Shown here in pieces: positions 1 to 64,000 of a stretch of DNA of 64,000 bases. The translations under genes and the position numbers were made by a program. The DNA comes from Ischnura elegans (taxonomy: Eukaryota; Arthropoda; Insecta; Odonata; Coenagrionidae), in contig NC_060247.1 in the NCBI RefSeq assembly GCF_921293095.1, positions 116,455,111-116,519,110 of the forward strand. The letters run 5' to 3'. Positions within the stretch are counted from its first letter, which is position 1. The number at the start of each line of letters is the position of its first letter. Below the pieces are notes generated by a model, which worked only from the letters and a program-made list of their open reading frames with translations, searched no databases and was not told where the DNA came from.

Positions 1-300
1 TGGTAATAGTCCCTCCATACCTTCTCGTTTAGGAGTCCGACAGACTTTCCTCAATGTAGCGTAATGCGCTCGGCTGTGGCCCTGGCTCCGCGGTTGGAGA
101 CGATGTCATACGAACAGTCAACTCCTCTACATCATTCTGAAAATTGTCTGCATGCAAAATGCCTTTGGATTTGATTTATGTTCCACTTTCTTGACGTGCT
201 CAACATAGTTTTTCCAGTTCTCCGAAATAATTGTATCAAAGCTTACTGCTCTCAGTTCTCCACTTCAGTCTTCTTGAACGTTGAATTTTTCATGCCGACG
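1..300. other. 5' flank, nothing recognised
   Basis: No reading frame, repeat end or RNA gene that I recognise. The stretch is moderately GC-rich to about 130 and then AT-rich up to the transposon end that starts at 301. Confidence 0.4.
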
Positions 301-760
301 CACAGTGGGCTAGAATCGAAAAAAGCTGGCCAAAACCTCCAAAACAATTTTTTTAAGCTAGGAAGTTGAAACTTCGTATATATACTCTCAACTAAATTGT
401 GCATATTTTTCCAGATTATTTTTTCGCTGTGTTTTCACGTTAACAATATATGTGGGGTCAATTTGAACAGATTTAGCAAAAAACGACCTCCCTCGATTTT
501 TTCTAAAAATTGCTAACTTTATCCTCGTGCAGTGGTTTCATGAATAGTTTTACCGAAAACTCTGTTATGCCATCTTAATTGGCAAATATTTTCCTTCACT
601 TTGAAGGGTTTTCAAAGATATCGTGTCATCAATAACTATAGATGTATAACAAAATGGCGGAGCCAGTTTTCAGCCCATTTTGTTACATAAACGTAGAGAA
701 GAAGTAGATATTATCATCGACTTACACTACGTAACTTATACTCTTGCTACCATTCAGCTC
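301..760 (+). mobile_element. End-copy of the RAG1/Transib-like element (5'-type end)
   Basis: Begins with CACAGTG at 301-307. A 22-base spacer follows, then CCAAAACC at 330-337. The next 80 bases closely follow the copy at 60996, including the shared GGAAGTTGAAACTT. Both copies also share AAAATGGCGGA about 350 bases in (near 652 here, near 61343 there). No transposase frame follows, so this is a truncated or internally deleted copy. The border near 760 is where I lose the similarity. The link to a RAG1-like element is inferred from the copy at 60996, which is followed by RAG1-like frames. Confidence 0.6.
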
Positions 761-1048
761 TGTCTTCCGCATTCTTACTCAATGGAATCTTGATTTTTCC
801 TATGTGTCGCTAAACACGCATGCCCCCCACATTCTCAACACCTGATTCTTTTTCTGGAAAGTAACTCTCCCTATGCCACCATCGTAATACGAAACGCCGC
901 TCTCTCCCACCTTTTGGATTTCCCGTTTCGTTCTGCATTCCTCTCCTTTCTAGTCCCTTTTGAGCCCCACCTACCACGTAGTTTTCCTTTGTAAATTCTC
1001 AACCCTTCCTTTACCAGCGACACTCGCTAATTCCTCAATGGGATACCG

Positions 1049-1728
1049 CAGTGGCGTTACTAGGATAATGCCTTTGGGGGAGGGGGGGGGGATTAAAGCG
1101 GGTAAGTTGGGGGCTACCCCATCAGAAAAGGAGGAGTTATTAAAATTGTTGAAACATAACATGCCTGAAAATGCATTTTAAGTCATTTTGGCACTTAAAA
1201 TTTAATTTTAAGCAGATGCAGTTGCAACATATTGTAAGTCTCCAAATCAACAGGGTCCGTCGCGGGGTCACCAGGGATACAATTAATACGCCCACACAAG
1301 GTTCACAACTCTCGCTTTTATTCACCAACCAGTACACTCTCCGCACCAGACTACTCTACCCGCTCCGAGCGCGCTACACAGCCGCTCGTCGTCACCACGT
1401 GACTCCTCCTGGCCATCCCCTATTCGTTCCTTCCCAGTCACCTCATGCATAGGCGACCAGGAGACAATGTTTCGTTCCACTGCTACTCTGTATGCGTTCG
1501 CAACTCCTCGGCGGCTAGGTAGAAGGGGGGGGGGTGGGCGGAGCCGATACAGCGGCATGGACAATCAAGGAAAGGGGCAGGTGGTATGTGGAGTGGGAGG
1601 AAAGGTGCCGAGTCATTGGGCGTACTTACAATATATCAAATCCAGACAAGATAAAAAAACATTTTGATTTATCAGAGGCATTTGGGGGGAGAAATATCCC
1701 CTAATTCCCTACCATAGTTACGCCGCTG
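1049..1728. mobile_element. hAT-type non-autonomous element (MITE), possibly composite
   Basis: The left end reads CAGTGGCGTTACTAGG at 1049. The right end, reverse-complemented, reads CAGCGGCGTAACTATGG from 1728 leftward. These are imperfect terminal inverted repeats of the CAGTGGCGTAGCTAGG class seen elsewhere in the window. G-runs lie just inside each end. The middle (about 1250-1600) is GC-richer and may be a second insertion that I cannot name. No clear 8-base target duplication is visible (GGATACCG against ATATGCCA). Short frames here are not credible genes. Confidence 0.55.
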
Positions 1729-1910
1729 ATATGCCAAAACTCTCTAAGCTATTGATCTTATATCTCCCATTTTTTCTTTCCCGAATTCGTAGGATACTTG
1801 CCTTCCCCTTCATAACTTCGCCCTCGTCTCTGAACCCTCCTCTCTCCCCTTTTTCGGAAGTAAACCTATTACGCAGGTTTGTTTATGGAAACTGCATACA
1901 AATTTGTTGA

Positions 1911-3226
1911 ATGCGGGACTATAGGACTATTAGCTTAATATCTCACGCGGCGAAAGTGGTACTGAGGATATTGAACAGACGAATGGAGGCGAGGGCAAAC
2001 GAGTATTTGGGCGATTATCAGTTTGGTTTTAGAAAAGGGAAGTCAACTCGTGACGCAATAGCGATAATGAGGTCCCTGGTGGAGAGGAACTTAGAATATG
2101 ACCAGGACGTGTATGCCTGCTTTGTGGATTTTGAGAAAGCATTTGATAGAGTGAAGTGGGTAAAGTTAATGGATATTCTCAAGAAAATAGGTGTAGATTG
2201 GAGGGATAGGCGTCTGATTCGTAACCTGTATGTGGCACAGACTGAGTAAGGGAGGGTAGCGGATGGTGAATCTGGGTGGGCAAGAATGGGCCGCGGAGTG
2301 AGGCAAGGCTATCCTCTATCGCCGATGCTCTTTAACGTGTACGCTTAAGAGATGGTAAGGGAAGCGTGGGATGAATAAGAAGCTGGAGTAAAAGTGGGAG
2401 GAATGATGTTCAAATCACTGAGATTCGCTGATGATCAGGCGTTGATTAGCCAGTCAGCGAGGGGGCTTCAGGCTCTGGTGGATGCGTTACACAAGCGTTG
2501 CGAGGAATATGGGATGAAGATTAATAACAAGAAAACTAAGGTTATGCGGTTTTGCAAAGCCTCACGAGAGAGGAATGTTAGGCTTAAGATATAAGTGGGT
2601 GGTGAAAAACTTGAGCAGGTTGAGCAGTGCAACTATTTAGGCCCCACATTAGAGGAAAACGGATACAGTAGTAAGGATATTAGGAAGAGAATTGCATAAG
2701 CAAAGGAGGCGTTAATGAACAGAAAGGAGCTTCTAGGAGGTTCGCTATGCAAGGATTTAAAGAAAAGACAAGTGAAGAGTCTGATCGGGAGTGTTGCGCT
2801 TTACGGTGCAGAATCGTGGACGCTACGGAAGGAGGATGAGGGAAGACTCGAGGCATTCGAGATGTGGGTGTGGCGAAGAATGGAGAAAGTGAAGTGGACG
2901 GACAGGAGGAGGAACGACGAAGTGCTGGACATGGTGGGTGAGGATAGGCAGCTATTAGATGAGAAACGGAGGAGGCGGAAGGTATGGATGGAACGAGTAC
3001 TTAGCGGGGATGGGATGTTGAAAACAGTCTTAGAGGGAAGAACATTACGTTAACGAGGGAGGGGAAGGAAAAGAATAGGATTTTTAGATAGAATTAATGG
3101 TAGTAGGTTTTAATTGTACACTGAAGAGGGAGTTGCGTGATGTAAGAGGAGGCTCCCGGAATCCTTCTTAAGCGCTCCATGGAAACCTTCCTTAATCGGT
3201 AGAATACTTTAATAATAATAATAATT
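1911..3226 (+). mobile_element. Non-LTR retrotransposon (LINE), decayed reverse transcriptase and 3' end
   Basis: A 5'-truncated LINE on the plus strand. The translated frame shows reverse-transcriptase blocks in order: DYRTISLISHAAK (near 1914), YQFGFRKGKSTRDAI, CFVDFEKAFDRVKW, GRGVRQGYPLSPMLFN (near 2289) and the active-site box FADD (near 2425). The C-terminal LINE region LYGAESWTLRKEDEGRLEAF lies near 2800. At least five in-frame stops (near 2247, 2346, 2377, 2592 and 2697) break the frame, so it is dead. It ends in a short TAA microsatellite (3210-3226), a usual LINE tail. The protein resembles the RTE/endonuclease-RT group also present on the minus strand at 56741-59520. The exact clade is not certain. 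Confidence 0.85.
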
Positions 3227-4228
3227 CATTAATGGTTACATAATTATTGAGATTATGTGTATTCAGATATTTATTGATTTTTGCACAGAATGTTATAGTC
3301 CAAACCAATTTTTTTGTCTTCGATAACAAATTATTAATTACAATATTGATTTTCAACCTTAATACAGGATTTTTTTTTCAAGTGTACAACATCAAGTTTT
3401 AAGTCCAAACTTCGAACTACAACCGACCTGTTGACGACCCTTTCCGGAGATACTTCACCTGAGTGGCTGATATGTCATCCATTAATGATTTCTCGAGGTT
3501 AAAGCCATCATTTTCCCTCGTTGTTGGGGACTAATTTCCCGAATAGTAAAAACTAGTGATTTGTTTTCAGAGGGTTAAACAATCTCCACCAAATGTGAAA
3601 CATTTTCTAAAAAATATTTTCATTTGTACGCGTGTCTACGCGGTCGTTAGATTTAGGAGTGGCCTGGGAATACCTTATTTTCGGCGTTTATCAATATCTC
3701 CAGTACGCAGGAGAATGTTTGAGCCAATCCAATCGATTAAGATGGTGAATTCTTTTGTGTAACTTTTTAGCATGTTGTTGCTCGCAAACTTTTACAATTT
3801 ATATGCTCTTTATTCCTGAAATAATAAACTCCATACCTATAACTACTATTATCATAAATATATCTCCAGTTTCGCCTCAAAGTTTCACCGTGGAACTAAT
3901 TCATGGATAATATTCCATTGCCTTATTTAATGGAATCCATTAAGTTTTACAAAAAGGCTTAGTAGCATGTCTTCCAACAAAGTACCATCGGCGATATTAT
4001 CTCACAAATTTGCCGATGATCCAGTGCCGAATTGCAGAAGGCTGCAGTACTGCGTCAGAGGAATCATTCTTTCTCGCATAGTATTACAATACTGAATATA
4101 AAACCCTTACAACGTCCATTAGATATTCGAGCATATCTCTCCCAATTTCATCATAATCCGTGGTTGTCGAGTGAATACTTCCTTGTCGCTATCTAACTGA
4201 TAGCCTATTCGTTCAGATTATGAATATA
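3227..4228. other. AT-rich flank, nothing recognised
   Basis: About 1 kb of AT-rich sequence between the LINE tail and a nested repeat cluster. No open frame over 70 codons, terminal repeat or RNA gene is recognisable. Confidence 0.4.
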
Positions 4229-4372
4229 CTAGCTGACCCGGCGAACTTCCTACCAGTGGCGGCCGGTGGTAATATATTCAGGGTGAGCATTGGAGAAGAT
4301 ATACGATGATTAAAAAGTTCAAATGATGACTGCCAAATGGCACTGAATGCATTGACGGACTTGGATCCTGAG

Positions 4373-4407
4373 CGCAGGTAGTGTAGGTGGCAGCTACACT
4401 ACCTGCG
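4373..4407. repeat. Perfect 14-base inverted repeat (hairpin)
   Basis: The arms CGCAGGTAGTGTAG (4373-4386) and CTACACTACCTGCG (4394-4407) are exact reverse complements with a 7-base loop. It lies inside the hAT non-autonomous element. Subterminal or internal hairpins occur in many DNA transposons, and no function is implied. Confidence 0.8.
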
Positions 4408-4605
4408 AGTTACTCATCAAATATGCGCTTTCGCACTCACGTGGTGTTGGGTCTCCTCCCAGCACCCATGTGAACATTCCATGCCCCCCGCTTACCTTGT
4501 TCCGCCCGAACATTGACAAGCGATCGCGTAGACCGAATATGCGTCCGGCGCCATGTCAGCGGACCGCACACTGTTTGTAGCTTCATATCCTATTTATATG
4601 TTCAC

Positions 4606-4837
4606 CACCCAGCGAGGAGCAGGAGGGGGCAGCTGCCCCCCTAGAAGCAAAAGTCGCAAATGTCTTTATGGAAATACGTATTTTTTTTCAGGAAAATAAT
4701 TTGAAAATATAATCAAGAGCTGTTAGTTTCCTTAAAATGTCGATTCCACTCAATTTTTCCATGCTTAAATCTTACCAACAACTTGAACAACCACGGCTTG
4801 CCCCGCCCCCCTAGTTTTGATCCTGAGTACGCCCCTG
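4606..4837. mobile_element. Short hAT-like MITE, family shared with 7311-7556
   Basis: Shares its whole length with the copy at 7311-7556: CCCAGCGAGG near the start, a G-run and C-run, a central AT-rich part with AGCTGTTA, and GATCC followed by a CGCCC end. Flanks are ATGTTCAC (4598-4605) and GTGTTCAC (4838-4845), matching at 7 of 8 bases. The left end looks shortened compared with the other copy. It is nested in the element at 4254-4952. Confidence 0.65.
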
Positions 4838-4960
4838 GTGTTCACAGGATTTTTATCTATCTCGTTGTAAAGGAATACATAGTTTTCTTTTATAATTAAT
4901 TCACCTTTTCATGTGCACTTGCTAACATGCGTATATACACGCGCCGCCACTGCTTCCTAC

Positions 4961-7310
4961 CGCTTACCAATGCATTCTTAGCACTTTAAATGCTGACCAT
5001 GTAAAAGTCAGTACTATCCTCTGTGGCGGCTTCCGTTTTTAGTGCAAAACGCATGCATCGATTCCTACAGAGCTGGAAAAAATAATGAGAAAATTTCTGG
5101 GCCGTAATTTCATAGGTGTGCAATTTCTTATTTATGACGTGATATCACGTCAACCGCACAGAGAGATAGACGATTGATGCGGGTTGCTTAAGGTCAGCTT
5201 CAGCCCCGCGCCACCGTTTTCTTTCAATTTTTTTCCTACGCGGAGAAACCAAAAAAGAACGAGGAAAATAGATATAAATACAAGGAATCGCCTCGGCCAG
5301 CTGTTTCATTGGGATGGTAATTCCGTTCAAGATATTTCGGCATATTATTTTATTAGTATGCATCAGAATCTAGGTAGGGCTCTGGAATATTGAATAATTT
5401 CTGTATTTTGCATTCAATGTATAACAATTCTCACCACAATTTCCTTTACTCATTTCTTGTTTCCAGCTCCAATGCCTTTCCTCCCATACGACCACCCCCA
5501 AGCATCAGATATTTACCAAAAAGGGTTTCACATACCCTTTACTGCAGCTGCTTGAGATGGGCGGCACTCCGCTTTCAAGATCATTTTACGACGGTGCATT
5601 AGCGTGTACCTAGGCGCGCACCACTCCTGTCGGCTGTTCGAAGGTTGGAGGGGGTGCGGAGAAGAAGCGAGGGGTGGTAGTAAGATAGTCAGGCCACTCG
5701 TAAGAACTAGGAGAATTGATTTCTTGGGATTGCCATCGGCACTTCAAAAAGATGGGTTGGCATGAGGAAAGATTTTGCTGACACGTACCCTTTTCGGGTC
5801 ACTGGGGTAGAGACTCTGGTGCCGAAGTAAACATGGATGTGGAAACAAAAAGAATCAACCCACATTTTCCTCATTGCTATCTTCTGAAGTCAAGCCAATA
5901 ACATATTTTTTCCTTATGATGTACCCGAGTTAAAAATTAATTCGTAAAAACTGGAAATAATAGTATTTGCAAGCAGACATATAACGAGAAATCTTCATTC
6001 TGGCCACGCATCTCGGACGTTACGATGAATGTTATTGTTTCATCTAGCTTGGAAATCTCTTGTTAGTTCTTGTTTGTGTAAGAGCATTAGTGTAATGGAA
6101 GATTGAATCACTTTCCATCAAAAAATATTATATTTACAAAAAATTCAATCTATTCGAATGAAAACATTGAGTGTGCAATTTTCTAAGTAATCCGACAAAA
6201 ATCTAATTTTTGTCCAAACTTTTCGCGATCCGGACGGCTCTGCGACGTCGCTCTCACCTTTTTCACAATCGAGGTGCAGAATAGACCTTAAACGAGAGGT
6301 CTATTTCCTCTTGCTCACTATTCCGGGGCTACCTATCTGCTCTTTGGGGCCTATTACGAACGGCTAACCGCATGAGGTTGAACTCCGTATACGGTGTCGT
6401 ACCGCCCGGAAGCGCGTTCGCCGCCTCCAAGCGATTACGGGGGCCGCCGGTCCGAGCGACACCAGGGTTAGGGGTCGGAGTGATACCACGGCCGGATACC
6501 CTACCTTTATGACTCTGACCCCTTCATTAAGGACGTTCATTTACCGTTGCCAGGTCGAGCTGGCGTTTTTAAGCAAAATATCCGACGAGAGACACTAGGA
6601 AGCCTTCACAGTTAGTAATATTTATTATTAATATCTGAGTAGGGGCATAACATAGAAAACTGGGGTATTGAAACAAAAATTTTATACAACCTAAATAACA
6701 TTGTTGTCGCAGTCTTAGCCACGACCGTTGGAGGTGGATACGTTTAGGGTAAGTTGTCTTTATTGACAGCACCTCATTCATTTATTTACATAGAAAATAT
6801 TGATGCTTTCTTAATGTTAAATATGCTTTAATATGCAATTACTTTATCCATTTCTTCATAGATACCGGAAAATTCGTCGTACAGGACTATGGTTGGCTTT
6901 TATTGTAAGGTGAATACAATTTTTCTCGCTGCTTGGAGATTTCTGCAAATATCCTTTGTGCCAAAATAGTATTATTTTCAACGTGACAAATCGCGTGAAT
7001 ATACTGCTGATAATCATATAGTAAGTGGCTGTAATGCAATCAGCTATGCAAACGCTATCCATTAATGTCTGACAGTAATGTAAAGATTGTCAGTTGCGTA
7101 TTCACCTCCTTTATTCACTTTAAAGAGTATATTTCATGATAAAGCTTGTTTGATCAAGCAAGTCTTGAAGTTTTTTTAATTCAAGTACATTAACCGTATC
7201 AACGAATAACAGTGCGAAGGATCACCTGTGCCACTTGCTTTGGATAATTTAAGGCTTAAAATCAGTGAATAAATAGGAGTTTCAATCATAGCGAGCTCTG
7301 TGATTGTAAG
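4961..7310. other. 5' flank without recognisable genes
   Basis: No credible gene. A GC-richer island lies at about 6230-6560 within AT-rich surroundings, but it shows no frame, repeat end or RNA motif that I can name. The 60-72 codon frames scattered here are of the size expected by chance. Confidence 0.35.
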
Positions 7311-7556
7311 CATGGGCGTACCCAGCGAGGGCAGGAGGGGGCAGCAACATCCTCCCCTCGCCCTCTAGGAGCAAAAATTGCAAACGCCTTCAAGGAAAAC
7401 AATATTTTTTCAAGCAAATAAATTTTAAGAACTAATTAACAGCTGTTACAGTTTCCATAAAATGTTGGTTTCATTCACAATTTCCATCTTACCTATAACT
7501 TGAACAAACATGGCTTGCCCTCCGCCCCACGAATTTTGATCCCGGTTGCGCCCTTG
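7311..7556. mobile_element. Short hAT-like MITE with perfect 8-base target duplication
   Basis: The left end is CATGGGCGTACCCAGCGAGG (7311). The right end, reverse-complemented, is CAAGGGCGCAACCGGGATC. Both flanks are ATTGTAAG (7303-7310 and 7557-7564), a perfect 8-base duplication. At 246 bases it is the better-preserved sister of the copy at 4606-4837. There is no coding capacity, so it would have moved with a transposase encoded elsewhere. Confidence 0.75.
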
Positions 7557-7689
7557 ATTGTAAGTTATACGTGATGATTATAAACACGATATTGAATTCA
7601 ATTTTAATTTGAAATAATTAAGTTCCAAAGAACGTGAAATATCAAACAGTGTCACAGAGACTATGAGCCCCCGCGTCGCGAAACCGAGA

Positions 7690-8236
7690 CGTGAAGTGCG
7701 ATCGAAAAATTACGTTCATTTTTGCGCCCGCAAACTTTTTTCCAAGACTTTTGTTTTGTATTCTTAAACTATCTCTAGTAAATACTCTGATGAAAAAAAG
7801 GAGAACTGTTTTTTATCTAACTAAAGATATTGTTCACTTTATGTCAGGTTTTGCCGGAAAAAACGGTCCGCCGTTATTCGATATCATACCAAACCAATAT
7901 TAACCCATAAATATTAAAAATGATGTAAAATGTAGATAAAGTACGGTATTATAGGAATATAATGTTTTTATATCATTAAAATCCTTCCAAAACTCTGCCA
8001 CCATCTAACTTCTGTAGTTTTTCGAAGAAATACGAGATCGCGCGGGATTTTGGAAATTTGGTCATGTTTGTTCCTTTTTATCATAGCAACGGCTGGGATC
8101 TATGAAAAATGACTTATTGTTCCATGATCACTTCTGATTTTTAAGCATATGCACTAACAATATAAGTTTCCAGTTTCTACCACAAAAAAGCAAATTTGGA
8201 CTTGTGTCCTGCTTTTTCCGATCTCGGACCACTGTG
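7690..8236 (-). mobile_element. End-copy of the RAG1/Transib-like element, reverse orientation
   Basis: Read on the minus strand from 8236, it begins CACAGTG, then a 22-base spacer, then ACACAAG. Further in it shares GGAAACTT and TTAGTGCAT with the 60996 copy, and an AACGGCGGACC block near 7875 that corresponds to AATGGCGGACC there. Several hundred bases are alignable by eye with drift. No transposase frame remains. The inner border near 7690 is approximate. Confidence 0.5.
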
Positions 8237-8439
8237 CACCTTGTCGTTCGTAACAAACCCCTTTGAAAATTATATCTCCTCTTAGCAACTCCACCATTGC
8301 CGTGAGCCCTCTATAACATACTTATTCCATTATACATTACGACACTATAAGGAAAAGTTTTTCACCAGTACCACCCCATTATCAGCGATCATAACATAGG
8401 AAACAACTAATTGACCTTGATGATAACATGTCAACGGCA

Positions 8440-8631
8440 CGAGATCACTGGAGTTCAGGCTGCACTTCAGTCATCTGCTTGATCGTCATATCAGTCTTCG
8501 TCCGTCTGCCATGTGGGTATGATGAATATGCGTTGTGAATAAGAAGTGGTTGTGACGGCTTGCTGTTAAAAGTTTTCCCTTGCGGAAGTTGTGAGCTGCG
8601 TTAGTCATTTAGTTGTATTTAGTCGAAAATA
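8440..8631 (+). promoter_or_regulatory. Possible promoter and 5' UTR of the SorLA-like gene
   Basis: Two TCAGTC motifs (8467-8472 and 8491-8496) match the arthropod initiator consensus and lie 140-165 bases before the chosen ATG. No TATA box is evident. The ATG context GAAAATAATGG has A at -3 and G at +4. This is inference from short motifs, and the real start could lie in an upstream untranslated exon. Confidence 0.25.
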
Positions 8632-8883
8632 ATGGCCTCCCCCGGGAGGTTGATATGTATTTTCATCCTCTTGACAATTGAGTTATTTTCGGTTGTAGCA
8701 GATTTACAAGGACTGAGGAGTAAACATTTATATGTGAAAGACACGAAGGTCACTCATGGTCGAAGTTTTATATTCAATAGAGACTCTTCTGTAGAGGGTG
8801 GCCCCATAAACGGGAGCAATATCGAGCCGCAGCTTGAGCACTTTAAAAGACCGTCTAATCATAATGGCGAGATAATTTCAGTG
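8632..8883 (+). CDS. SORL1-like: SorLA-like exon 1: signal peptide and propeptide
   Basis: Residues 1-84. A hydrophobic run ([17 protein letters not shown], about 7-23) forms a signal peptide, probably cut after the Ala before DLQG. A poorly conserved propeptide-like stretch follows, with a Lys-Arg pair (HFKRPS) where vertebrate SorLA has a furin site; that it is cut is inference. Donor GTATGT at 8884, phase 0. Confidence 0.85.
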
Positions 8884-11800
8884 GTATGTTCGTTAAAAGT
8901 GTATGTTAATGTTTTATAATAATATCTAATTTCATGCTTAGAAAATTGCTAGGATTAGGATTTCCAAATCGCGTCGCATTGTGTGGTGATCAGCTTTTAC
9001 TCAAACATTTCATACTGTGTTTTTATAATCATGAAATTAAGGGAAGTGGTTGGTCGTTATTTACCCTTAACATCCTTATCCGTATCATTTTCAGGTCAAT
9101 AGGCTGAACGACAGTCACCAGCAGCTGATGGTGCATTGGACTGGTGAAGAATCTGATGTCATCATTTGTCTCGCCAGGGACCAAACTCCTGTTCGCGGCA
9201 AACCGTCATCCGTTCTTATTTCTTATGATTACGGAACTACGTTTGAAAATAAAACCCATTTCTTCTCGTTACAAGACCAGTCAGGTGGCTACGCTAATGT
9301 GGATAAATTCTACAATCATCCCAAGTATAATACGCATGTGAGTGCATTTAATATCTAAATAGGTTTAGGCATGAAGATATATTTTTCAGTATGACCAGAT
9401 TCAATTCATAATTTGTGTGAAACATTCGGTGTTGTCATATGGATGCTAAGTTAGGTTAAAGGTTCTGTTTTGTCCAATTATGCATTGGAATAGGAGCATA
9501 CTTTACTTCATGAAGTATGGGACTGGCGTTCACTTATGGACTCCCTATGGTTCATACCCTGTGAATTTGAATCCATGCATTGTTCATTCTCTAATTGTAA
9601 TGTTATTCAAATTGTTACTTGCAGTATGTTTTTAAAGACAGCACGAACAGGGTTATATATACAACCAGAGACCATGGAAAGCACTTTGAAATGGTTAAGT
9701 TGGAATTCCATCCCACTGATATATCTTTTTATGAAGAAGAACCTCTCACTTTTCTGGCTTACGACAAAATTGACCCTCAGAAAAAGGTATTGTTATTCTA
9801 AATTGTTTTCTTGACAAAAGCTGGGAAGGCAGCCTGTTGCAACACACGTGTTAAATATTATGTTACAGCTGTGGATCACAAAAGATTTTGGAAGCACTTG
9901 GACGCTCGTTCAAGAAAATGTGAAAGCTTACTTTTGGTCAAACTTCCCTGGTGAGAAACAACTTTTGTATGTGGAAAGAGAGGAGCCCACCGGCTCTTCA
10001 ACTGTTCTTTCTTCACCATCAAACTTTCAAGATGAGGTACTCACTAAGGTTGTCCTCAAGGATGTGGAGGACTTTGAAGTTCGGGAAGATTTTATGTTTG
10101 CTACTAAAAAGGCTGGAGAGGTCAGAGTTGTAGTTCATATTATTAAAATATGTCCCATTATTTACTTAAGTTCATTGCTAAATGAAAATGGTGCAAATAT
10201 TCTGATAATTAATTTTCACTTTTCAGGAAAATTTAGACCTTTATATATCTCATAAGAGGAAACCTTTTGTGAAGGCTCTATTTAATTCTGAATCGAATAA
10301 CTTAAATTATCACGTAGTAGAAGTGTCAAATGGGAAAGTGTTTGTGGCTGTTGACCATGATAGTGATTGGCAAGTCAATTTATATGTGTCTGACAGAGTC
10401 ACTGAGGGTGGTATGCTGTTCACCCTATCTCTACCGAAGATATTATGCTTCTTCCCGCATAACACCTGGAAATTCACATGGCTCAGGTAGGTGTATCGCG
10501 AAGCTGGAATTGTGGGGCAATTATCTGTATGAAGAAACTCAGCTACTGTTTTTGTTTTTGTTACATTACCGTTATTGTTTCGCAATTTCCGCTCATTAGG
10601 GCTTCTCATGAAACTGAATGAGCCACAACTCAAACTTATGCAAATTCCAAGGAATGGTTAACTAAAATCTAAACATACTATGACCATTAAGTTCCCGACA
10701 TCTTTACGCGGACATCTTTTTAGTAGGTATTAAAAAATAAATTGACGTTGTCATGCCCATCATATATTTCAGTCTTGCCCATTCTATTTTTTTCTTACGT
10801 AAGCTAGCTAACTCTTGCCCATTCTCAAGACATGCTCCCACTTCCTTCTCAAAGTAAGGGTTTTGGGGAATCCATGTGGAGAGATAGCTTTTGTGTCACA
10901 CTTGTTGGTACGCCGCCGCAAATTTTCTTTCTCATGAAGTCTTCCGTCTACATTTTTCCATCATAACGCTATTGATATTCGGCTGAGAGAGAATTGCTGG
11001 CATAGTGCCAACTGGTTGTTGTTTCACACCAAAATTACTAAAGCTACCGATCATCTATTCGGCCATGACACCTATTTTTGCACTGCCACCTGTGTTCCCT
11101 TTCTCATGCCACTGGGTGGACGGGAAGGAGCGCGATTCCTCCATCTTTCAAGCAGCTAGGCTACGAATGAGGGTGTCAAGGATAAACATGCCAGATCATT
11201 CTATATTTTGACGTCCTTGCCTTCAAAGCAACGCCGGGAGAGCTATCTACATCTACATAATCCATCCTTGTGAATAAATGTTTTCTTGGCGAAACATTTT
11301 AGCCTTCAACTGCCTGTGCTGAGGGTACATAGTACATCTATACCGAATGTTGCTTTGATACCATTACCTCACAAGCAAGATCTTGACATGACTGAGATAT
11401 TTCGCGATGGTCCTATACCAAAGATTTCCTTGGCATAGGTTCACATATCCCTTAGCTAAATATGCTTGCGGAACCCTCGGGGCTTCGACCACAAGGACTA
11501 TGAAGTGTCTTTCAGTATGCTATGCTCTCTTAAGTGTCAAATAATGGTATGCTCTCTTAAGTATTAAATTCATACTTAAACCTAGGGTGTTTTAAAAATA
11601 TATTTCAGTATTTACGTTAGTATAGTGAAGCCATTTTCTTTACCTTAATTTTTCTGCCTTATTATTATCTGCCTTAAGTATTCCCTGTTTTTAGACACTG
11701 CAGCAGACGTTGTAACTACGATGACGTGTAGCTTTATTGTTGTCTCGTATAATACAAAATTATTTTCGGTTCATTGGATAGTGTGGTATTGTAAATGGCT

Positions 11801-14800
11801 AGAATAGGTTCTAAATAAACTTGTCAATACTTATATAGGTAAAAAAACTATCAGAAAAGGATAATTCTTAAACTGGTGAATTTACCGCAAATAAGTCACA
11901 ACGTTTTCAAGCTCAAGTCGATTTTATATTGAAACGGAAAGAGATCTGCAAGAAACTTAAGCTACCAACGACTCTGGTGCGGAAAAGCATGGGGAGTTTT
12001 CATTCTGCACTATTTTATGAAAGCATGACAGTTTTCAAAGTTAGCATGGCATTACACCGGATGCAACCTCTTTAGGGATACCTACTTGCTAGAGTTGAAT
12101 TTGGTTTTATTTTAATAAATATCATTGAATATACACAAGGACATTGTTACGCCAATTATGCCATCATTCAAGAATGTAGAACCTTTAAATTTAGCAGTAA
12201 ATGGAGCATAGATTTAAGCCTTAAAGCATTTCACACTGTTCTACCGAATTGCAGTGATGAACTCCTCTCAGGCTCCACCGACATTGGTGTTTTTTTTTTT
12301 TAACCAGCGGACAGTCTAGATTGGTGTGCCGTTGGTATTTTGATAACATAGAGAATTTTTATTTTGGGAACGAAGCATTACCTGACCCTCGAGTTTTTTG
12401 CATTGTGCAAGATTTCTCGATACATATTGACTCTATTTTTCTCTAAAATATTGGCAAGTTAAATGTGCTCTTCGAATGAACCACGTTTCAGATTTTTGGG
12501 TTTCAGGTGTAGCATCATATATAACTTTTTGAAACTAAAATCGTGATGGTGCAAGCAGTATAGATAGTACTTTCCACTTTCGTAAAATATTTGCATCATA
12601 AACTGCCACCGCTAAATAACTTATAAATTTGGCATAAATGTTTGGACCACGAAGCCAAAAGTTATTTTTGAAAATGGCTTTGTAATTTCAAAATTGGTGG
12701 TATACTTTGTAGGAGGCTGAATGTGCGAAGTATGTTTTAGTCATGATAGAATGGTTGTACAAAATGCGTACAGGTGTATTCAAATTTACATATATTCTGT
12801 GTATATTGAAAATGAAAATTATTTATAACTAGCTGACCCGGCGAACTTCGTACCGCCTAACAATCAATGAACTTACAGTTTACTTACACCATTTATAAAT
12901 CAAGAGCGGCTGTATCGTTTTTAATCATGTTTAATTTATTATCATAAAATAAGGATACAAATTCAATAAAACTACGTAAATGAGTACCAAAATTGCTTGT
13001 CAGAAAGACATTTTCTTTATTGAATCTTCATAGGGTGAATCGGAGCACGTTTACGCGGATTTTTTCAACAAATTTTCTTACGTTTTAGCTTAAGAAATTT
13101 TGGGCATTGTGGTTTAATAAAGCAGTTCATGAAATAAAAATTATACGCATTCAGTTGTTGGCTATTTGCGTTATTAGCTGTAAAAAAATGATTTTAGGTC
13201 CAAGTCTGTTGCATACACTTGGCCCATTCAGGGGGCAGGTTGACACGACCCCAGACCGACGCTTGACTGATGCTCAAAATCGTGCAAGAAAAGCCCCTAT
13301 GAAGCAGCATTCGCATTAAATGACTTAAGGCGCGCCAGTTTTAGTATCTCTGTTTGGAAAAAATGCACTGCGTAAACGTACTGCATGCGTAAACGCACCA
13401 CGGTGAGCCCTACACATTCGGGTTTAATGTCTTGCGTCAAGCACCTTCTGAGAAACAACAGTTTTTGTTTCGTTTTCAGGCGCAAGATGAAGCGGATGGA
13501 GCTAAATAAATATAGCGAAGCAAAGCAGTGACGCAGCGAGGGGAGGTTTTGGGGGATAAACCCCCCCCCCAAGAGCTTAGAGAATTTTTTAATGAAAGAT
13601 TTTGTTATTAATATTTGGGGGACGGATGACTAACAAACAAAACATATTTAACTATTCACACAGCCACAAAACCCACTATTTGAACCATTTATCTTAAAAA
13701 AATGTCTGGGGGAAGTGCCCCCACACTTCCCGCTTACCTTAGCGAGTTTTCTATACCCTACAGACCCGTGGTAATAGCTGCGCCCAAAACCCCCTATCCT
13801 AGCTACGCACTTGAAGCGAAGGAAGAAATACAGAGGATGGTTTATCGACTCGTGAACATAGCACGCTAAATTGACCATGAGAAAATCATGGGTTTTCATT
13901 AGCACACGAGCACAAACAACACAAAAACTGAAAGAATGACCATGCGATTTTTTAATCGTTATCACGAATGCAACACGAATTGTAAATTGAATACGTTTCA
14001 GCTCAAAAGGGCATATGAGTTGAGATCATGGAATCTACGGAATGAGGACCTCCTAACCTTTGAATTTTCCTTTGAGTAAAGTTGCGTGAATCACATTCAT
14101 CACCAATTTTTTTAATGGTCAAACACGTTCCGTTGGATAGTTATGGTTGGTTTAGGCTTCGAAAGATCATGAGCACAGAAACTACATTTTTCTGTAAATC
14201 GTGCCTTGGTAAGCCAGGTACGTCCAAGGACTTAAAATATTCAGATAGATAGTTGGTGATTTCGTCTTCGTTTGTTACACATTTAAAAGATTCGAATCCA
14301 TGGAGAGTACGAACTATTTGAATTTACCTCGTTTTAGTCATCCACGTCTTCGTTCTTGCTCGCTAAATCAACCATATTTTATTCTTTTGGTGATCAATCA
14401 TATTCTGGAACTCTTTGTTGATGAGCTCACTGAAACTAATTTGCAATCATTCCTAGGAAATGAGTTAAAACTACTCGATTCCTCGACAGGAACACGGACA
14501 TTACCGTTTGTCAACAATTGCTTGGAGATTTGTTTGCAAACACGGTAGTGAAGTGTCAACTCGAGCTGGGCCACGGCTGGGCTTACAATCAGCTCGAATT
14601 ACATTAAAAAAATGTAATTTCTATTTAATTAATATTTTGAATATATTTAGTAATTAAAATGTTATATTGTTACTAAATTCAGTTATTAAAGTGGTAAAAA
14701 CAAAACAAATTATTTAATTTGTAGTTTCGACCGACTTATCAATTGTTGTGTTACTATAACTCCTAAAAGCATGTCCATAGGAAAGAGATGAATTTTTTTT

Positions 14801-17800
14801 GTGAAATTATCCTTTTTTTAATGGCCTATATGTTAACCCTGCCTGAGACGAATCCAAAGAACCAAATCTCATTGAAATCGGTGCAGCCGTTCTCGAGTTA
14901 TAAGTGTTCTAACTAACACGATTTTCGACTTTCTTTTATATATATAGATAATACGTACTATATCTGAGAATCGGGTAAAATAATACTATATAAAAGACAT
15001 GGTATAAATGAGTAAAATAATAAAATACATGGGGGAAGTAAACTAATGCCTTTTTTATTTGCTTTCTAGCGGTGTGACAGACAAGTCTTTTGCTGATTTC
15101 CACAAGGTTGAAGGTTTAAGGGGGATATATATAGCTTCCCAAATCTCAAGCATATCTGTGACGGGCGTAAGACCTGAGCAACTCACAACCGTCATCACAT
15201 TTGACATGGGTGGCACGTGGAGGCCCCTCAAGCCCCCTAAAGTTGAAAACGAAGGGCAGCCAATCAATTGTTCAATGGTGAGGGCTCTCTCTCTCAGAAA
15301 CAGATTCCTCGCCACCTCTATTTGATTCCTTTATAATCACTTCTGGAGTGCTATTTGTTACTCTGGGTACTGTTTTGTTTTCAGTTGTATTGTATCTATC
15401 ACTGAGTGATTTGTATTGCAGATGGTAATAATTTGAGCCTTTGTCAAGGACAATAATCAATCTAATATTTAAAATCATTTGCATATTATTTTTAACCTAT
15501 TATCAATTTATTTAAAAATTACTGAACAAAGTAACTGTTTCATGATTTCTTATTAAATTTTTTACATTCTAAACTGGGTGATGATGAACGTAAAGAACTG
15601 TCATAATTTGTGCCAGGCGCAGTCTTAATCAATGACATGTGCCCTATTTCACTGAGACTATAAATTTACATCTATGAATACTATAGATAATTCACATCAT
15701 TAGGAATATGTCACAAGTTATTTGTCTGCATTAATTGGTATCAAGCGTGTCATGAAATGTATTTTGCATGCCATTTGTTTACGCATCTAATGAGCCAGAA
15801 CAGAAAAAATTCAGGTTTTGCTGCCATTGCTATGGCAGAGCTTCAAGCCATTGCATTTGCATTGTTTAAATCATATTTTCGTGGCTAGTATGAAAAACCA
15901 TTAAAAATATGAGAAATTAAAGTAAATTTGAGTACTGCCAACGCCAGCCTGAGATGGAGGCTACGATATGTATGTCACAACTAAAGACCCTGCGCAAACC
16001 AGCATCCTATGTGTTGTAGATTTAAATACCAGAAGACCAAATTATAATGGTTAGATCATAATACTTTTACCCTACTGACCTTTCTTATGCTGCAGGCGGA
16101 TGGGTGCTCGCTGCATCTGTTTCAGCGCTTTAACCAGCTGTACCCAATGACTCGCTCGGTGCCCATCCTGTCGTCCAAATCTGCACCCGGTCTCATCATG
16201 GCCACGGGCATCATTGGCAAGTCACTCAAGGGCCGACCCAGCGTTTTCCTCAGCAGAGATGCAGGACTAACGTGGCATCAGGTAAGGACCCTTTCAATCA
16301 CTGCTTACATGCCATGTATGTGTGTAATATGTATTACCTACAGCCAGATCTAATTCATTTTCCTGCCAAAGTTATCCTGACCTTCTCACGCGCTCATTTG
16401 CCTCCTAACCTCTTGTAGAGTGAAACTGGCATTTATTCATGTGTGTGATTTTCACTTTCCAGTTGCTGAAAGGTCATCATTTCTTTAACTTTGGTGATCA
16501 CGGAGGAGTCCTGGTGGCTGTCAGATACTCCAAATTCCTTGGCCGGACTAGGGAACTGATGTACTCCACCGATGAGGGGGAGACATGGAATTCATTTGAA
16601 TTTTACAATGATGACATTCGCATCTATGGACTGATAACTGAGCCAGGGAAGAATACGACCACCTTCACAGTGATTGGCTCAGTCAATGGACATCACCAGT
16701 GGCACATTATCAAGGTGGACCTTCGCAATGCATTCTGTGAGACATCATTTCCTTTAGCTACTAATAAAAATAATGTATCGTGTTATGATATTCTGAGTCT
16801 TCCAATTCCTAATATCCATGCCTTCCTCAGCCCCTCATCTAATACTCTTTCCCCCGTTTCTTTCTTAACCATGTTTTCTTTTGCCTGTATCTCCATCACC
16901 TTTCCTCTGACATCTACTGCTTCATTTGCTTCGGGAAGCTTTTCGTTCCCATCTTTGTTTGTGACTGTAGCGCTTCAACTGCTGTGTTTAATTACACTAG
17001 TTGACAAATTTAAACATTTTTTTTTGCATCTGCTTTGTAAATGGGTGGACCTACCTAATTTTGGGGTACTGAATACACTGGTAAAATCAGTTTATCTCTA
17101 GGACATCACATTTCCTAGATACACAGCAGAATAAAAAAATGGTAAAAGCGAAAATTGACAAAATTAAGAAAAGCAAAAATAAACATTCAGAACGTTTGAA
17201 ATCAATACACTTTTGTATTATATATGGGCATGATGCCAACAAAATATCCAAAATAGTTCAGAAGATATTTTCACCTTTAATCGTCTTTGGGTTTTGAAAA
17301 ATGCGACGACGGAGCTCTTCTTTTGTTTGCAATTTCATCACTCTCCCTAACAAGACCCCAGCAGTCTGTTAACCCATCATCGAAGGGTTCCAGTGACCTT
17401 GGTAACGCTGTTCCATGGTAAGAATATCTTGGTGAAAGCGTTCACCATGCTCATCGCTTAGGGGTCCCAAATTTTCCGGGAAGAAATTAAGGTGAGAATG
17501 TAAAAAGTGAATTCAACATTCTACACCCGATGTTCTTATAGTTATCCAACGGATCATTCACATTGGTAATATAGTTTATGTCTTTTCTGTTACCCAAAAA
17601 GCCCTTCAAGATTGCTTTAAAAGAAAACCAAGCAGCTTATTGGATATCTGTGAGTTTGGTATCAAACGTTGGATAAATAAAAGTGAACAAACTTTGTCTT
17701 AATCCACCAATTTACTTACGCGGTACGACTAGATTCGACGCAGCGGCGTCATCCTTTGGTAAGGTTGGATCTCTCAGCAATTTTCTTATATGTAGTCCAA

Positions 17801-20800
17801 CAAATATACTCTTTCAGCTTTCAGCTTTGCCTCACTTAATTTGGGAAACTTTTCTTTTAAGTGATTGAAGGCCTTACCTTCTTTATTCAGAGCTTTTACA
17901 AAGTTCTTGATAAGGCCCAACTTGATATGAAGGGGAGGCAAAATGATTTTATCGGGCTCAACCGGGGTATTGTTCACATTTACGTTTCTAGGAACATATG
18001 ACTTCCTAATAGGCCATTCCTTGACTCAGTAGAGGTTCTGGGTGTCACGGCTGTCCCAAAGGCACAAAAAGGCATTATTTCGTGAATCCAGCCTGTAAAC
18101 CTGTGAGGAGTGCGACAACTTTTAAATCACAGCAAAGCTGCCATTCATGACCCTTATATTTGATTGCCTCTAGCAGCAAAGCCATGGTTTCATAAGTTTC
18201 TTTCATGTCTACCGCGTAAGCCAAAGGTACCGATGGAAATGCTTTGCCATTATGCAGTAGTACTGCTTTCAAGCTGGTTTTACTGCAGTTAATAAATAGT
18301 CGCCACTCCTGTGGAAAAACTCAAAAATGGCTAGTCCTCATAACTGTTTCGCCGTTATTCGTTAAGAAGCGTAAAGAAGGGTAAATGCCCGAAGCGGCTG
18401 TGCCGTTGTTCTTTGGTACTCCTTCGCTGTTTCTAGTAAAGGGTGGCTTCGCCACCCGGGGGTTACTGACGCCCCCAGTGCCTACGTCAGTAAGTCCTCG
18501 TAATGGCCGTCGCCGTCTAATTTTGTGGGTGTTTGAAGAGTTTTCATACAAGTAATCTGACCGAAAAGTGCTAGTACAGAGGAGAGGGAAGCGGACCCTT
18601 GGATGAGCCACGACCGACATCGCCGGTAAACTCCTCGGAACGCCGTTCCTCGTACGTCTGTCCGCTAGGTCCCAGGGGCCGATTTTTCCGGCCAGGGGGA
18701 AAGTGTAGCGCCCGCCGCAGCCAGCTTCGCCAGCACACTCCGAAGTGACGTATAGAAGTACGCGGTACAAAATGCGTGAAATAAAATATTTCGTTAATTA
18801 AAATAATGTCTGGATAGTATTATACTGCGATAAAATAATGTCTGGATAGTATTATACTGCGATACGTTAAATTGTAAGTTATCCAAACAATGATCATAGT
18901 GCACATACACGCAATGACCGTTCCTGGAACGTTAGGTATGGCTAAAGTGTTGGTATTTAAATTGCGGGTTCTACCCACGATTCCAAATATAAATATACGT
19001 ATATGGAATGTGATAAGAGTTATTCATTTAATAAAAGCTGTAGAGTGATGTGGAAATTGTTGGCGTTCTTTTTTCTCAAAAATACGTCTAAACACGACAA
19101 TATGGAGAAATACTTCAAATTCTCTCGTTATGCTTACGATTCAAAAGCTTTTCGAAATGTCTTACATGAAAAACGAGTAAAATAAATTGAAGAGAGCCTG
19201 AAAACATTCATTAGCTTTCCTAGTGAACTGTAACCACCCGTTTAGCATCCCAAGGTCGGGAGTATGAAATTAATAGCATGCGTCCCTTCGGAAAATAGTA
19301 AAATTCAGAGATGCTTTAATTATTTTCACTGCAACAAAGTTTGACGGAAAGAAATTGTTAGGAATGCATAATGTATTATTTTACTTCGTCTTACTGTCAC
19401 AAGTACGGGGAGGGGAGCACAAAGTATTGTAAAAAGTACAAATTCTGCGTTTGAATGATGCTATGTAAATTTATCTTATGCAGATATAATACTAACGCTA
19501 CTGCGTGCATCTGTATAAGGCATAATTTTATAGGTCGTAATAACTTCAATTCCATTCCCAAGACTGATTAACTTCAACAGATGTATGTGATTATGTAGCC
19601 TACTATTTGGCTACACGAACGCGGAATAAAGTTAACCAGAGATATCACCAGACCTGTAAGTTTTATGTTCTCTAACATCTTTAAAATTAGCAATTCTAAA
19701 ACCGGTTCTTCTACGTTAGGCGAGAGATGGCAATAGGAAGGCGAAAAATCGAGACAGAAAACTATCACTAGACATGTAAGTTATTTTCATTAATATTATA
19801 CACAAGAATAGCTATTCTGAAATATGTTTTTAACTGTTACGGGATGCATGGCTTCACGAACGCAAATCAGCGTTTAACGGTTGTCACAAGGTATTTTCAC
19901 CATCATTATCCACAAAAATTTAAATCCCAAAACATGTTGAATACTGTTACGCGAGAGAGGGCATCATTAACGAAAAACAGCGTTAGACGGAACCCACAAC
20001 CACTCACTAAAGATTTGTTCACAAAAATTTTCCACTTAAATTTTCATTCAAAAAAACATTCAACACTGCTACGCGGGAGATTGTACTAGGAAGGCAAAGG
20101 AAAGTACATACGTGCGACAACAAGGAGAGTTATTTTTCTACAACATTAACAATAAAAACTTTAGTTCAAACCATTTTCATCACCGCAGCGCGAAATATTG
20201 TGGTCTAAATTGGTCGTTTTGGCTTTCTGTTATAAAGAATAAAGAATAAAGAAATATTTATTGTTCTTGGACCTTTATGGTCCACTAAGAACATACAAGG
20301 GCTTACATTCATATTAGAGCTCAGTGCACAGAAGAATAAGATACATGCAAAAAAAATAGAAAATAAATTGTAACAGAATATAGTGGCATATTGGTACAAT
20401 AACATTTTTTCTTGTAATAGCATTTTAGTGAACATTAGATTTTTAAAAGACATCAGTGATTTTGCGGTTTTGATTGGTTCAGGAATACCATTCCATAGCC
20501 TTGACCCAACAACTGAAAATGAATTATCAAATGCAGTGATTCGATGTTGAGGAACAATTAAAAAATCAGCTGATAATCTAGTTACAACATTACGATATTT
20601 CTCTTTACTCTGAAAAAATTGCATAATGTATTCTGGCTGTTTGCAATTAAAAAGTTTGTATAAAAAAGAGGCAAGCATGTATTGCCTCCTTGTTTTTGCT
20701 TTAAGCCATTCTAATTTAGAGAAATAAGGGGATATATGTTCATCTTTTTTAAGATCATAAATGAACCTAACACACATATTTAATTGCCGTTGAATCAGGG

Positions 20801-23800
20801 TGTTAATCTTTTCGGTTAGGTCATTATATACAAGGCAGCAGTAATCAATATGGGGGAATATTAACGAGGATACAAGTTGCTTGCGTGTATGAGAGGGCAT
20901 AAGGTTTTTATGAATTTTTAGCTGAAACAAGATCATGTTGATCTTATTGCTGATGGCTTTAACATGGTTTTGCCAAGACAAATTAGGCATCAATAAGACT
21001 CCAAGATTTTTAACGGAGTTGGCATATGATATTTCGGCATCACCAACAAAAATCTTGGGCAGAACATCAAAGTCGACATGTTTGAGTAGTTTTGAGGTAC
21101 CAAATAACATAGATTTTGTTTTCCTAGGGTTAAGCACAAAGTTATTGTCTGCAGCCCATGAAGTGATGGCCTGAACGTCCTGATTTACTTTGGAAACTGC
21201 ATCCATAATTGTTATATAGTAATGCGTGGAATAAAATGCTGTTATTCTGGTCGGAACAACAAAAGAGTATATATTGCATGGAAATCAGTGTGTAATTTAC
21301 CTACTTTAGTTTAATTAAGTTATTAAAACTCACCTCGAGAAGTTACATCGCTACTTCAAAGTCGCTTTCACTTCCACTTCATGGTAAAAATCGAGCGCTA
21401 GCCTGAACGTATAGGTGGCGTCAACGGAGAACTCCATACGTTTCGTGTGGCTTAATGGATAATCTGTTCACTCTCCGAAATTCCTGTACCCCAAACACTC
21501 TTCCCTAACTCCTACGCGTGAGTGCACGGGGGGTACCTTTCAGCACCGCTTACGCTTTCCAGACTGGTCGTTTTGCATTGTTGCTATGAAGTAAGGCGTG
21601 GTATAAATAAATATACAGTTATTCTAGACGAAACAACAATAGAGTGCAAATTGCATTGAATTCAGTGTGTTATAGAACTCTTTTATTTTAATTGAGTGGT
21701 TAAAACTCCCCTTAGTAAAAATTAGGAGATTGTATTGAAAACAATAGATAGTTACATTCATATCTTTCCTTGTACAGTACAGCTTTCGATCTAATCTTTC
21801 ATTTGCCGAGATTAGCCATATTCATTAATTGCATGATTGGTGGTAGGGGCGCAGCTAAAAATTAAGGCAAGGGGGGGGGGTTTCAGGCACAACTAATACT
21901 GGGGGATTTGGAGGTATTGCATGCCCGCCAGGGTAAGCGGGAGGTGCAGAGGCCTTCCGGCTGCCTTTGCCGAAAAAAATTAAGAAAAATGGTTGGAAAT
22001 GGTGATTTTTACGGCCTTCTGTGGGATATTTTCTTATTTACCACACTATTCTATAAGAAATATTAATCCAATTAAGTAAAATAGATAAAACTTAAAAATT
22101 TCTCTGAGCTCCGGGGTGGGGGATGTTATCCCCCAAAACCACCTTGCTGCGCCACTGATCGGTGGCATTCCTTGGCAGTGGTATACTGCACTTAAGATGC
22201 ATAAAATAGTATTAGGTACAGTAGTCCAAATTGATTCTATAGTGATTATTGGAAAGGGTAGGGCAATGCAGCGTAATGGCGTCGACAAGTACCCTTAAAA
22301 GAAGACCTAATGGCAAATTTTATTTTTATGTGTGGTTTCAACGGAATACCGGGGGTTTTATATTTGCGATCAACCAGTGGTCACCAATCGTTCTCATATA
22401 TTCCGTGCCGATAAGTCGTAGGGGTCTGGAACAGTGGGGGAATCCTGACGATAAATACCGAAATAGGCGAGCTTTCAGAAAATAATCTCTTTTGGGAAAT
22501 TTCACGGGGTTATCGGGGGTTTTAATAACTCGAAGGTTTGAGGAACATGGACTGAATGGTGACGAAAACTACCCGGAAAGGCGGCCTTCAAAAATTGTAT
22601 TTTTCTGGGAGGTTCCGGAAGGTGATCGAGGGTTTTCAGGTTTTTTTTCCCGCATGGTTTACGGTGGCCCGCTATTAGCAAATATTCCATATCTAGAGCT
22701 GTGAGGGGACGGGCAATGCGGTGTAATGTCGGCCAGAATGTCCCATAAAGGTGAGTTATTGTCACATTTTACATTTTTTAGGGGTTTCGGGGGGATGCCT
22801 GGGGTTTATATGGGTGTACTGCTAGCGGTCATCAGTCGTTCACATGAATTCCGTAGGGATGAGTCGTGGGGGTAGGGATCAGCGGTGGAATTGTGACGAA
22901 AAGTACCCAAAAAGTAGACTTCAAAATGCACAATTTAATTTTTTGGGGTGTAAGGGGGAAACCGGAGGTTAATAGATTTGCACTGCTAGGAGTCACCAAT
23001 CACCCACATCAATTCCGTGGTGATGAGTGGTAGGGGTTGGAAAAGCGGCGAAATTGTAACGAAAGGTACCCGAAAAGGAGACTTATATGTATAATTTAAT
23101 TTTTTCGAGGATGTTTCAGTGAGTTCGAAGATGGTGGTATTATACTGTCACATCCATTTACTAACATATCTAAGAGAGGTTACCCCTATGTCATCCATAT
23201 TTTGAGAGTAATACATTAAAAAATAAGACTTTCGCGGGAAACAAATGTGTAGTGTCCACCATTTTTACTTTTTCGCGGATATATCGATTGAAATATTTCT
23301 GAAACGATTCCCTTTTCTAAAATCATATGCATAGTTGTATATTATTGAAGAGTTTTCACTACATCGTTCAGAAATAAGTTCACGAAATCTTGTGTTAATC
23401 TTTTGTGAATTGTAATTTTCTGTGATTTTCGGAATATTTTACGTTTTTCTTAGTAATCTAAGACGTTGAAAGAATCTGTTTACTTCATTTCGTAGAACAT
23501 GTTATGAGCATATATAAATGAAATATTTGTTATCCTAAACCTGATATTACGTCGCGGGGTTAGGGAGTTATGAAATTGTTCCAGTAAAGAAGAGTTGATT
23601 GGTTTCTCGTTGACCTTCTTGGGCTCATGAGTTCCTGGAATGTGCTATGAGTCATTTCCATAATAAATACATGTAAATTAAATTTTTAATGCCTGCAGAC
23701 GTATTTGCTTTTCCTTATTAAAATTAGTGATATTGTTCAGGTTAAGTTAAGCTACATATAATTTGAAAGAAAAAGAATTGCACTTTCTTATTCTTGCAGT

Positions 23801-26800
23801 TCTATTTCGTTTAATACCAGATTTAATGTGAATTTATAAGTTAAAATCCAAAAAAGGTTCAATTTTTGCGTGTTTCGCTTACTGTCCCCTTGACGGCCGT
23901 CAATATTGTTTATGCCGTTTGAAATATCTTTCTATCACACTAAATTATAAATGGCATATTCCAAGAAGGTATATTACTACCACGAATCCCTATTATTCCG
24001 ACAGATGTGACTGTTTAATACATACGGGTTCAATTTCTTATTAGATTGGCAATCGAAATGACAATACATAAGACCAAAGTACGTCTGTTTGTGGCTTAGA
24101 TATTGGAAAACTCTATTTTCTCACACAGACACAATTTTACGAGACACGTTTTATCGCATGGTAAACCTTTCAGTTTGTTTGTGTTGGCTAAGGATGGATA
24201 TACTATAAATACCATACACTTCATCGCAATAACAGACAAAAATTTCGGGCAGGTACAGTTAATAGGGTAGGAGAAAAAGACACCTATCGATAAAATTTCC
24301 TACCGACATATCTAGGATAGGGAATGTAGATCTGCAGAATACTTTATATGCTGGAATAGTACGTTGCCTCCTAGCATGCCGTTAAAGCCTTATCGCAGAA
24401 ACTGCAGTAACAGGTCTGCAAACGCGAAACATTAAATGCACTATTTTACCGATAAAAAATTAAGCTGTAACAAGTGCATTAGTTTTCTTTAACTTCTATC
24501 TTGTTTTGTACCTTATTTTTATCTACCAGTAAGAGTTTCAGTCCCTAACCTAATTAATCAAAAAATATGTAAGCTTATAATCGAATTTCAGCATTTTCGA
24601 TTCGATTTTTCTTGCAGAAAAATGGCTCAAGCGGAATGCGCATCATTGCTAAATGTGACCACTATGGTAAGGATTATGTCCTTTAATTTTTATTGATCTC
24701 GCAAAAGAGGAAACCTGTATATAACGATTTTGATATATCCCCATTTAATTTACATTGAAAATATATTTCGGCAAAAAGTTAAAGCTATGGTTGCCATGGC
24801 AACCAAAAGATAACAAAATTCTTATATCACCATTCACGTTCTATCCTAAAAATTTCAAACTGGTACTCTCAATAATAAAGGAGAAAATGAGACCTATCGA
24901 TATTATTTCATTTCGATATATCTTACAAAGGAATCATTACTCATCAAAATATTTCACATGTGGGTATAGAACGTTGCTGTCTAAGTAAATTTAAAAAAAA
25001 TTTATCCCCGTAACTATGTAAATAAGCCTGGTAAAGACGTATATAGAATGCACACTTTGATCGATAATAACTTCGTTTGTAATCACTTTATTCGCTTGAT
25101 TTAACTTCTTTCTCATAGAGCACGTTAAATTAATTATTACATTTGATTTTCGTATTCATATGTTGGATAACAATAAAGTTATTAGCGAATAAAGCGTATC
25201 CAAGGAGATTGTTATCGATATAACTCTCACATTAATCGATCGCCTGGAATGGTTATCATTGCAAAAGCTGTCCTTTTTAATTATAGTATTACTCTGAAAA
25301 TTTCATTCCTCTAACTTGAACAGTTGCCAAGTTATTCAAGATCGTGTGCTTCACAAAATTATGGCGACAATGATATTTCACGTGCAGGATATTTTTCGGA
25401 ATTTTATTATGAATTAACCAAGAGGTTTATCGGAAAAACAGGGTGGATCGTGAGGGTTCAAAGTATCCTCCACGGTTTTTCACGTAGATTCCGAATTTTC
25501 ATATGGCACATGTCTCCGAAATCCGAAATTGAATATTTGTCTCCTCGACAATGGAAAATCTAAAGTCGTTTATTCCTCGGAATTCTTTCGACAAATGAAT
25601 ATTCCAAGATAACAAAAAAATCAAGCAAAAAATCTAGTATCTTGCGTTTCAAGGAATTTGTCCTACAATTATTGCAAGGTGGTCAAATAAAATTCCAAAG
25701 ATAGGCCCGTAAGAAAAGCATAGGAAATTTTCAAAAAATCATAAAAAATACTTTTTATCAAAATATCGCAATGACAATCACATTAAAAAATTGACCAAAA
25801 AATTTAGTTTTCGTCACAGGAATCTCATCTTCCTGAAACATCAACAAATACGCAATAATTGGGAAAAAGATTTAGTCCCATAAGGCTCCCATGTTAATTC
25901 AAGTCGATATATCTCAAAAACTAATAAACTTGTGTTAACGTGTGTTAACACGGCTAACTCGAGAAACTTCTCCTGTCCAAATAATTAAAGCACTTGGTTT
26001 GCCAATGTTTGGCATTCAAATTTCAGGATGCGCCGGAAACTCATAGCCAAGTCTATATAAACTTTTATATATTTTATTCAGTGTCAACTCATAATTTCCG
26101 GTTTAGTATTGGTTAAAAATAGTCAACTTTTAGAAATCACATTCATCGTTTCAGCCGTAAATACACCTTTAAATTTGAATTATGGGTGCCGCAAATTTTT
26201 TCGTACCTTGCGGTGTACAAAAAAATACAGAGAGAAAAGAATATTCATAAGCGAAGAAGAAGGAATATGTCGTGGAATATTTGAAAAAAAGATTTCGACT
26301 AAATGAAATCAAGCATGCAAAAAATATTCTGACGCGTTTTTCGCGAAGAATGTTTTCTCGAAATACCTAAGAAAGTGGAATCAAAGGTCGAGGACAGATG
26401 AGCATTTCAAAGAAACGTTCAAAAGCTAGTTGCAGAAGGAAATGAAATTCCCTCCAGAAGTATATCAATATCTCCCTCTCGCATCTAGTGAGTGCGAATG
26501 ATTAACGTGTATGCACAGTCGGCGAATCTAGGCAGTGTATAAAAATAATCACTTATTAATCTCAATCGTCATATTTTTAAAAGTGGAGTTTTAATTCAGG
26601 ATTTCATTTCAGACAAGATGAGATTACGTGTAAATATAAAATTATAATCAATAAGTAAGAAATATTGGACCCGTTTCCATAATTTTGAAAAATCTACGAA
26701 CAAATCTTTTTTGTATGAAATGTAATTATTAATGTGATTTGCAATATTCACGACAGGTATCTATAAAGACTTGTTCATAGACTTACAGTAACATTAAAAT

Positions 26801-29800
26801 CTCTATCCTGCGGCTATGAGATAAATAATGAAGCCTTCAGCCAGTATTGCATTGAAATAGCTGAGCTGTACATCGATTATGGTTGGTATTATATTCTGCT
26901 TATGGTACATAAAGTGCTGATACATGGGACAGCAATTTCCAAAGAATCCTTTCTTACAATTGAAGTTTTAACGGAGGAAGCATTGGAGGCCAGGAACATA
27001 GACATGAGGAAATTCCGAGTGCAACGTACAAGAAAATCCTCAATAATGTTAAATTATGAAGATATCTTTTGAAGCTCCTTTAAATAATTGAATCATACAT
27101 TTTTATTACACCAGGAGTTGCAAGAAACGAAGTCAGCCTATCAGGTGAGGTGAAAATTTGCTAATTTTAACTGATATGCAGAGCGACAATGAGTCCGATG
27201 AGGTGATATCGGACGACGATTCTTTTAAAATTCGTTTTTTGTGATACATGAGAGCGATTTTATTGCAATTAGAACATTATTTTCCTCAATGTTCTTAATA
27301 TCAGTCATTTTATTTCATCTAATGTGACTTATCAAATACATGGAAGCCAAAAAATAAGTGAGTGTGAGTATTTGTTTCCGATTTTGTTATCTCACCGACT
27401 ATGCTGATGGTCGCGGGTTCGAATCTCACCAATTTCATGTCGTAAATTCTATAATGGGTTTTAAAAACAATTTGTACATATTTTGCCTTAAAATTATACT
27501 ATTTTAAGCTCTCCATGAACACCAAGTTATCGCCAATCGCATTGACATCTTTATCGAGATTTTCTAAAAATTGTTTAAATAATAACAGCTCAAAAAATGC
27601 TAAAATGAAGAGATACCGTAAAAATAATGCCAAAATCAGATTCAAACGATCAAAATCAGTAAGCTTTTTTAAGGTTTCAGAGTACCACTTTTGTTGCTAT
27701 TTTAGGTAAAATTACGAGGTTATTAATTTTGGCCAGCTTTTTTCGATTTGGGACCACTGTCGGTCATGGGTCTCGTGCTCCGTCTGCTTCCGCGGGTGAT
27801 GACCTCAGGCGGGCGGCGGTCTCCGGGGAGAGGATCCTCTGGGATGGCGTGCGCGCTCCTCGCGGAGGGTGCGAGTGCGGCGCCGGTCCACCCGCAGTTT
27901 ACGGGGCATCCGGCTGGATGAGGGGACGAAACGTCAGCGCCTAGCGGCAAAACCTCTGAGGATATGCTCGCTCGGGTTCGCACTTAGGCCGCCTTAACCG
28001 CGACCGCCTTCCACAGCCTCGGGCACGGCCTTTTATACCAAATCCTGGCCTCCCTCCGTCCAATGAGGGCGCTCCGCTTGGTCACGAGGTTTAGCGCGTT
28101 TAGCTGCGGGAGTGGCGAAATCACGTGGTGTGAGGGGAAGGCAGCCGGCTGGATTGGGGGCGCGTGTTTTAAAGTGGGTTTTGCCCATGTTATATTCCAG
28201 CACAACAAATACAATGCTTTTTGATTATAGACGCTAGTTCTTTCCACCACTAATGAGACACCTGAAAAATTGATGTTCAGCAGACCACTTAGGTCTACAC
28301 TTGATCTCCTGAGACCAAATGTAGCCAGAAGCGTTCAGCTAAAACAGGATAACAAAGGAGTATTTTGGTGGTAAAAAGGGTAGCATTCTCTATCCAAATC
28401 AATCTGTGTTAGCGAGGGATTATCGTTCTGAAAACAAGTGGATCAAGTGTGTTGTTCTGGAACAATTGAGTAGCACTATGTTCTCTGTTATAGTCTAATA
28501 AGGGTTAATTTGGAACAGACACATTGATCTGCTAATTGCCCTAGACAGTAGTATTGTTATTAAGAGTCAGCAGCCCTCACATTCATTCATTCATTCACAA
28601 ATCAGTCCTGATGGCCACAAGAGCATGTGTTAGCGAGGCATGCGTCCCTTATTGATTTCTTAGAGTCATTGCTTTTCTTATCGATTCGCTCCACAACTAA
28701 TGAGTGCAATGTGAGTAACTTGTGATTTTTTTATATTTTGTCATCCAGGTGTGTTTTTCATGTGTCAGATATTAGTGTGGGGATCCAAATATTGTTCAAA
28801 TTTTGAGGGGGGAGATATAATGTATAAAAAATAACTAAAATATCTCATTGGCTATCATTCGTGCCACTTCTTTGGGCATCAAGACCCGGAATGTAAAAGG
28901 TGGTATGGGGAACCGGCTTAGTCGAGGTCAGTCGATGTTTTCGTCCTACATAACGCAGTTCTCACTTATATCATTTTCCGATTCCACAATGCTCCATATG
29001 TTACAGTTAGAATTTCATTCCTACTTAAGTTGTCGAAAAGATGTGAATGCCATATAAGACTTGGTGCTTCCCAGGCGAACGATGTGGATGACTGATTCTC
29101 AAGATTCCCATCGGGATAGTTGTTCTATTGGAGCCGATATTTCAAACGCTACCTCTGCCTTCGTCCTGAGGGCGTTGTAGCTGGGTGAGGATTTGTCTGA
29201 ATTTATATATCTTCTGGCCGTGCGTAGGGTCATTTCTGATTGGCCGTCGTCGATCTCGTCTTTTTTGTTTTCTTGTGACGTCTTAATGATCTTGTGCACT
29301 GATTTTCATGCTTGACTGCTTGCAGGGGCGGATACAGAAAAAACTCAAGGGGGGGGGCTGCTAAAGATATCTTGACCAACTTTTACTTTCAACGTAATAA
29401 AAAATGGAAATCAAGTGAAATTTAGAGTTTAAGAAAGCTTAATTTTAACTCATAATCCACGTACACTATGCCAATTATTGGTTATGAAAAGTTACAATTG
29501 TGGTTCTACACCTACCTTAAATAATGAAGTCTCTGCGCCTATTCTTCCTGGCAAATTCGGTAATTACATCGTCAATAGGGCAATCGATGTCAGGGTGAGT
29601 GTTCATCAGAGCTAAACCATTGAGTCGATCCTCCTTCATTGTCGTCCTCAGCCATGTCTTCGTACGCCGCAAAGTAGAAAAACTTCTCTCTACTGTAGAG
29701 ATAGACACAGGTAGGCACGCAAATATTTTGTACAGCGTGTGCAAAGTGGGATAATCCGATGTAGGACAAACAGACAACGCTTGCACAACAGAATCAAGGT

Positions 29801-32800
29801 CATTTAAGGCGTTTATGCTCGTTTGCTTGTACTGAATAATATCTCCCATTAGTCTCTTTTTAATCACATAGGGTGATTCTTTTTAAAAAAACGGTAGATC
29901 AGTTAAGCACTGATTCAATTTGTAAATCAGATCATTACCGGTATGTTTCAGTAGTTGCGAGGGCAAAAGTATGTTAAATTTTAAATGATAAATATTTTCT
30001 TCAGCAAAACGTTCTTTCATATCAGTCGTAATATGGTCCAGCGTTGGAATAAACACAGTTCTTTTCCAATACGTCGTAGCATCATCATTATGATCGCAGT
30101 TTTCCCTGTGTCTTTGTCTACCTGCAAGACGAGGAACACTCATCTCTGCGTCTAACTCTTCCATAACTGGCTTCGCCTCTTCAACAATACTAGCAAAGTG
30201 GCTATCAGCATTAACTCTCATGCCGTCATACACCTTAAGCGTCGAATCTAATTTTGCTCTTGCCATGGCGACGTCCATGCTAGGATCTTGTAAGATTTTG
30301 CTGACTGGATATGTTATGCTCATAATATCACTCAATATAAACAGAGTAATAATAAACTCGCAATTAGAGAGAGCTTGTAGGAGAATATTAGCTTTAGCAG
30401 CTGTTGTTCTATCCCTCCAACACTGAATTTCTTTAAGAACTTTGCATACTGTTCCGAGGTAAGCTTCGAATTGTGTAACAGCATCATGTCGCTCAACCCA
30501 TCTCGTTTGACAATGTGACTGCAGTGAGTGTTTTAGGTGTCTCTTCAATGTTGCGAACCGCTTGCTAGACGCTGTAAAGAACGATACCACTTCTTCAATA
30601 GTACCAAGTGAGTTTCTCACACTAGTAACTTGGCAACTGCGAGAGACAGCGAGGTTGAGCTGATGATTTCGACACGTTGCTACTTGGGCGTTGATAGCTT
30701 TCTTTTTTATTGTAGCCACAGCTCCTTTCAATTCCGACATGTTAACTGAGCAGCCATCACAACCTATACCCACACAGTTCTCCAGTGGTAGAGAAAGGCT
30801 TTCCATTCTTCTGAGAATCGTAGCACCCAATACTTCACCAGTAATGCTAGGCTCTTGACTCTCTTGAGGTTCATGGTCAATATTTATACTACAATCAACG
30901 TCTTTACGGATGTCAACGAAACCCAAAAATCTTTCGTGTAATTTGCCGTCACTATCGACATATCTTGCAGCTAAACACAATTGGGCGACGTGAGCTATGT
31001 CCGTAGTCTCATCGAAGATGACGCTGTAGTAACGAGAATCTTTGATTTCCTTCAGTATTCTCGATAACATCACCGTTTCACAGCATGAAATAAGTTCGTT
31101 ACACGTTGTTTTACTGATGTAAGTGGCGTTCGCTTTAGCGGTATCAAGGTGATGTTTTAGTTGCAAGTCTCCAGCGTCAATTCTAAATCTTAGAAGAGCT
31201 CTAAAGTTGCCCTCGTTACTCACTATACTTTCGCAATCATTTCCTTCTTTTAACAGATTCCCATCATCTCTATGCCCTCGTAAAGGAATATTTTGCTTTC
31301 CGTGAAATATGATTGTTTTTACTATAGGTACAAGACGGTCTCTATTTTCTCTAATGATGTCCATTCTATGTCTTGACAATTGATTTATGACTTGAAGTTC
31401 GTGGTTGTCTCGTGTCGCCAAAAATAATTTTGCATTTGCTGACACTTCAACGTGATACTTCAGCCGAGAGTGGGTCTCAAGGTCACCATCTTTACCAGTA
31501 AGTTTGGCAAACTTTGTAAGTGGTTCAGTCACAAGTTTCTTGGCGATAATAGAGTTCTTTCCTCCAACCATTTTATTATTCACAAAAATTGAACACTTAA
31601 TGCAAAATAGTCCCTTTTTAACTTGTGAGAGCACTAGCCATGGATACTGTTCAAAATGATTAAAGTGCACTTGCCTGCGTTCAACTCGTCCCCTTTTATT
31701 GTGCTCGGATGTAGGAAAGATGTAGCCTTTTTCAGGTTTCCTTGGAGCGGTGAGTAGCTGGTATTTTATATCATCACTTATATTTTCTGACGCTAACATA
31801 TCCAAATAATTTCCTATATCCACGGGGTTGTAGGAATCAGGCGATGAACTTTGTTGTGGAAGTTTTAACGTCGTGCAGGACTCTGCCTGTACATTTAATG
31901 GCGTTTTTGGAGCTATATGGTGACCGTAATCTTCAGAGGTTTCTACTTTTCTTTTTCTTATTGCATAACGGTCCATTTTATTATATTTTTACGACGTAGC
32001 GTAGGTTAATTTGATGCCACTTATTCTCGAACAAACACTTTTTATTCGAACTGATAAATGCAACACTAATACACTCAATAATACCACTCACACGATAACA
32101 CACCTTGTATTTCTAAAATCACTGACTAAGCACAAGACTGAATGAGGTCCGTGGTAATAGCCAACAATCGCAGCTGTTCACTTTTTATCACTTCCAAGTT
32201 ATCGCGGCGATTGTAGCTTTCAACAGTAGAATATTCGCAACTTTTCTCGAACAAGTGCCAGACAGAATAAAGTATCGAGATCAATAGAATGGCGACGAAT
32301 TTTCTCGAAGGTGAGCTATCTTTTTGCCAGACAGAAACTTGAAGTTTGATTGAAACGGAAATTCGTTGACGCAGACGCGCGCGCGATACAGACAGAAGTA
32401 CAACTGTGCCTCGACTGACAATAAAAGTCGACTGATGAAAGAAACGAACGAATTATCACAAAGGGAATCAAGGTGACAGCACTAAATTAGGTGTAATGGC
32501 GAGGGAGGATCTGAGGATGAAGGGGGTGTTGGATGGGAGGCGTGAGAAAGTTCCTCTCGCTATCGAGTTACATGAGAGCAATAGGAAGTGGATATCTTTC
32601 AGAGCATCGCATTTCTCCGACCCTTTCCCACGACTCCCTTTCCAAGAAGCCGGCTGGTAGTATGAGTCACCTAGTGAGCTCTAGCATGATAAAAAATAAC
32701 TTATCGCAGTTTATGTTGTACCTCGATAGATATATAAGATTCATTACATGCAGAAAATTTGAGAAATATTAAGTCCAAACACGACGCATTTCTGACCATA

Positions 32801-35800
32801 TTTAAAGAAGTTATATGCATAAATTAGAAGTCCGGTGCTTTTAGTGCCTTTCCGTTTTATCATTCCTGAAATTGAAACTGAAAGTGATGGAAGACGGTAA
32901 TGTACTTGGTAGTATTTTTCCTGCCCTTGAATAACCAATGCATTGTTAAAGAGAACGATTGCGTTGGAATTAAAATTTCCATTAAGTAATGAATCTGCAC
33001 GGTTACAATTGGAATCAGGAAAAAACTATAAGGGCAAATCTGACTCATTCCACCAGCTATTCCACTAGCTCGTATATAACCTCAAACATAGCCGATATAA
33101 TACCTCTCTTTAAATACTATAAGTAAGCCTATAACGATCGGAAACACAATATTCTCAAAATATTTTGATTTTTGACGGGTTTTTAGTAGAGATGTGCGAA
33201 TAGTGTCCGCGAATACTCGAATACCTCGAATACTAGAAAGTATTCGATATTCGAGGTCTCGTATACTTATGCTAAAGATACTATCTCGAATTCCTGGAAT
33301 ATTTTGAATTTCGCATCATAAACTGTCGCACGCACGTCGTTGGTAGTTGCCTAGGAAAAATATAGAGAACTTTCGTCTTTTAGTGCATGCAGCGCCGTTT
33401 TAGGCAAGTTCACGAACTACATAAAATTCGCGGGTTAGAGCGATGAAAAGAGTTCGACGTGGGGAACCGAAATTGATCGGGTGAAAAAATTCGAAAATCC
33501 CAGGTGTCCCACATCAGGAGAACCTCAGTGCCGTGGGATAGCAACATTGGCGCATTTCCCACGATCCACTTTCCCCCTCCATTCAGCATTTGCCTCACCC
33601 ACTGTGACGATTTCCTCTTCTCCAAAATAAAAAAAAAAAATCCCAGCTCACGCAGGGGTCCTATTACGAAGACCTAAGCTTCAAAAAAAATATCAAGTTA
33701 CCGGAAAATAATAGAATCTCATTTCGCCCTTCCCTCTTTCCCCCACTGACCATTTTTCCCCGAATCTATCGTGGGATAGTAACATTGGCGTATTTCCCAC
33801 GATCTGCTATCCCCCTCCATTCAGCATTCGCCTCACCCACTCTGAAAATTTCCTCTTCTCCGAAATAGAAAAAGGTCCCAGCTCGCGCAGGGATCGTATT
33901 TCGAAGACGGCTTCGAAAAAAATATTAAGTTTCACGAGAACAATAAAAATGTGTCTCACGTCCCGCCCCCTTTACTCACCCACTCACCCTTTTCTGCTTC
34001 CCTGCTCCGAAGTTCCCAATTTCTGGAGGTCAACTGCCGCATGAGTCATCTACTAGCCCAAAAGTTGTCTAACAATGACTTTCGGCAATTGATATTACAG
34101 TTTTATTGGATTGAATCATTAGTAACGTGCACGTAATTAAAAAAAGAATAAGACCAAACACGACATATTTCTGACTTTAAGTAAGCATTTTACACAAGAA
34201 AATAAATGTCGGAAAGACGAAGAAATACGACGGAGACTTAGCATTTTGGCGAAATGCCCAAATTGTTTCCATAAAATTTAAATATTACATTAATAAGCTA
34301 AATTCCTGTTTGAATCATTTAAAGAAATAACAATTACTCGCCAAAATCTTGGGTTTCCTGCTGCTTAGGTAACCTAGTCAAACATTCCCGCATTCATCGT
34401 TTAGTATTCGAAGTATTCGCAATTCGAGGTATTCGAATATTCGAGCAATTATTTCATACTTGAATTCGATATTCGAGTTCAAGAAATCTGCTATTCGACC
34501 CATCTCTTGCAAAAAGTGTTTGCGCTACATCGTATCTTACGATACCCAACAATGAGGAATTGAGGAATGTCCGTCATTTTTAATTTTTTGCAGGTGGATC
34601 GATTCAACCATTGAGAAAATGTTTACGATTTCTAACGCCAAATGCAGTATTCTTTGTACTTCAATGCTTAAAGGAATTCGGTTGGCTCCTATTGTGTCTG
34701 GGAGGGAGGAAAATTCGCTTCATAAAATACGGATATCACTCCTATGTCGTTTACTGCCATGCTCAAGCACGAGTTATTGACCGGCCGACCATCTCCATCT
34801 CATATCTCAAATTGGCCACCATATATTAGCTTTTTATTATCAGATTAGATTATACCTACTTTGATTCCTATTCCCTTAGACCATAAAAGCGCAAAGTCTA
34901 CTAAACATAGTCACTACATAAACTACGTAGTTTATATTATCTAAGCCTCTTGCGATGTGCGTGGCGTGCGGCGCGTCGGCAATACAGGGGTCCCCCCAAG
35001 GGGGGGGCGCGCGCCCCCCGCGCCCCCCTTCTGTATCCGCCACTGACTGCTTGCGTATCCTGTGTCTCGGTTGAAGTTTTTCTCTGAAAACCTTATCTCA
35101 ATAGCCTCCTTTGTCAGACGGTCCCAGTATCCGCTAGATTTGTAAGCAAGTTTTGCGTCGATAAAAACGATCCGGTTGTCCCGGCTGAGGCTATGTTCCG
35201 TGTCGGTTGACTTTTGAGGTTGGGCCAGTCTAACGCATGCCTTGCGTTCCTTGATCCGGGCCTCAATAGACTGGCCAGCATCTCCAATATACACCTCAAG
35301 AAGCACGCAGGGGATTTGGTATACTCCTGGGGTCTTCAGTACAAGATTGTCCTTGACTCTGGTTAGATGGGTCTTTAGCTACCGCGGTGGCTAAGATATT
35401 ATCTCGATTTGATGTTTACCCAGAATCTTCTATATTATTCCGGATGTAGTAGATATGAATCGTAGACAATCACTCGTGATCGATTTCTCTTTATCTCCAT
35501 TGGTCCTACTGAGAACAGCTAACCTGGAGGGCATTCTGCGAAAAAATCATCCACGTGTGGATACCAATTTTGAACAGGCAAAACTCCAGTTGTTCCAATG
35601 CATTGGAATACAACTGTATGTAAGCACGAAGAATTGATATCCAAGGCAATATTTGTCGATAGCCAGTGAGAGATTTGAAGTGTCTGTTAATGAGGTGATG
35701 GCACTAGTAATGGACATCATGTTACCTGTCGCTTAAATTAAACCATTTACTATTGATAAGGCATTTGCAGTAGGTGCCTGGTGATTGATTTTATGTATGA

Positions 35801-38800
35801 TGCAATATACATAATTGTTTGGATTGATAACATGAGGCATGTTTTTGGCCTAGGTTACCCATGCACCAAGGATGACTACAAGTACTGGTTTCCGAGCAGT
35901 GAAGACGGGCCCAAGATGCCTTGCCTCCTGGGAAAGAAAGAAGTCTTCCTGCGGAGGTTATCTAATTCTACCTGTTACAATGGTCGAGATTTTGACCGCC
36001 CTGTCAAAACTGAAAATTGTGAATGTGATTCGGAAGATTTCCAGTGGTAAGCTCAGGCTGAGGTGTATTATCATCTGAATCCTCCGTTAATTATAAAACC
36101 AGAAATGTGACTCACTCACGTATATAAATTCCCAAACTATTCCAGAAGAGCTGGAGGGATTAAATTTTGGAAAGGTTGCGGACCAAAACTAATGTGGAGG
36201 CAGATTTCGAAAACCTAAGTTTTGCTTCGCCTGCCAATATTATAACGTTATAATGGCTGAAATTTTGTACTCTTTCAGAATGGGATTCTGAATTTTTCTC
36301 AACTACTCCAATGGTATGCATGTGAAATGTTTGGTTGTTGTTACATAATACGTTTATATACGTTTTCTTATAATTTTGCAATGTTTTTTTTGGTACGTCA
36401 TTGCTAAAAAGCCGTCCGATTTGAAATTTAACGGTACACATTGTATTTTTTCCTTACTTTGTGCTGGTGTGGACGGAATTTTGTAACATCGACAGCAGGA
36501 AAAATTATCATATACGCCTATAATGCTCTCCACCGCATGCAAGAAACAGTTTTTCGCCACCTTAGGTTGTCTATATAAACATTAAACAATTGCTAAATGT
36601 TACCGAAAATTTCGATTTTCTAAAGATTAACACATCATTTAGTTGACTTATAGTTGACCTTTTAAGTCCTTTTAAATTTTCAAGAACATGAAACACTGGT
36701 TTTCCGGTAGGAAATGTAAACTTTATTATACTTATTGCATCAATCGTCTCGAAAAAAAAATTAAGTGGTGAACGTTTCGCACATTTTCTGGAGGGACATT
36801 TGGATTTTACTTTAATACTCCCTAACTTTTTGTGAGATATTGCGTATGGTTATTATTTTTTAAGAGAGCCAAAAAATGTGGCCTCATCTTCTTATAATTT
36901 TATAGAAGTTTTTTTTTTAACGAGTTTTGCAGTGAATAAGCCGTCCGAACCACTTTCAAAAGATTATCACGTGTTTTTATCAATATTGTCCACTGTGTGT
37001 GTGGGTAACATTTTTATTTTTCACCCTGGGTTACTGAGGTAAAAATTAAACAATCTTTAAATCTCAAAAAATAACATTTTCCTAATATCAACACAAATTG
37101 TTGTTGAACTATACGCGATAGAAATCCTTTAACATTTGTCAGTAAATGAGAGAGTATAAAATATTGTAAAAATTCAATGAACTAACCATTAAATACAATC
37201 AATCATTAACTCAGGAAAAAGTCTCTTGGTAACTGAAAGCCTTTTTGTTCTTCCTGGATATTTCCTTCATTTGCTGAGGATCTAGGATGATCGTATTCAA
37301 GCGGTGGTCGTGTAAAGTCTTACCACCCTACACAAGGGCAAAGGCTTGAATAAGTTATCTAATGAATTTCAGCACAGTTCATAATTTGTTAGCGTGGGTT
37401 CGTAAGTTTTTTTGATAATATACTATGGTTGTGCTCTACTAATCCAAATTAGCGTAGCATCTTTCCCTTACATTCCGAGCATCATCTTTCTGACCGCATT
37501 TTTTCCAAAATTTTAGAGTAAACATTTATTCAAATTATTTTATTTTATTCTCAAACCACCGGATACAGCTCTTATTGGCCATTTTACACCGAGGGGTTCA
37601 ACAAATGTAACTAATAAACGTACACAAACAACCATGCCCTGGACCAGGGAAACCTACCCAGGCGGGACTCGAACCCGCGACCTCTCGTTTGGCAGGCGAG
37701 AACGTTACCCCGCTGCCACCGAGGCCGGCGATTACTTCGTATGGAATGATTTACAATTTTATGTAAGCCATTTCTGTATTTTTTATGACCCATTCCTTTA
37801 AAGTAGGAATTTTTGCTTTCAGTGACGATGGATTTGAACGTGATCTTGAGTTTCAACAGTGCATTAGGATCAAGTCCCTGAGCTTTGATCCATACGCTGT
37901 TCCGGCCTCCTGCCACCCGGGGCATATGTACAACAGGACTAAGGGCTACGTCAAAATTCCTGGGGATGGTTGTGAAGGAGGTTATGAAACACGTTTCCTG
38001 CCAGATCTTCTTCCATGCCCATTCAAGTAATCGAAAATGCATGTATGGTGTAAACTTATTTTTAGCTTGGATTTTCATTTTGTAGCCATTTCTTTGCAAT
38101 GTTTTAGGGAGAGAAAGGAATTTATTCTTGCTGCACAAAGTGAGAAAATTGCACGTATTGGACTCGAAGACAGCAAACTTCAGTTCCTCCCTGTTGACAA
38201 CCTTAAAAATGTGGTAGCCGTTGAATTTGACCTGAGAAACAATTGTGTATATTGGGCGGATATAAATGATGATGTTGTGCGAAAAACTGTGGCTGAAAAA
38301 CCGTGGCTAGCCCCGGTATACTTAAATGATGATGTTATTGGAGTACGTATTCATAGCATTTGTATATTTCAGTATATGTTGATGCTGTTTTTCTATGTTT
38401 TAACTTGTATCTCAATTTTCAGAGGCAGTGCTTTTCAGATGGGAAGGAATTGCCTGAGACATTAGTGGTAAAAGATCTGTACTCCGTCGAAGGCATGGCT
38501 CTAGACTGGGTTAGCAACCTGCTCTTCTTTGTGGATGGAGAGAGAACCACGATTGAGGTGATCCAAATTGATACAAATAGGATCGGCAGAATGCGCAGGA
38601 CAATCCTTAATTCCACCGTCCTCAGGAAACCTCGAGGGATTGCTGTGCATCCCATGCAAGGGTAACTACAATGCTGTGCTCAATCAAATGTGCTCTTTTG
38701 CTTCCTCTCTGTCTCCTTGACTGATTCAAATGGTCTCAGTGTAGTTTTGTTTTAACTGGTGTTGCTTTGGTGTCGAGTTGACAAAGTTGGCAAAGTTGAC

Positions 38801-41800
38801 ATAAGAGTCCTATTCGATACTGCGAACAGATTAAGACTTCAAAAACTATGTGAAGAAGTCTCAAAAACCGTTACGTATTAAGTAAATTGATAGATTGAAG
38901 GTTTTTCTTTATTATTGTCTCAATCTACTAAAATAACAGCAGTGCTTGATGATTTAGTAAAGAAACGAATACCTGAAAGCTCAAGCACTCGTTGGAACTT
39001 TAAAATCAAGAATTATGAGCACAATATTCAAACATAAAAATGAAATAGAAGAGTGCTTAAACAAAATAATTGATGATGACAGCAATTATTAATCCACTGT
39101 AAATAAAGCAGTTGGTTTGCATCACTTCATCAAAGACGACGATTTCAATTTTCGGTTAATTTTTTTGTAAAATTATGCCTCATTGTGACATTTTGTACAA
39201 TGAACTACAACGCAGAACAATTGGTTGCCTAAAGGCCTTGAATTATGTAGACGAATTTAAGTTTGCTATCCAAACTATTAGAAACTCTTCAGAACTTGAC
39301 TCCCAAAATACCCTAATACGACTTCAGAGGCCGAGCCGAGTTCGAAACGTGGACTATTTGAAGAGAGAGAGAGGAATTATGGTGGCTAAGGAAGTTTGCG
39401 ATATAATTATGACGGGAATTGAGGATCACTTTGATAATTTGGACTATTTGTCTGTTCAAAAATTATTTCAGCCTATTTTGTTTCAAGAAAATACCTTGAG
39501 TTTTCCAGAACATGAACTTGATACCGTAGTTAAATTATTTAAACTAAACAAAGAGGAACTGAAACAAGAACTTCTATTTATATACAGCAGAAGAGATTTT
39601 TCAAAGGCAACCGGTTCTTTGCGGCTTCTTAATTTTATTTATGACAACAACCTAAATAAGTTAAACCACTCCAGATCATCGGCATCATACAAATGAAAAC
39701 AGCAGAAAGTGAAAGATGTTTTTCAAATTTGAAACGAATAAGGACATTTAGTAGAAGCACGATTAAAGAAAATAGAATTTGTGTCCTTGCCGTGTGTTTA
39801 ATCGAAAAGAAATTGTTGCCCGGCGCTGTTTTCAACGAACGTGTAATTAATCACTTTGCTGGACAAAAGGAAAGAAGGATTGACTTCTGCTACAAGCAAT
39901 ATAACTAAAGGCATGTAAATAGACTATTTAAGATTTTGTTAAAAATGTGTGAGAAATGTTTAAATATTGATTTAAATCATACTGTATTCAAGAAGCCACG
40001 ACAACACAGCAATCATAGGTTACATCTGCAATAATAAAGCGCGCGCATTCTACTAGTATTTTTTGGCTAGTGGAGGTCAGTGACACTCTCCTCCCTCCTC
40101 AGCTTATAAGTGTCATTGCAAATACTGCAAAGATTTTACAAAAAACGCATCATGATTGCAAAACGAACAACAGAAGTATATTGCAGGCATATCCGATCGA
40201 AAAATGTGGGCGCTAAAACGTAAATTAACGTATTATCGTTTTTATTTGCAAAATATCCCAACAAATATATTTTTATTCTTCAAGATCATTGATCAGTACA
40301 ATCGAGAGTCCGGACTAAGCCGATCCATATGACCGAGAGTCTACTGCATTTATTAATTATTAATCAAGCTTTATTAGGAAAACTAGGTATTTTTGTCGAA
40401 GAAACGGAACATATGGCATCACAAAATTTAATACCTAGATTGCCTGAAAAACTCAAAAATATACACAAAATATTAAAAACATTTGACCCCCCGGGTGGAG
40501 GGCGCCCCTCATGGCATTTGACTCATGAGCCGCCACTGATTGGAATATTTGTTTATTGTCCTTCTTTAAGTATGAATACCTATTTTATCATTCATTGAGC
40601 TCCGACCGTCATAAAGAGGAATTCTACCAACATATTTGATCTACATTCACTCATTTTGCAGCGGTGAGATTCAATATTTTGTTTCAAACACGTTCCTTCA
40701 GATATCAATTTTACAAGAGAAAGCTTTCTTTTCCCGATCAGAAGGTCTTTTTTCAAAATCCCCGAATGAAAAAGTGAAAGAGTGAGTTGCTGCCAGCGCG
40801 GGAGCCTTGCAGTTTTTTCTACTAGATATATCAATCCCTTTTCACAAGTATACTTTCTCAAAATGTCTAACCCTTCTTTATGGCCCAAGCTTGTAAAACC
40901 GTAGATTGTGAAATACAGTTCTATGAAAGGAGTGAAAAGCCAACGTGCATTACGTTCTCGGGTTATTCGATGGACGGGCGCCCCCCGCCACGAAGCCCGC
41001 AGCATGTCTCTGCATGAGTCATGTGGACTATTTGAAGATTGTTTATGAAATTAATGCCCATAAGTTTTTCCGAAATACTCGCTTTCTCCGAACTTCATAG
41101 CTTAGCTGCGACCATTTATATGGAAATTAAGAGTTGAAATTCAAACTCTGCTATTATTTATCGTAAGATATTCGATGTGGGAATTCACTCGATTAGTGGG
41201 CTTTATAATTCCTGATAATTTTATGTAAGTAGTCGTGAAAATGACAAGGAATCTGTTACAGGTACCCATTGAAAAATATTGAGAGAATAAATATTGATTT
41301 TCTAGTCGGATTGTAAAAATATTGTGCCATAATCCCTCCATTCACAGGTGATCTCATCAAGAATTTTTTCATGACTTATTCGTGATTCGTTGAAGATTAG
41401 TTGATTCTCTTTGTGATTTACAGTTAAAGAACTTATTAAAATGTTTCGAATCTTTTGCAATCACACAATTTATGAATTTGACTGGGGTTTTCTCATTACT
41501 TGACCCATTATTCAACAGTGCATCATTTCCACTGAAGGCAGCGCACGTTTTGAAAAAAATATTTTCCATATTTCAGTGTTGCCTACATCTTTAGGTACTT
41601 ACTGATCTATTCACTGGAAATGTTTTTAATCCGGAATGCGTCTGGTCCGAAGCATTCTGGATTATTGTTCTTCTAATGTATTTTAAACATTTTATAATAT
41701 ACCATCATCAACATTTTATAAATGTGCAGTAATTAAATTCTGAAATTATCTTTTAAATACTCATCAAATAATAAGACCTTTCAATTAGCATATTCTTCAA

Positions 41801-44800
41801 AGTCTGTAATCAATTCACTTTTTATGACACTTTATTTACCTATCATGCAGTTGTGAATTTTCACTGCCATGGGAAAGGGAGATCTTTTAGTATCTTTGAA
41901 TTAGTGAATAGGTATGTTGTACAGATTTTTCCTCCTCATTTTATAATCATGTCCTGTTTTATTATGAACGAATATGTTCTGATGCTGAAAAATGTACTTC
42001 AATATCTCATGCATATACGGTGGTTGCAGTACAGTATACTCTCGTTAGTACGAAGAACGTTATAACGAAGTTCTCCTTTTTACGAAGCAAATCGTTGGTC
42101 CGGACAAAAAGGCTAACCCAATCAATAGGAATAAAAACGTTGTAACGAAATTACGAATTTCTGTTCCCGTCCCGGGGGTTATAAAGTGACCTTAGTTAAG
42201 AAGTTCCTTGGATACGCAATGGAGTTGGAACTCGCACATTGGGCACAATCTGAACGCAGTGTCAATTAAATCCGTTGTGAAGTCGGTAACTGTTCAGCGT
42301 TTCGCCCTTTCCACCTTCCCGCCGACAGCGCATTTTTTTCGTCTCCGTCCGCGTCACACGTACAGCTAGATCGGTTCGTCACAATCGTGAGTAAACGCAA
42401 AATTGTAATGCAGAGTTTCATTCTGCAGGATAAATACACTTTTCGGTGCTTAGCGTAGGTTTATCAGCTTACAAACAAGCTCCCGGAAGGCATATTGTTC
42501 GTATGTCGAAGAATTACAATAGTTGTGCATAATTTAATATATCGTTTATTATACTCTGAAGCTATTCCGCAGTGCGCGTTTAAGTATGGGAGATTGAAGA
42601 GAGTAGGAATTTTGTCAAGCTATGCTTTTTTGCGATGATTCCTGAAAAAATCGCTGTTACGAAGTTTGTTAATGCGAATTTGCGGATTTCGCGATCCTAT
42701 GAACTTCGATATAAAGAGGGTTTATTGTAAAACCAAAATGATAAATTGATGGAAACTAAAAAGTAAGAAATGTTTCCCTGAGCTCTGTTCCTCATGCATG
42801 CATTGGTAATCTCAGACGATGTAAAACTCCTATCTACTCATTTAGAATCTAGGTCCCTGTGACGTCAGGTGGAGTGGCATCGCATGGGCGCCAATCTGGC
42901 CTTTTTCAAACGAGGTTAAAATTGACTATTAACATTTGTTTAAACTGGGATTTCTAAAACCAAATAATTTGTATATTATAAATACACTAATGGTGGGTAA
43001 TGAATAGCAATCAATGCCTTTCGTTTTCTTTGATGATGGAATGTACCCTTTTATCTCAACATTTGGCATGTAGCTCAATGTGAATTAAAGAAATTTTCAC
43101 AGTTTATATGTGATAGTCATTTCCTCTCACAATATGGGTGAAGTAGCACTCGATTATCTTCACCCGATGACGGCATTTTGGTATATTTTCGGATGTGTTT
43201 TACATGACTGTTGGTGCATACATATCTACAAGGAGGATGAGTAGTTATGTATCTTTATCCTCATTCTCCTTAGACTTTCCACCTTTGCCTCTCTCATGTG
43301 AAGTCTTTGTTCTCCAGCTATGTTTTCTGGACGGACTGGTATCCGGGTGACGCTAGCGTGAGCAGAGCCAACTTGGACGGCAGTGATGTTCGCAAGTTAT
43401 TCACTGTGCCCCTGGTGGAGTGGCCCAATGGCATAACAATTGATCACATTGCAGAGCGCATTTACTGGGTCGATGCTCATAAGGACTACATCGGTTCTTC
43501 TGACTTAGATGGCAAAATGTTCAGAAAAGTGATTTCCAATGATGTTAGTGTATTTTTTGTTTGGTAGTGCTTAAAATTCATGGCAATGATGGTAACTTTA
43601 AGGTGTATGCTCTCCAAATCAGAGATGAATCTGTTACGCTTTCCTAAGCTGGTACAAGACCCCTGTCATACACAGTCACTGTGCCAATCAATTGCCAAAG
43701 TTGAGCAATATTCTTCTATGCTGGGCTGGCTCTAGAATGGAGTAGTTTATTATCTCATGTTAAGTCATGATCTCAACCATTATTGCCTGAACTATCCCTG
43801 CACCGAATTTTGTGGCAGGAGTTAATATATAAGCTTTGGTATTGCTCTGTGAACAGAATTAGGAAAAATTGATAGGCAGTCGAGTCAGTTAATAAGCTTC
43901 CTTTTTATGAGGTGAAAAGAATTGGTACAGTACTACCTCATCTCAAGCGTATTTACAGAGAATGTTTTTTAAAATAACATCTGGAGGTTACTGGATGTAA
44001 AAGAGATTAGCTTGATATCATCATCTTCATATGCATCGCAGGAGTCTCTAAATTTTAAACAGTTGCTTTTACTGTTCATCTCTTTTGCATATATTTACAA
44101 TTCACTTCCTTTTATCATTCCATCTGAACAAGGGACATGGAAATGAGATGATATATGTGTTAGCATTTGAAAATCAGCCAGCTTGTGAGATTGACGGTGA
44201 TTTAGTGGCGGATCTAGGATACGGACCACAGGGGGCTAAATTGGATACCCAAGATTGGGGTCTATTGCCCCAAAGCCCCTCTCTGGATGTAACATTGGAT
44301 TGTAACATACCATAAGCATGTAAATAGGCCTTAAATTTAGAGATATTCAGTATTTCAATTCGTTACAGTAGGTTAATGTATCGGAAAATATAACTAAATA
44401 CATTATGCTAAGTGGCACCTTAAAAAAATTCGATTTTATCTAGTGTGTGTTTCGACCCAATGGAGGGGGGCTATAGCTCCATCTATGGGGCGGTCTATAG
44501 CCCTCCCAATAGATCCTCAACTGCGGTGATTGCACTCTGGGGATTATCGCATATGCAAAGGTACTTTTTTGAAATATAGGAAACTGGTGAGAATACCAAG
44601 GCAATATATTCCTGTGTTTCAAAATGCTCAATTAGCATACTAATTAATTTTCAACCGCAGTTGAGGTGAATGACCTAAATAGCATAGTATTTTATATTTT
44701 ACCTTCCTGGTGAAAAGTAGCTTGAACAGTGTATGGCGTATCTTTCATTAGTACGTTTCGTTTCTTCAAGTAGTTTCATTTGAAAGGATGAGTCAGGGGT

Positions 44801-47800
44801 GCCCCTTTCTCATTCAGGTTTAAATGGGATGTACTTTTTCCCCCTTGCTGTCTATCGAAATTTAGGCCTTATAGTTTCCTCTATCCTTGTTTCCACAGCG
44901 TCGAGTGTCCCATCCTTTTGCTGTTGCTGTGTTCAAGGATAACCTGTATTGGGACGATTTGCATCAGCGTGCCATCTACATGGCCGACAAGGACTTGGGC
45001 ATTGGCATCACGGCCATTGCTGAGAATTTGACTGCTTTCGACCTCAAGGTGTGTATCAAGGCATAGCATATTCTTCGAGTGCTAGGTAAGTATTAATTTT
45101 TAATTCATAAAGGGATTCCTATGACTCTATTTTGCACTTTAACTCTCTCTTATCGAACATCTGCGTGACTTTTATCACAATAAAAAAAATATCCTGTCAA
45201 TAATTATATATTTTGTTTAATTAATTTTGATTTCTTGAATTCAAAGTTTGTTGTAAAAGAATCTTTACTTTGTGTATTCTAATTTTTTTTTCGGCAATGA
45301 TTTCAAGGCATTATCTCTTTTTGAAAGTTTACACTTGTTTCGTTGTCCTGTTATTTATAATTACATAGCTATTCCTGTTTGTACTGCTCTACGAATGAGT
45401 TCTGGCTTAAAATATTACAAAATGTGGTATCATAGCCACTGCCTCGCGTCTAACACGGTGTGAAATTATCAGTTATCTCATTATTTTGAACATTGTCCCA
45501 CTTGTTCTAAAAAATCTGTCACATTTTTTTAAAGAAGCCAGGAAGCTTCAAAGTTGTTGTCTCTAATGTGTCTAAAGCAGAGCATATAAACCAGCTTCCT
45601 TCAGCTGTCATGGTTATTTTTTGTATCTCGCCTCTGTACATGTGTACCCTGTGAATATCCTGTCCCACGGTTTTTCCTAAAAAGCTTCTTTAATAGTGAT
45701 CATGCTTCTTGCATTCGAGAATAATGGCATCTTCAACAGTAATGGGCTTAGTTAGTGGTATTTAGTGTATGACTTTATTGAACTATTTATTTTAATAAAT
45801 CATTCAATGAGGTTGCGTACGATCGAGGGCAATGAAGGTATGAAAATGTTACAAAATAGAAATTTTATCATACATGAATCAACCATCCCACAGTTTAACT
45901 GTTATGTCTGTGCGTTGGAATAGCACATTATGCGTTCGATGCCACAAGATTTATTTACATCATAATACACAAGAAATAACCGTCATGAGCCAGGGCTGTA
46001 TCCTGCTAGCCGAAAGTTCGTTAGCAACTGTCCTGAACTATCACTTAATCCTGCCGGACAGGCTGCTATACATAAATGAACAACAAAAAAACATCTCGCG
46101 AAGCATACAATGCAACTCCTACCCCTTTCAGTTATGCTCAAACAAAAAATATTAAAAAATAATATACATGACTTATCACTCGTATTTAGCAGTAAATTAA
46201 ACATCATATCACTAAATCAATTACGGCAGTAACTCAGAAAAAAATCAATTATAATACACGTGAATTATCGTTTGCAATTAACAGTAAATCCAATCTCACA
46301 ACACTAAATCACACAAAATCAATTCATTTACTCCGTTCCTCCCTTTTACACGTGTCACTAATTCCAGACTTAAACCACCAGTAAGCCATTATTACAATGC
46401 GCATTCCTCCAAGTAACTTGGCACTTTCGTGATTCTAGAGGAAACCCTCACATTGCCCTGTAATTGTCTATGTGGGCATTGGGCCATCACCTGGCCTGGG
46501 TCCCACATAGCAGAAGTTTGGTTAGAGTGCTCTTGGGGTGCTTCCCCTGTAGCGGAACAAGAGGCATCACCAACTCCAGTCGTTGGAGAACCCTTGAAAG
46601 CAGCACTTGCATGGAAGTCGTACTACCAGTCATCACTATCCAGGAAAATTGCAGAATCTCCTAAGCTCCATCTTCCTCTGATAACTGCGGAATTCCATAT
46701 TCGCAATATAGCATCCCCAACTTCAGCCAAAATAGGATCTCTGTAAGTAGTTGAGGCATTACCCTCACTTGTGAGAGGAAATCGTACAGCAGTGCCGTCT
46801 GCAATAGATGAATACCAGCTGGTTTGGGTACAGCGGTTACAGCAACACCTGCTGACTTAATGGGAAACCGGCTGAAAATATTTGCATTGCCATGCTGTCT
46901 TCCAGGGCAATGAGTCAATTTGCAATTGTAATTACTCAATAGTAACACGCAATGCAGCATGCGTGGAGTGAATACATCTAATTTTTTTTTCTTTCCCTGC
47001 TGGAATTTTCGAAGGAGAAGTTTGTGATAAGTAAGAATTTCAAAACATAGTCCCACCAAATGCTGCTTAAATTTTTTCTTCAATATAATTTATAAAGCCT
47101 CCTTATCAATTTATGCATAGTTCCTTTCGCTTCCCATGAGTACCCTGGAGGCAAAAGGAATGGGATTCTCAAGGTAATCATCTCAAACCTGAGATAAGAG
47201 AGCATCAACTCCATAGGGTGAAGTATAACATAGTAGTACCAGAGGTAATTTGGGATCGTAGCACTTTATCACTGTACCCGAGGGCATAACTTTCTTTATG
47301 TATCTCACACACTCTTTTTATCAATCAGTCCAGCTCCGTCCTAGTGCTGCAGTGGGATCTTAGCACTTAAACACTGTGCCCGATGACATAACCTTCTCTA
47401 TGTACCTCACGCCCTCCTCTTCTCATTCATTCCAGTATAATCATTAATAAGCCATGGATAACCTTGTAATCCTGTCAAAATTGTAGGAGAGGCAGCATTT
47501 AAAAGGGAGATTAAATTCTCCTAAATCGGTTGAATACCCTTTTCTGACAGGGAATAGCCCATGAAGTCCAGAGCCCTGATATTTGCGAGTTTCTAATTTT
47601 GGCATGAATCGTGAATCTTACTCTACCCAACACTAATTTCACACGTGCCCACAACAAATATTTAGAAGGTGCATGGCACAGTATATCATCAATATACACT
47701 TAGACTCCTTCCAAACCTGCATGGATTGTTTCCATTATGCCTTGAAAACAGCTGCTGCAGAACATAATCGTGGTGGTGATCTTGACATACGAAACAAGCC

Positions 47801-50800
47801 CTTAAGCATATTTAACGTTAGCATTTTTGAAGAATCCTCATCAACACCTACTTGCAGATATGCTTCAGATAAGTCAATTTTGTGAATAAAATTCCTACAG
47901 ACAATTAACTCAGCATTTCATCAACGGTTGGCAGGGGAAAATGTTTCACATGCATGCAGTATGGACGGTGGTAATATAGTCCCCACAAATTCTTATTGAG
48001 CCATCCCCATTTACTACATTCAATGTGGGCGTTGCCCATTCTGAGTCATTCACTGGCATTAAAATTTTTTCCTTCACCATTTTATCTATCTCTTCACTTA
48101 CTATTTGCTGTCAGGACGAATGGAACTGGACTGCTCCTCCTATATACAGGTTTGAAAGCAGGTTTTAGGACAACTTGCGCAAGCCGGCATAGTTTCCCAG
48201 GCTAGGTATTACGATGTCTCTGAATGCCTCCTCCTACTGCGGTATCTGCATCGGATTCAGTGCGTGGATTCCTTCAATGTGATCCCCAAGTGTGGAAACT
48301 AATTTCTGTTATCAGGCAGATTGCTAGTGAATGGATGGCTTTTCGTCGATGTCAATGCTGTCGGTCCTTCCTCTCTCTCAAATTTGCAAGAAAATATTAC
48401 TACATCCCATCCTTGTCGCCAATGTTATGTCTGTGGGTTGGAATAACACATTCTGCGTCGGACGCGACAGGATTTGATACCTACTTCACAATACACAAGA
48501 AATAACGGTCGCAAGCCAGGGCTGCATCCTACTAGCCCGGAAGTTTCTTACCAAGTGTCCTGAACTGCCACTTACTCCTACTGGACAGGCTCTCATACCC
48601 AATGAACATTTAAAAAATCCCGAGAAGCACACATGACAGTTAACTTCAATGAATACCATTAAGAAAATTATCATACGGACCTCTCTGTTCATCGAGCCTT
48701 GAATTTCTAGACCACTCTGCTGACCATGCTTAACTTTTCAAGTTCCTTAATTCCCTTAGAATTTGTGCCGAAACTCATGGTATTAAATATCATTGCCCGC
48801 ATCAATAGGGATGCAGAAACCTGTATAGTATGATTGTCTGTACAGTGCCCTGGGAATTTATATATTTTTTCGATTGTTCCTTGTCCGCTACCTAACATTT
48901 ACGATAATTGCTTGGATTAAACATATATTTGATTTTAGCGAATTTTCTTCGCAGAAATGACAGCTATGATGATCAATCCAATGTTACTCTTAAGTAGTAC
49001 TAGCTGTCCCAGCGAACTTCGTTCCGCCTAAAAATCAATGAACAGTTTAGTTACAACATTTATAAATAAAGAGCCGCTTATCGTTTTTAATCATATATGA
49101 TTTATAATAATAAAATAAGGATACAAATTAAATAAAACTATTAAAATTAGTAGCAAAATTGCCTGTCGTGAAGACATTTCCTTTATTGAATACGCTTCAC
49201 AACGCTCAATAACCAAGAAATCAATGCGAACTGCAATGCGTAAGTTTAAGGAAAAAGTACTCGGTGAATTACTCGAAGAAAATCCGATATCCTTATGGTC
49301 GTACGCGAGAGAGCTTTAGGGAAAACATTCAACCGTAGATTCATTATTTGATAAAGATGGTAAACTTGTCACCGAAACTATTGACAAAGCTAACACTTTC
49401 AATTCCCACTTCGAATGTGTATACACTACTGACGATACTCAATTCAATTTAGACATCCCATATACTGAAGAATCGATGGAAGAAATATTTATACATCGCG
49501 ATTGGATAACTAAACAACTACAGTCGATTAGGAATAGTAAATCTCCGGGTCTGGAGGGAATACCCTCGCGTGTCCTCATGGAGTTAGCTCCATAGATCGC
49601 ACCTTACTTAGAGATCATATTCAAGAAGTCACTCTCCGAAGGGCAGTTACCGCTAGACCAGAAATTTGCAAGCGTTACACTCATATTCAAAAAGGGGAAC
49701 AGACATGACCCAGGCAACTACTGTTCGATTTCATTAAATCGATTATGGGCAAGATATTTGAACGTGAGTAATATTATGACTTTCTTGGACGTACCTAACT
49801 TCCTCCATGACTGTCATCACGGATTCCGAAAAGGTAGATCATGCGAAACACAGCTCGCGCTCTTTCTTCACGACATTATAAAATCTGGTGAATCGAAAAG
49901 ACAAGTTGACGCACTATTTCTAGATTTTATGAAACCTTTCGACACTGTACCCCACAACAAACATTTATACAAATTACAGTCATGCGGATTAAACGAATCA
50001 GTTGTAAACTGGATACGCGACTTTCTCAGAGATCGTAAACAAAAAGTAGTTCTTGACGGAATTAGCTCTGATGTTGTAAAAGTTACATCGGGTGTTCCAC
50101 AAAGAAGCGTAATTGGGCCCCCTGTTGTTCATTATATACATTAATGACCTCTGCTCCCGTATTAGCAGTAAAATACGTTTATTTGCTGACGACGCTGTCA
50201 TCTATCGCGAAATTAGTGATCACTCTGACTATGAAATTCTATCATCGGACTTAAACAACGTTCATTAGTGGAGCCAAGAGTGGGGGCTTGAATGTAATCT
50301 GAGCAAATGCATGGCGGTACATTTCTTGCGGAATTCGTCCAACTCTAACCATGTTTATGCAGTGGATGGTATTAACATAAAGGCAACAGGCGAAGTCAAG
50401 TACCTGGGAGTCACGATAACCTCGAACCTCACGTGGGGAACACATATATAGAATATTTGCGGCATAGCCCTGAAGAAATTAGAATTCGTCAAGCGTATTG
50501 TGGGAAGATTTTCGGATGAGAAAGTAAAAGAAAGGTGCTATTTCGCTCTCGTCCGACCGCACCTTGAATATGCAGCGAGCGTATGGGATCCGGTGCTGAA
50601 AGACTTAATCCGCGAACTGAATAAAATACAAAGGAAGGCTGCGCGTTTCGTCAAAAACTGCTACGGGCGTACAGACAGTGTTACCCAGATGTTAAGCGAA
50701 TTAGGCTGGGAGCCGTTGGAGACTCGGAGGCTGCGCGCTAGGCTTACATTGCTTGAACATTTGAGAATGGATATCTTTAAGAGCAACACAGAGAAAATAA

Positions 50801-52643
50801 TACTAGAGCCATACTTTATTTCCAGGTCCGATAGAAGCTATAAATTAAGAGAGATGTTTTGCCGAACGGATAGATACGGGAATTCGTTTTTCCTCTTTAT
50901 AATAAAGGACTTTAATAAACACTAGTCCCAACCTCGTTAGAGCCCTTAATTTTTTTAACAGTATACGGCTGGTGTCCTAAGACCCCCTGCCATAAGCCTT
51001 TTACGCGGCTTGCGGGGTATTATGTAGATGTAGATGAAAGCTACCGGCTGAGCACGGAGCACCAATAGATTATGCCTTTTTGGATCACTCATTTATCATA
51101 CGAGGGCTTAACTGAAGCCAGCCAATGGTGGGGTGAGAAAGAAATTGCCTTTGAGGATAGTTTTAGGAAATATAAAAAACGAAAAATGTCACCAAGAAAA
51201 GTGTCACCGGCAGACTTTCTGAGAAAATAAGTCAGAATCTTGAGATTCCTAGTGAAGTACTAAAGGCATTAATTTTACAAAGAGTTTATATTCGAGTGAA
51301 ATACCTATATGAGCTGTTGCTTTTTGGAAAAGCTCAAAGAAGGAAACATTAAAAAAAATGAAGAAGGTGACTATGTAAAAAAATGCCAGAAATATTTGTG
51401 AAAACACTTATGTTCCGAGTTATCATTTCTCAGCTGATGTGGACCTAGATTTTCTGCATACCCCTATAAGGTGTTTGTCTAATGTTAACGGTTAATTTCA
51501 TGCTTCTTATGAATCCTTTGGCCAATGGTCATTACACTACAATATGCTTTCCGAAGTTAATAAAAAAGTGGGAATATTTTGGGCAAGAGCAAATCAATAA
51601 TCGTAACATTTAAGTCAAATTACGGTCTTCAATTATCAGATGCTATTTATTTTAGCCAAAATAATAGTTATCATAGATACATCCATTAAATGTAAATGTT
51701 TTGCTATATTTTATGGTAGCTCATTCTTCTTATGAGTTTAGAATATCAAATACCATGGTACATTGTTACGATATTTTACGGCTGAAACTATAGGATATAG
51801 AATACGATAATACTGTTTACTTCGCTACTCTCAACAAGTGATTGAAAAGAAAACATTCAAAAAGAGAATACATTATAATCTGATGCGTAATAGCGATATT
51901 TATGTTGTAACTCATAAGAATTCAATGCGGAAAGGTGATATCACTATCCAGTTCCTGCTTGTTATTCCCTGGCATAGGTCCACGTTTGGAAGTCCGTGAC
52001 GTCACGCCCGCACGGCAGATTCAGCTGAGACCACCCCCTAATATAGGCAGCTTGGTTGCATACTACATTTTTTCCCATTTTGGATTGTCATCGGAGGTGC
52101 ATATGTATTTGACTGTATATTTTCTTGGATATGTTATTCCATCTCCTTCATCATTTCATCCACATTCACTAGCGATCCAGCATCTCTTACTTGAAATATA
52201 ATTACACCTCTAGGGCTACAGTAAAATCATGTCAACTGCTATTTTTCAATGTGCCACAGTTTTGCTTCAAATAGAAGGGATTTTTGGCCAATTTGTGAAC
52301 TAAATGCTCACCAGTTATTCGCCTGACATGCCGCTATTGTTTGATCATGAGTTTTGTCTTCTCTCCTAGATTTTTGCTCACGGTGTACAGGAGGGAGAGA
52401 ATTCCTGCTCCGGCAAGCCATCTCCATGTCCTTACATTTGCGTGGGCATGCCACGGGGTGGTCACAGGTGCCTCTGCCCTGACAGCATGGTTGAGGGCCC
52501 TGATGGTGGGTGCCTCTGCCCTGACAGCATGGTGGAGGGCCCTGATGGTGTTTGCCTCTGCCCTGACATCATGGTTGAGGGCCCTGATGGTGGATGCATC
52601 TGCCCTGGTGGTGAGAAGCCGTATGGCAACGGAACGTGCCCTG
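8632..52643 (+). CDS. SORL1-like: SorLA/SORL1-like sorting receptor, 5' half (15 exons; 3' end outside window)
   Basis: Type I endosomal/Golgi sorting receptor of the VPS10-domain family. In vertebrates SorLA shuttles cargo such as APP with retromer. I joined 15 exons, each with GT-AG borders and compatible phases: 8632-8883, 9095-9337, 9625-9786, 9869-10120, 10227-10486, 15070-15277, 16096-16281, 16463-16736, 35854-36046, 37823-38026, 38108-38342, 38423-38661, 43318-43543, 44899-45048 and 52370-52643. The product (about 1119 residues so far) has a signal peptide (about 1-23), a VPS10 propeller (about 85-612) with Asp-boxes such as ITKDFGSTW and YSTDEGETW, a 10CC region (about 613-745), YWTD repeats (about 745-1028) and an EGF-like segment (1029-1119). 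Vertebrate SorLA is about 2200 residues, so LDLa, Fn3, transmembrane and tail parts remain downstream. The combination of VPS10 and YWTD domains is diagnostic of SorLA rather than sortilin. No break is seen in the model. Confidence 0.93.
9095..9337 (+). CDS. SORL1-like: SorLA-like exon 2: start of VPS10 propeller
   Basis: Residues 85-165. Begins [15 protein letters not shown], very close to the first VPS10 strand of vertebrate SorLA. Contains an Asp-box-like ISYDYGTTF. Acceptor TTTTCAG, donor GTGAGT at 9338, phase 0 on both sides. Confidence 0.92.
9625..9786 (+). CDS. SORL1-like: SorLA-like exon 3: VPS10 blade
   Basis: Residues 166-219. Contains [11 protein letters not shown], an Asp-box-type turn. 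Acceptor TTGCAG, donor GTATTG at 9787, phase 0 on both sides. Confidence 0.9.
9869..10120 (+). CDS. SORL1-like: SorLA-like exon 4: VPS10 blades
   Basis: Residues 220-303. Opens with [16 protein letters not shown], a textbook Asp-box. It continues through [13 protein letters not shown] and [11 protein letters not shown], which follow the vertebrate order. The 82-base intron before it is short. The donor at 10121 (GTCAGA) is weak but is the only one that keeps frame into exon 5. Confidence 0.9.
10227..10486 (+). CDS. SORL1-like: SorLA-like exon 5: VPS10 blades
   Basis: Residues 304-390. Starts [14 protein letters not shown] and includes NLYVSD and FTLSLPKIL. The last 15 residues (about [12 protein letters not shown]) diverge from the family, although the spacing to the next exon is kept exactly. 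A neighbouring frame looks family-like for a few residues but would hit a stop in exon 6, so I kept this one. Donor GTAGGT at 10487, phase 2. Confidence 0.85.
10487..12828. other. Intron 5, first part: nothing recognised
   Basis: AT-rich intron. A short CTACATCTACATAAT stretch (about 11249-11263) is the reverse complement of the tail of the LINE at 49216-51038, so a tiny LINE tail may be present. A poly-T run lies near 12290. No exon or other gene is seen. Confidence 0.4.
12829..14950 (+). repeat. Old dispersed arthropod repeat with CTAGCTGACCCGGCGAAC start
   Basis: Begins CTAGCTGACCCGGCGAAC and ends TATATATATAGAT, the start and end I associate with a repeat family spread through many insect genomes (from memory). 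A second partial copy lies at 48999-49215 and a stub at 4229-4253. The first 200 bases of the two longer copies agree closely, including CGTTTTTAATCAT and AATAAGGATACAAATT. Near the end it has CGGTGCAGCCGTTCTCGAG, another family landmark. It appears non-coding and is interrupted by a hAT MITE at 13526-13813. Confidence 0.6.
13526..13813 (+). mobile_element. hAT MITE (CAGTGACGCAGCGAGG family), 8-base duplication
   Basis: 288 bases starting CAGTGACGCAGCGAGG. The reverse-complemented right end is CAAGTGCGTAGCTAGG. Flanks are AAGCAAAG (13518-13525) and AAGCGAAG (13814-13821), 7 of 8 identical. G-runs and C-runs lie just inside the left end. The copy at 21844-22157 is the same family in the opposite orientation. 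It is non-coding; the 105-codon minus-strand frame across it is a chance frame. Confidence 0.72.
15070..15277 (+). CDS. SORL1-like: SorLA-like exon 6: VPS10 blades
   Basis: Residues 390-459. [17 protein letters not shown] matches the family almost word for word, and [12 protein letters not shown] is a clear Asp-box. Acceptor TTTCTAG; the first base completes the Ser codon split with exon 5. Donor GTGAGG at 15278, phase 0. Confidence 0.95.
15278..16095. other. Intron 6: nothing recognised
   Basis: An 818-base AT-rich intron with no exon, repeat end or RNA gene that I can identify. Confidence 0.5.
16096..16281 (+). CDS. SORL1-like: SorLA-like exon 7: VPS10 blades
   Basis: Residues 460-521. 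Contains [27 protein letters not shown] and the Asp-box [10 protein letters not shown], all in family order. It is GC-richer than the surrounding intron. Acceptor CTGCAG, donor GTAAGG at 16282, phase 0 on both sides. Confidence 0.95.
16463..16736 (+). CDS. SORL1-like: SorLA-like exon 8: last VPS10 blades
   Basis: Residues 522-613. Contains [13 protein letters not shown], the Asp-box YSTDEGETW and [19 protein letters not shown]. The open frame runs on to 17101, but family homology stops at about 16736, where GTGAGA gives a phase-1 donor that fits exon 9. The split codon becomes Cys (TGT). Confidence 0.93.
16737..17289. other. Intron 8, start: nothing recognised
   Basis: An open frame continues past exon 8 to 17101, but its composition (Ser/Pro/Leu-rich, C/T-rich DNA) shows no domain. 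I read it as intron. Confidence 0.5.
17290..18310 (-). pseudogene. Decayed copy of a repetitive arthropod gene (HGERFHQDI family), function unknown
   Basis: On the minus strand, pieces in order read [21 protein letters not shown] and [17 protein letters not shown] (18075-18272), [20 protein letters not shown] and [14 protein letters not shown] (17786-17977), then [21 protein letters not shown] near 17400. I remember the same blocks from multi-copy uncharacterised genes of insects and other invertebrates that behave like mobile-element or parasite genes; I cannot give the family name. The frame is broken by several stops and frameshifts. It ends abruptly near 18310, where the GC-rich block starts. 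It is not part of the SorLA-like gene. Confidence 0.6.
18321..18770 (-). other. GC-rich, hairpin-rich block with a 149-codon minus-strand frame
   Basis: A 450-base GC-rich island in an AT-rich intron. The minus frame is open over 149 codons, but the product is Arg/Pro/Gly-rich with no domain I can name. The DNA holds several exact short inverted repeats: GGGTGGC/GCCACCC (18441-18457, 3-base loop), ACTGACG/CGTCAGT (18465-18491), GGAAC/GTTCC (18637-18649) and GGCCG/CGGCC (18677-18693). Both ends change composition sharply, which suggests an inserted element. It could be a structured RNA or a transposon non-coding end; the open frame may be a by-product of GC content. Confidence 0.4.
18799..18862. 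repeat. Exact 32-base tandem duplication
   Basis: Two identical 32-base units lie head to tail (18799-18830 and 18831-18862); each contains GTCTGGATAGTATTATACTG. It is probably a recent slippage or duplication event. Confidence 0.9.
19690..20220. repeat. Degenerate tandem repeat, about 110-125-base unit
   Basis: Recurring landmarks are CTACGTTAGGCGAGAGATGG (near 19710), GTTACGGGATGCATGGC (near 19836), GTTACGCGAGAGAGGGC (near 19946) and GCTACGCGGGAGATTG (near 20067). CAGCGTTTAACGG and CAGCGTTAGACGG are 110 bases apart. About four or five diverged units are present. It has no coding content. Confidence 0.6.
20235..21209 (-). mobile_element. 5'-truncated CR1/L2-like LINE, C-terminal part of ORF2
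   Basis: A single long minus-strand frame (20205-21206) encodes the C-terminal part of a LINE polymerase: [49 protein letters not shown] and [15 protein letters not shown]. The catalytic FADD part is missing, as expected after 5' truncation. The 3' end carries ATTCTTT repeats (near 20235-20260), typical of CR1/L2-type tails. TGTTATA lies on both sides (20228-20234 and 21210-21216), a likely target duplication. The frame has no stop, so the insertion is fairly young. It landed inside one unit of a longer tandem repeat. Confidence 0.85.
21217..21730. repeat. Two diverged copies of a roughly 380-base tandem unit, the first split by the LINE
   Basis: GGTCGTTTTG near 20210 and near 21567 start similar units. 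GCGTGGAATAAAATGCTGTTATTCTGG (broken here as GCGTGGAATAAA and TGTTATTCTGG, near 21223) matches GCGTGGTATAAA and AGTTATTCTAG near 21596, each followed by GAACAACA- or GAAACAACA-type sequence and ATCAGTGTGT or TTCAGTGTGT. The first unit is interrupted by the LINE at 20235-21209. Confidence 0.5.
21844..22157 (-). mobile_element. hAT MITE, same family as 13526-13813, reverse orientation
   Basis: The right end, reverse-complemented, is CAGTGGCGCAGCAAGG and the left end is TAGGGGCGCAGCTA. Flanks ATTGGTGG (21836-21843) and ATCGGTGG (22158-22165) match at 7 of 8. The inside shows the same ordered landmarks as the 13526 copy on the opposite strand. The ends carry G-runs. Confidence 0.72.
22200..23130. 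repeat. Degenerate satellite-like tandem array, unit about 150-165 bases
   Basis: About six diverged units. Landmarks recur in order: a TTCCGT...GAT(A/G)AGTCGTAGGGG block near 22405, 22848 and 23014, then an AAA(G/T)TACCC(A/G)AAA block, then AATTTAATTTTTT, then GGGGGTT. GGGCAATGCAGCGTAATG near 22261 matches GGGCAATGCGGTGTAATG near 22711. Several overlapping short frames on both strands are by-products of the repeat. Confidence 0.6.
23131..24617. other. Intron 8 interior: nothing recognised
   Basis: AT-rich sequence without credible frames, repeat ends or RNA genes. It may be old non-coding parts of the RAG1-like element whose 3' end lies at 27760. Confidence 0.35.
24618..24666 (+). other. 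Exon-like stretch with good splice borders, unassigned
   Basis: 49 bases between a pyrimidine-rich acceptor (TTTTTCTTGCAG) and a GTAAGG donor, with an ATG frame [15 protein letters not shown]. Its length is not a multiple of three and would break the SorLA-like phase, so it does not belong to that gene as modelled. It might be an exon of a decayed transposon gene or chance. Confidence 0.2.
24667..26800. other. Intron 8 interior: nothing recognised
   Basis: AT-rich sequence. Frames of 65-79 codons show no domain. It probably belongs to the decayed body of the RAG1-like element that ends at 27760, but I see no catalytic motif here. Confidence 0.35.
26809..27240 (+). pseudogene. RAG1/Transib-like transposase, C-terminal fragment
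   Basis: One frame reads [20 protein letters not shown], then [33 protein letters not shown] and a stop after NYEDIF. The core matches the copy at 63755-63900 ([32 protein letters not shown]). In RAG1/Transib proteins this region carries the last catalytic Glu, here within TEEALEARN. An acidic tail ([13 protein letters not shown]) appears near 27180. Upstream domains are missing or unrecognisable. The RSS-like inverted end at 27760 lies about 500 bases downstream, as expected for the 3' end of the same element. Family assignment is from memory. Confidence 0.6.
27724..27760 (-). repeat. 3' inverted end of the RAG1/Transib-like element
   Basis: On the minus strand it reads ACAGTG, a 22-base spacer with AAATCGAAAAAAGCTGG, then CCAAAATT. 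It is the same arrangement as the ends at 301, 8236 and 60996, facing the opposite way, so it fits the right-hand terminal inverted repeat of the fragment at 26809-27240. The outermost base of the heptamer is changed. Confidence 0.6.
27761..28250 (-). other. GC-rich block with minus-strand TATA motif, probably transposon leader
   Basis: A sharply bounded GC-rich stretch. On the minus strand it has GGTATAAAAGG (28030-28040), open frames on both sides of it, and CTGACGTTTCGTCCCCTC near 27925. It lies between the RAG1-like 3' end and the 3' end of a minus-strand Penelope-like element. A promoter-bearing leader of a retroelement is the best guess; I do not recognise a protein. Confidence 0.3.
28251..29054. 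other. Intron 8 interior: nothing recognised
   Basis: AT-rich sequence with a short ATTC microsatellite near 28580-28598. No gene is recognised. Confidence 0.4.
29055..29322 (-). mobile_element. Penelope-like element, 3' part (downstream of the hAT insertion)
   Basis: Continues the minus-strand Penelope-like element at 35046-35425, from which it is separated by the inserted hAT element. A 66-codon minus frame (29099-29299) covers the sequence after the endonuclease domain, and CAGGCGAACGA-type sequence near 29070 is what I remember from the 3' ends of such elements. The 8 bases next to the hAT end (29315-29322, ACTGCTTG) are repeated at 35046-35053. Confidence 0.7.
29517..29867 (-). pseudogene. 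hAT transposase C-terminal dimerisation domain, after the in-frame stop
   Basis: Same frame as the 697-residue part, separated only by a TAA and a few codons. It contains [20 protein letters not shown] and [20 protein letters not shown], the classic hAT C-terminal dimerisation signature. The transposase as encoded here would therefore lack its dimerisation domain unless the stop is read through, edited by splicing or a sequencing artefact. Confidence 0.88.
29883..31976 (-). CDS. hAT transposase, N-terminal 697 residues (ends at premature stop)
   Basis: Cut-and-paste DNA transposase of the hAT superfamily, the type often named zinc finger MYM/52-kDa-repressor-like in arthropod annotations. 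Residues about 75-185 form a TTF-type zinc finger ([19 protein letters not shown]). A DUF4371-type RNase-H-like core follows at about 230-450, with acidic motifs FDETTD (about 325) and GIGCDGCS (about 410) that carry likely catalytic Asp residues. The ATG at 31976 starts the longest frame. The TAA at 29883-29885 interrupts the frame: the same frame continues directly into the missing C-terminus at 29517-29867. Full length would be near 820 codons, normal for the group. Confidence 0.88.
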   Translation of the reverse strand: MDRYAIRKRKVETSEDYGHHIAPKTPLNVQAESCTTLKLPQQSSSPDSYNPVDIGNYLDMLASENISDDIKYQLLTAPRKPEKGYIFPTSEHNKRGRVERRQVHFNHFEQYPWLVLSQVKKGLFCIKCSIFVNNKMVGGKNSIIAKKLVTEPLTKFAKLTGKDGDLETHSRLKYHVEVSANAKLFLATRDNHELQVINQLSRHRMDIIRENRDRLVPIVKTIIFHGKQNIPLRGHRDDGNLLKEGNDCESIVSNEGNFRALLRFRIDAGDLQLKHHLDTAKANATYISKTTCNELISCCETVMLSRILKEIKDSRYYSVIFDETTDIAHVAQLCLAARYVDSDGKLHERFLGFVDIRKDVDCSINIDHEPQESQEPSITGEVLGATILRRMESLSLPLENCVGIGCDGCSVNMSELKGAVATIKKKAINAQVATCRNHQLNLAVSRSCQVTSVRNSLGTIEEVVSFFTASSKRFATLKRHLKHSLQSHCQTRWVERHDAVTQFEAYLGTVCKVLKEIQCWRDRTTAAKANILLQALSNCEFIITLFILSDIMSITYPVSKILQDPSMDVAMARAKLDSTLKVYDGMRVNADSHFASIVEEAKPVMEELDAEMSVPRLAGRQRHRENCDHNDDATTYWKRTVFIPTLDHITTDMKERFAEENIYHLKFNILLPSQLLKHTGNDLIYKLNQCLTDLPFF
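33187..34508. mobile_element. Non-autonomous DNA element nested in the hAT element
   Basis: Ends are inverted: TAGAGATGTGCGAATAG at 33187 against AAGAGATGGGTCGAATAG on the reverse strand at 34508. Both ends are followed by self-complementary ATTCGA/TATTCGAG runs. The middle contains a 238-base tandem repeat. I find no clear target duplication. AGAGATG ends are known in hAT-like elements, but the superfamily is not certain. Confidence 0.65.
33531..34009. repeat. Tandem repeat, about two copies of a 238-base unit
   Basis: GTGGGATAGCAACATTGGCG at 33533 and GTGGGATAGTAACATTGGCG at 33771 start parallel units. CCCTCCATTCAGCAT, TTTCCTCTTCTCC and CAGCTC(A/G)CGCAGGG recur at the same distance. It is internal to the nested element. 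Confidence 0.85.
35046..35425 (-). mobile_element. Penelope-like element, GIY-YIG endonuclease fragment
   Basis: On the minus strand the frame reads [13 protein letters not shown] and then [20 protein letters not shown], the GIY-YIG nuclease start of Penelope-like elements. [20 protein letters not shown] and FNRDTGYA follow. VYIG with the Arg-containing helix IEARIKE marks the catalytic region. The frame is broken by a small deletion near the Cys. The reverse-transcriptase part is missing, so the element is 5'-truncated. It continues at 29055-29322 on the far side of the hAT insertion. Confidence 0.85.
35854..36046 (+). CDS. SORL1-like: SorLA-like exon 9: start of the 10CC region
   Basis: Residues 613-677. 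[37 protein letters not shown] and NCECDSEDF match the first half of the VPS10-C cysteine-rich module. The split codon with exon 8 makes an extra Cys (NAFCYPC) where vertebrate SorLA has a small residue. Acceptor GGCCTAG, donor GTAAGC at 36047, phase 2. Confidence 0.95.
36047..37536. other. Intron 9, main part: nothing recognised
   Basis: AT-rich intron with poly-A/T runs. Short frames on both strands have no domain. Confidence 0.45.
37537..37733 (-). mobile_element. tRNA-Gly-derived SINE
   Basis: On the minus strand the head (37730 down to about 37650) reads as a degenerate tRNA: GCCTCGGTGGCAGCGGGGTA is the A-box side, CTCGCCTGCCAAACGAG contains a GCC anticodon-like loop, and GGTCGCGGGTTCGAGTCC is a strong B box. 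A non-tRNA body follows, ending in an AATAAAATAAAATAAT tail (about 37556-37537). This is the layout of a tRNA-Gly-related SINE transcribed by RNA polymerase III. It is unlikely to be a functional tRNA because the acceptor arm does not pair. Confidence 0.72.
37823..38026 (+). CDS. SORL1-like: SorLA-like exon 10: end of the 10CC region
   Basis: Residues 677-745. Contains the remaining cysteines ([19 protein letters not shown]) and the family-typical [16 protein letters not shown]. Acceptor TTTCAG. Donor GTAATC at 38027 gives phase 2, and the split Lys codon is completed in exon 11. Confidence 0.94.
38108..38342 (+). CDS. SORL1-like: SorLA-like exon 11: first YWTD blades
   Basis: Residues 745-823. 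[18 protein letters not shown] opens the LDL-receptor class B propeller, and [14 protein letters not shown] is the first YWTD-type motif. Preceded by an 81-base intron. Donor GTACGT at 38343, phase 0. Confidence 0.94.
38423..38661 (+). CDS. SORL1-like: SorLA-like exon 12: YWTD blades
   Basis: Residues 824-903. [20 protein letters not shown] carries a degenerate YWTD (FFVD), and [18 protein letters not shown] is the usual blade end. Acceptor TTTTCAG, donor GTAACT at 38662, phase 2. Confidence 0.94.
38910..40538 (+). mobile_element. hAT transposon remnant, C-terminal transposase and right end
   Basis: Plus-strand pieces: [20 protein letters not shown] near 38945; a 173-codon frame 39175-39696 ([20 protein letters not shown]); then, after a frame change, [20 protein letters not shown] near 39705, which is the hAT dimerisation signature. 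A plausible right end, reverse-complemented CAGTGGCGGCTCATGAG, finishes at 40538. Multiple stops and a frameshift make it dead. It differs from the 5.7-kb hAT element, so it is a second family. The left end was not found. Confidence 0.72.
40539..42031. other. Intron 12, middle: nothing certain
   Basis: A 137-codon minus-strand frame (40592-41005) shows no domain I know and may be part of a decayed element. The rest is AT-rich without features. Confidence 0.35.
42032..42727. mobile_element. pogo/Tigger-like MITE with TA target site
   Basis: The left end is CAGTATACTCTCGTTAGTAC at 42032. The right end, reverse-complemented, is CAATAAACCCTCTTTATATC at 42727. TA lies on both sides (42030-42031 and 42728-42729). 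CAGTA(T/A)ACYCTCGTTA-type ends with a TA duplication are typical of the Tc1/mariner pogo branch. At 696 bases it has no transposase frame. Confidence 0.7.
42728..43317. other. Intron 12, end: nothing recognised
   Basis: AT-rich intron leading to the exon 13 acceptor (TGTTCTCCAG). Confidence 0.5.
43318..43543 (+). CDS. SORL1-like: SorLA-like exon 13: YWTD blades
   Basis: Residues 903-978. [20 protein letters not shown] and [19 protein letters not shown] are two clear YWTD blades, with [10 protein letters not shown] between them. Acceptor TCTCCAG, donor GTTAGT at 43544, phase 0. The first base completes the Gly codon from exon 12. Confidence 0.95.
43544..44202. other. Intron 13, first part: nothing recognised
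   Basis: AT-rich sequence with no frames of note; it ends at the MITE target site CGGTGATT (44195-44202). Confidence 0.45.
44203..44523. mobile_element. hAT-like MITE with perfect 8-base target duplication
   Basis: The left end is TAGTGGCGGATCTAGG at 44203. The right end, reverse-complemented, is CAGTTGAGGATCTATT at 44523, an imperfect inverted repeat. CGGTGATT flanks both sides exactly (44195-44202 and 44524-44531). It is 321 bases long and non-coding, with GGGGGCTA-type sequence inside both ends. Confidence 0.72.
44524..44898. other. Intron 13, end: nothing recognised
   Basis: AT-rich intron up to the exon 14 acceptor (TTTCCACAG). Confidence 0.45.
44899..45048 (+). CDS. SORL1-like: SorLA-like exon 14: last YWTD blade
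   Basis: Residues 979-1028. [20 protein letters not shown] carries the YWDD motif. [11 protein letters not shown] ends the propeller, and the family continues with Ile-Phe, which exon 15 supplies. Donor GTGTGT at 45049, phase 0. Confidence 0.94.
45049..45899. other. Intron 14, first part: nothing recognised
   Basis: AT-rich intron between exon 14 and the Gypsy-type repeat end. Confidence 0.45.
45900..48640 (-). mobile_element. Ty3/Gypsy-type LTR retrotransposon, decayed and deleted
   Basis: Two direct repeats of about 220 alignable bases bound it (45900-46120 and 48423-48640), both starting TGTTATGTCTGTG. On the minus strand, pol fragments lie between them: a reverse-transcriptase catalytic box YIDDIL (near 47690), upstream KIDLSEAY (near 47870), and an RNase H end with [20 protein letters not shown] (near 46900). 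Gag, protease and integrase are not seen, and stops are frequent. A primer-binding-like site follows the 5' repeat. The outer part of the right repeat beyond 48640 does not match, so one repeat is truncated. Confidence 0.75.
48405..48422 (-). other. Candidate primer-binding site of the Gypsy-type element
   Basis: Directly inside the 5' (right-hand) LTR, the minus strand reads TTGGCGACAAGGATGGGA. A TGGCGAC start next to an LTR is the usual position and form of a tRNA primer-binding site in insect Gypsy elements. The matching tRNA was not checked. Confidence 0.45.
48641..48998. other. Intron 14, between elements: nothing recognised
   Basis: May include the unmatched outer part of the Gypsy right LTR. 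No gene seen. Confidence 0.4.
48999..49215 (+). repeat. Partial copy of the CTAGCTGACCCGGCGAAC repeat family
   Basis: Begins CTAGCTGTCCCAGCGAAC and follows the first 210 bases of the 12829 copy (CGTTTTTAATCAT, AATAAGGATACAAATT, AAGACATTT(C/T)CTTTATTGAAT). It is then cut off where LINE sequence begins. Confidence 0.65.
49216..51038 (+). mobile_element. CR1/Jockey-like LINE, decayed reverse transcriptase and 3' end
   Basis: Plus-strand RT blocks in order: [16 protein letters not shown] (near 49820), [20 protein letters not shown] (near 49925), [13 protein letters not shown] (near 50085) and FADDAVIY (near 50183, catalytic Asp pair intact). The C-terminal frame 50500-50925 contains [20 protein letters not shown] and [18 protein letters not shown]. 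Stops and frameshifts interrupt the upstream half; for example, Met replaces the usual Ser/Lys-Ala in the DF-KAFD block. The tail has TGCGGGGTATTATGTAGATG ending at 51038, a GTAGAT-type repeat tail. 5' truncated. Confidence 0.85.
51039..52369. other. Intron 14, end: nothing certain
   Basis: A short plus frame near 51200-51350 ([20 protein letters not shown]) feels like part of a repetitive element protein, but I cannot name it. The rest is AT-rich up to the very good exon 15 acceptor (TCTTCTCTCCTAG). Confidence 0.35.
52370..52643 (+). CDS. SORL1-like: SorLA-like exon 15: EGF-like segment with three 42-base repeats
   Basis: Residues 1029-1119. The acceptor TTCTCTCCTAG before [13 protein letters not shown] matches the family's step from the YWTD propeller to the EGF-like part (vertebrate Lys-Ile-Phe). 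[21 protein letters not shown] is the EGF-like core. It is expanded by three tandem [18 protein letters not shown] units (52469-52594) not seen in the vertebrate protein as I remember it. [16 protein letters not shown] ends it. Donor GTAAGA at 52644, phase 1, so the next exon lies beyond the window or was missed. Confidence 0.88.
52469..52594 (+). repeat. In-frame 42-base tandem repeat in the coding exon, three units
   Basis: Units start at 52469, 52511 and 52553, each beginning TGCCTCTGCCCTGAC and encoding 14 residues (CLCPD-MVEGPDG-). The units differ at only a few bases. A partial fourth start follows at 52595 (TGCATCTGCCCT). Each unit adds two cysteines. Confidence 0.93.
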
Positions 52644-53100
52644 GTAAGAGTGCACCACCTCCAACTGTATATATCCAATAATAAAAAAATCACCCCCAGC
52701 AATCGGGTCATGTTTTTATTATTGTCACTGTTGATGGATTTTTGAAAATAATGAGACACACAATTTCCCTAAATCGATCCATCACATACTTCTTTGGCTA
52801 TTTCGTAGATTTAGTTGATGGCTTCATTGGTCTCTACTTTTATGCTTCTCCTCAGCCTTGTGCATTGGTCTCGTGTCGTTTGTTTCGGATTACACTCTTA
52901 TCCGTGATTATTTCTCTTATTGAAAGGTTCTCCCTTATCAAGTAAATTAACTGTATCTCAAATGATAATTCCAATTTTTGGAATGCTGGTGGGCAACTTT
53001 TGTATTTACTTATTTTAAGCTTCAAATGAATAGCTGAATGGGATGGATTATTTTTGTCATTGTGTATTTATCTTTCCCTTTCGAATTATTTAAATGAATG
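52644..53100. other. Intron 15, start: nothing recognised
   Basis: AT-rich intron. No LDLa-type exon (Cys-rich with DCxDGSDE) is visible here or anywhere to 64000. Confidence 0.5.
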
Positions 53101-54330
53101 GTAGGGTCGTCATTTCCCCCCCTGACGCGTTTTTTTTCGCTAGTCGCGATCCGCGCGGCGTTCAAGTTGAGCAGGTAGTTGGCGCTATTTTGGTGGTCAT
53201 CTACGAACCACCGTGCATTTCGAGTATCATATGTTTTTTTGGTGGGATATAAAAAGGCGCAGAAATGTGTGAATGTGGACAGATGAATGGAAGACGAGTT
53301 AGTAGACGAACATGCATAAGAGTTGTGTGACTCGGAGAGAGGCCGACGGAGAGAGACAAGGACGGAAGAACGAGAGAAAGGAAGGGGGAGCCGCTACTAG
53401 ACGAGCCGGCCACAGCCGTTACGGGGTTGACTGCTGAATCATCCACAGTGGGAGGAATACTCTCCTGGATGCAGAGTGGAGACACAGCACTTCTAGTGCA
53501 ACGTCAACGAGTACTATGGACTGTGGCAGGAGCAAGGATCCAGTAAGGAGCCGCATCACAGCATAATTAAGTACTCACGAATCTCCCCATTTCCGGAGAT
53601 CGTCCTGATCAGTGATCACTTCCCCTCATAATTGACCGATTCCATCCGAGTGCGTCTCGCACACACGAACGAGTCTCCGTTACGTGTTTAATTCTTCTAT
53701 TTTTTGACGAGAAAGTCATATTTGCCTATATTCTGTATCACAATTCTCCTGTTCTATCGTCTATAGACTTTTCACATTATCCGGAACGAGGATCTTGTAA
53801 TTTTCTAATTGATGGTTGCCACCGTATATGCTTGAAGTTGCCAAATTGTAGTATTTTGTAATATTCATTTTTAGTTACATCATATCATTCACCAACTAAC
53901 CAATCATTATACCTTTCATTATCTTTAGATATTTTGGGAGGCAAGTTATGGATCTATCTAGGAAATTATCGACCTGTATTTATTAAGCCGTAGAATCTAA
54001 GCATTGCGAATAAAATCAACTGATTTTCGCGTTACCTTTTGAAACGATGAAATGTTCACGGTGAAACGAAGCCCAGTACTGGTCCAAAAACTTTTTATTA
54101 TTCGTTGCCAACTATTTTCGACGTCTATGCCGTATTTTACATGTACAAGACAAACTTTTTAAACTGGATATTTTATAAAATTTTAGAAATCACCAAATGC
54201 ACTGTTGCACATAACACCAAAATTCTAAATGATATGACTGTATTCAAATGCTCTAATTTTTTATCTTCTGTTTTAAAATCTGACTTCTTCCCTGACAATC
54301 CACCTCCTCACCTACGGTTTTAGGCGACGC
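53101..54330 (+). mobile_element. Probable 5' region of the second Gypsy element, with TATA box
   Basis: GC-richer sequence from about 53101 with TATAAAAAGG at 53248-53257, followed by a purine-rich transcribed-looking stretch. It sits directly upstream of plus-strand Gypsy pol remnants and could be the LTR and leader. No second LTR copy was found downstream, so the LTR assignment is inference. Confidence 0.35.
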
Positions 54331-54339
54331 TACTCCTAG

Positions 54340-55770
54340 ACAATAGGCGCTGCTATGCTCAATCTGCTAAAGAAAGGAAATAAATGGTGGTGGACGGAGG
54401 AACATGAAAAATCATTCAAAGCCACCAAATTTATGTTTGTGAATAATGTCATAATATCCCACCAAGAATTTTTAAAACACATGTTCCTTCAAACCGATAG
54501 TAGTATTTGCGGTTTAGGTGCTTTACTGAGTTAAAAGGACGATTCAGGCTATGAAAAAGTAATTTTTTTAATACGTCGCACGCTTCGTGGGCCGGAGTTT
54601 CTGTATTCCACAACGGAAAAGGAAATGTTAGCTTTAGTATGGGCGCTTGAAAAATTGCGGGCCTTTCTTTTATATCGAGAATTCACAATAATTACGGATC
54701 ATAAATCCTCAATTTTTCTGAATAAATAATATCTGAGATCTAGTGGGATAACGAGGTGGGCAATGTCGATCCAAGAGTTTTCATTTGAGGTTCAGCACTG
54801 TGAGGGTAAGTAGAATATCGTCCCTGACTGGCTAAGTAGGCATCCTTGTGGGGAAAATGAAGTGGCCGGTAGGGGTGACATGGATTTTATTATTGCAAAA
54901 ATTAATCTAGGAATTACAGGCACGCCGTGGCGAGGAGTGGAGGATTTAAAAAGAGCGCAAATAGAGGATCCTAGAAATTCTCACGTAGCCCGTTTTCTAG
55001 AAGGGACGCTACTTAGGGATCACCCCCAATACCGGAATATAGTCAGACCAGCTGACAGATTTAAGATCAGTCAAGGGATAGTGCATGTAGGAGTTGGTAG
55101 GGAGGCCAAGCTCAGAATATGGGTGCCGAGTAGGCAAGTTGAGAAATTGATTCCATACGTGCTTACCTCGTACGCTCATCTTGGCAGCCAATAATTGAAT
55201 TAATTACCAAAGAAAGGTTTTTCTGGAAGTACATGGGCAGACAGATACAAAATTTCATCCGCACCTGTGATATTTGCAAAAAAAAACACTCGAATCGCGC
55301 TTACCCATGGGATGCGATGCGAAATATAATTCCGTCGCAACCGCGGGAGGGTTGCGCGCTCGATTTGTTCGGTCCCCTACCGAAATCATGAGGAGGGAAC
55401 AAATAAGTTTTGGTCGCTGTCGGTGTATTTTCAAAATTTGTACAAATTTATCCTATTAATTAACCCATGAGTAAAAATTGTTTGTCCCACTTTCTAAACC
55501 AATATGTAAAAAATGTGGAAGCCCTCAGAGAGTTCTCACTGACCATGGGACTCAATTTACTAGTGAGACGTGACGAAAGACCCTCCTCGATTTAGGAATT
55601 TGATGTAATTATTCATCCATACGCCACCCTCAATGTGGCAGATCAGTATTGGTCGCACCGAAGGCGCGTTTACTATGCTTTACCGGTGAGAACAAACTCA
55701 CCACAACCAGCCAGTTGACAAAAATAATTAAATAAATTGGCGCATGTGTAAAGTTGTCAGTGTAAATGTT
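54340..55770 (+). mobile_element. Ty3/Gypsy pol remnant: RNase H and integrase
   Basis: Plus-strand pieces in order: FLQTDSSICGLGALLS, YSTTEKEMLALVWALEKLRA and FTIITDHKSS (RNase H; D, E and D of the active site visible); a spacer frame (54862-55194); a zinc-binding HHCC region (HLG, FFWKYM, FIRTCDICKKK, near 55180-55290); then integrase-core blocks DLFGPLP, VFSKFV and VLTDHGTQFTS (near 55350-55560). Stops and frameshifts are many. The reverse transcriptase, protease and gag are absent. It is a different copy from the minus-strand Gypsy at 45900. Confidence 0.82.
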
Positions 55771-56138
55771 TGTTCTGTGAAAAAGGAAAGATTAAAAACA
55801 ATGCTTATTTTGGAATTATGAAATTTTTCTCTCTTTTTTTATGTTTTGAGATTCTCTTTTGCATTGAAGACGGCAAAAGAATTTTTAAAGTTTTTTTTAT
55901 TTTGTATTTTCAGTTTTTTTCCATTTTATTTCCATGTAATATTGAAATCCCTGTTCAAGTACCAGTAAAATAAATTAAACCTGCGATTGGAAGGAGGTAA
56001 GACATAGAAAAGACAAATCGTCGTGGATTAATTCAAGGCAGTGTAATTGTAAATAGATAAAATGTCTGTAAAAATTTCATAAATACGCTCTGTAGCCTGG
56101 ACAATTTATTGACAATGGATGATTAACAGTTGCGACAG
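55771..56138. other. Nothing recognised
   Basis: AT-rich sequence with T-runs and no feature. Confidence 0.45.
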
Positions 56139-56570
56139 TAAAAACTATTTTTTCTCGGTGATCGTATTGAGTGAGTTTAATTGCGAATTAATTTCAAGAA
56201 ACCAAGAAAGGAGTTGTTGATTTTCGTAAGATGAAGGAGCAGAGGAGAGATTAGAAGAAGGCAGGGAAGGAAAGGCTTCAGGGTTTAATGCAGAGGCAAA
56301 TGATTTGGTAAGGGGAGGTGAAGGATTTGGTTTTTGAAAAACTGAAGTACGTTTTGCTGACATTGCTGCTTTCGCTTCCTTGTGCTTGATGCAGCCCCAG
56401 TAGTTAGCTGGATGAGCTTCACTACAGAAGGCACATTTAGCCGGCAGTTCCTTGGGCTTGACGCATTCGTTGCTTAAACGATCTAGGCCGCAACGGACAC
56501 ACCTTGGCGGTAAAGAGCAGTGATTCTTGGTATGTACAATGCCTTGCCAGCGGTGGCTTTGGACAGGGAC
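56139..56570 (-). mobile_element. Jockey/I-type LINE ORF1 fragment with CCHC zinc knuckles
   Basis: On the minus strand: a Gag-like zinc-knuckle region HRWQGIVHTKNHCSLPPRCV with RCG after it, then KCAFCSEAHPANYWGC, a typical CxxC-H-C knuckle of Jockey-type ORF1. Then comes a Ser/Pro-rich tail frame (56145-56363) ending in LNSLNTITEKK. This is the RNA-binding nucleocapsid-like protein of such LINEs. No ORF2 follows in this orientation at the right place. Confidence 0.7.
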
Positions 56571-57323
56571 CGCAGGTTTTACATAGTTACTGATTTCGAC
56601 ATTAATCCCTAACTATTACCATTAATAACTAACCTAACCTAACTATTACCATTAATTATATTTTATGTTAATGAATGCCGGAGCATCAATATTGGCATCA
56701 GTAGTTACATGGCAAACTTAAGTTGGATATTGAGGAACTGAGTTGAGTCCGGAATCTCGTTGTTTGGCTGAAGGCCGGGTAAAAGGGAAGATTTCGGCGG
56801 CCTCTATCCTTGCTTTCTCCGCTGCGGTCATTGTCCATACCTCACTTTCACATAGGAGCATACTCCAAATGTGGGCTCTCATAAATATTTTCTTTACTTA
56901 TATATTTAAGTTTCCCGCCGTAAGCAGTTCTCTCTTTTGGTGGAATGCTCTCTTCGCCTGGGCTATTCTGCTGACAATTTCTTTCTTACCTCTCCCGTCA
57001 CTACCAGTAATCTTGCTTCCCAAATAACTGATTTCATCAACCTCTATTAGTTTTTTCTTCCATATTTTAATGTTAGTCTTGACTTCTCTTCTGCTATTTA
57101 CTAATATCTTGGCTTTCTTCGTGCTTATTTTCACTTGCTATTTACTCATTACCCTAGACATATTAACGAGATTATTTTTCAAATCCTTCTCTGTTTCTGC
57201 TGTAACAGCTTTGTCATCGGCAAATCTTAGTATGCTAATTTTTTCTCCATGGATATTCACTCCCAATGCCTTTTCTTTGATTTCATTAATGGCTTTCTCA
57301 ATGGAAACGTTGAAAATTACGGG

Positions 57324-58049
57324 TTACAATGTACAGCCTTGTCGCACTTCTCTCCTAATTCTTGCTTCTTTACAGCTGGACCCTGATTTTAACACCGTTG
57401 TTTGGTTTTTGCATAAACTGTGAATGACTCTTCTATCATTGTAAAAAACCCCAATTTCCTTTAGTATTCCAAGCATTTTGCTCCAATCCACGATGTTAAA
57501 TGCCTTCTCTAAGTCCACGAACGAAATGAACGTTGGCTTGTTCTTTTCCATTATTTTCTCTCTAAGCAGTCTAAGGGCCAATATTGCTTCCCTTGTGCTT
57601 TTGTTCCTTCTGAATCCTAATTGGTCCTCATCTATGAACTCTACTGCTCTTAGTTCTATTCTTCTATAAATGATCCTTGTCAGTATCTTCGACGCATGTG
57701 TAGTAAGGGTTATGGTCTTAAAATCTTCGCAGTTCTCCGCTCTTTTCTTCTTCGGAATAGGGATTATGATGTTTCTCTCGAAGTCCTTTGGTATCTCACC
57801 TGTGGAATACATTTCACTTATGATTTTGTATAGCTGGTTCAACGTCTCCTCTCCTGAATTTTAAATTAGTTCCGCAGGAATGTCATCACTGCTAGACGCT
57901 TTATTTATCCTGAGGTCTCTTACAGACACATCAAATTCCGATCTTAAAATTGGGGGTCTCATGTCATCGGTATTCACTTCCTCTCGTTTTCGATAGCATT
58001 CGTTCTGAGGCTGCTTCCTTTGTAAAAATCTTCCAGACATTCCTTCCAT
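57324..58049 (-). pseudogene. LINE reverse transcriptase, fingers/palm part, broken
   Basis: Continues the endonuclease ORF of the same element. KASSSDDIPAELI, then a stop, then LYKIISEMYSTGEIPKDFER, ITLTTHASKILTRIIYRRIE, the palm block FVDLEKAFNIVDWSKML and VRQGCTL. The stop after ELI and the stop at the end of VRQGCTL interrupt an otherwise continuous frame. The normal Asp-Arg of KAFDRV is Asn-Ile here, and the first catalytic Asp (FVD) is present. Confidence 0.85.
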
Positions 58050-58260
58050 CTCTTCCCTTTTTCTTCGTTTTCAATCATTATTTCTCCGTTTTTGTCCCTA
58101 ATGGTATTACATCTTACGCTGCTGCCTGCAAACCACTTCTAATGGTTTTCCAACTCTATTCCACTGGTTTATTGGTCGTATCCTCCCCTATTCTTTTTTA
58201 TTCAGCTTCTTTTAAAGCCAGTTGATGCTGAACCTCCTTCAATTTTTGACCTGCCATATG

Positions 58261-59421
58261 TTATTCACGGCTTTCTTCATTTTTTTTAAATTGCAGGAGG
58301 CATTTCATCGTAACAGAGTTATGGTCACTACCGAAATCTGCTCCTGGATAACTTTTGCAGTCCTTCACCTGGTTCCTGAATCTTTTTTTCACTAGAATGT
58401 AGTCCATTTGGTGTGTTCTAAGGTCTCCTGGCATCTTCCACGTGTATCTTCTCCGCAGGGAATTTTTGAATAAAGTTTTGGCAACCACTAGCCTATGCTC
58501 AGTGCAAAATTCCATTAGCCTTTCTCCTCTTTCATTTGGGTTACCTAACCCATATTTCCCAGTTATTATTCCGTCTTGACCTCCGCCAACGACGGCGTTC
58601 CAGTCACCTAAAATAATAAGATTTTCTTCCCCTCTTACCTGCTTGATAACTTCCGCTATATCGTGGTAGACATCTTCTACTTCTTCGTCTTCATAATCTG
58701 ACGTAGGCATGTAAACCTGCACGTCTACAGTAGCTACGGGTTTAGTATCTATCTTCACCATAACTATCCTTTCATTAAACTGCAGGTAGCTTTTAACACG
58801 CATTCCGGCACTCTTTCTAAGCATTATGCCTACTCCAGCATTACGATTTAGCGATCCTGTGTGTATCATTCTGTAGCTTCCACCCCAAAATTCTCCTCCT
58901 TGAGGCCACTCCATATCGCTGATGCCTAATACGTCGAGGTTCATTCTTCGCATCTCCACCTTCAAGTTCTCTAGCCTACCGCAGGTACAAATTGATCTAA
59001 CGTTCCATGTTCCTATCCTTAACATTCTATCACCTTTGACCGATGTACCCTCTCGATTAGTCCCCGCCCGGAGATCCGAATGGGGGACTACTTTACCTTC
59101 GGAATATTTTACCCGAGAGAATTCCATCATGTCATTATATAAATTGAGTGGAGTAGCTGCGACTCCTCGGGATGATAATGTGGTGGTTTCCTCTTGCCTT
59201 CCACATCGCAGTACTACGGCGGTTAAAGTAAATGTTACCACGCCCGTAGTGAAATGTGTGTCGCTGTATCGACCAGTTTGGTCTCCACCTCCGCACATGT
59301 GAAAAAGAGCTGCTGCCCTCTCCCTCGGGTGATGAGAGGCATAATTGTTGGCGGCCCCCAGACGCCAAGTGCCGGAATTTTTACAGGTCTCAGTATCATT
59401 TAAATGGTCTACCTTACCCAA
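58261..59421 (-). CDS. LINE APE-type endonuclease (craniofacial development protein 2-like)
   Basis: A 386-codon open frame. After a variable N-terminus (about 1-130) comes RIGTWNVRSICTCGRLENLK (about 135), the apurinic-endonuclease start with the metal-binding Asn. LDVLGISDMEWP follows (the usual catalytic Glu, ETxW, is Asp-Met-Glu here), then LIILGDWNAVVGG (D and N of the active site), HQMDYILV and SDHNSVTM (catalytic Asp-His near the end). It nicks target DNA for retrotransposition. The linker and RT follow after a stop. The first ATG is uncertain because the leader frame is open further upstream. Confidence 0.85.
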   Translation of the reverse strand: MGKVDHLNDTETCKNSGTWRLGAANNYASHHPRERAAALFHMCGGGDQTGRYSDTHFTTGVVTFTLTAVVLRCGRQEETTTLSSRGVAATPLNLYNDMMEFSRVKYSEGKVVPHSDLRAGTNREGTSVKGDRMLRIGTWNVRSICTCGRLENLKVEMRRMNLDVLGISDMEWPQGGEFWGGSYRMIHTGSLNRNAGVGIMLRKSAGMRVKSYLQFNERIVMVKIDTKPVATVDVQVYMPTSDYEDEEVEDVYHDIAEVIKQVRGEENLIILGDWNAVVGGGQDGIITGKYGLGNPNERGERLMEFCTEHRLVVAKTLFKNSLRRRYTWKMPGDLRTHQMDYILVKKRFRNQVKDCKSYPGADFGSDHNSVTMKCLLQFKKNEESRE

Positions 59422-59529
59422 GGGTAGCCCAATACCCCCTCAGAACACCGCCGCTTTTTGTCCACGACTGCTTATTCGACGAGAGAACTCGCTTATCTCG
59501 CAGCTAACCTCTATATCTAAAGGTCGACC

Positions 59530-60000
59530 CACTATCCGTAACCCGGTGAACGAACTCGGTGGCTTTAAGCTCAACTGCGAGAACAGTATATTATTCTTCT
59601 TTAATGGCATTTCTGCTACGCAAAAATCTCTATCATTTGGCAAAAATGAATGTCCTGATATTAAAAATTTGTGATCTGTGATTTCCACATTATTGTCCAA
59701 AGTTTCGACAATTTTTAATCAAGTTAAAGCCACTTTAATGTTTCTATTTCACCCGACGCACATGCCACCGTTAGCCATAATGTGTCTTTCACTTCTTAAA
59801 TTTTTAACATGTTTTAAGTAGAATGAAACAATTTCATGAGCACCTCTGGTACAATAGTTTCATCCCAAAGGTATATGTATATTTTATCGTTGTGAAAATT
59901 ATGAATACCCAAATTTAAAACATGCATATTGCGTTTGTAATATGCTACTGAGGTAGTCAACTTAGGATATGGCAATACTTTTTGCAAGTCGAACGGGAAA
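59530..60000 (-). pseudogene. DUF7869-like protein remnant
   Basis: On the minus strand: RGAHEIVSFYLKHVKNL and HIMANGGMCVG, a stop, NRNIKVALT, another stop, then EITDHKFLISGHSFLPNDRD. The pattern RG.xE..xxxLK..K, C.GxNRNIK and HKFL.SGHSFLPNDRDF is what I remember of the DUF7869 family, a multi-copy, transposon-associated protein of unknown function in insects. Several stops and a frameshift show it is dead. It borders the LINE at 56741-59520, which may have inserted into it. Confidence 0.55.
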
Positions 60001-60139
60001 GCGAAATGATAATCTGAATTACGCGATACTTGACCCTGATGTTGTTTCAGTAAATTCCAGCTGGTTGTGCTAGTCTTAAATGGACATCGTGTTCTTCTGC
60101 AAGTTTATTCTTTATCATCATTCGATGCTTTAGTTTTAA

Positions 60140-60995
60140 TAAAAAAAAAACATTATGGCCGCCGCCACAGACACACGTGTTGTTACCGTCCCGATGATTT
60201 TTTGTTTTTTTGTCGGTGCAAACGCGGTTTTCTGCCAGTTTTATTCTGTTTTATGTGAGTGAACCCACACCCTCTCCCACTACAGATTATCATCTTATTT
60301 CTGTGCTTCGCCTGTGCTCTATAAGAAGTTTTGTGTTTCCGTGCTCACCGCCTTGTCGTCTCCCCCTAGTGAACTCCATCTCCCGGCGATCCCTAGTGCC
60401 CTGCCCCAGAGACTCGCGTTGCATCCCCGGCGATTCGGGCATTCTCTGTGGGTTCATTTCTGCGCTTGTGTTCCTTGTGGAAGCACTTAGCTTTCCTCAT
60501 CCTTCTTGCTGGTGATTTAAATATTAATCCTGGTCTGGTGTGCAATTTGTAATACCAGAACTCGCGGAGCATTCTAAACAAACTCTCGGATCTCGCCGCT
60601 CACATCAGTGAACTCTCCTCTTTCCAAGTGATTGCGCTTACCGAAACATGGCAAAGTGAAAAAATTTCTGACTATGATTGAAGTTCGCTTCCTCTCTCCA
60701 CATTTTCCGACGAGATCGACCCACTCGTGGTGGGGGCTTGCTTGATTCAAATTTGCCTGCAATTGGCGGATGGATCTAGAACTAAACTGTGAAATAGTGT
60801 GGACAGAAATTCAATTTTACCGCGGAAAAAACTGCGGTCGGAAGTTATTCATTGGTTGCTTTTATCACCCACCCAATAGCGACCTATCCATCCTCGAGGA
60901 GTGCTTTGCATCGGTTCTCCGTGTCCGCTCGCCTGGTGATGTGATCTTATTTGGGGACTTCAATCTATCTATTGTGTGGATATCCCGCACCGATG
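60140..60995 (+). mobile_element. CR1/Jockey-type LINE, ORF2 start with 2A-like motif and endonuclease fragment
   Basis: A plus-strand frame near 60487-60537 reads LAFLILLAGDLNINPGL, close to the LLLxGDVExNPGP motif that opens ORF2 in some CR1-like LINEs. After frameshifts come ELSSFQVIALTETW (APE endonuclease ETW) near 60620, RKLFIGCFYHPPNSD and VILFGDFNLSI (near 60840-60980). It is cut at 60995 by the RAG1-like element. Decayed and partial. Confidence 0.72.
60511..60537 (+). other. 2A-like translational recoding motif, degenerate
   Basis: Codons give GDLNINPGL. The 2A consensus is D(V/I)ExNPG followed by P. Asp, Asn, Pro and Gly are kept, while Glu is replaced and the final Pro is Leu, so activity is doubtful. 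Position at the LINE ORF2 start fits published 2A-bearing non-LTR elements (general knowledge). Confidence 0.4.
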
Positions 60996-61032
60996 CACAG
61001 TGGGCTGAAATCGAAAAAAGCTGGACAAAACC
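60996..61032 (+). repeat. RSS-like terminal repeat (heptamer, 22-base spacer, nonamer-like)
   Basis: Heptamer CACAGTG (60996-61002) is identical to the consensus recombination signal heptamer. ACAAAACC (61025-61032) is the nonamer ACAAAAACC minus one A. The spacer includes AAATCGAAAAAAGCTGG, shared with the ends at 301 and 27760. Confidence 0.7.
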
Positions 61033-61339
61033 TCGAAAATGGTTTTTTTGAGTATGGAAGTTGAAACTTTGCACAGTTGTTGCCAACACATTAGTGCATT
61101 TTTTGACGCAAAATGTTTTTCATAAGTTAATTTTTTATAGAAAATACATAGCCTCAAAGTTGAACAAATTTTGCGCAAATTGCCCGCTTTGAATTTTTTT
61201 CGAAATTCAGCATGTTTAAACTAATGTCACACCTTTAGTAGCAATTCAATAGCAACAAAAAATTATACAATTGTTAAACGGTTTGTTATCATTGATTACC
61301 ATCAACTTTCACGACTTAGTTGTCGTAATTGTGACCAAT

Positions 61340-62070
61340 ACGATACAAAATGGCGGACCCTGTTTTTCGTCGAATTTTTGTGTTTATGTAGGATTTTAAA
61401 AAAAGGATCACCGAGTTACCTCGAGATATTTACACCACATATACTACAAAGTATGTAGATTATGATAATGGGAAGTGCAGCTGCGACCACCTGCGACGCC
61501 GAAATTAAGATCGATTTTTCGAACGTGCGGCACCGCCCGGAGCTGGCTGCTGGCCACGGGAATTGCCGTACTCGACGGATGTTGGCTAGTGAATCATTTT
61601 AAGCAAATTTATTGTATAAAAGCTATGATATATTATTACTACATTTATTTTCCTTTTATTTTAACCTGATTTCTTTACTGTCTTGTAACATTTATCGTCG
61701 ATGCAGTACAAAATGGCGGACGCTAATTTCAGTAACGTTTTTGCCCGTGTGTGGCTGTATAAAAAGAAGGACACCGAGTTGCTCTCAGATATTTACATCG
61801 TAATTGCATAAAGCCTTTTAGAGTCTCCATCCACAGAAATAATCTGCGACCGTTCCCAAAAAACAAAATAAAATCGATGTTTTTACCGTGCCGCGCAGTC
61901 CGTGGCTGCTCCCTGGGCGCATGGAATGTCGTGACGCAGCGTACATTATAAAGCGCTATGAAGTCTTTGCAGTGGATATGTTTTATTTCAACATAATTAT
62001 TACTATTTCATTTCAAGTTGGTTTATTGTCACTTTAGGTAAATGAATTCGCTCCTCTATCCATTTCTACT
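61340..62070 (+). repeat. Tandem repeat of about 363 bases within the RAG1-like element leader
   Basis: GATACAAAATGGCGGACC near 61339 and GTACAAAATGGCGGACGC near 61706 begin parallel units. Each then shows an A-rich AGGA(T/C)ACCGAGTT block and GAGATATTTACA or CAGATATTTACA, then AAAATCGATGTTTTT- or AAGATCGATTTTTC-like sequence followed by CGTGCCGC or CGTGCGGC. About two diverged units. Confidence 0.6.
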
Positions 62071-62084
62071 GACTAGTGACTACT

Positions 62085-62902
62085 TACCAAATTCCCGAAT
62101 GCAAACTAGCTGACTTGAAACTCTGACAATTCCGCACGTGCATTTTACCCCTTGGATGGGTAAAACGGCTCTATTAGCCTGCTTCTAACCTCAAAGACAA
62201 AATAGATTTTACAACCAGCCGACCAGCCCGCAGCTGGTTGGTATTTGCCCGTCCACCCCATGCGGTAGTCGCGAAAATGGTCTTTTTATGACTCCACGTT
62301 GCTCGTGTGCGGTCCCTTTTACCTTTTTCGGATATTCCGTTTCCAGAAAGAAATGCATATATGAATTTAGTTTTGAATATACAGTGAAAGAGGTTTGTTG
62401 TGCTGTGGTGATTTTGGATGCACTCGGACACACGCGCTTTGGATATTGATAACTCCGGGGAATCTCATCGGTTTTCTGCTTTAACTGCATATGCGGTGTA
62501 AAACACTCATTCACCAGGCATCTATCATCCAAACTGGTAAGAGATTTTCATTTGTAGTTCTTGATATTTGCCTCGTGCTATAAGCAATTTCCCTTTTTTT
62601 ATTTACCATTAACGCCTCTAGAATTGACCCTTTCTTTTATTTTAATGTATGTTACTTGTTATTGGTAACTCGTTCCCCTGAAATAGAACCAGTGTTGAAT
62701 TGAACAACAAATTTGGAGCAATTTTAAAATGTCTGGTCTCGAGGTAACTCGTCTATTGCTTCATAAAAAAAGTTGTCAAATACGGATGTAAATCCTTTTC
62801 GGAGAGATATGAATTTTTAATGTAATATCTTACGAAAAAATTTCATGCGCAAGGTAATATTGAAGCTACGAAGGGCCTTAGTGACTCTCTTAAACGATAT
62901 TT
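62085..62902. other. RAG1-like element leader, nothing else recognised
   Basis: Overlapping minus-strand frames (62174-62532) have no domain. It probably holds the element's 5' non-coding part or untraceable exons. Confidence 0.35.
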
Positions 62903-64000
62903 TTGATTCGCTACCAAAGCAAATGGGAAGCCTGCAGTAGAGACAATGAAAGATTTTTAAGGAGAAATATTAAGTGGCTGAAAGCACCTATATATGTACC
63001 AGAAAACGTTCCAGAATTGACAAGAGCTTCTAATTCTTCGGGTAAGTATATGCGATTTATAAGTGACCTGAGTTGTTGCATTATCTCAACGGATTTAAGG
63101 GCGATTTTTTACTCATTTTGATCCCATTATAATCTGGTGGACGCCCGGAAAAATATTTTACGATATTAGCGAAAGAACTAAGAGGAAGAAGACTGAAAGT
63201 CTTAGATCTTCTCACTCGGCGGCAACTTTATTATTCGCAGCATCGATGACATTAAGAGAGGAAGGAGATGAGGCGGCATCCAAATTATTGAAGGAAATTA
63301 CAATGACCACTCCAACCAGAGCAAGGAGAGTCCTAGCTAAAGGGAAGACACCCATCTCAGGTTCCTCCATGATGTCAGAAGACGAGGCTCTTTCTGTTAT
63401 CATATCGATGCAACTAACAAAATATCAGTACAATGGTCTTCGGAAATAGCTGAAAGCCATGGTCATAAATTATACCCGAACTATGAAAGAGTGAGGCTTG
63501 CTAAAAATGCTGCGTACCCGGATGGCATAGAGATTATAGAAATACCGTGCAAAGTCAATCTACAAAGTCTCCTCTCGCACACTGCCTCACGGATTCTAGC
63601 TTGCGTGGCAACTGTTCCTGATGCCAGAAGTGAATTGAAGTGCACTCTGATTTGTAAATATGGTTTCGACGGCAGTTCTGGGCATTCACCGTACAAGCAA
63701 GTTTGGCAACAAGAGCCTAGGTCGGGGGAATATTTGTTTATGAGTTCTATGGTGCCCCCGACCGTTCATAAGGTCCTAATACACGGAGAAGGTATAGCTT
63801 CAGAGATGATTCTTCCTCTAGGGCAATTATCTGAAGAAGCAATTGAAGCACGCAATAAAGATAGCAGAAAATATCGAGAAAGCTTTAGAAGGAAGCGCTA
63901 AAGAATATCTACCAACGATGATTTATTTCGCCGGCTCCTCCTGACCTCGGATCCAGTAATATCCAATGCCGCACCTCTTGTTACGAAGAAATCCCGAAGA
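62903..64000 (+). pseudogene. RAG1/Transib-like transposase, decayed, central domain deleted
   Basis: Pieces in three frames read in family order. N-terminal: SKWEACSRDNERFLRRNIKW (62903 on). Then DISERTKRKKTESLRSSHSA and LREEGDEAASKLLKEITMTT, PTRARRVLAKGKTP (63150-63446). After a frameshift: LYPNYERVRLAKNAAYPDG, VNLQSLLSHTASRIL, KYGFDGSSGHSPYKQVW (63655-63710). Then a jump straight to [28 protein letters not shown], a TAA, and STNDDLFRRLLLTSDPVISN to the edge. DGSSGHS should hold the first catalytic Asp and SEEAIEARNK the last Glu. The block between MSSMVP and PPTVHK, where the second Asp and zinc-binding part belong, is missing (several hundred residues). So the copy cannot make a working enzyme. 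Assignment by remembered motifs. Confidence 0.62.

Follow-up and report, generated by a model that had tools for sequence, protein, structure and literature searches.

The element and its insertion site

Toward the right edge of the window (the whole stretch of DNA analysed here, 64,000 nucleotides from Ischnura elegans), a LINE endonuclease frame on the plus strand (60746..60995) is cut at position 60996 by CACAGTGGGCTGAAATCGAAAAAAGCTGGACAAAACCT. The left part of this frame matches Pfam Exo_endo_phos_2 with an E value of 1.4e-4 and 22.2 bits, under the cut-off of 27.4, and fusing the two flanks with a single CGATG yields an uninterrupted LINE endonuclease frame. The pentamer stands on both sides of the insertion, at 60991..60995 and, outside the window, at L009:4265-4269 (L009 being the retrieved region that holds the window copy), and together with the restored frame it marks 60996 as a true transposon end, as an earlier note on this DNA had proposed. 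The inserted copy (plus strand, L009:107-4264) measures 4158 bp, starts with CACAGTGG and terminates in CCACTGTG. Position 64000 is merely the end of the window; the element is 1153 bp longer, and its right end, symmetric with the left one, was recovered 1.15 kb beyond. The two TIR arms measure 991 bp on the left (60996..61986, +) and 997 bp on the right (L009:3268-4264) and are 98.4% identical. Another LINE endonuclease frame, open over 391 aa, lies on the minus strand of the window at 58261-59439 (Exo_endo_phos, E 3.4e-10).

The left terminus begins with the heptamer-like CACAGTG (60996..61002, +), which is also the consensus of 34 family arms, and continues with a 22-bp spacer (61003..61024, +) holding a block, ATCG.AAAA.GC.GG, that is common to other Transib-type ends. 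The nonamer-like ACAAAACCT follows (61025..61033, +), matching 7 of the 9 letters of ACAAAAACC, the RSS nonamer used for comparison. The arrangement that the earlier note described is indeed present, and its heptamer is the vertebrate consensus. Seven or more of the nine nonamer letters at a spacer of 22 or 23 occur at a fraction of 0.0047 of 200,000 random window positions; the heptamer by itself is not rare, since CACAGTG is found 11 times in the window against 4.5 expected, three of them being Transib-type ends (301, 8230-8236 and 60996). Across five ends (the family consensus, the sister family represented by L028, and the window ends 301+, 8236- and 27761-), ACAGTGG, the C at position 10, the spacer block and CA.AA at the nonamer position are constant, and nonamer scores at spacer 22 run from 5 to 7 of 9. 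The nonamer-like stretch is partly conserved and the spacer block is conserved better, in contrast to RSS.

The further Transib-type ends in the window occupy 301-374 (+), 8164-8236 (-) and 27727-27761 (-), the last with G instead of C as its first base, and apparently belong to other families. None of the three could be paired with a second end or a duplication (CGACG precedes 301 and CACCT follows 8236). A C-terminal remnant of another Transib transposase is located at 26767-27072 (+), inward of the end at 27761 by about 700 bp.

The transposase gene

The window copy holds the pieces of one broken transposase gene, to which the decayed frames with DGSSGHS and SEEAIEARNK noticed earlier both belong. 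Read against the exon set predicted in the copy L010, it retains a remnant of exon 1 with a broken frame (62729..63041, +; donor GTAAGT at 63042), a remnant of exon 2 with the first catalytic Asp in FDGSSGHS (63137..63752, +; upstream acceptor lost, frameshift near 63443) and a remnant of exon 5 with the catalytic Glu in SEEAIEARNK (63759..64000, +), which extends past the window. Between the last two lies the junction of an internal deletion (63753..63758, +), at which about 1.12 kb is missing relative to L010, including the second catalytic position, a C-x-x-C motif and exons 3-4. The window frame at 63341-63898 matches PDB 6pqn, which we take to be the HzTransib transposase of Helicoverpa zea, with an E value of 9.3e-25; the match falls into two blocks, residues 39-138 and 387-436, and about 248 residues are absent between them. 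The one other chain with E up to 1 was 7ona (SAKe6AC), for which 5.3e-7 is a summed value with no single stretch passing.

The earlier note had suggested looking for an intact copy; in L010 the gene is unbroken, and its 705 residues match 6pqn with E 3e-121. Five exons are predicted there (element coordinates 1734-2046, 2142-3073, 3145-3351, 3440-3614 and 3747-4237), and exon 2 may contain a further intron in the roughly 90 bp ahead of IIWENSRPSST, in which case the protein would have about 675 aa. The catalytic residues are those presumed for Transib transposases. The window copy and L010-L026 all retain the first Asp and the Glu of the triad; the second Asp, residue 208 of the 6pqn chain by our own count, was located through M-I-D-G-K and the downstream C-x-x-C.

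Copies in the genome

The genome searched comprises 1,722,721,009 bases in 110 contigs and holds at least 151 matches, sister families counted in; copy numbers are lower bounds because 150 of 3965 first-look candidates were scored. Twenty copy regions (L009-L028) were retrieved, mostly chosen for good frames and not as a random sample. Both ends were placed in 18 copies, 17 of the window family and L028 of the sister family, and all of these but L024 (17 of 18) are flanked by a perfect 5-bp target duplication; in L018 the left end was not placed, and in L027 neither end was. Twelve of the 17 duplications fit CNNNG, that of the window copy (CGATG) among them, and 10 fit CGNCG; the non-fitting ones belong to L011, L013, L016, L020 and L025. 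CNNNG is often the form of the target duplication in Transib, according to the sections of PMC7764229 used here. Four copies are full-length (L010-L013, 5324-5351 bp), and only L010 is unbroken among them, L011-L013 having indels and L011 and L013 stops as well.

Two further observations concern related copies. In the sister-family region L027:2339-5449, exons of the Transib transposase are separated by long LINE frames, apparently a nested insertion. A multi-copy subfamily, with matches of about 78-85% over residues 34-137, has one TAG, apparently a common stop; several of its copies are situated near contig ends (C1:2066411, C5:1087588, C19:121755394), which suggests duplicated blocks there.

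Family placement

The element in the window is very probably a cut-and-paste Transib transposon in the form of a dead copy with an internal deletion. It represents a new Transib family and stands outside the RAG1 lineage: a family profile built from 120 homologs plus the L028 translation (121 sequences) gives 655 bits for 6pqn, 50 for RAG1L (6b40) and 36-45 for vertebrate RAG1. The earlier assignment to the RAG1 lineage stands in part: a DDE transposon related to RAG1, its RSS-like terminus, a 5-bp duplication and genome copies that end alike are borne out, but the lineage itself is Transib.

Two other accounts of the locus would place the end or the gene differently. Chance could have set a heptamer beside an unrelated decayed transposase, and CACAGTG is frequent enough in the window to raise the thought, but 17 of 18 copies end precisely at this point with duplications and the end is common to 34 arms, which refutes the account and leaves it with virtually no probability. 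A RAG1L/RAGL element of the ProtoRAG type, of RAG1 lineage and with a RAG2-like partner, would share the heptamer of the vertebrate consensus; the family profile does reach RAG1L and RAG1 (E 1e-12 to 2.5e-8), and the homolog P0018 matches Pfam RAG1 with E 1.1e-4, under the cut-off. Membership in that group is disfavoured by the profile scores, however, and Pfam gives no RAG1 hit for the protein of L010. The RAG2-like gene that the earlier note had proposed to look for inside full-length copies, or a convergent RAG1L-RAG2L pair, was not seen in the frames of six copies searched with Pfam (L010-L014, L017), whose largest non-transposase frame has 125 aa, lies inside the arms and has no Pfam match. 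We judge a RAGL element extremely unlikely and keep the placement in Transib. A phage collection, as was to be expected, gave no match to the element.

The resemblance to RSS is real, yet it is a known Transib property, and the asymmetric form is absent here: both element ends have an identical 22-bp spacer and are thus without 12/23 pairing. Symmetric spacers of 20-22 bp are described for Transib ends in the portion of PMC8355894 used here, along with a few ends that show 12/23 asymmetry. Since RSS-like Transib ends were already published there, the window end contributes little to the question of how V(D)J recombination arose, on which the earlier note had expected it to bear.

The shared deletion and the long arms

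One internal deletion of about 1.12 kb is common to the window copy and several dozen others (a count by eye among the matches listed), with a few letters in common at the break and an in-frame fusion. Over the fused 333-codon region, pN/pS is 0.77 among deleted copies (13 copies, 78 pairs), 0.22 among the four full-length copies (6 pairs) and 0.43 between the two forms. When each variant is counted once, this region holds 59 synonymous and 159 nonsynonymous variants in deleted copies versus 11 and 8 in full-length ones (Fisher p 0.008), and 6 synonymous and 5 nonsynonymous differences are fixed between the groups. Counted over the complete coding sequence, 21 synonymous and 33 nonsynonymous variants occur in full-length copies (p 0.097), and pN/pS of single full-length pairs ranges from 0.33 to 1.54. 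These figures point to constraint on the full-length form without proving it; the near-neutral variant counts in deleted copies make the deleted form resemble a passenger.

One of two unusual features of the family is its TIRs of about 1 kb, nearly identical within each copy. The left arm measures 982-993 bp and the arms are 98.4-98.9% identical in 14 of the 17 family copies with both ends; L025 has arms of 855 bp that are 99.6% identical, the terminal match of L024 covers 43 bp only, and in the sister family L028 arms of 1126 bp are 99.7% identical. Inverted arms of 1973 bp with a single mismatch were also observed at L026:3910-8957. Transib TIRs in general are 9-60 bp long. Those of moth Transib MITEs measure 13-27 bp in the sections of PMC7764229 cited above, and a keyword-level search of the open-access literature listed no paper recognisable as dealing with kilobase TIRs in Transib.

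In 14 copies (L025, L026, L018 and L024 excluded), the arms of every copy agree in 141 of the 156 variable columns of the outer 940, gapped columns being skipped, and a copy's own left-right mismatches total 15 over all copies; in 200 partner shuffles the total never fell below 335 and averaged 491. Columns 941-1014 comprise 3 concordant and 17 partly discordant columns and 5 fixed left/right differences. Sites at which two copies differ in the arms agree in both arms at 4 of 5 for L015/L017, 8 of 14 for L010/L012, 12 of 16 for L009/L014 and 1 of 3 for the closest pair, L020/L022. Because copies with 0.2-0.6% interior difference share some both-arm changes and the innermost 70 bp or so stay left/right different, we infer frequent copying between the arms of a copy, within the time over which copies diverge.

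Both the shared deletion and the arm agreement could be read otherwise. KP, an internally deleted derivative of the P element, is a repressor that arose by an in-frame internal deletion and was amplified in trans, and the deletion form described here might likewise encode a useful shortened protein; the in-frame fusion would suit this, as would the frames that, in many of the matches listed, stay open through the junction for as much as 335 aa. The fused frame shows no clear selection, though, its variants being near neutral by both pN/pS and counts, and the window copy is frameshifted, so we rejected a KP-like repressor as very unlikely. As for the arms, their agreement might reflect the youth of the copies or assembly errors: 10 of the 15 disagreements fall in the outer 200 bp, near unique flanks, a pattern that polishing could also yield, and the I. 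elegans assembly, built on HiFi reads, underwent one round of short-read polishing according to the part of PMC9975421 used here. By the same source, however, the HiFi reads came from 12-20 kb fragments and so span the element; changes between copies are present in both arms, for which youth alone is insufficient, and left/right differences persist in the inner 74 columns. Youth or assembly error is an unlikely explanation, and arm-to-arm copying is preferred.

Asparagine at the second catalytic position

The other unusual feature, Asn in place of the second catalytic Asp, is no more than a lead. Nineteen of 26 loci (L010-L013, L027-L048) are readable at the second catalytic position, and 17 of these encode Asn and two Asp (L029, L041); at the remaining seven the stretch is absent or partially matched. 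Asn is found in L010-L013, and the window copy has lost the stretch by deletion. The Asn loci read TM(I/V)NGK or a near form (for example L010:3985 and L028:4473), use both Asn codons and fall by our own grouping in five families: over a 54-residue stretch, family B (L028) shares 57% identity with A (L010), 74% with C (L031) and 70% with D (L027), and L040 forms a fifth on the tree. L028 and L044 are identical across 1001 compared bases, so these two loci are possibly not independent. We aligned 184 distinct homologs drawn from the best 120 of 895 and the best 120 of 855 matches, both searches having Asn-bearing queries that enrich for Asn; at the second Asp, 176 of them have D and 8 have N, with no other substitute, at the first Asp 183 have D and one has N, and the Glu is retained in 182, replaced by D in one and gapped in one. 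The only named one among the scattered Asn-bearing relatives is P0028 of the beetle Zophobas morio. With the second Asp missing or replaced by Asn, our claim is one of a Transib by descent that is non-autonomous, not of an active Transib; this residue marks an active enzyme and is not diagnostic of descent, being absent also in 8 of the 184 listed relatives.

In RAG1, the substitution D708N abolishes recombination, as stated in the part of PMC12216023 used here, and our own alignment would put D708 at the same position as the second Asp of Transib. A Transib/RAG-type site in the damselfly families and scattered relatives might nevertheless run with an Asn-encoded second Asp, Asn being either functional itself or converted to Asp by Asn-Gly deamidation or A-to-I editing, and such a conversion after transcription or translation would amount to a switch on the recombinase. 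We consider this unlikely. The 17 of 19 loci, the 8 of 184 homologs and the otherwise unbroken Asn-bearing gene of L010 favour an Asn enzyme, whereas constraint on Asn-bearing copies is significant within a single region (p 0.008) and falls short of significance across the entire gene (p 0.097). Family B copies such as L028 lack, by our own reading, the conserved stretch ahead of RFCRP and are thus damaged otherwise too, and the two subgroups of family B compared with each other give a near-neutral pN/pS of 0.66. A further counterpoint is that the first Asp also precedes Gly, yet is Asn in one of the 184 homologs only.

Editing of the Asn codon was rejected after eight Asn loci were folded and gave no consistent RNA fold: the codon A is strongly paired in family A only (L010, L013), is intermediate in L040 (0.41) and is unpaired in the other five, and it is paired in one of two Asp loci. 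CpG decay was likewise rejected as the cause of the change from Asp to Asn, as the preceding base fits families A and E only (GTC AAT, ATC AAC) and the others have ATA. Dead copies mobilised in trans are likelier than an Asn enzyme, which we retain as a testable minority reading; a recurrent Asp-to-Asn change at a residue indispensable to RAG1 offers a direct and cheap probe of active-site needs.

Proposed mechanism and comparison with known systems

Judging by what is known of Transib and RAG, a Transib transposase would bind each of the two identical ends of the element described here at its heptamer and A-rich block, form hairpins on the flanks and excise the element, which would then insert elsewhere and produce the 5-bp duplication. 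The deletion form would make no complete enzyme and spread in trans, and the arms of about 1 kb would repeatedly be copied onto each other by repair via a folded or gapped intermediate, perhaps a cruciform or a template switch in gap repair. The ends, duplications, homology, shared deletion, long arms and within-copy agreement are read directly from the DNA; movement itself was not observed.

The element leaves the story of V(D)J recombination unchanged. What it provides is an odonate multi-copy Transib system with paired full-length and deleted forms, in which within-copy arm agreement lets one study the timing and route of copying between the inverted-repeat arms of a RAG-related transposon.

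Among known systems, Transib (6pqn) shares with the window family the homologous transposase, 5-bp duplications, CACAGTG-type ends, a spacer of about 22 bp, an A-rich stretch and the single gene seen; the family differs in its homogenised kilobase TIRs and in the Asn of its readable full-length copies, the window copy being deleted at that point. RAGL/ProtoRAG elements and vertebrate RAG1 with its RSS have in common with it the heptamer, the 5-bp duplication and a distant transposase homology, whereas the window family has no RAG2-like gene in six copies, symmetric 22/22 spacers and a much lower similarity to them. KP-type derivatives resemble the deletion form as in-frame internal deletions amplified in trans and differ from it in that the fused frame of the window family is without a clear sign of selection. 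Galileo of Drosophila belongs to the P superfamily, a transposase superfamily distinct from Transib. It too has long TIRs, of up to 1.2 kb, but generates 7-bp duplications in the portion of PMC2775673 used here, compared with the 5-bp duplications of the window family.
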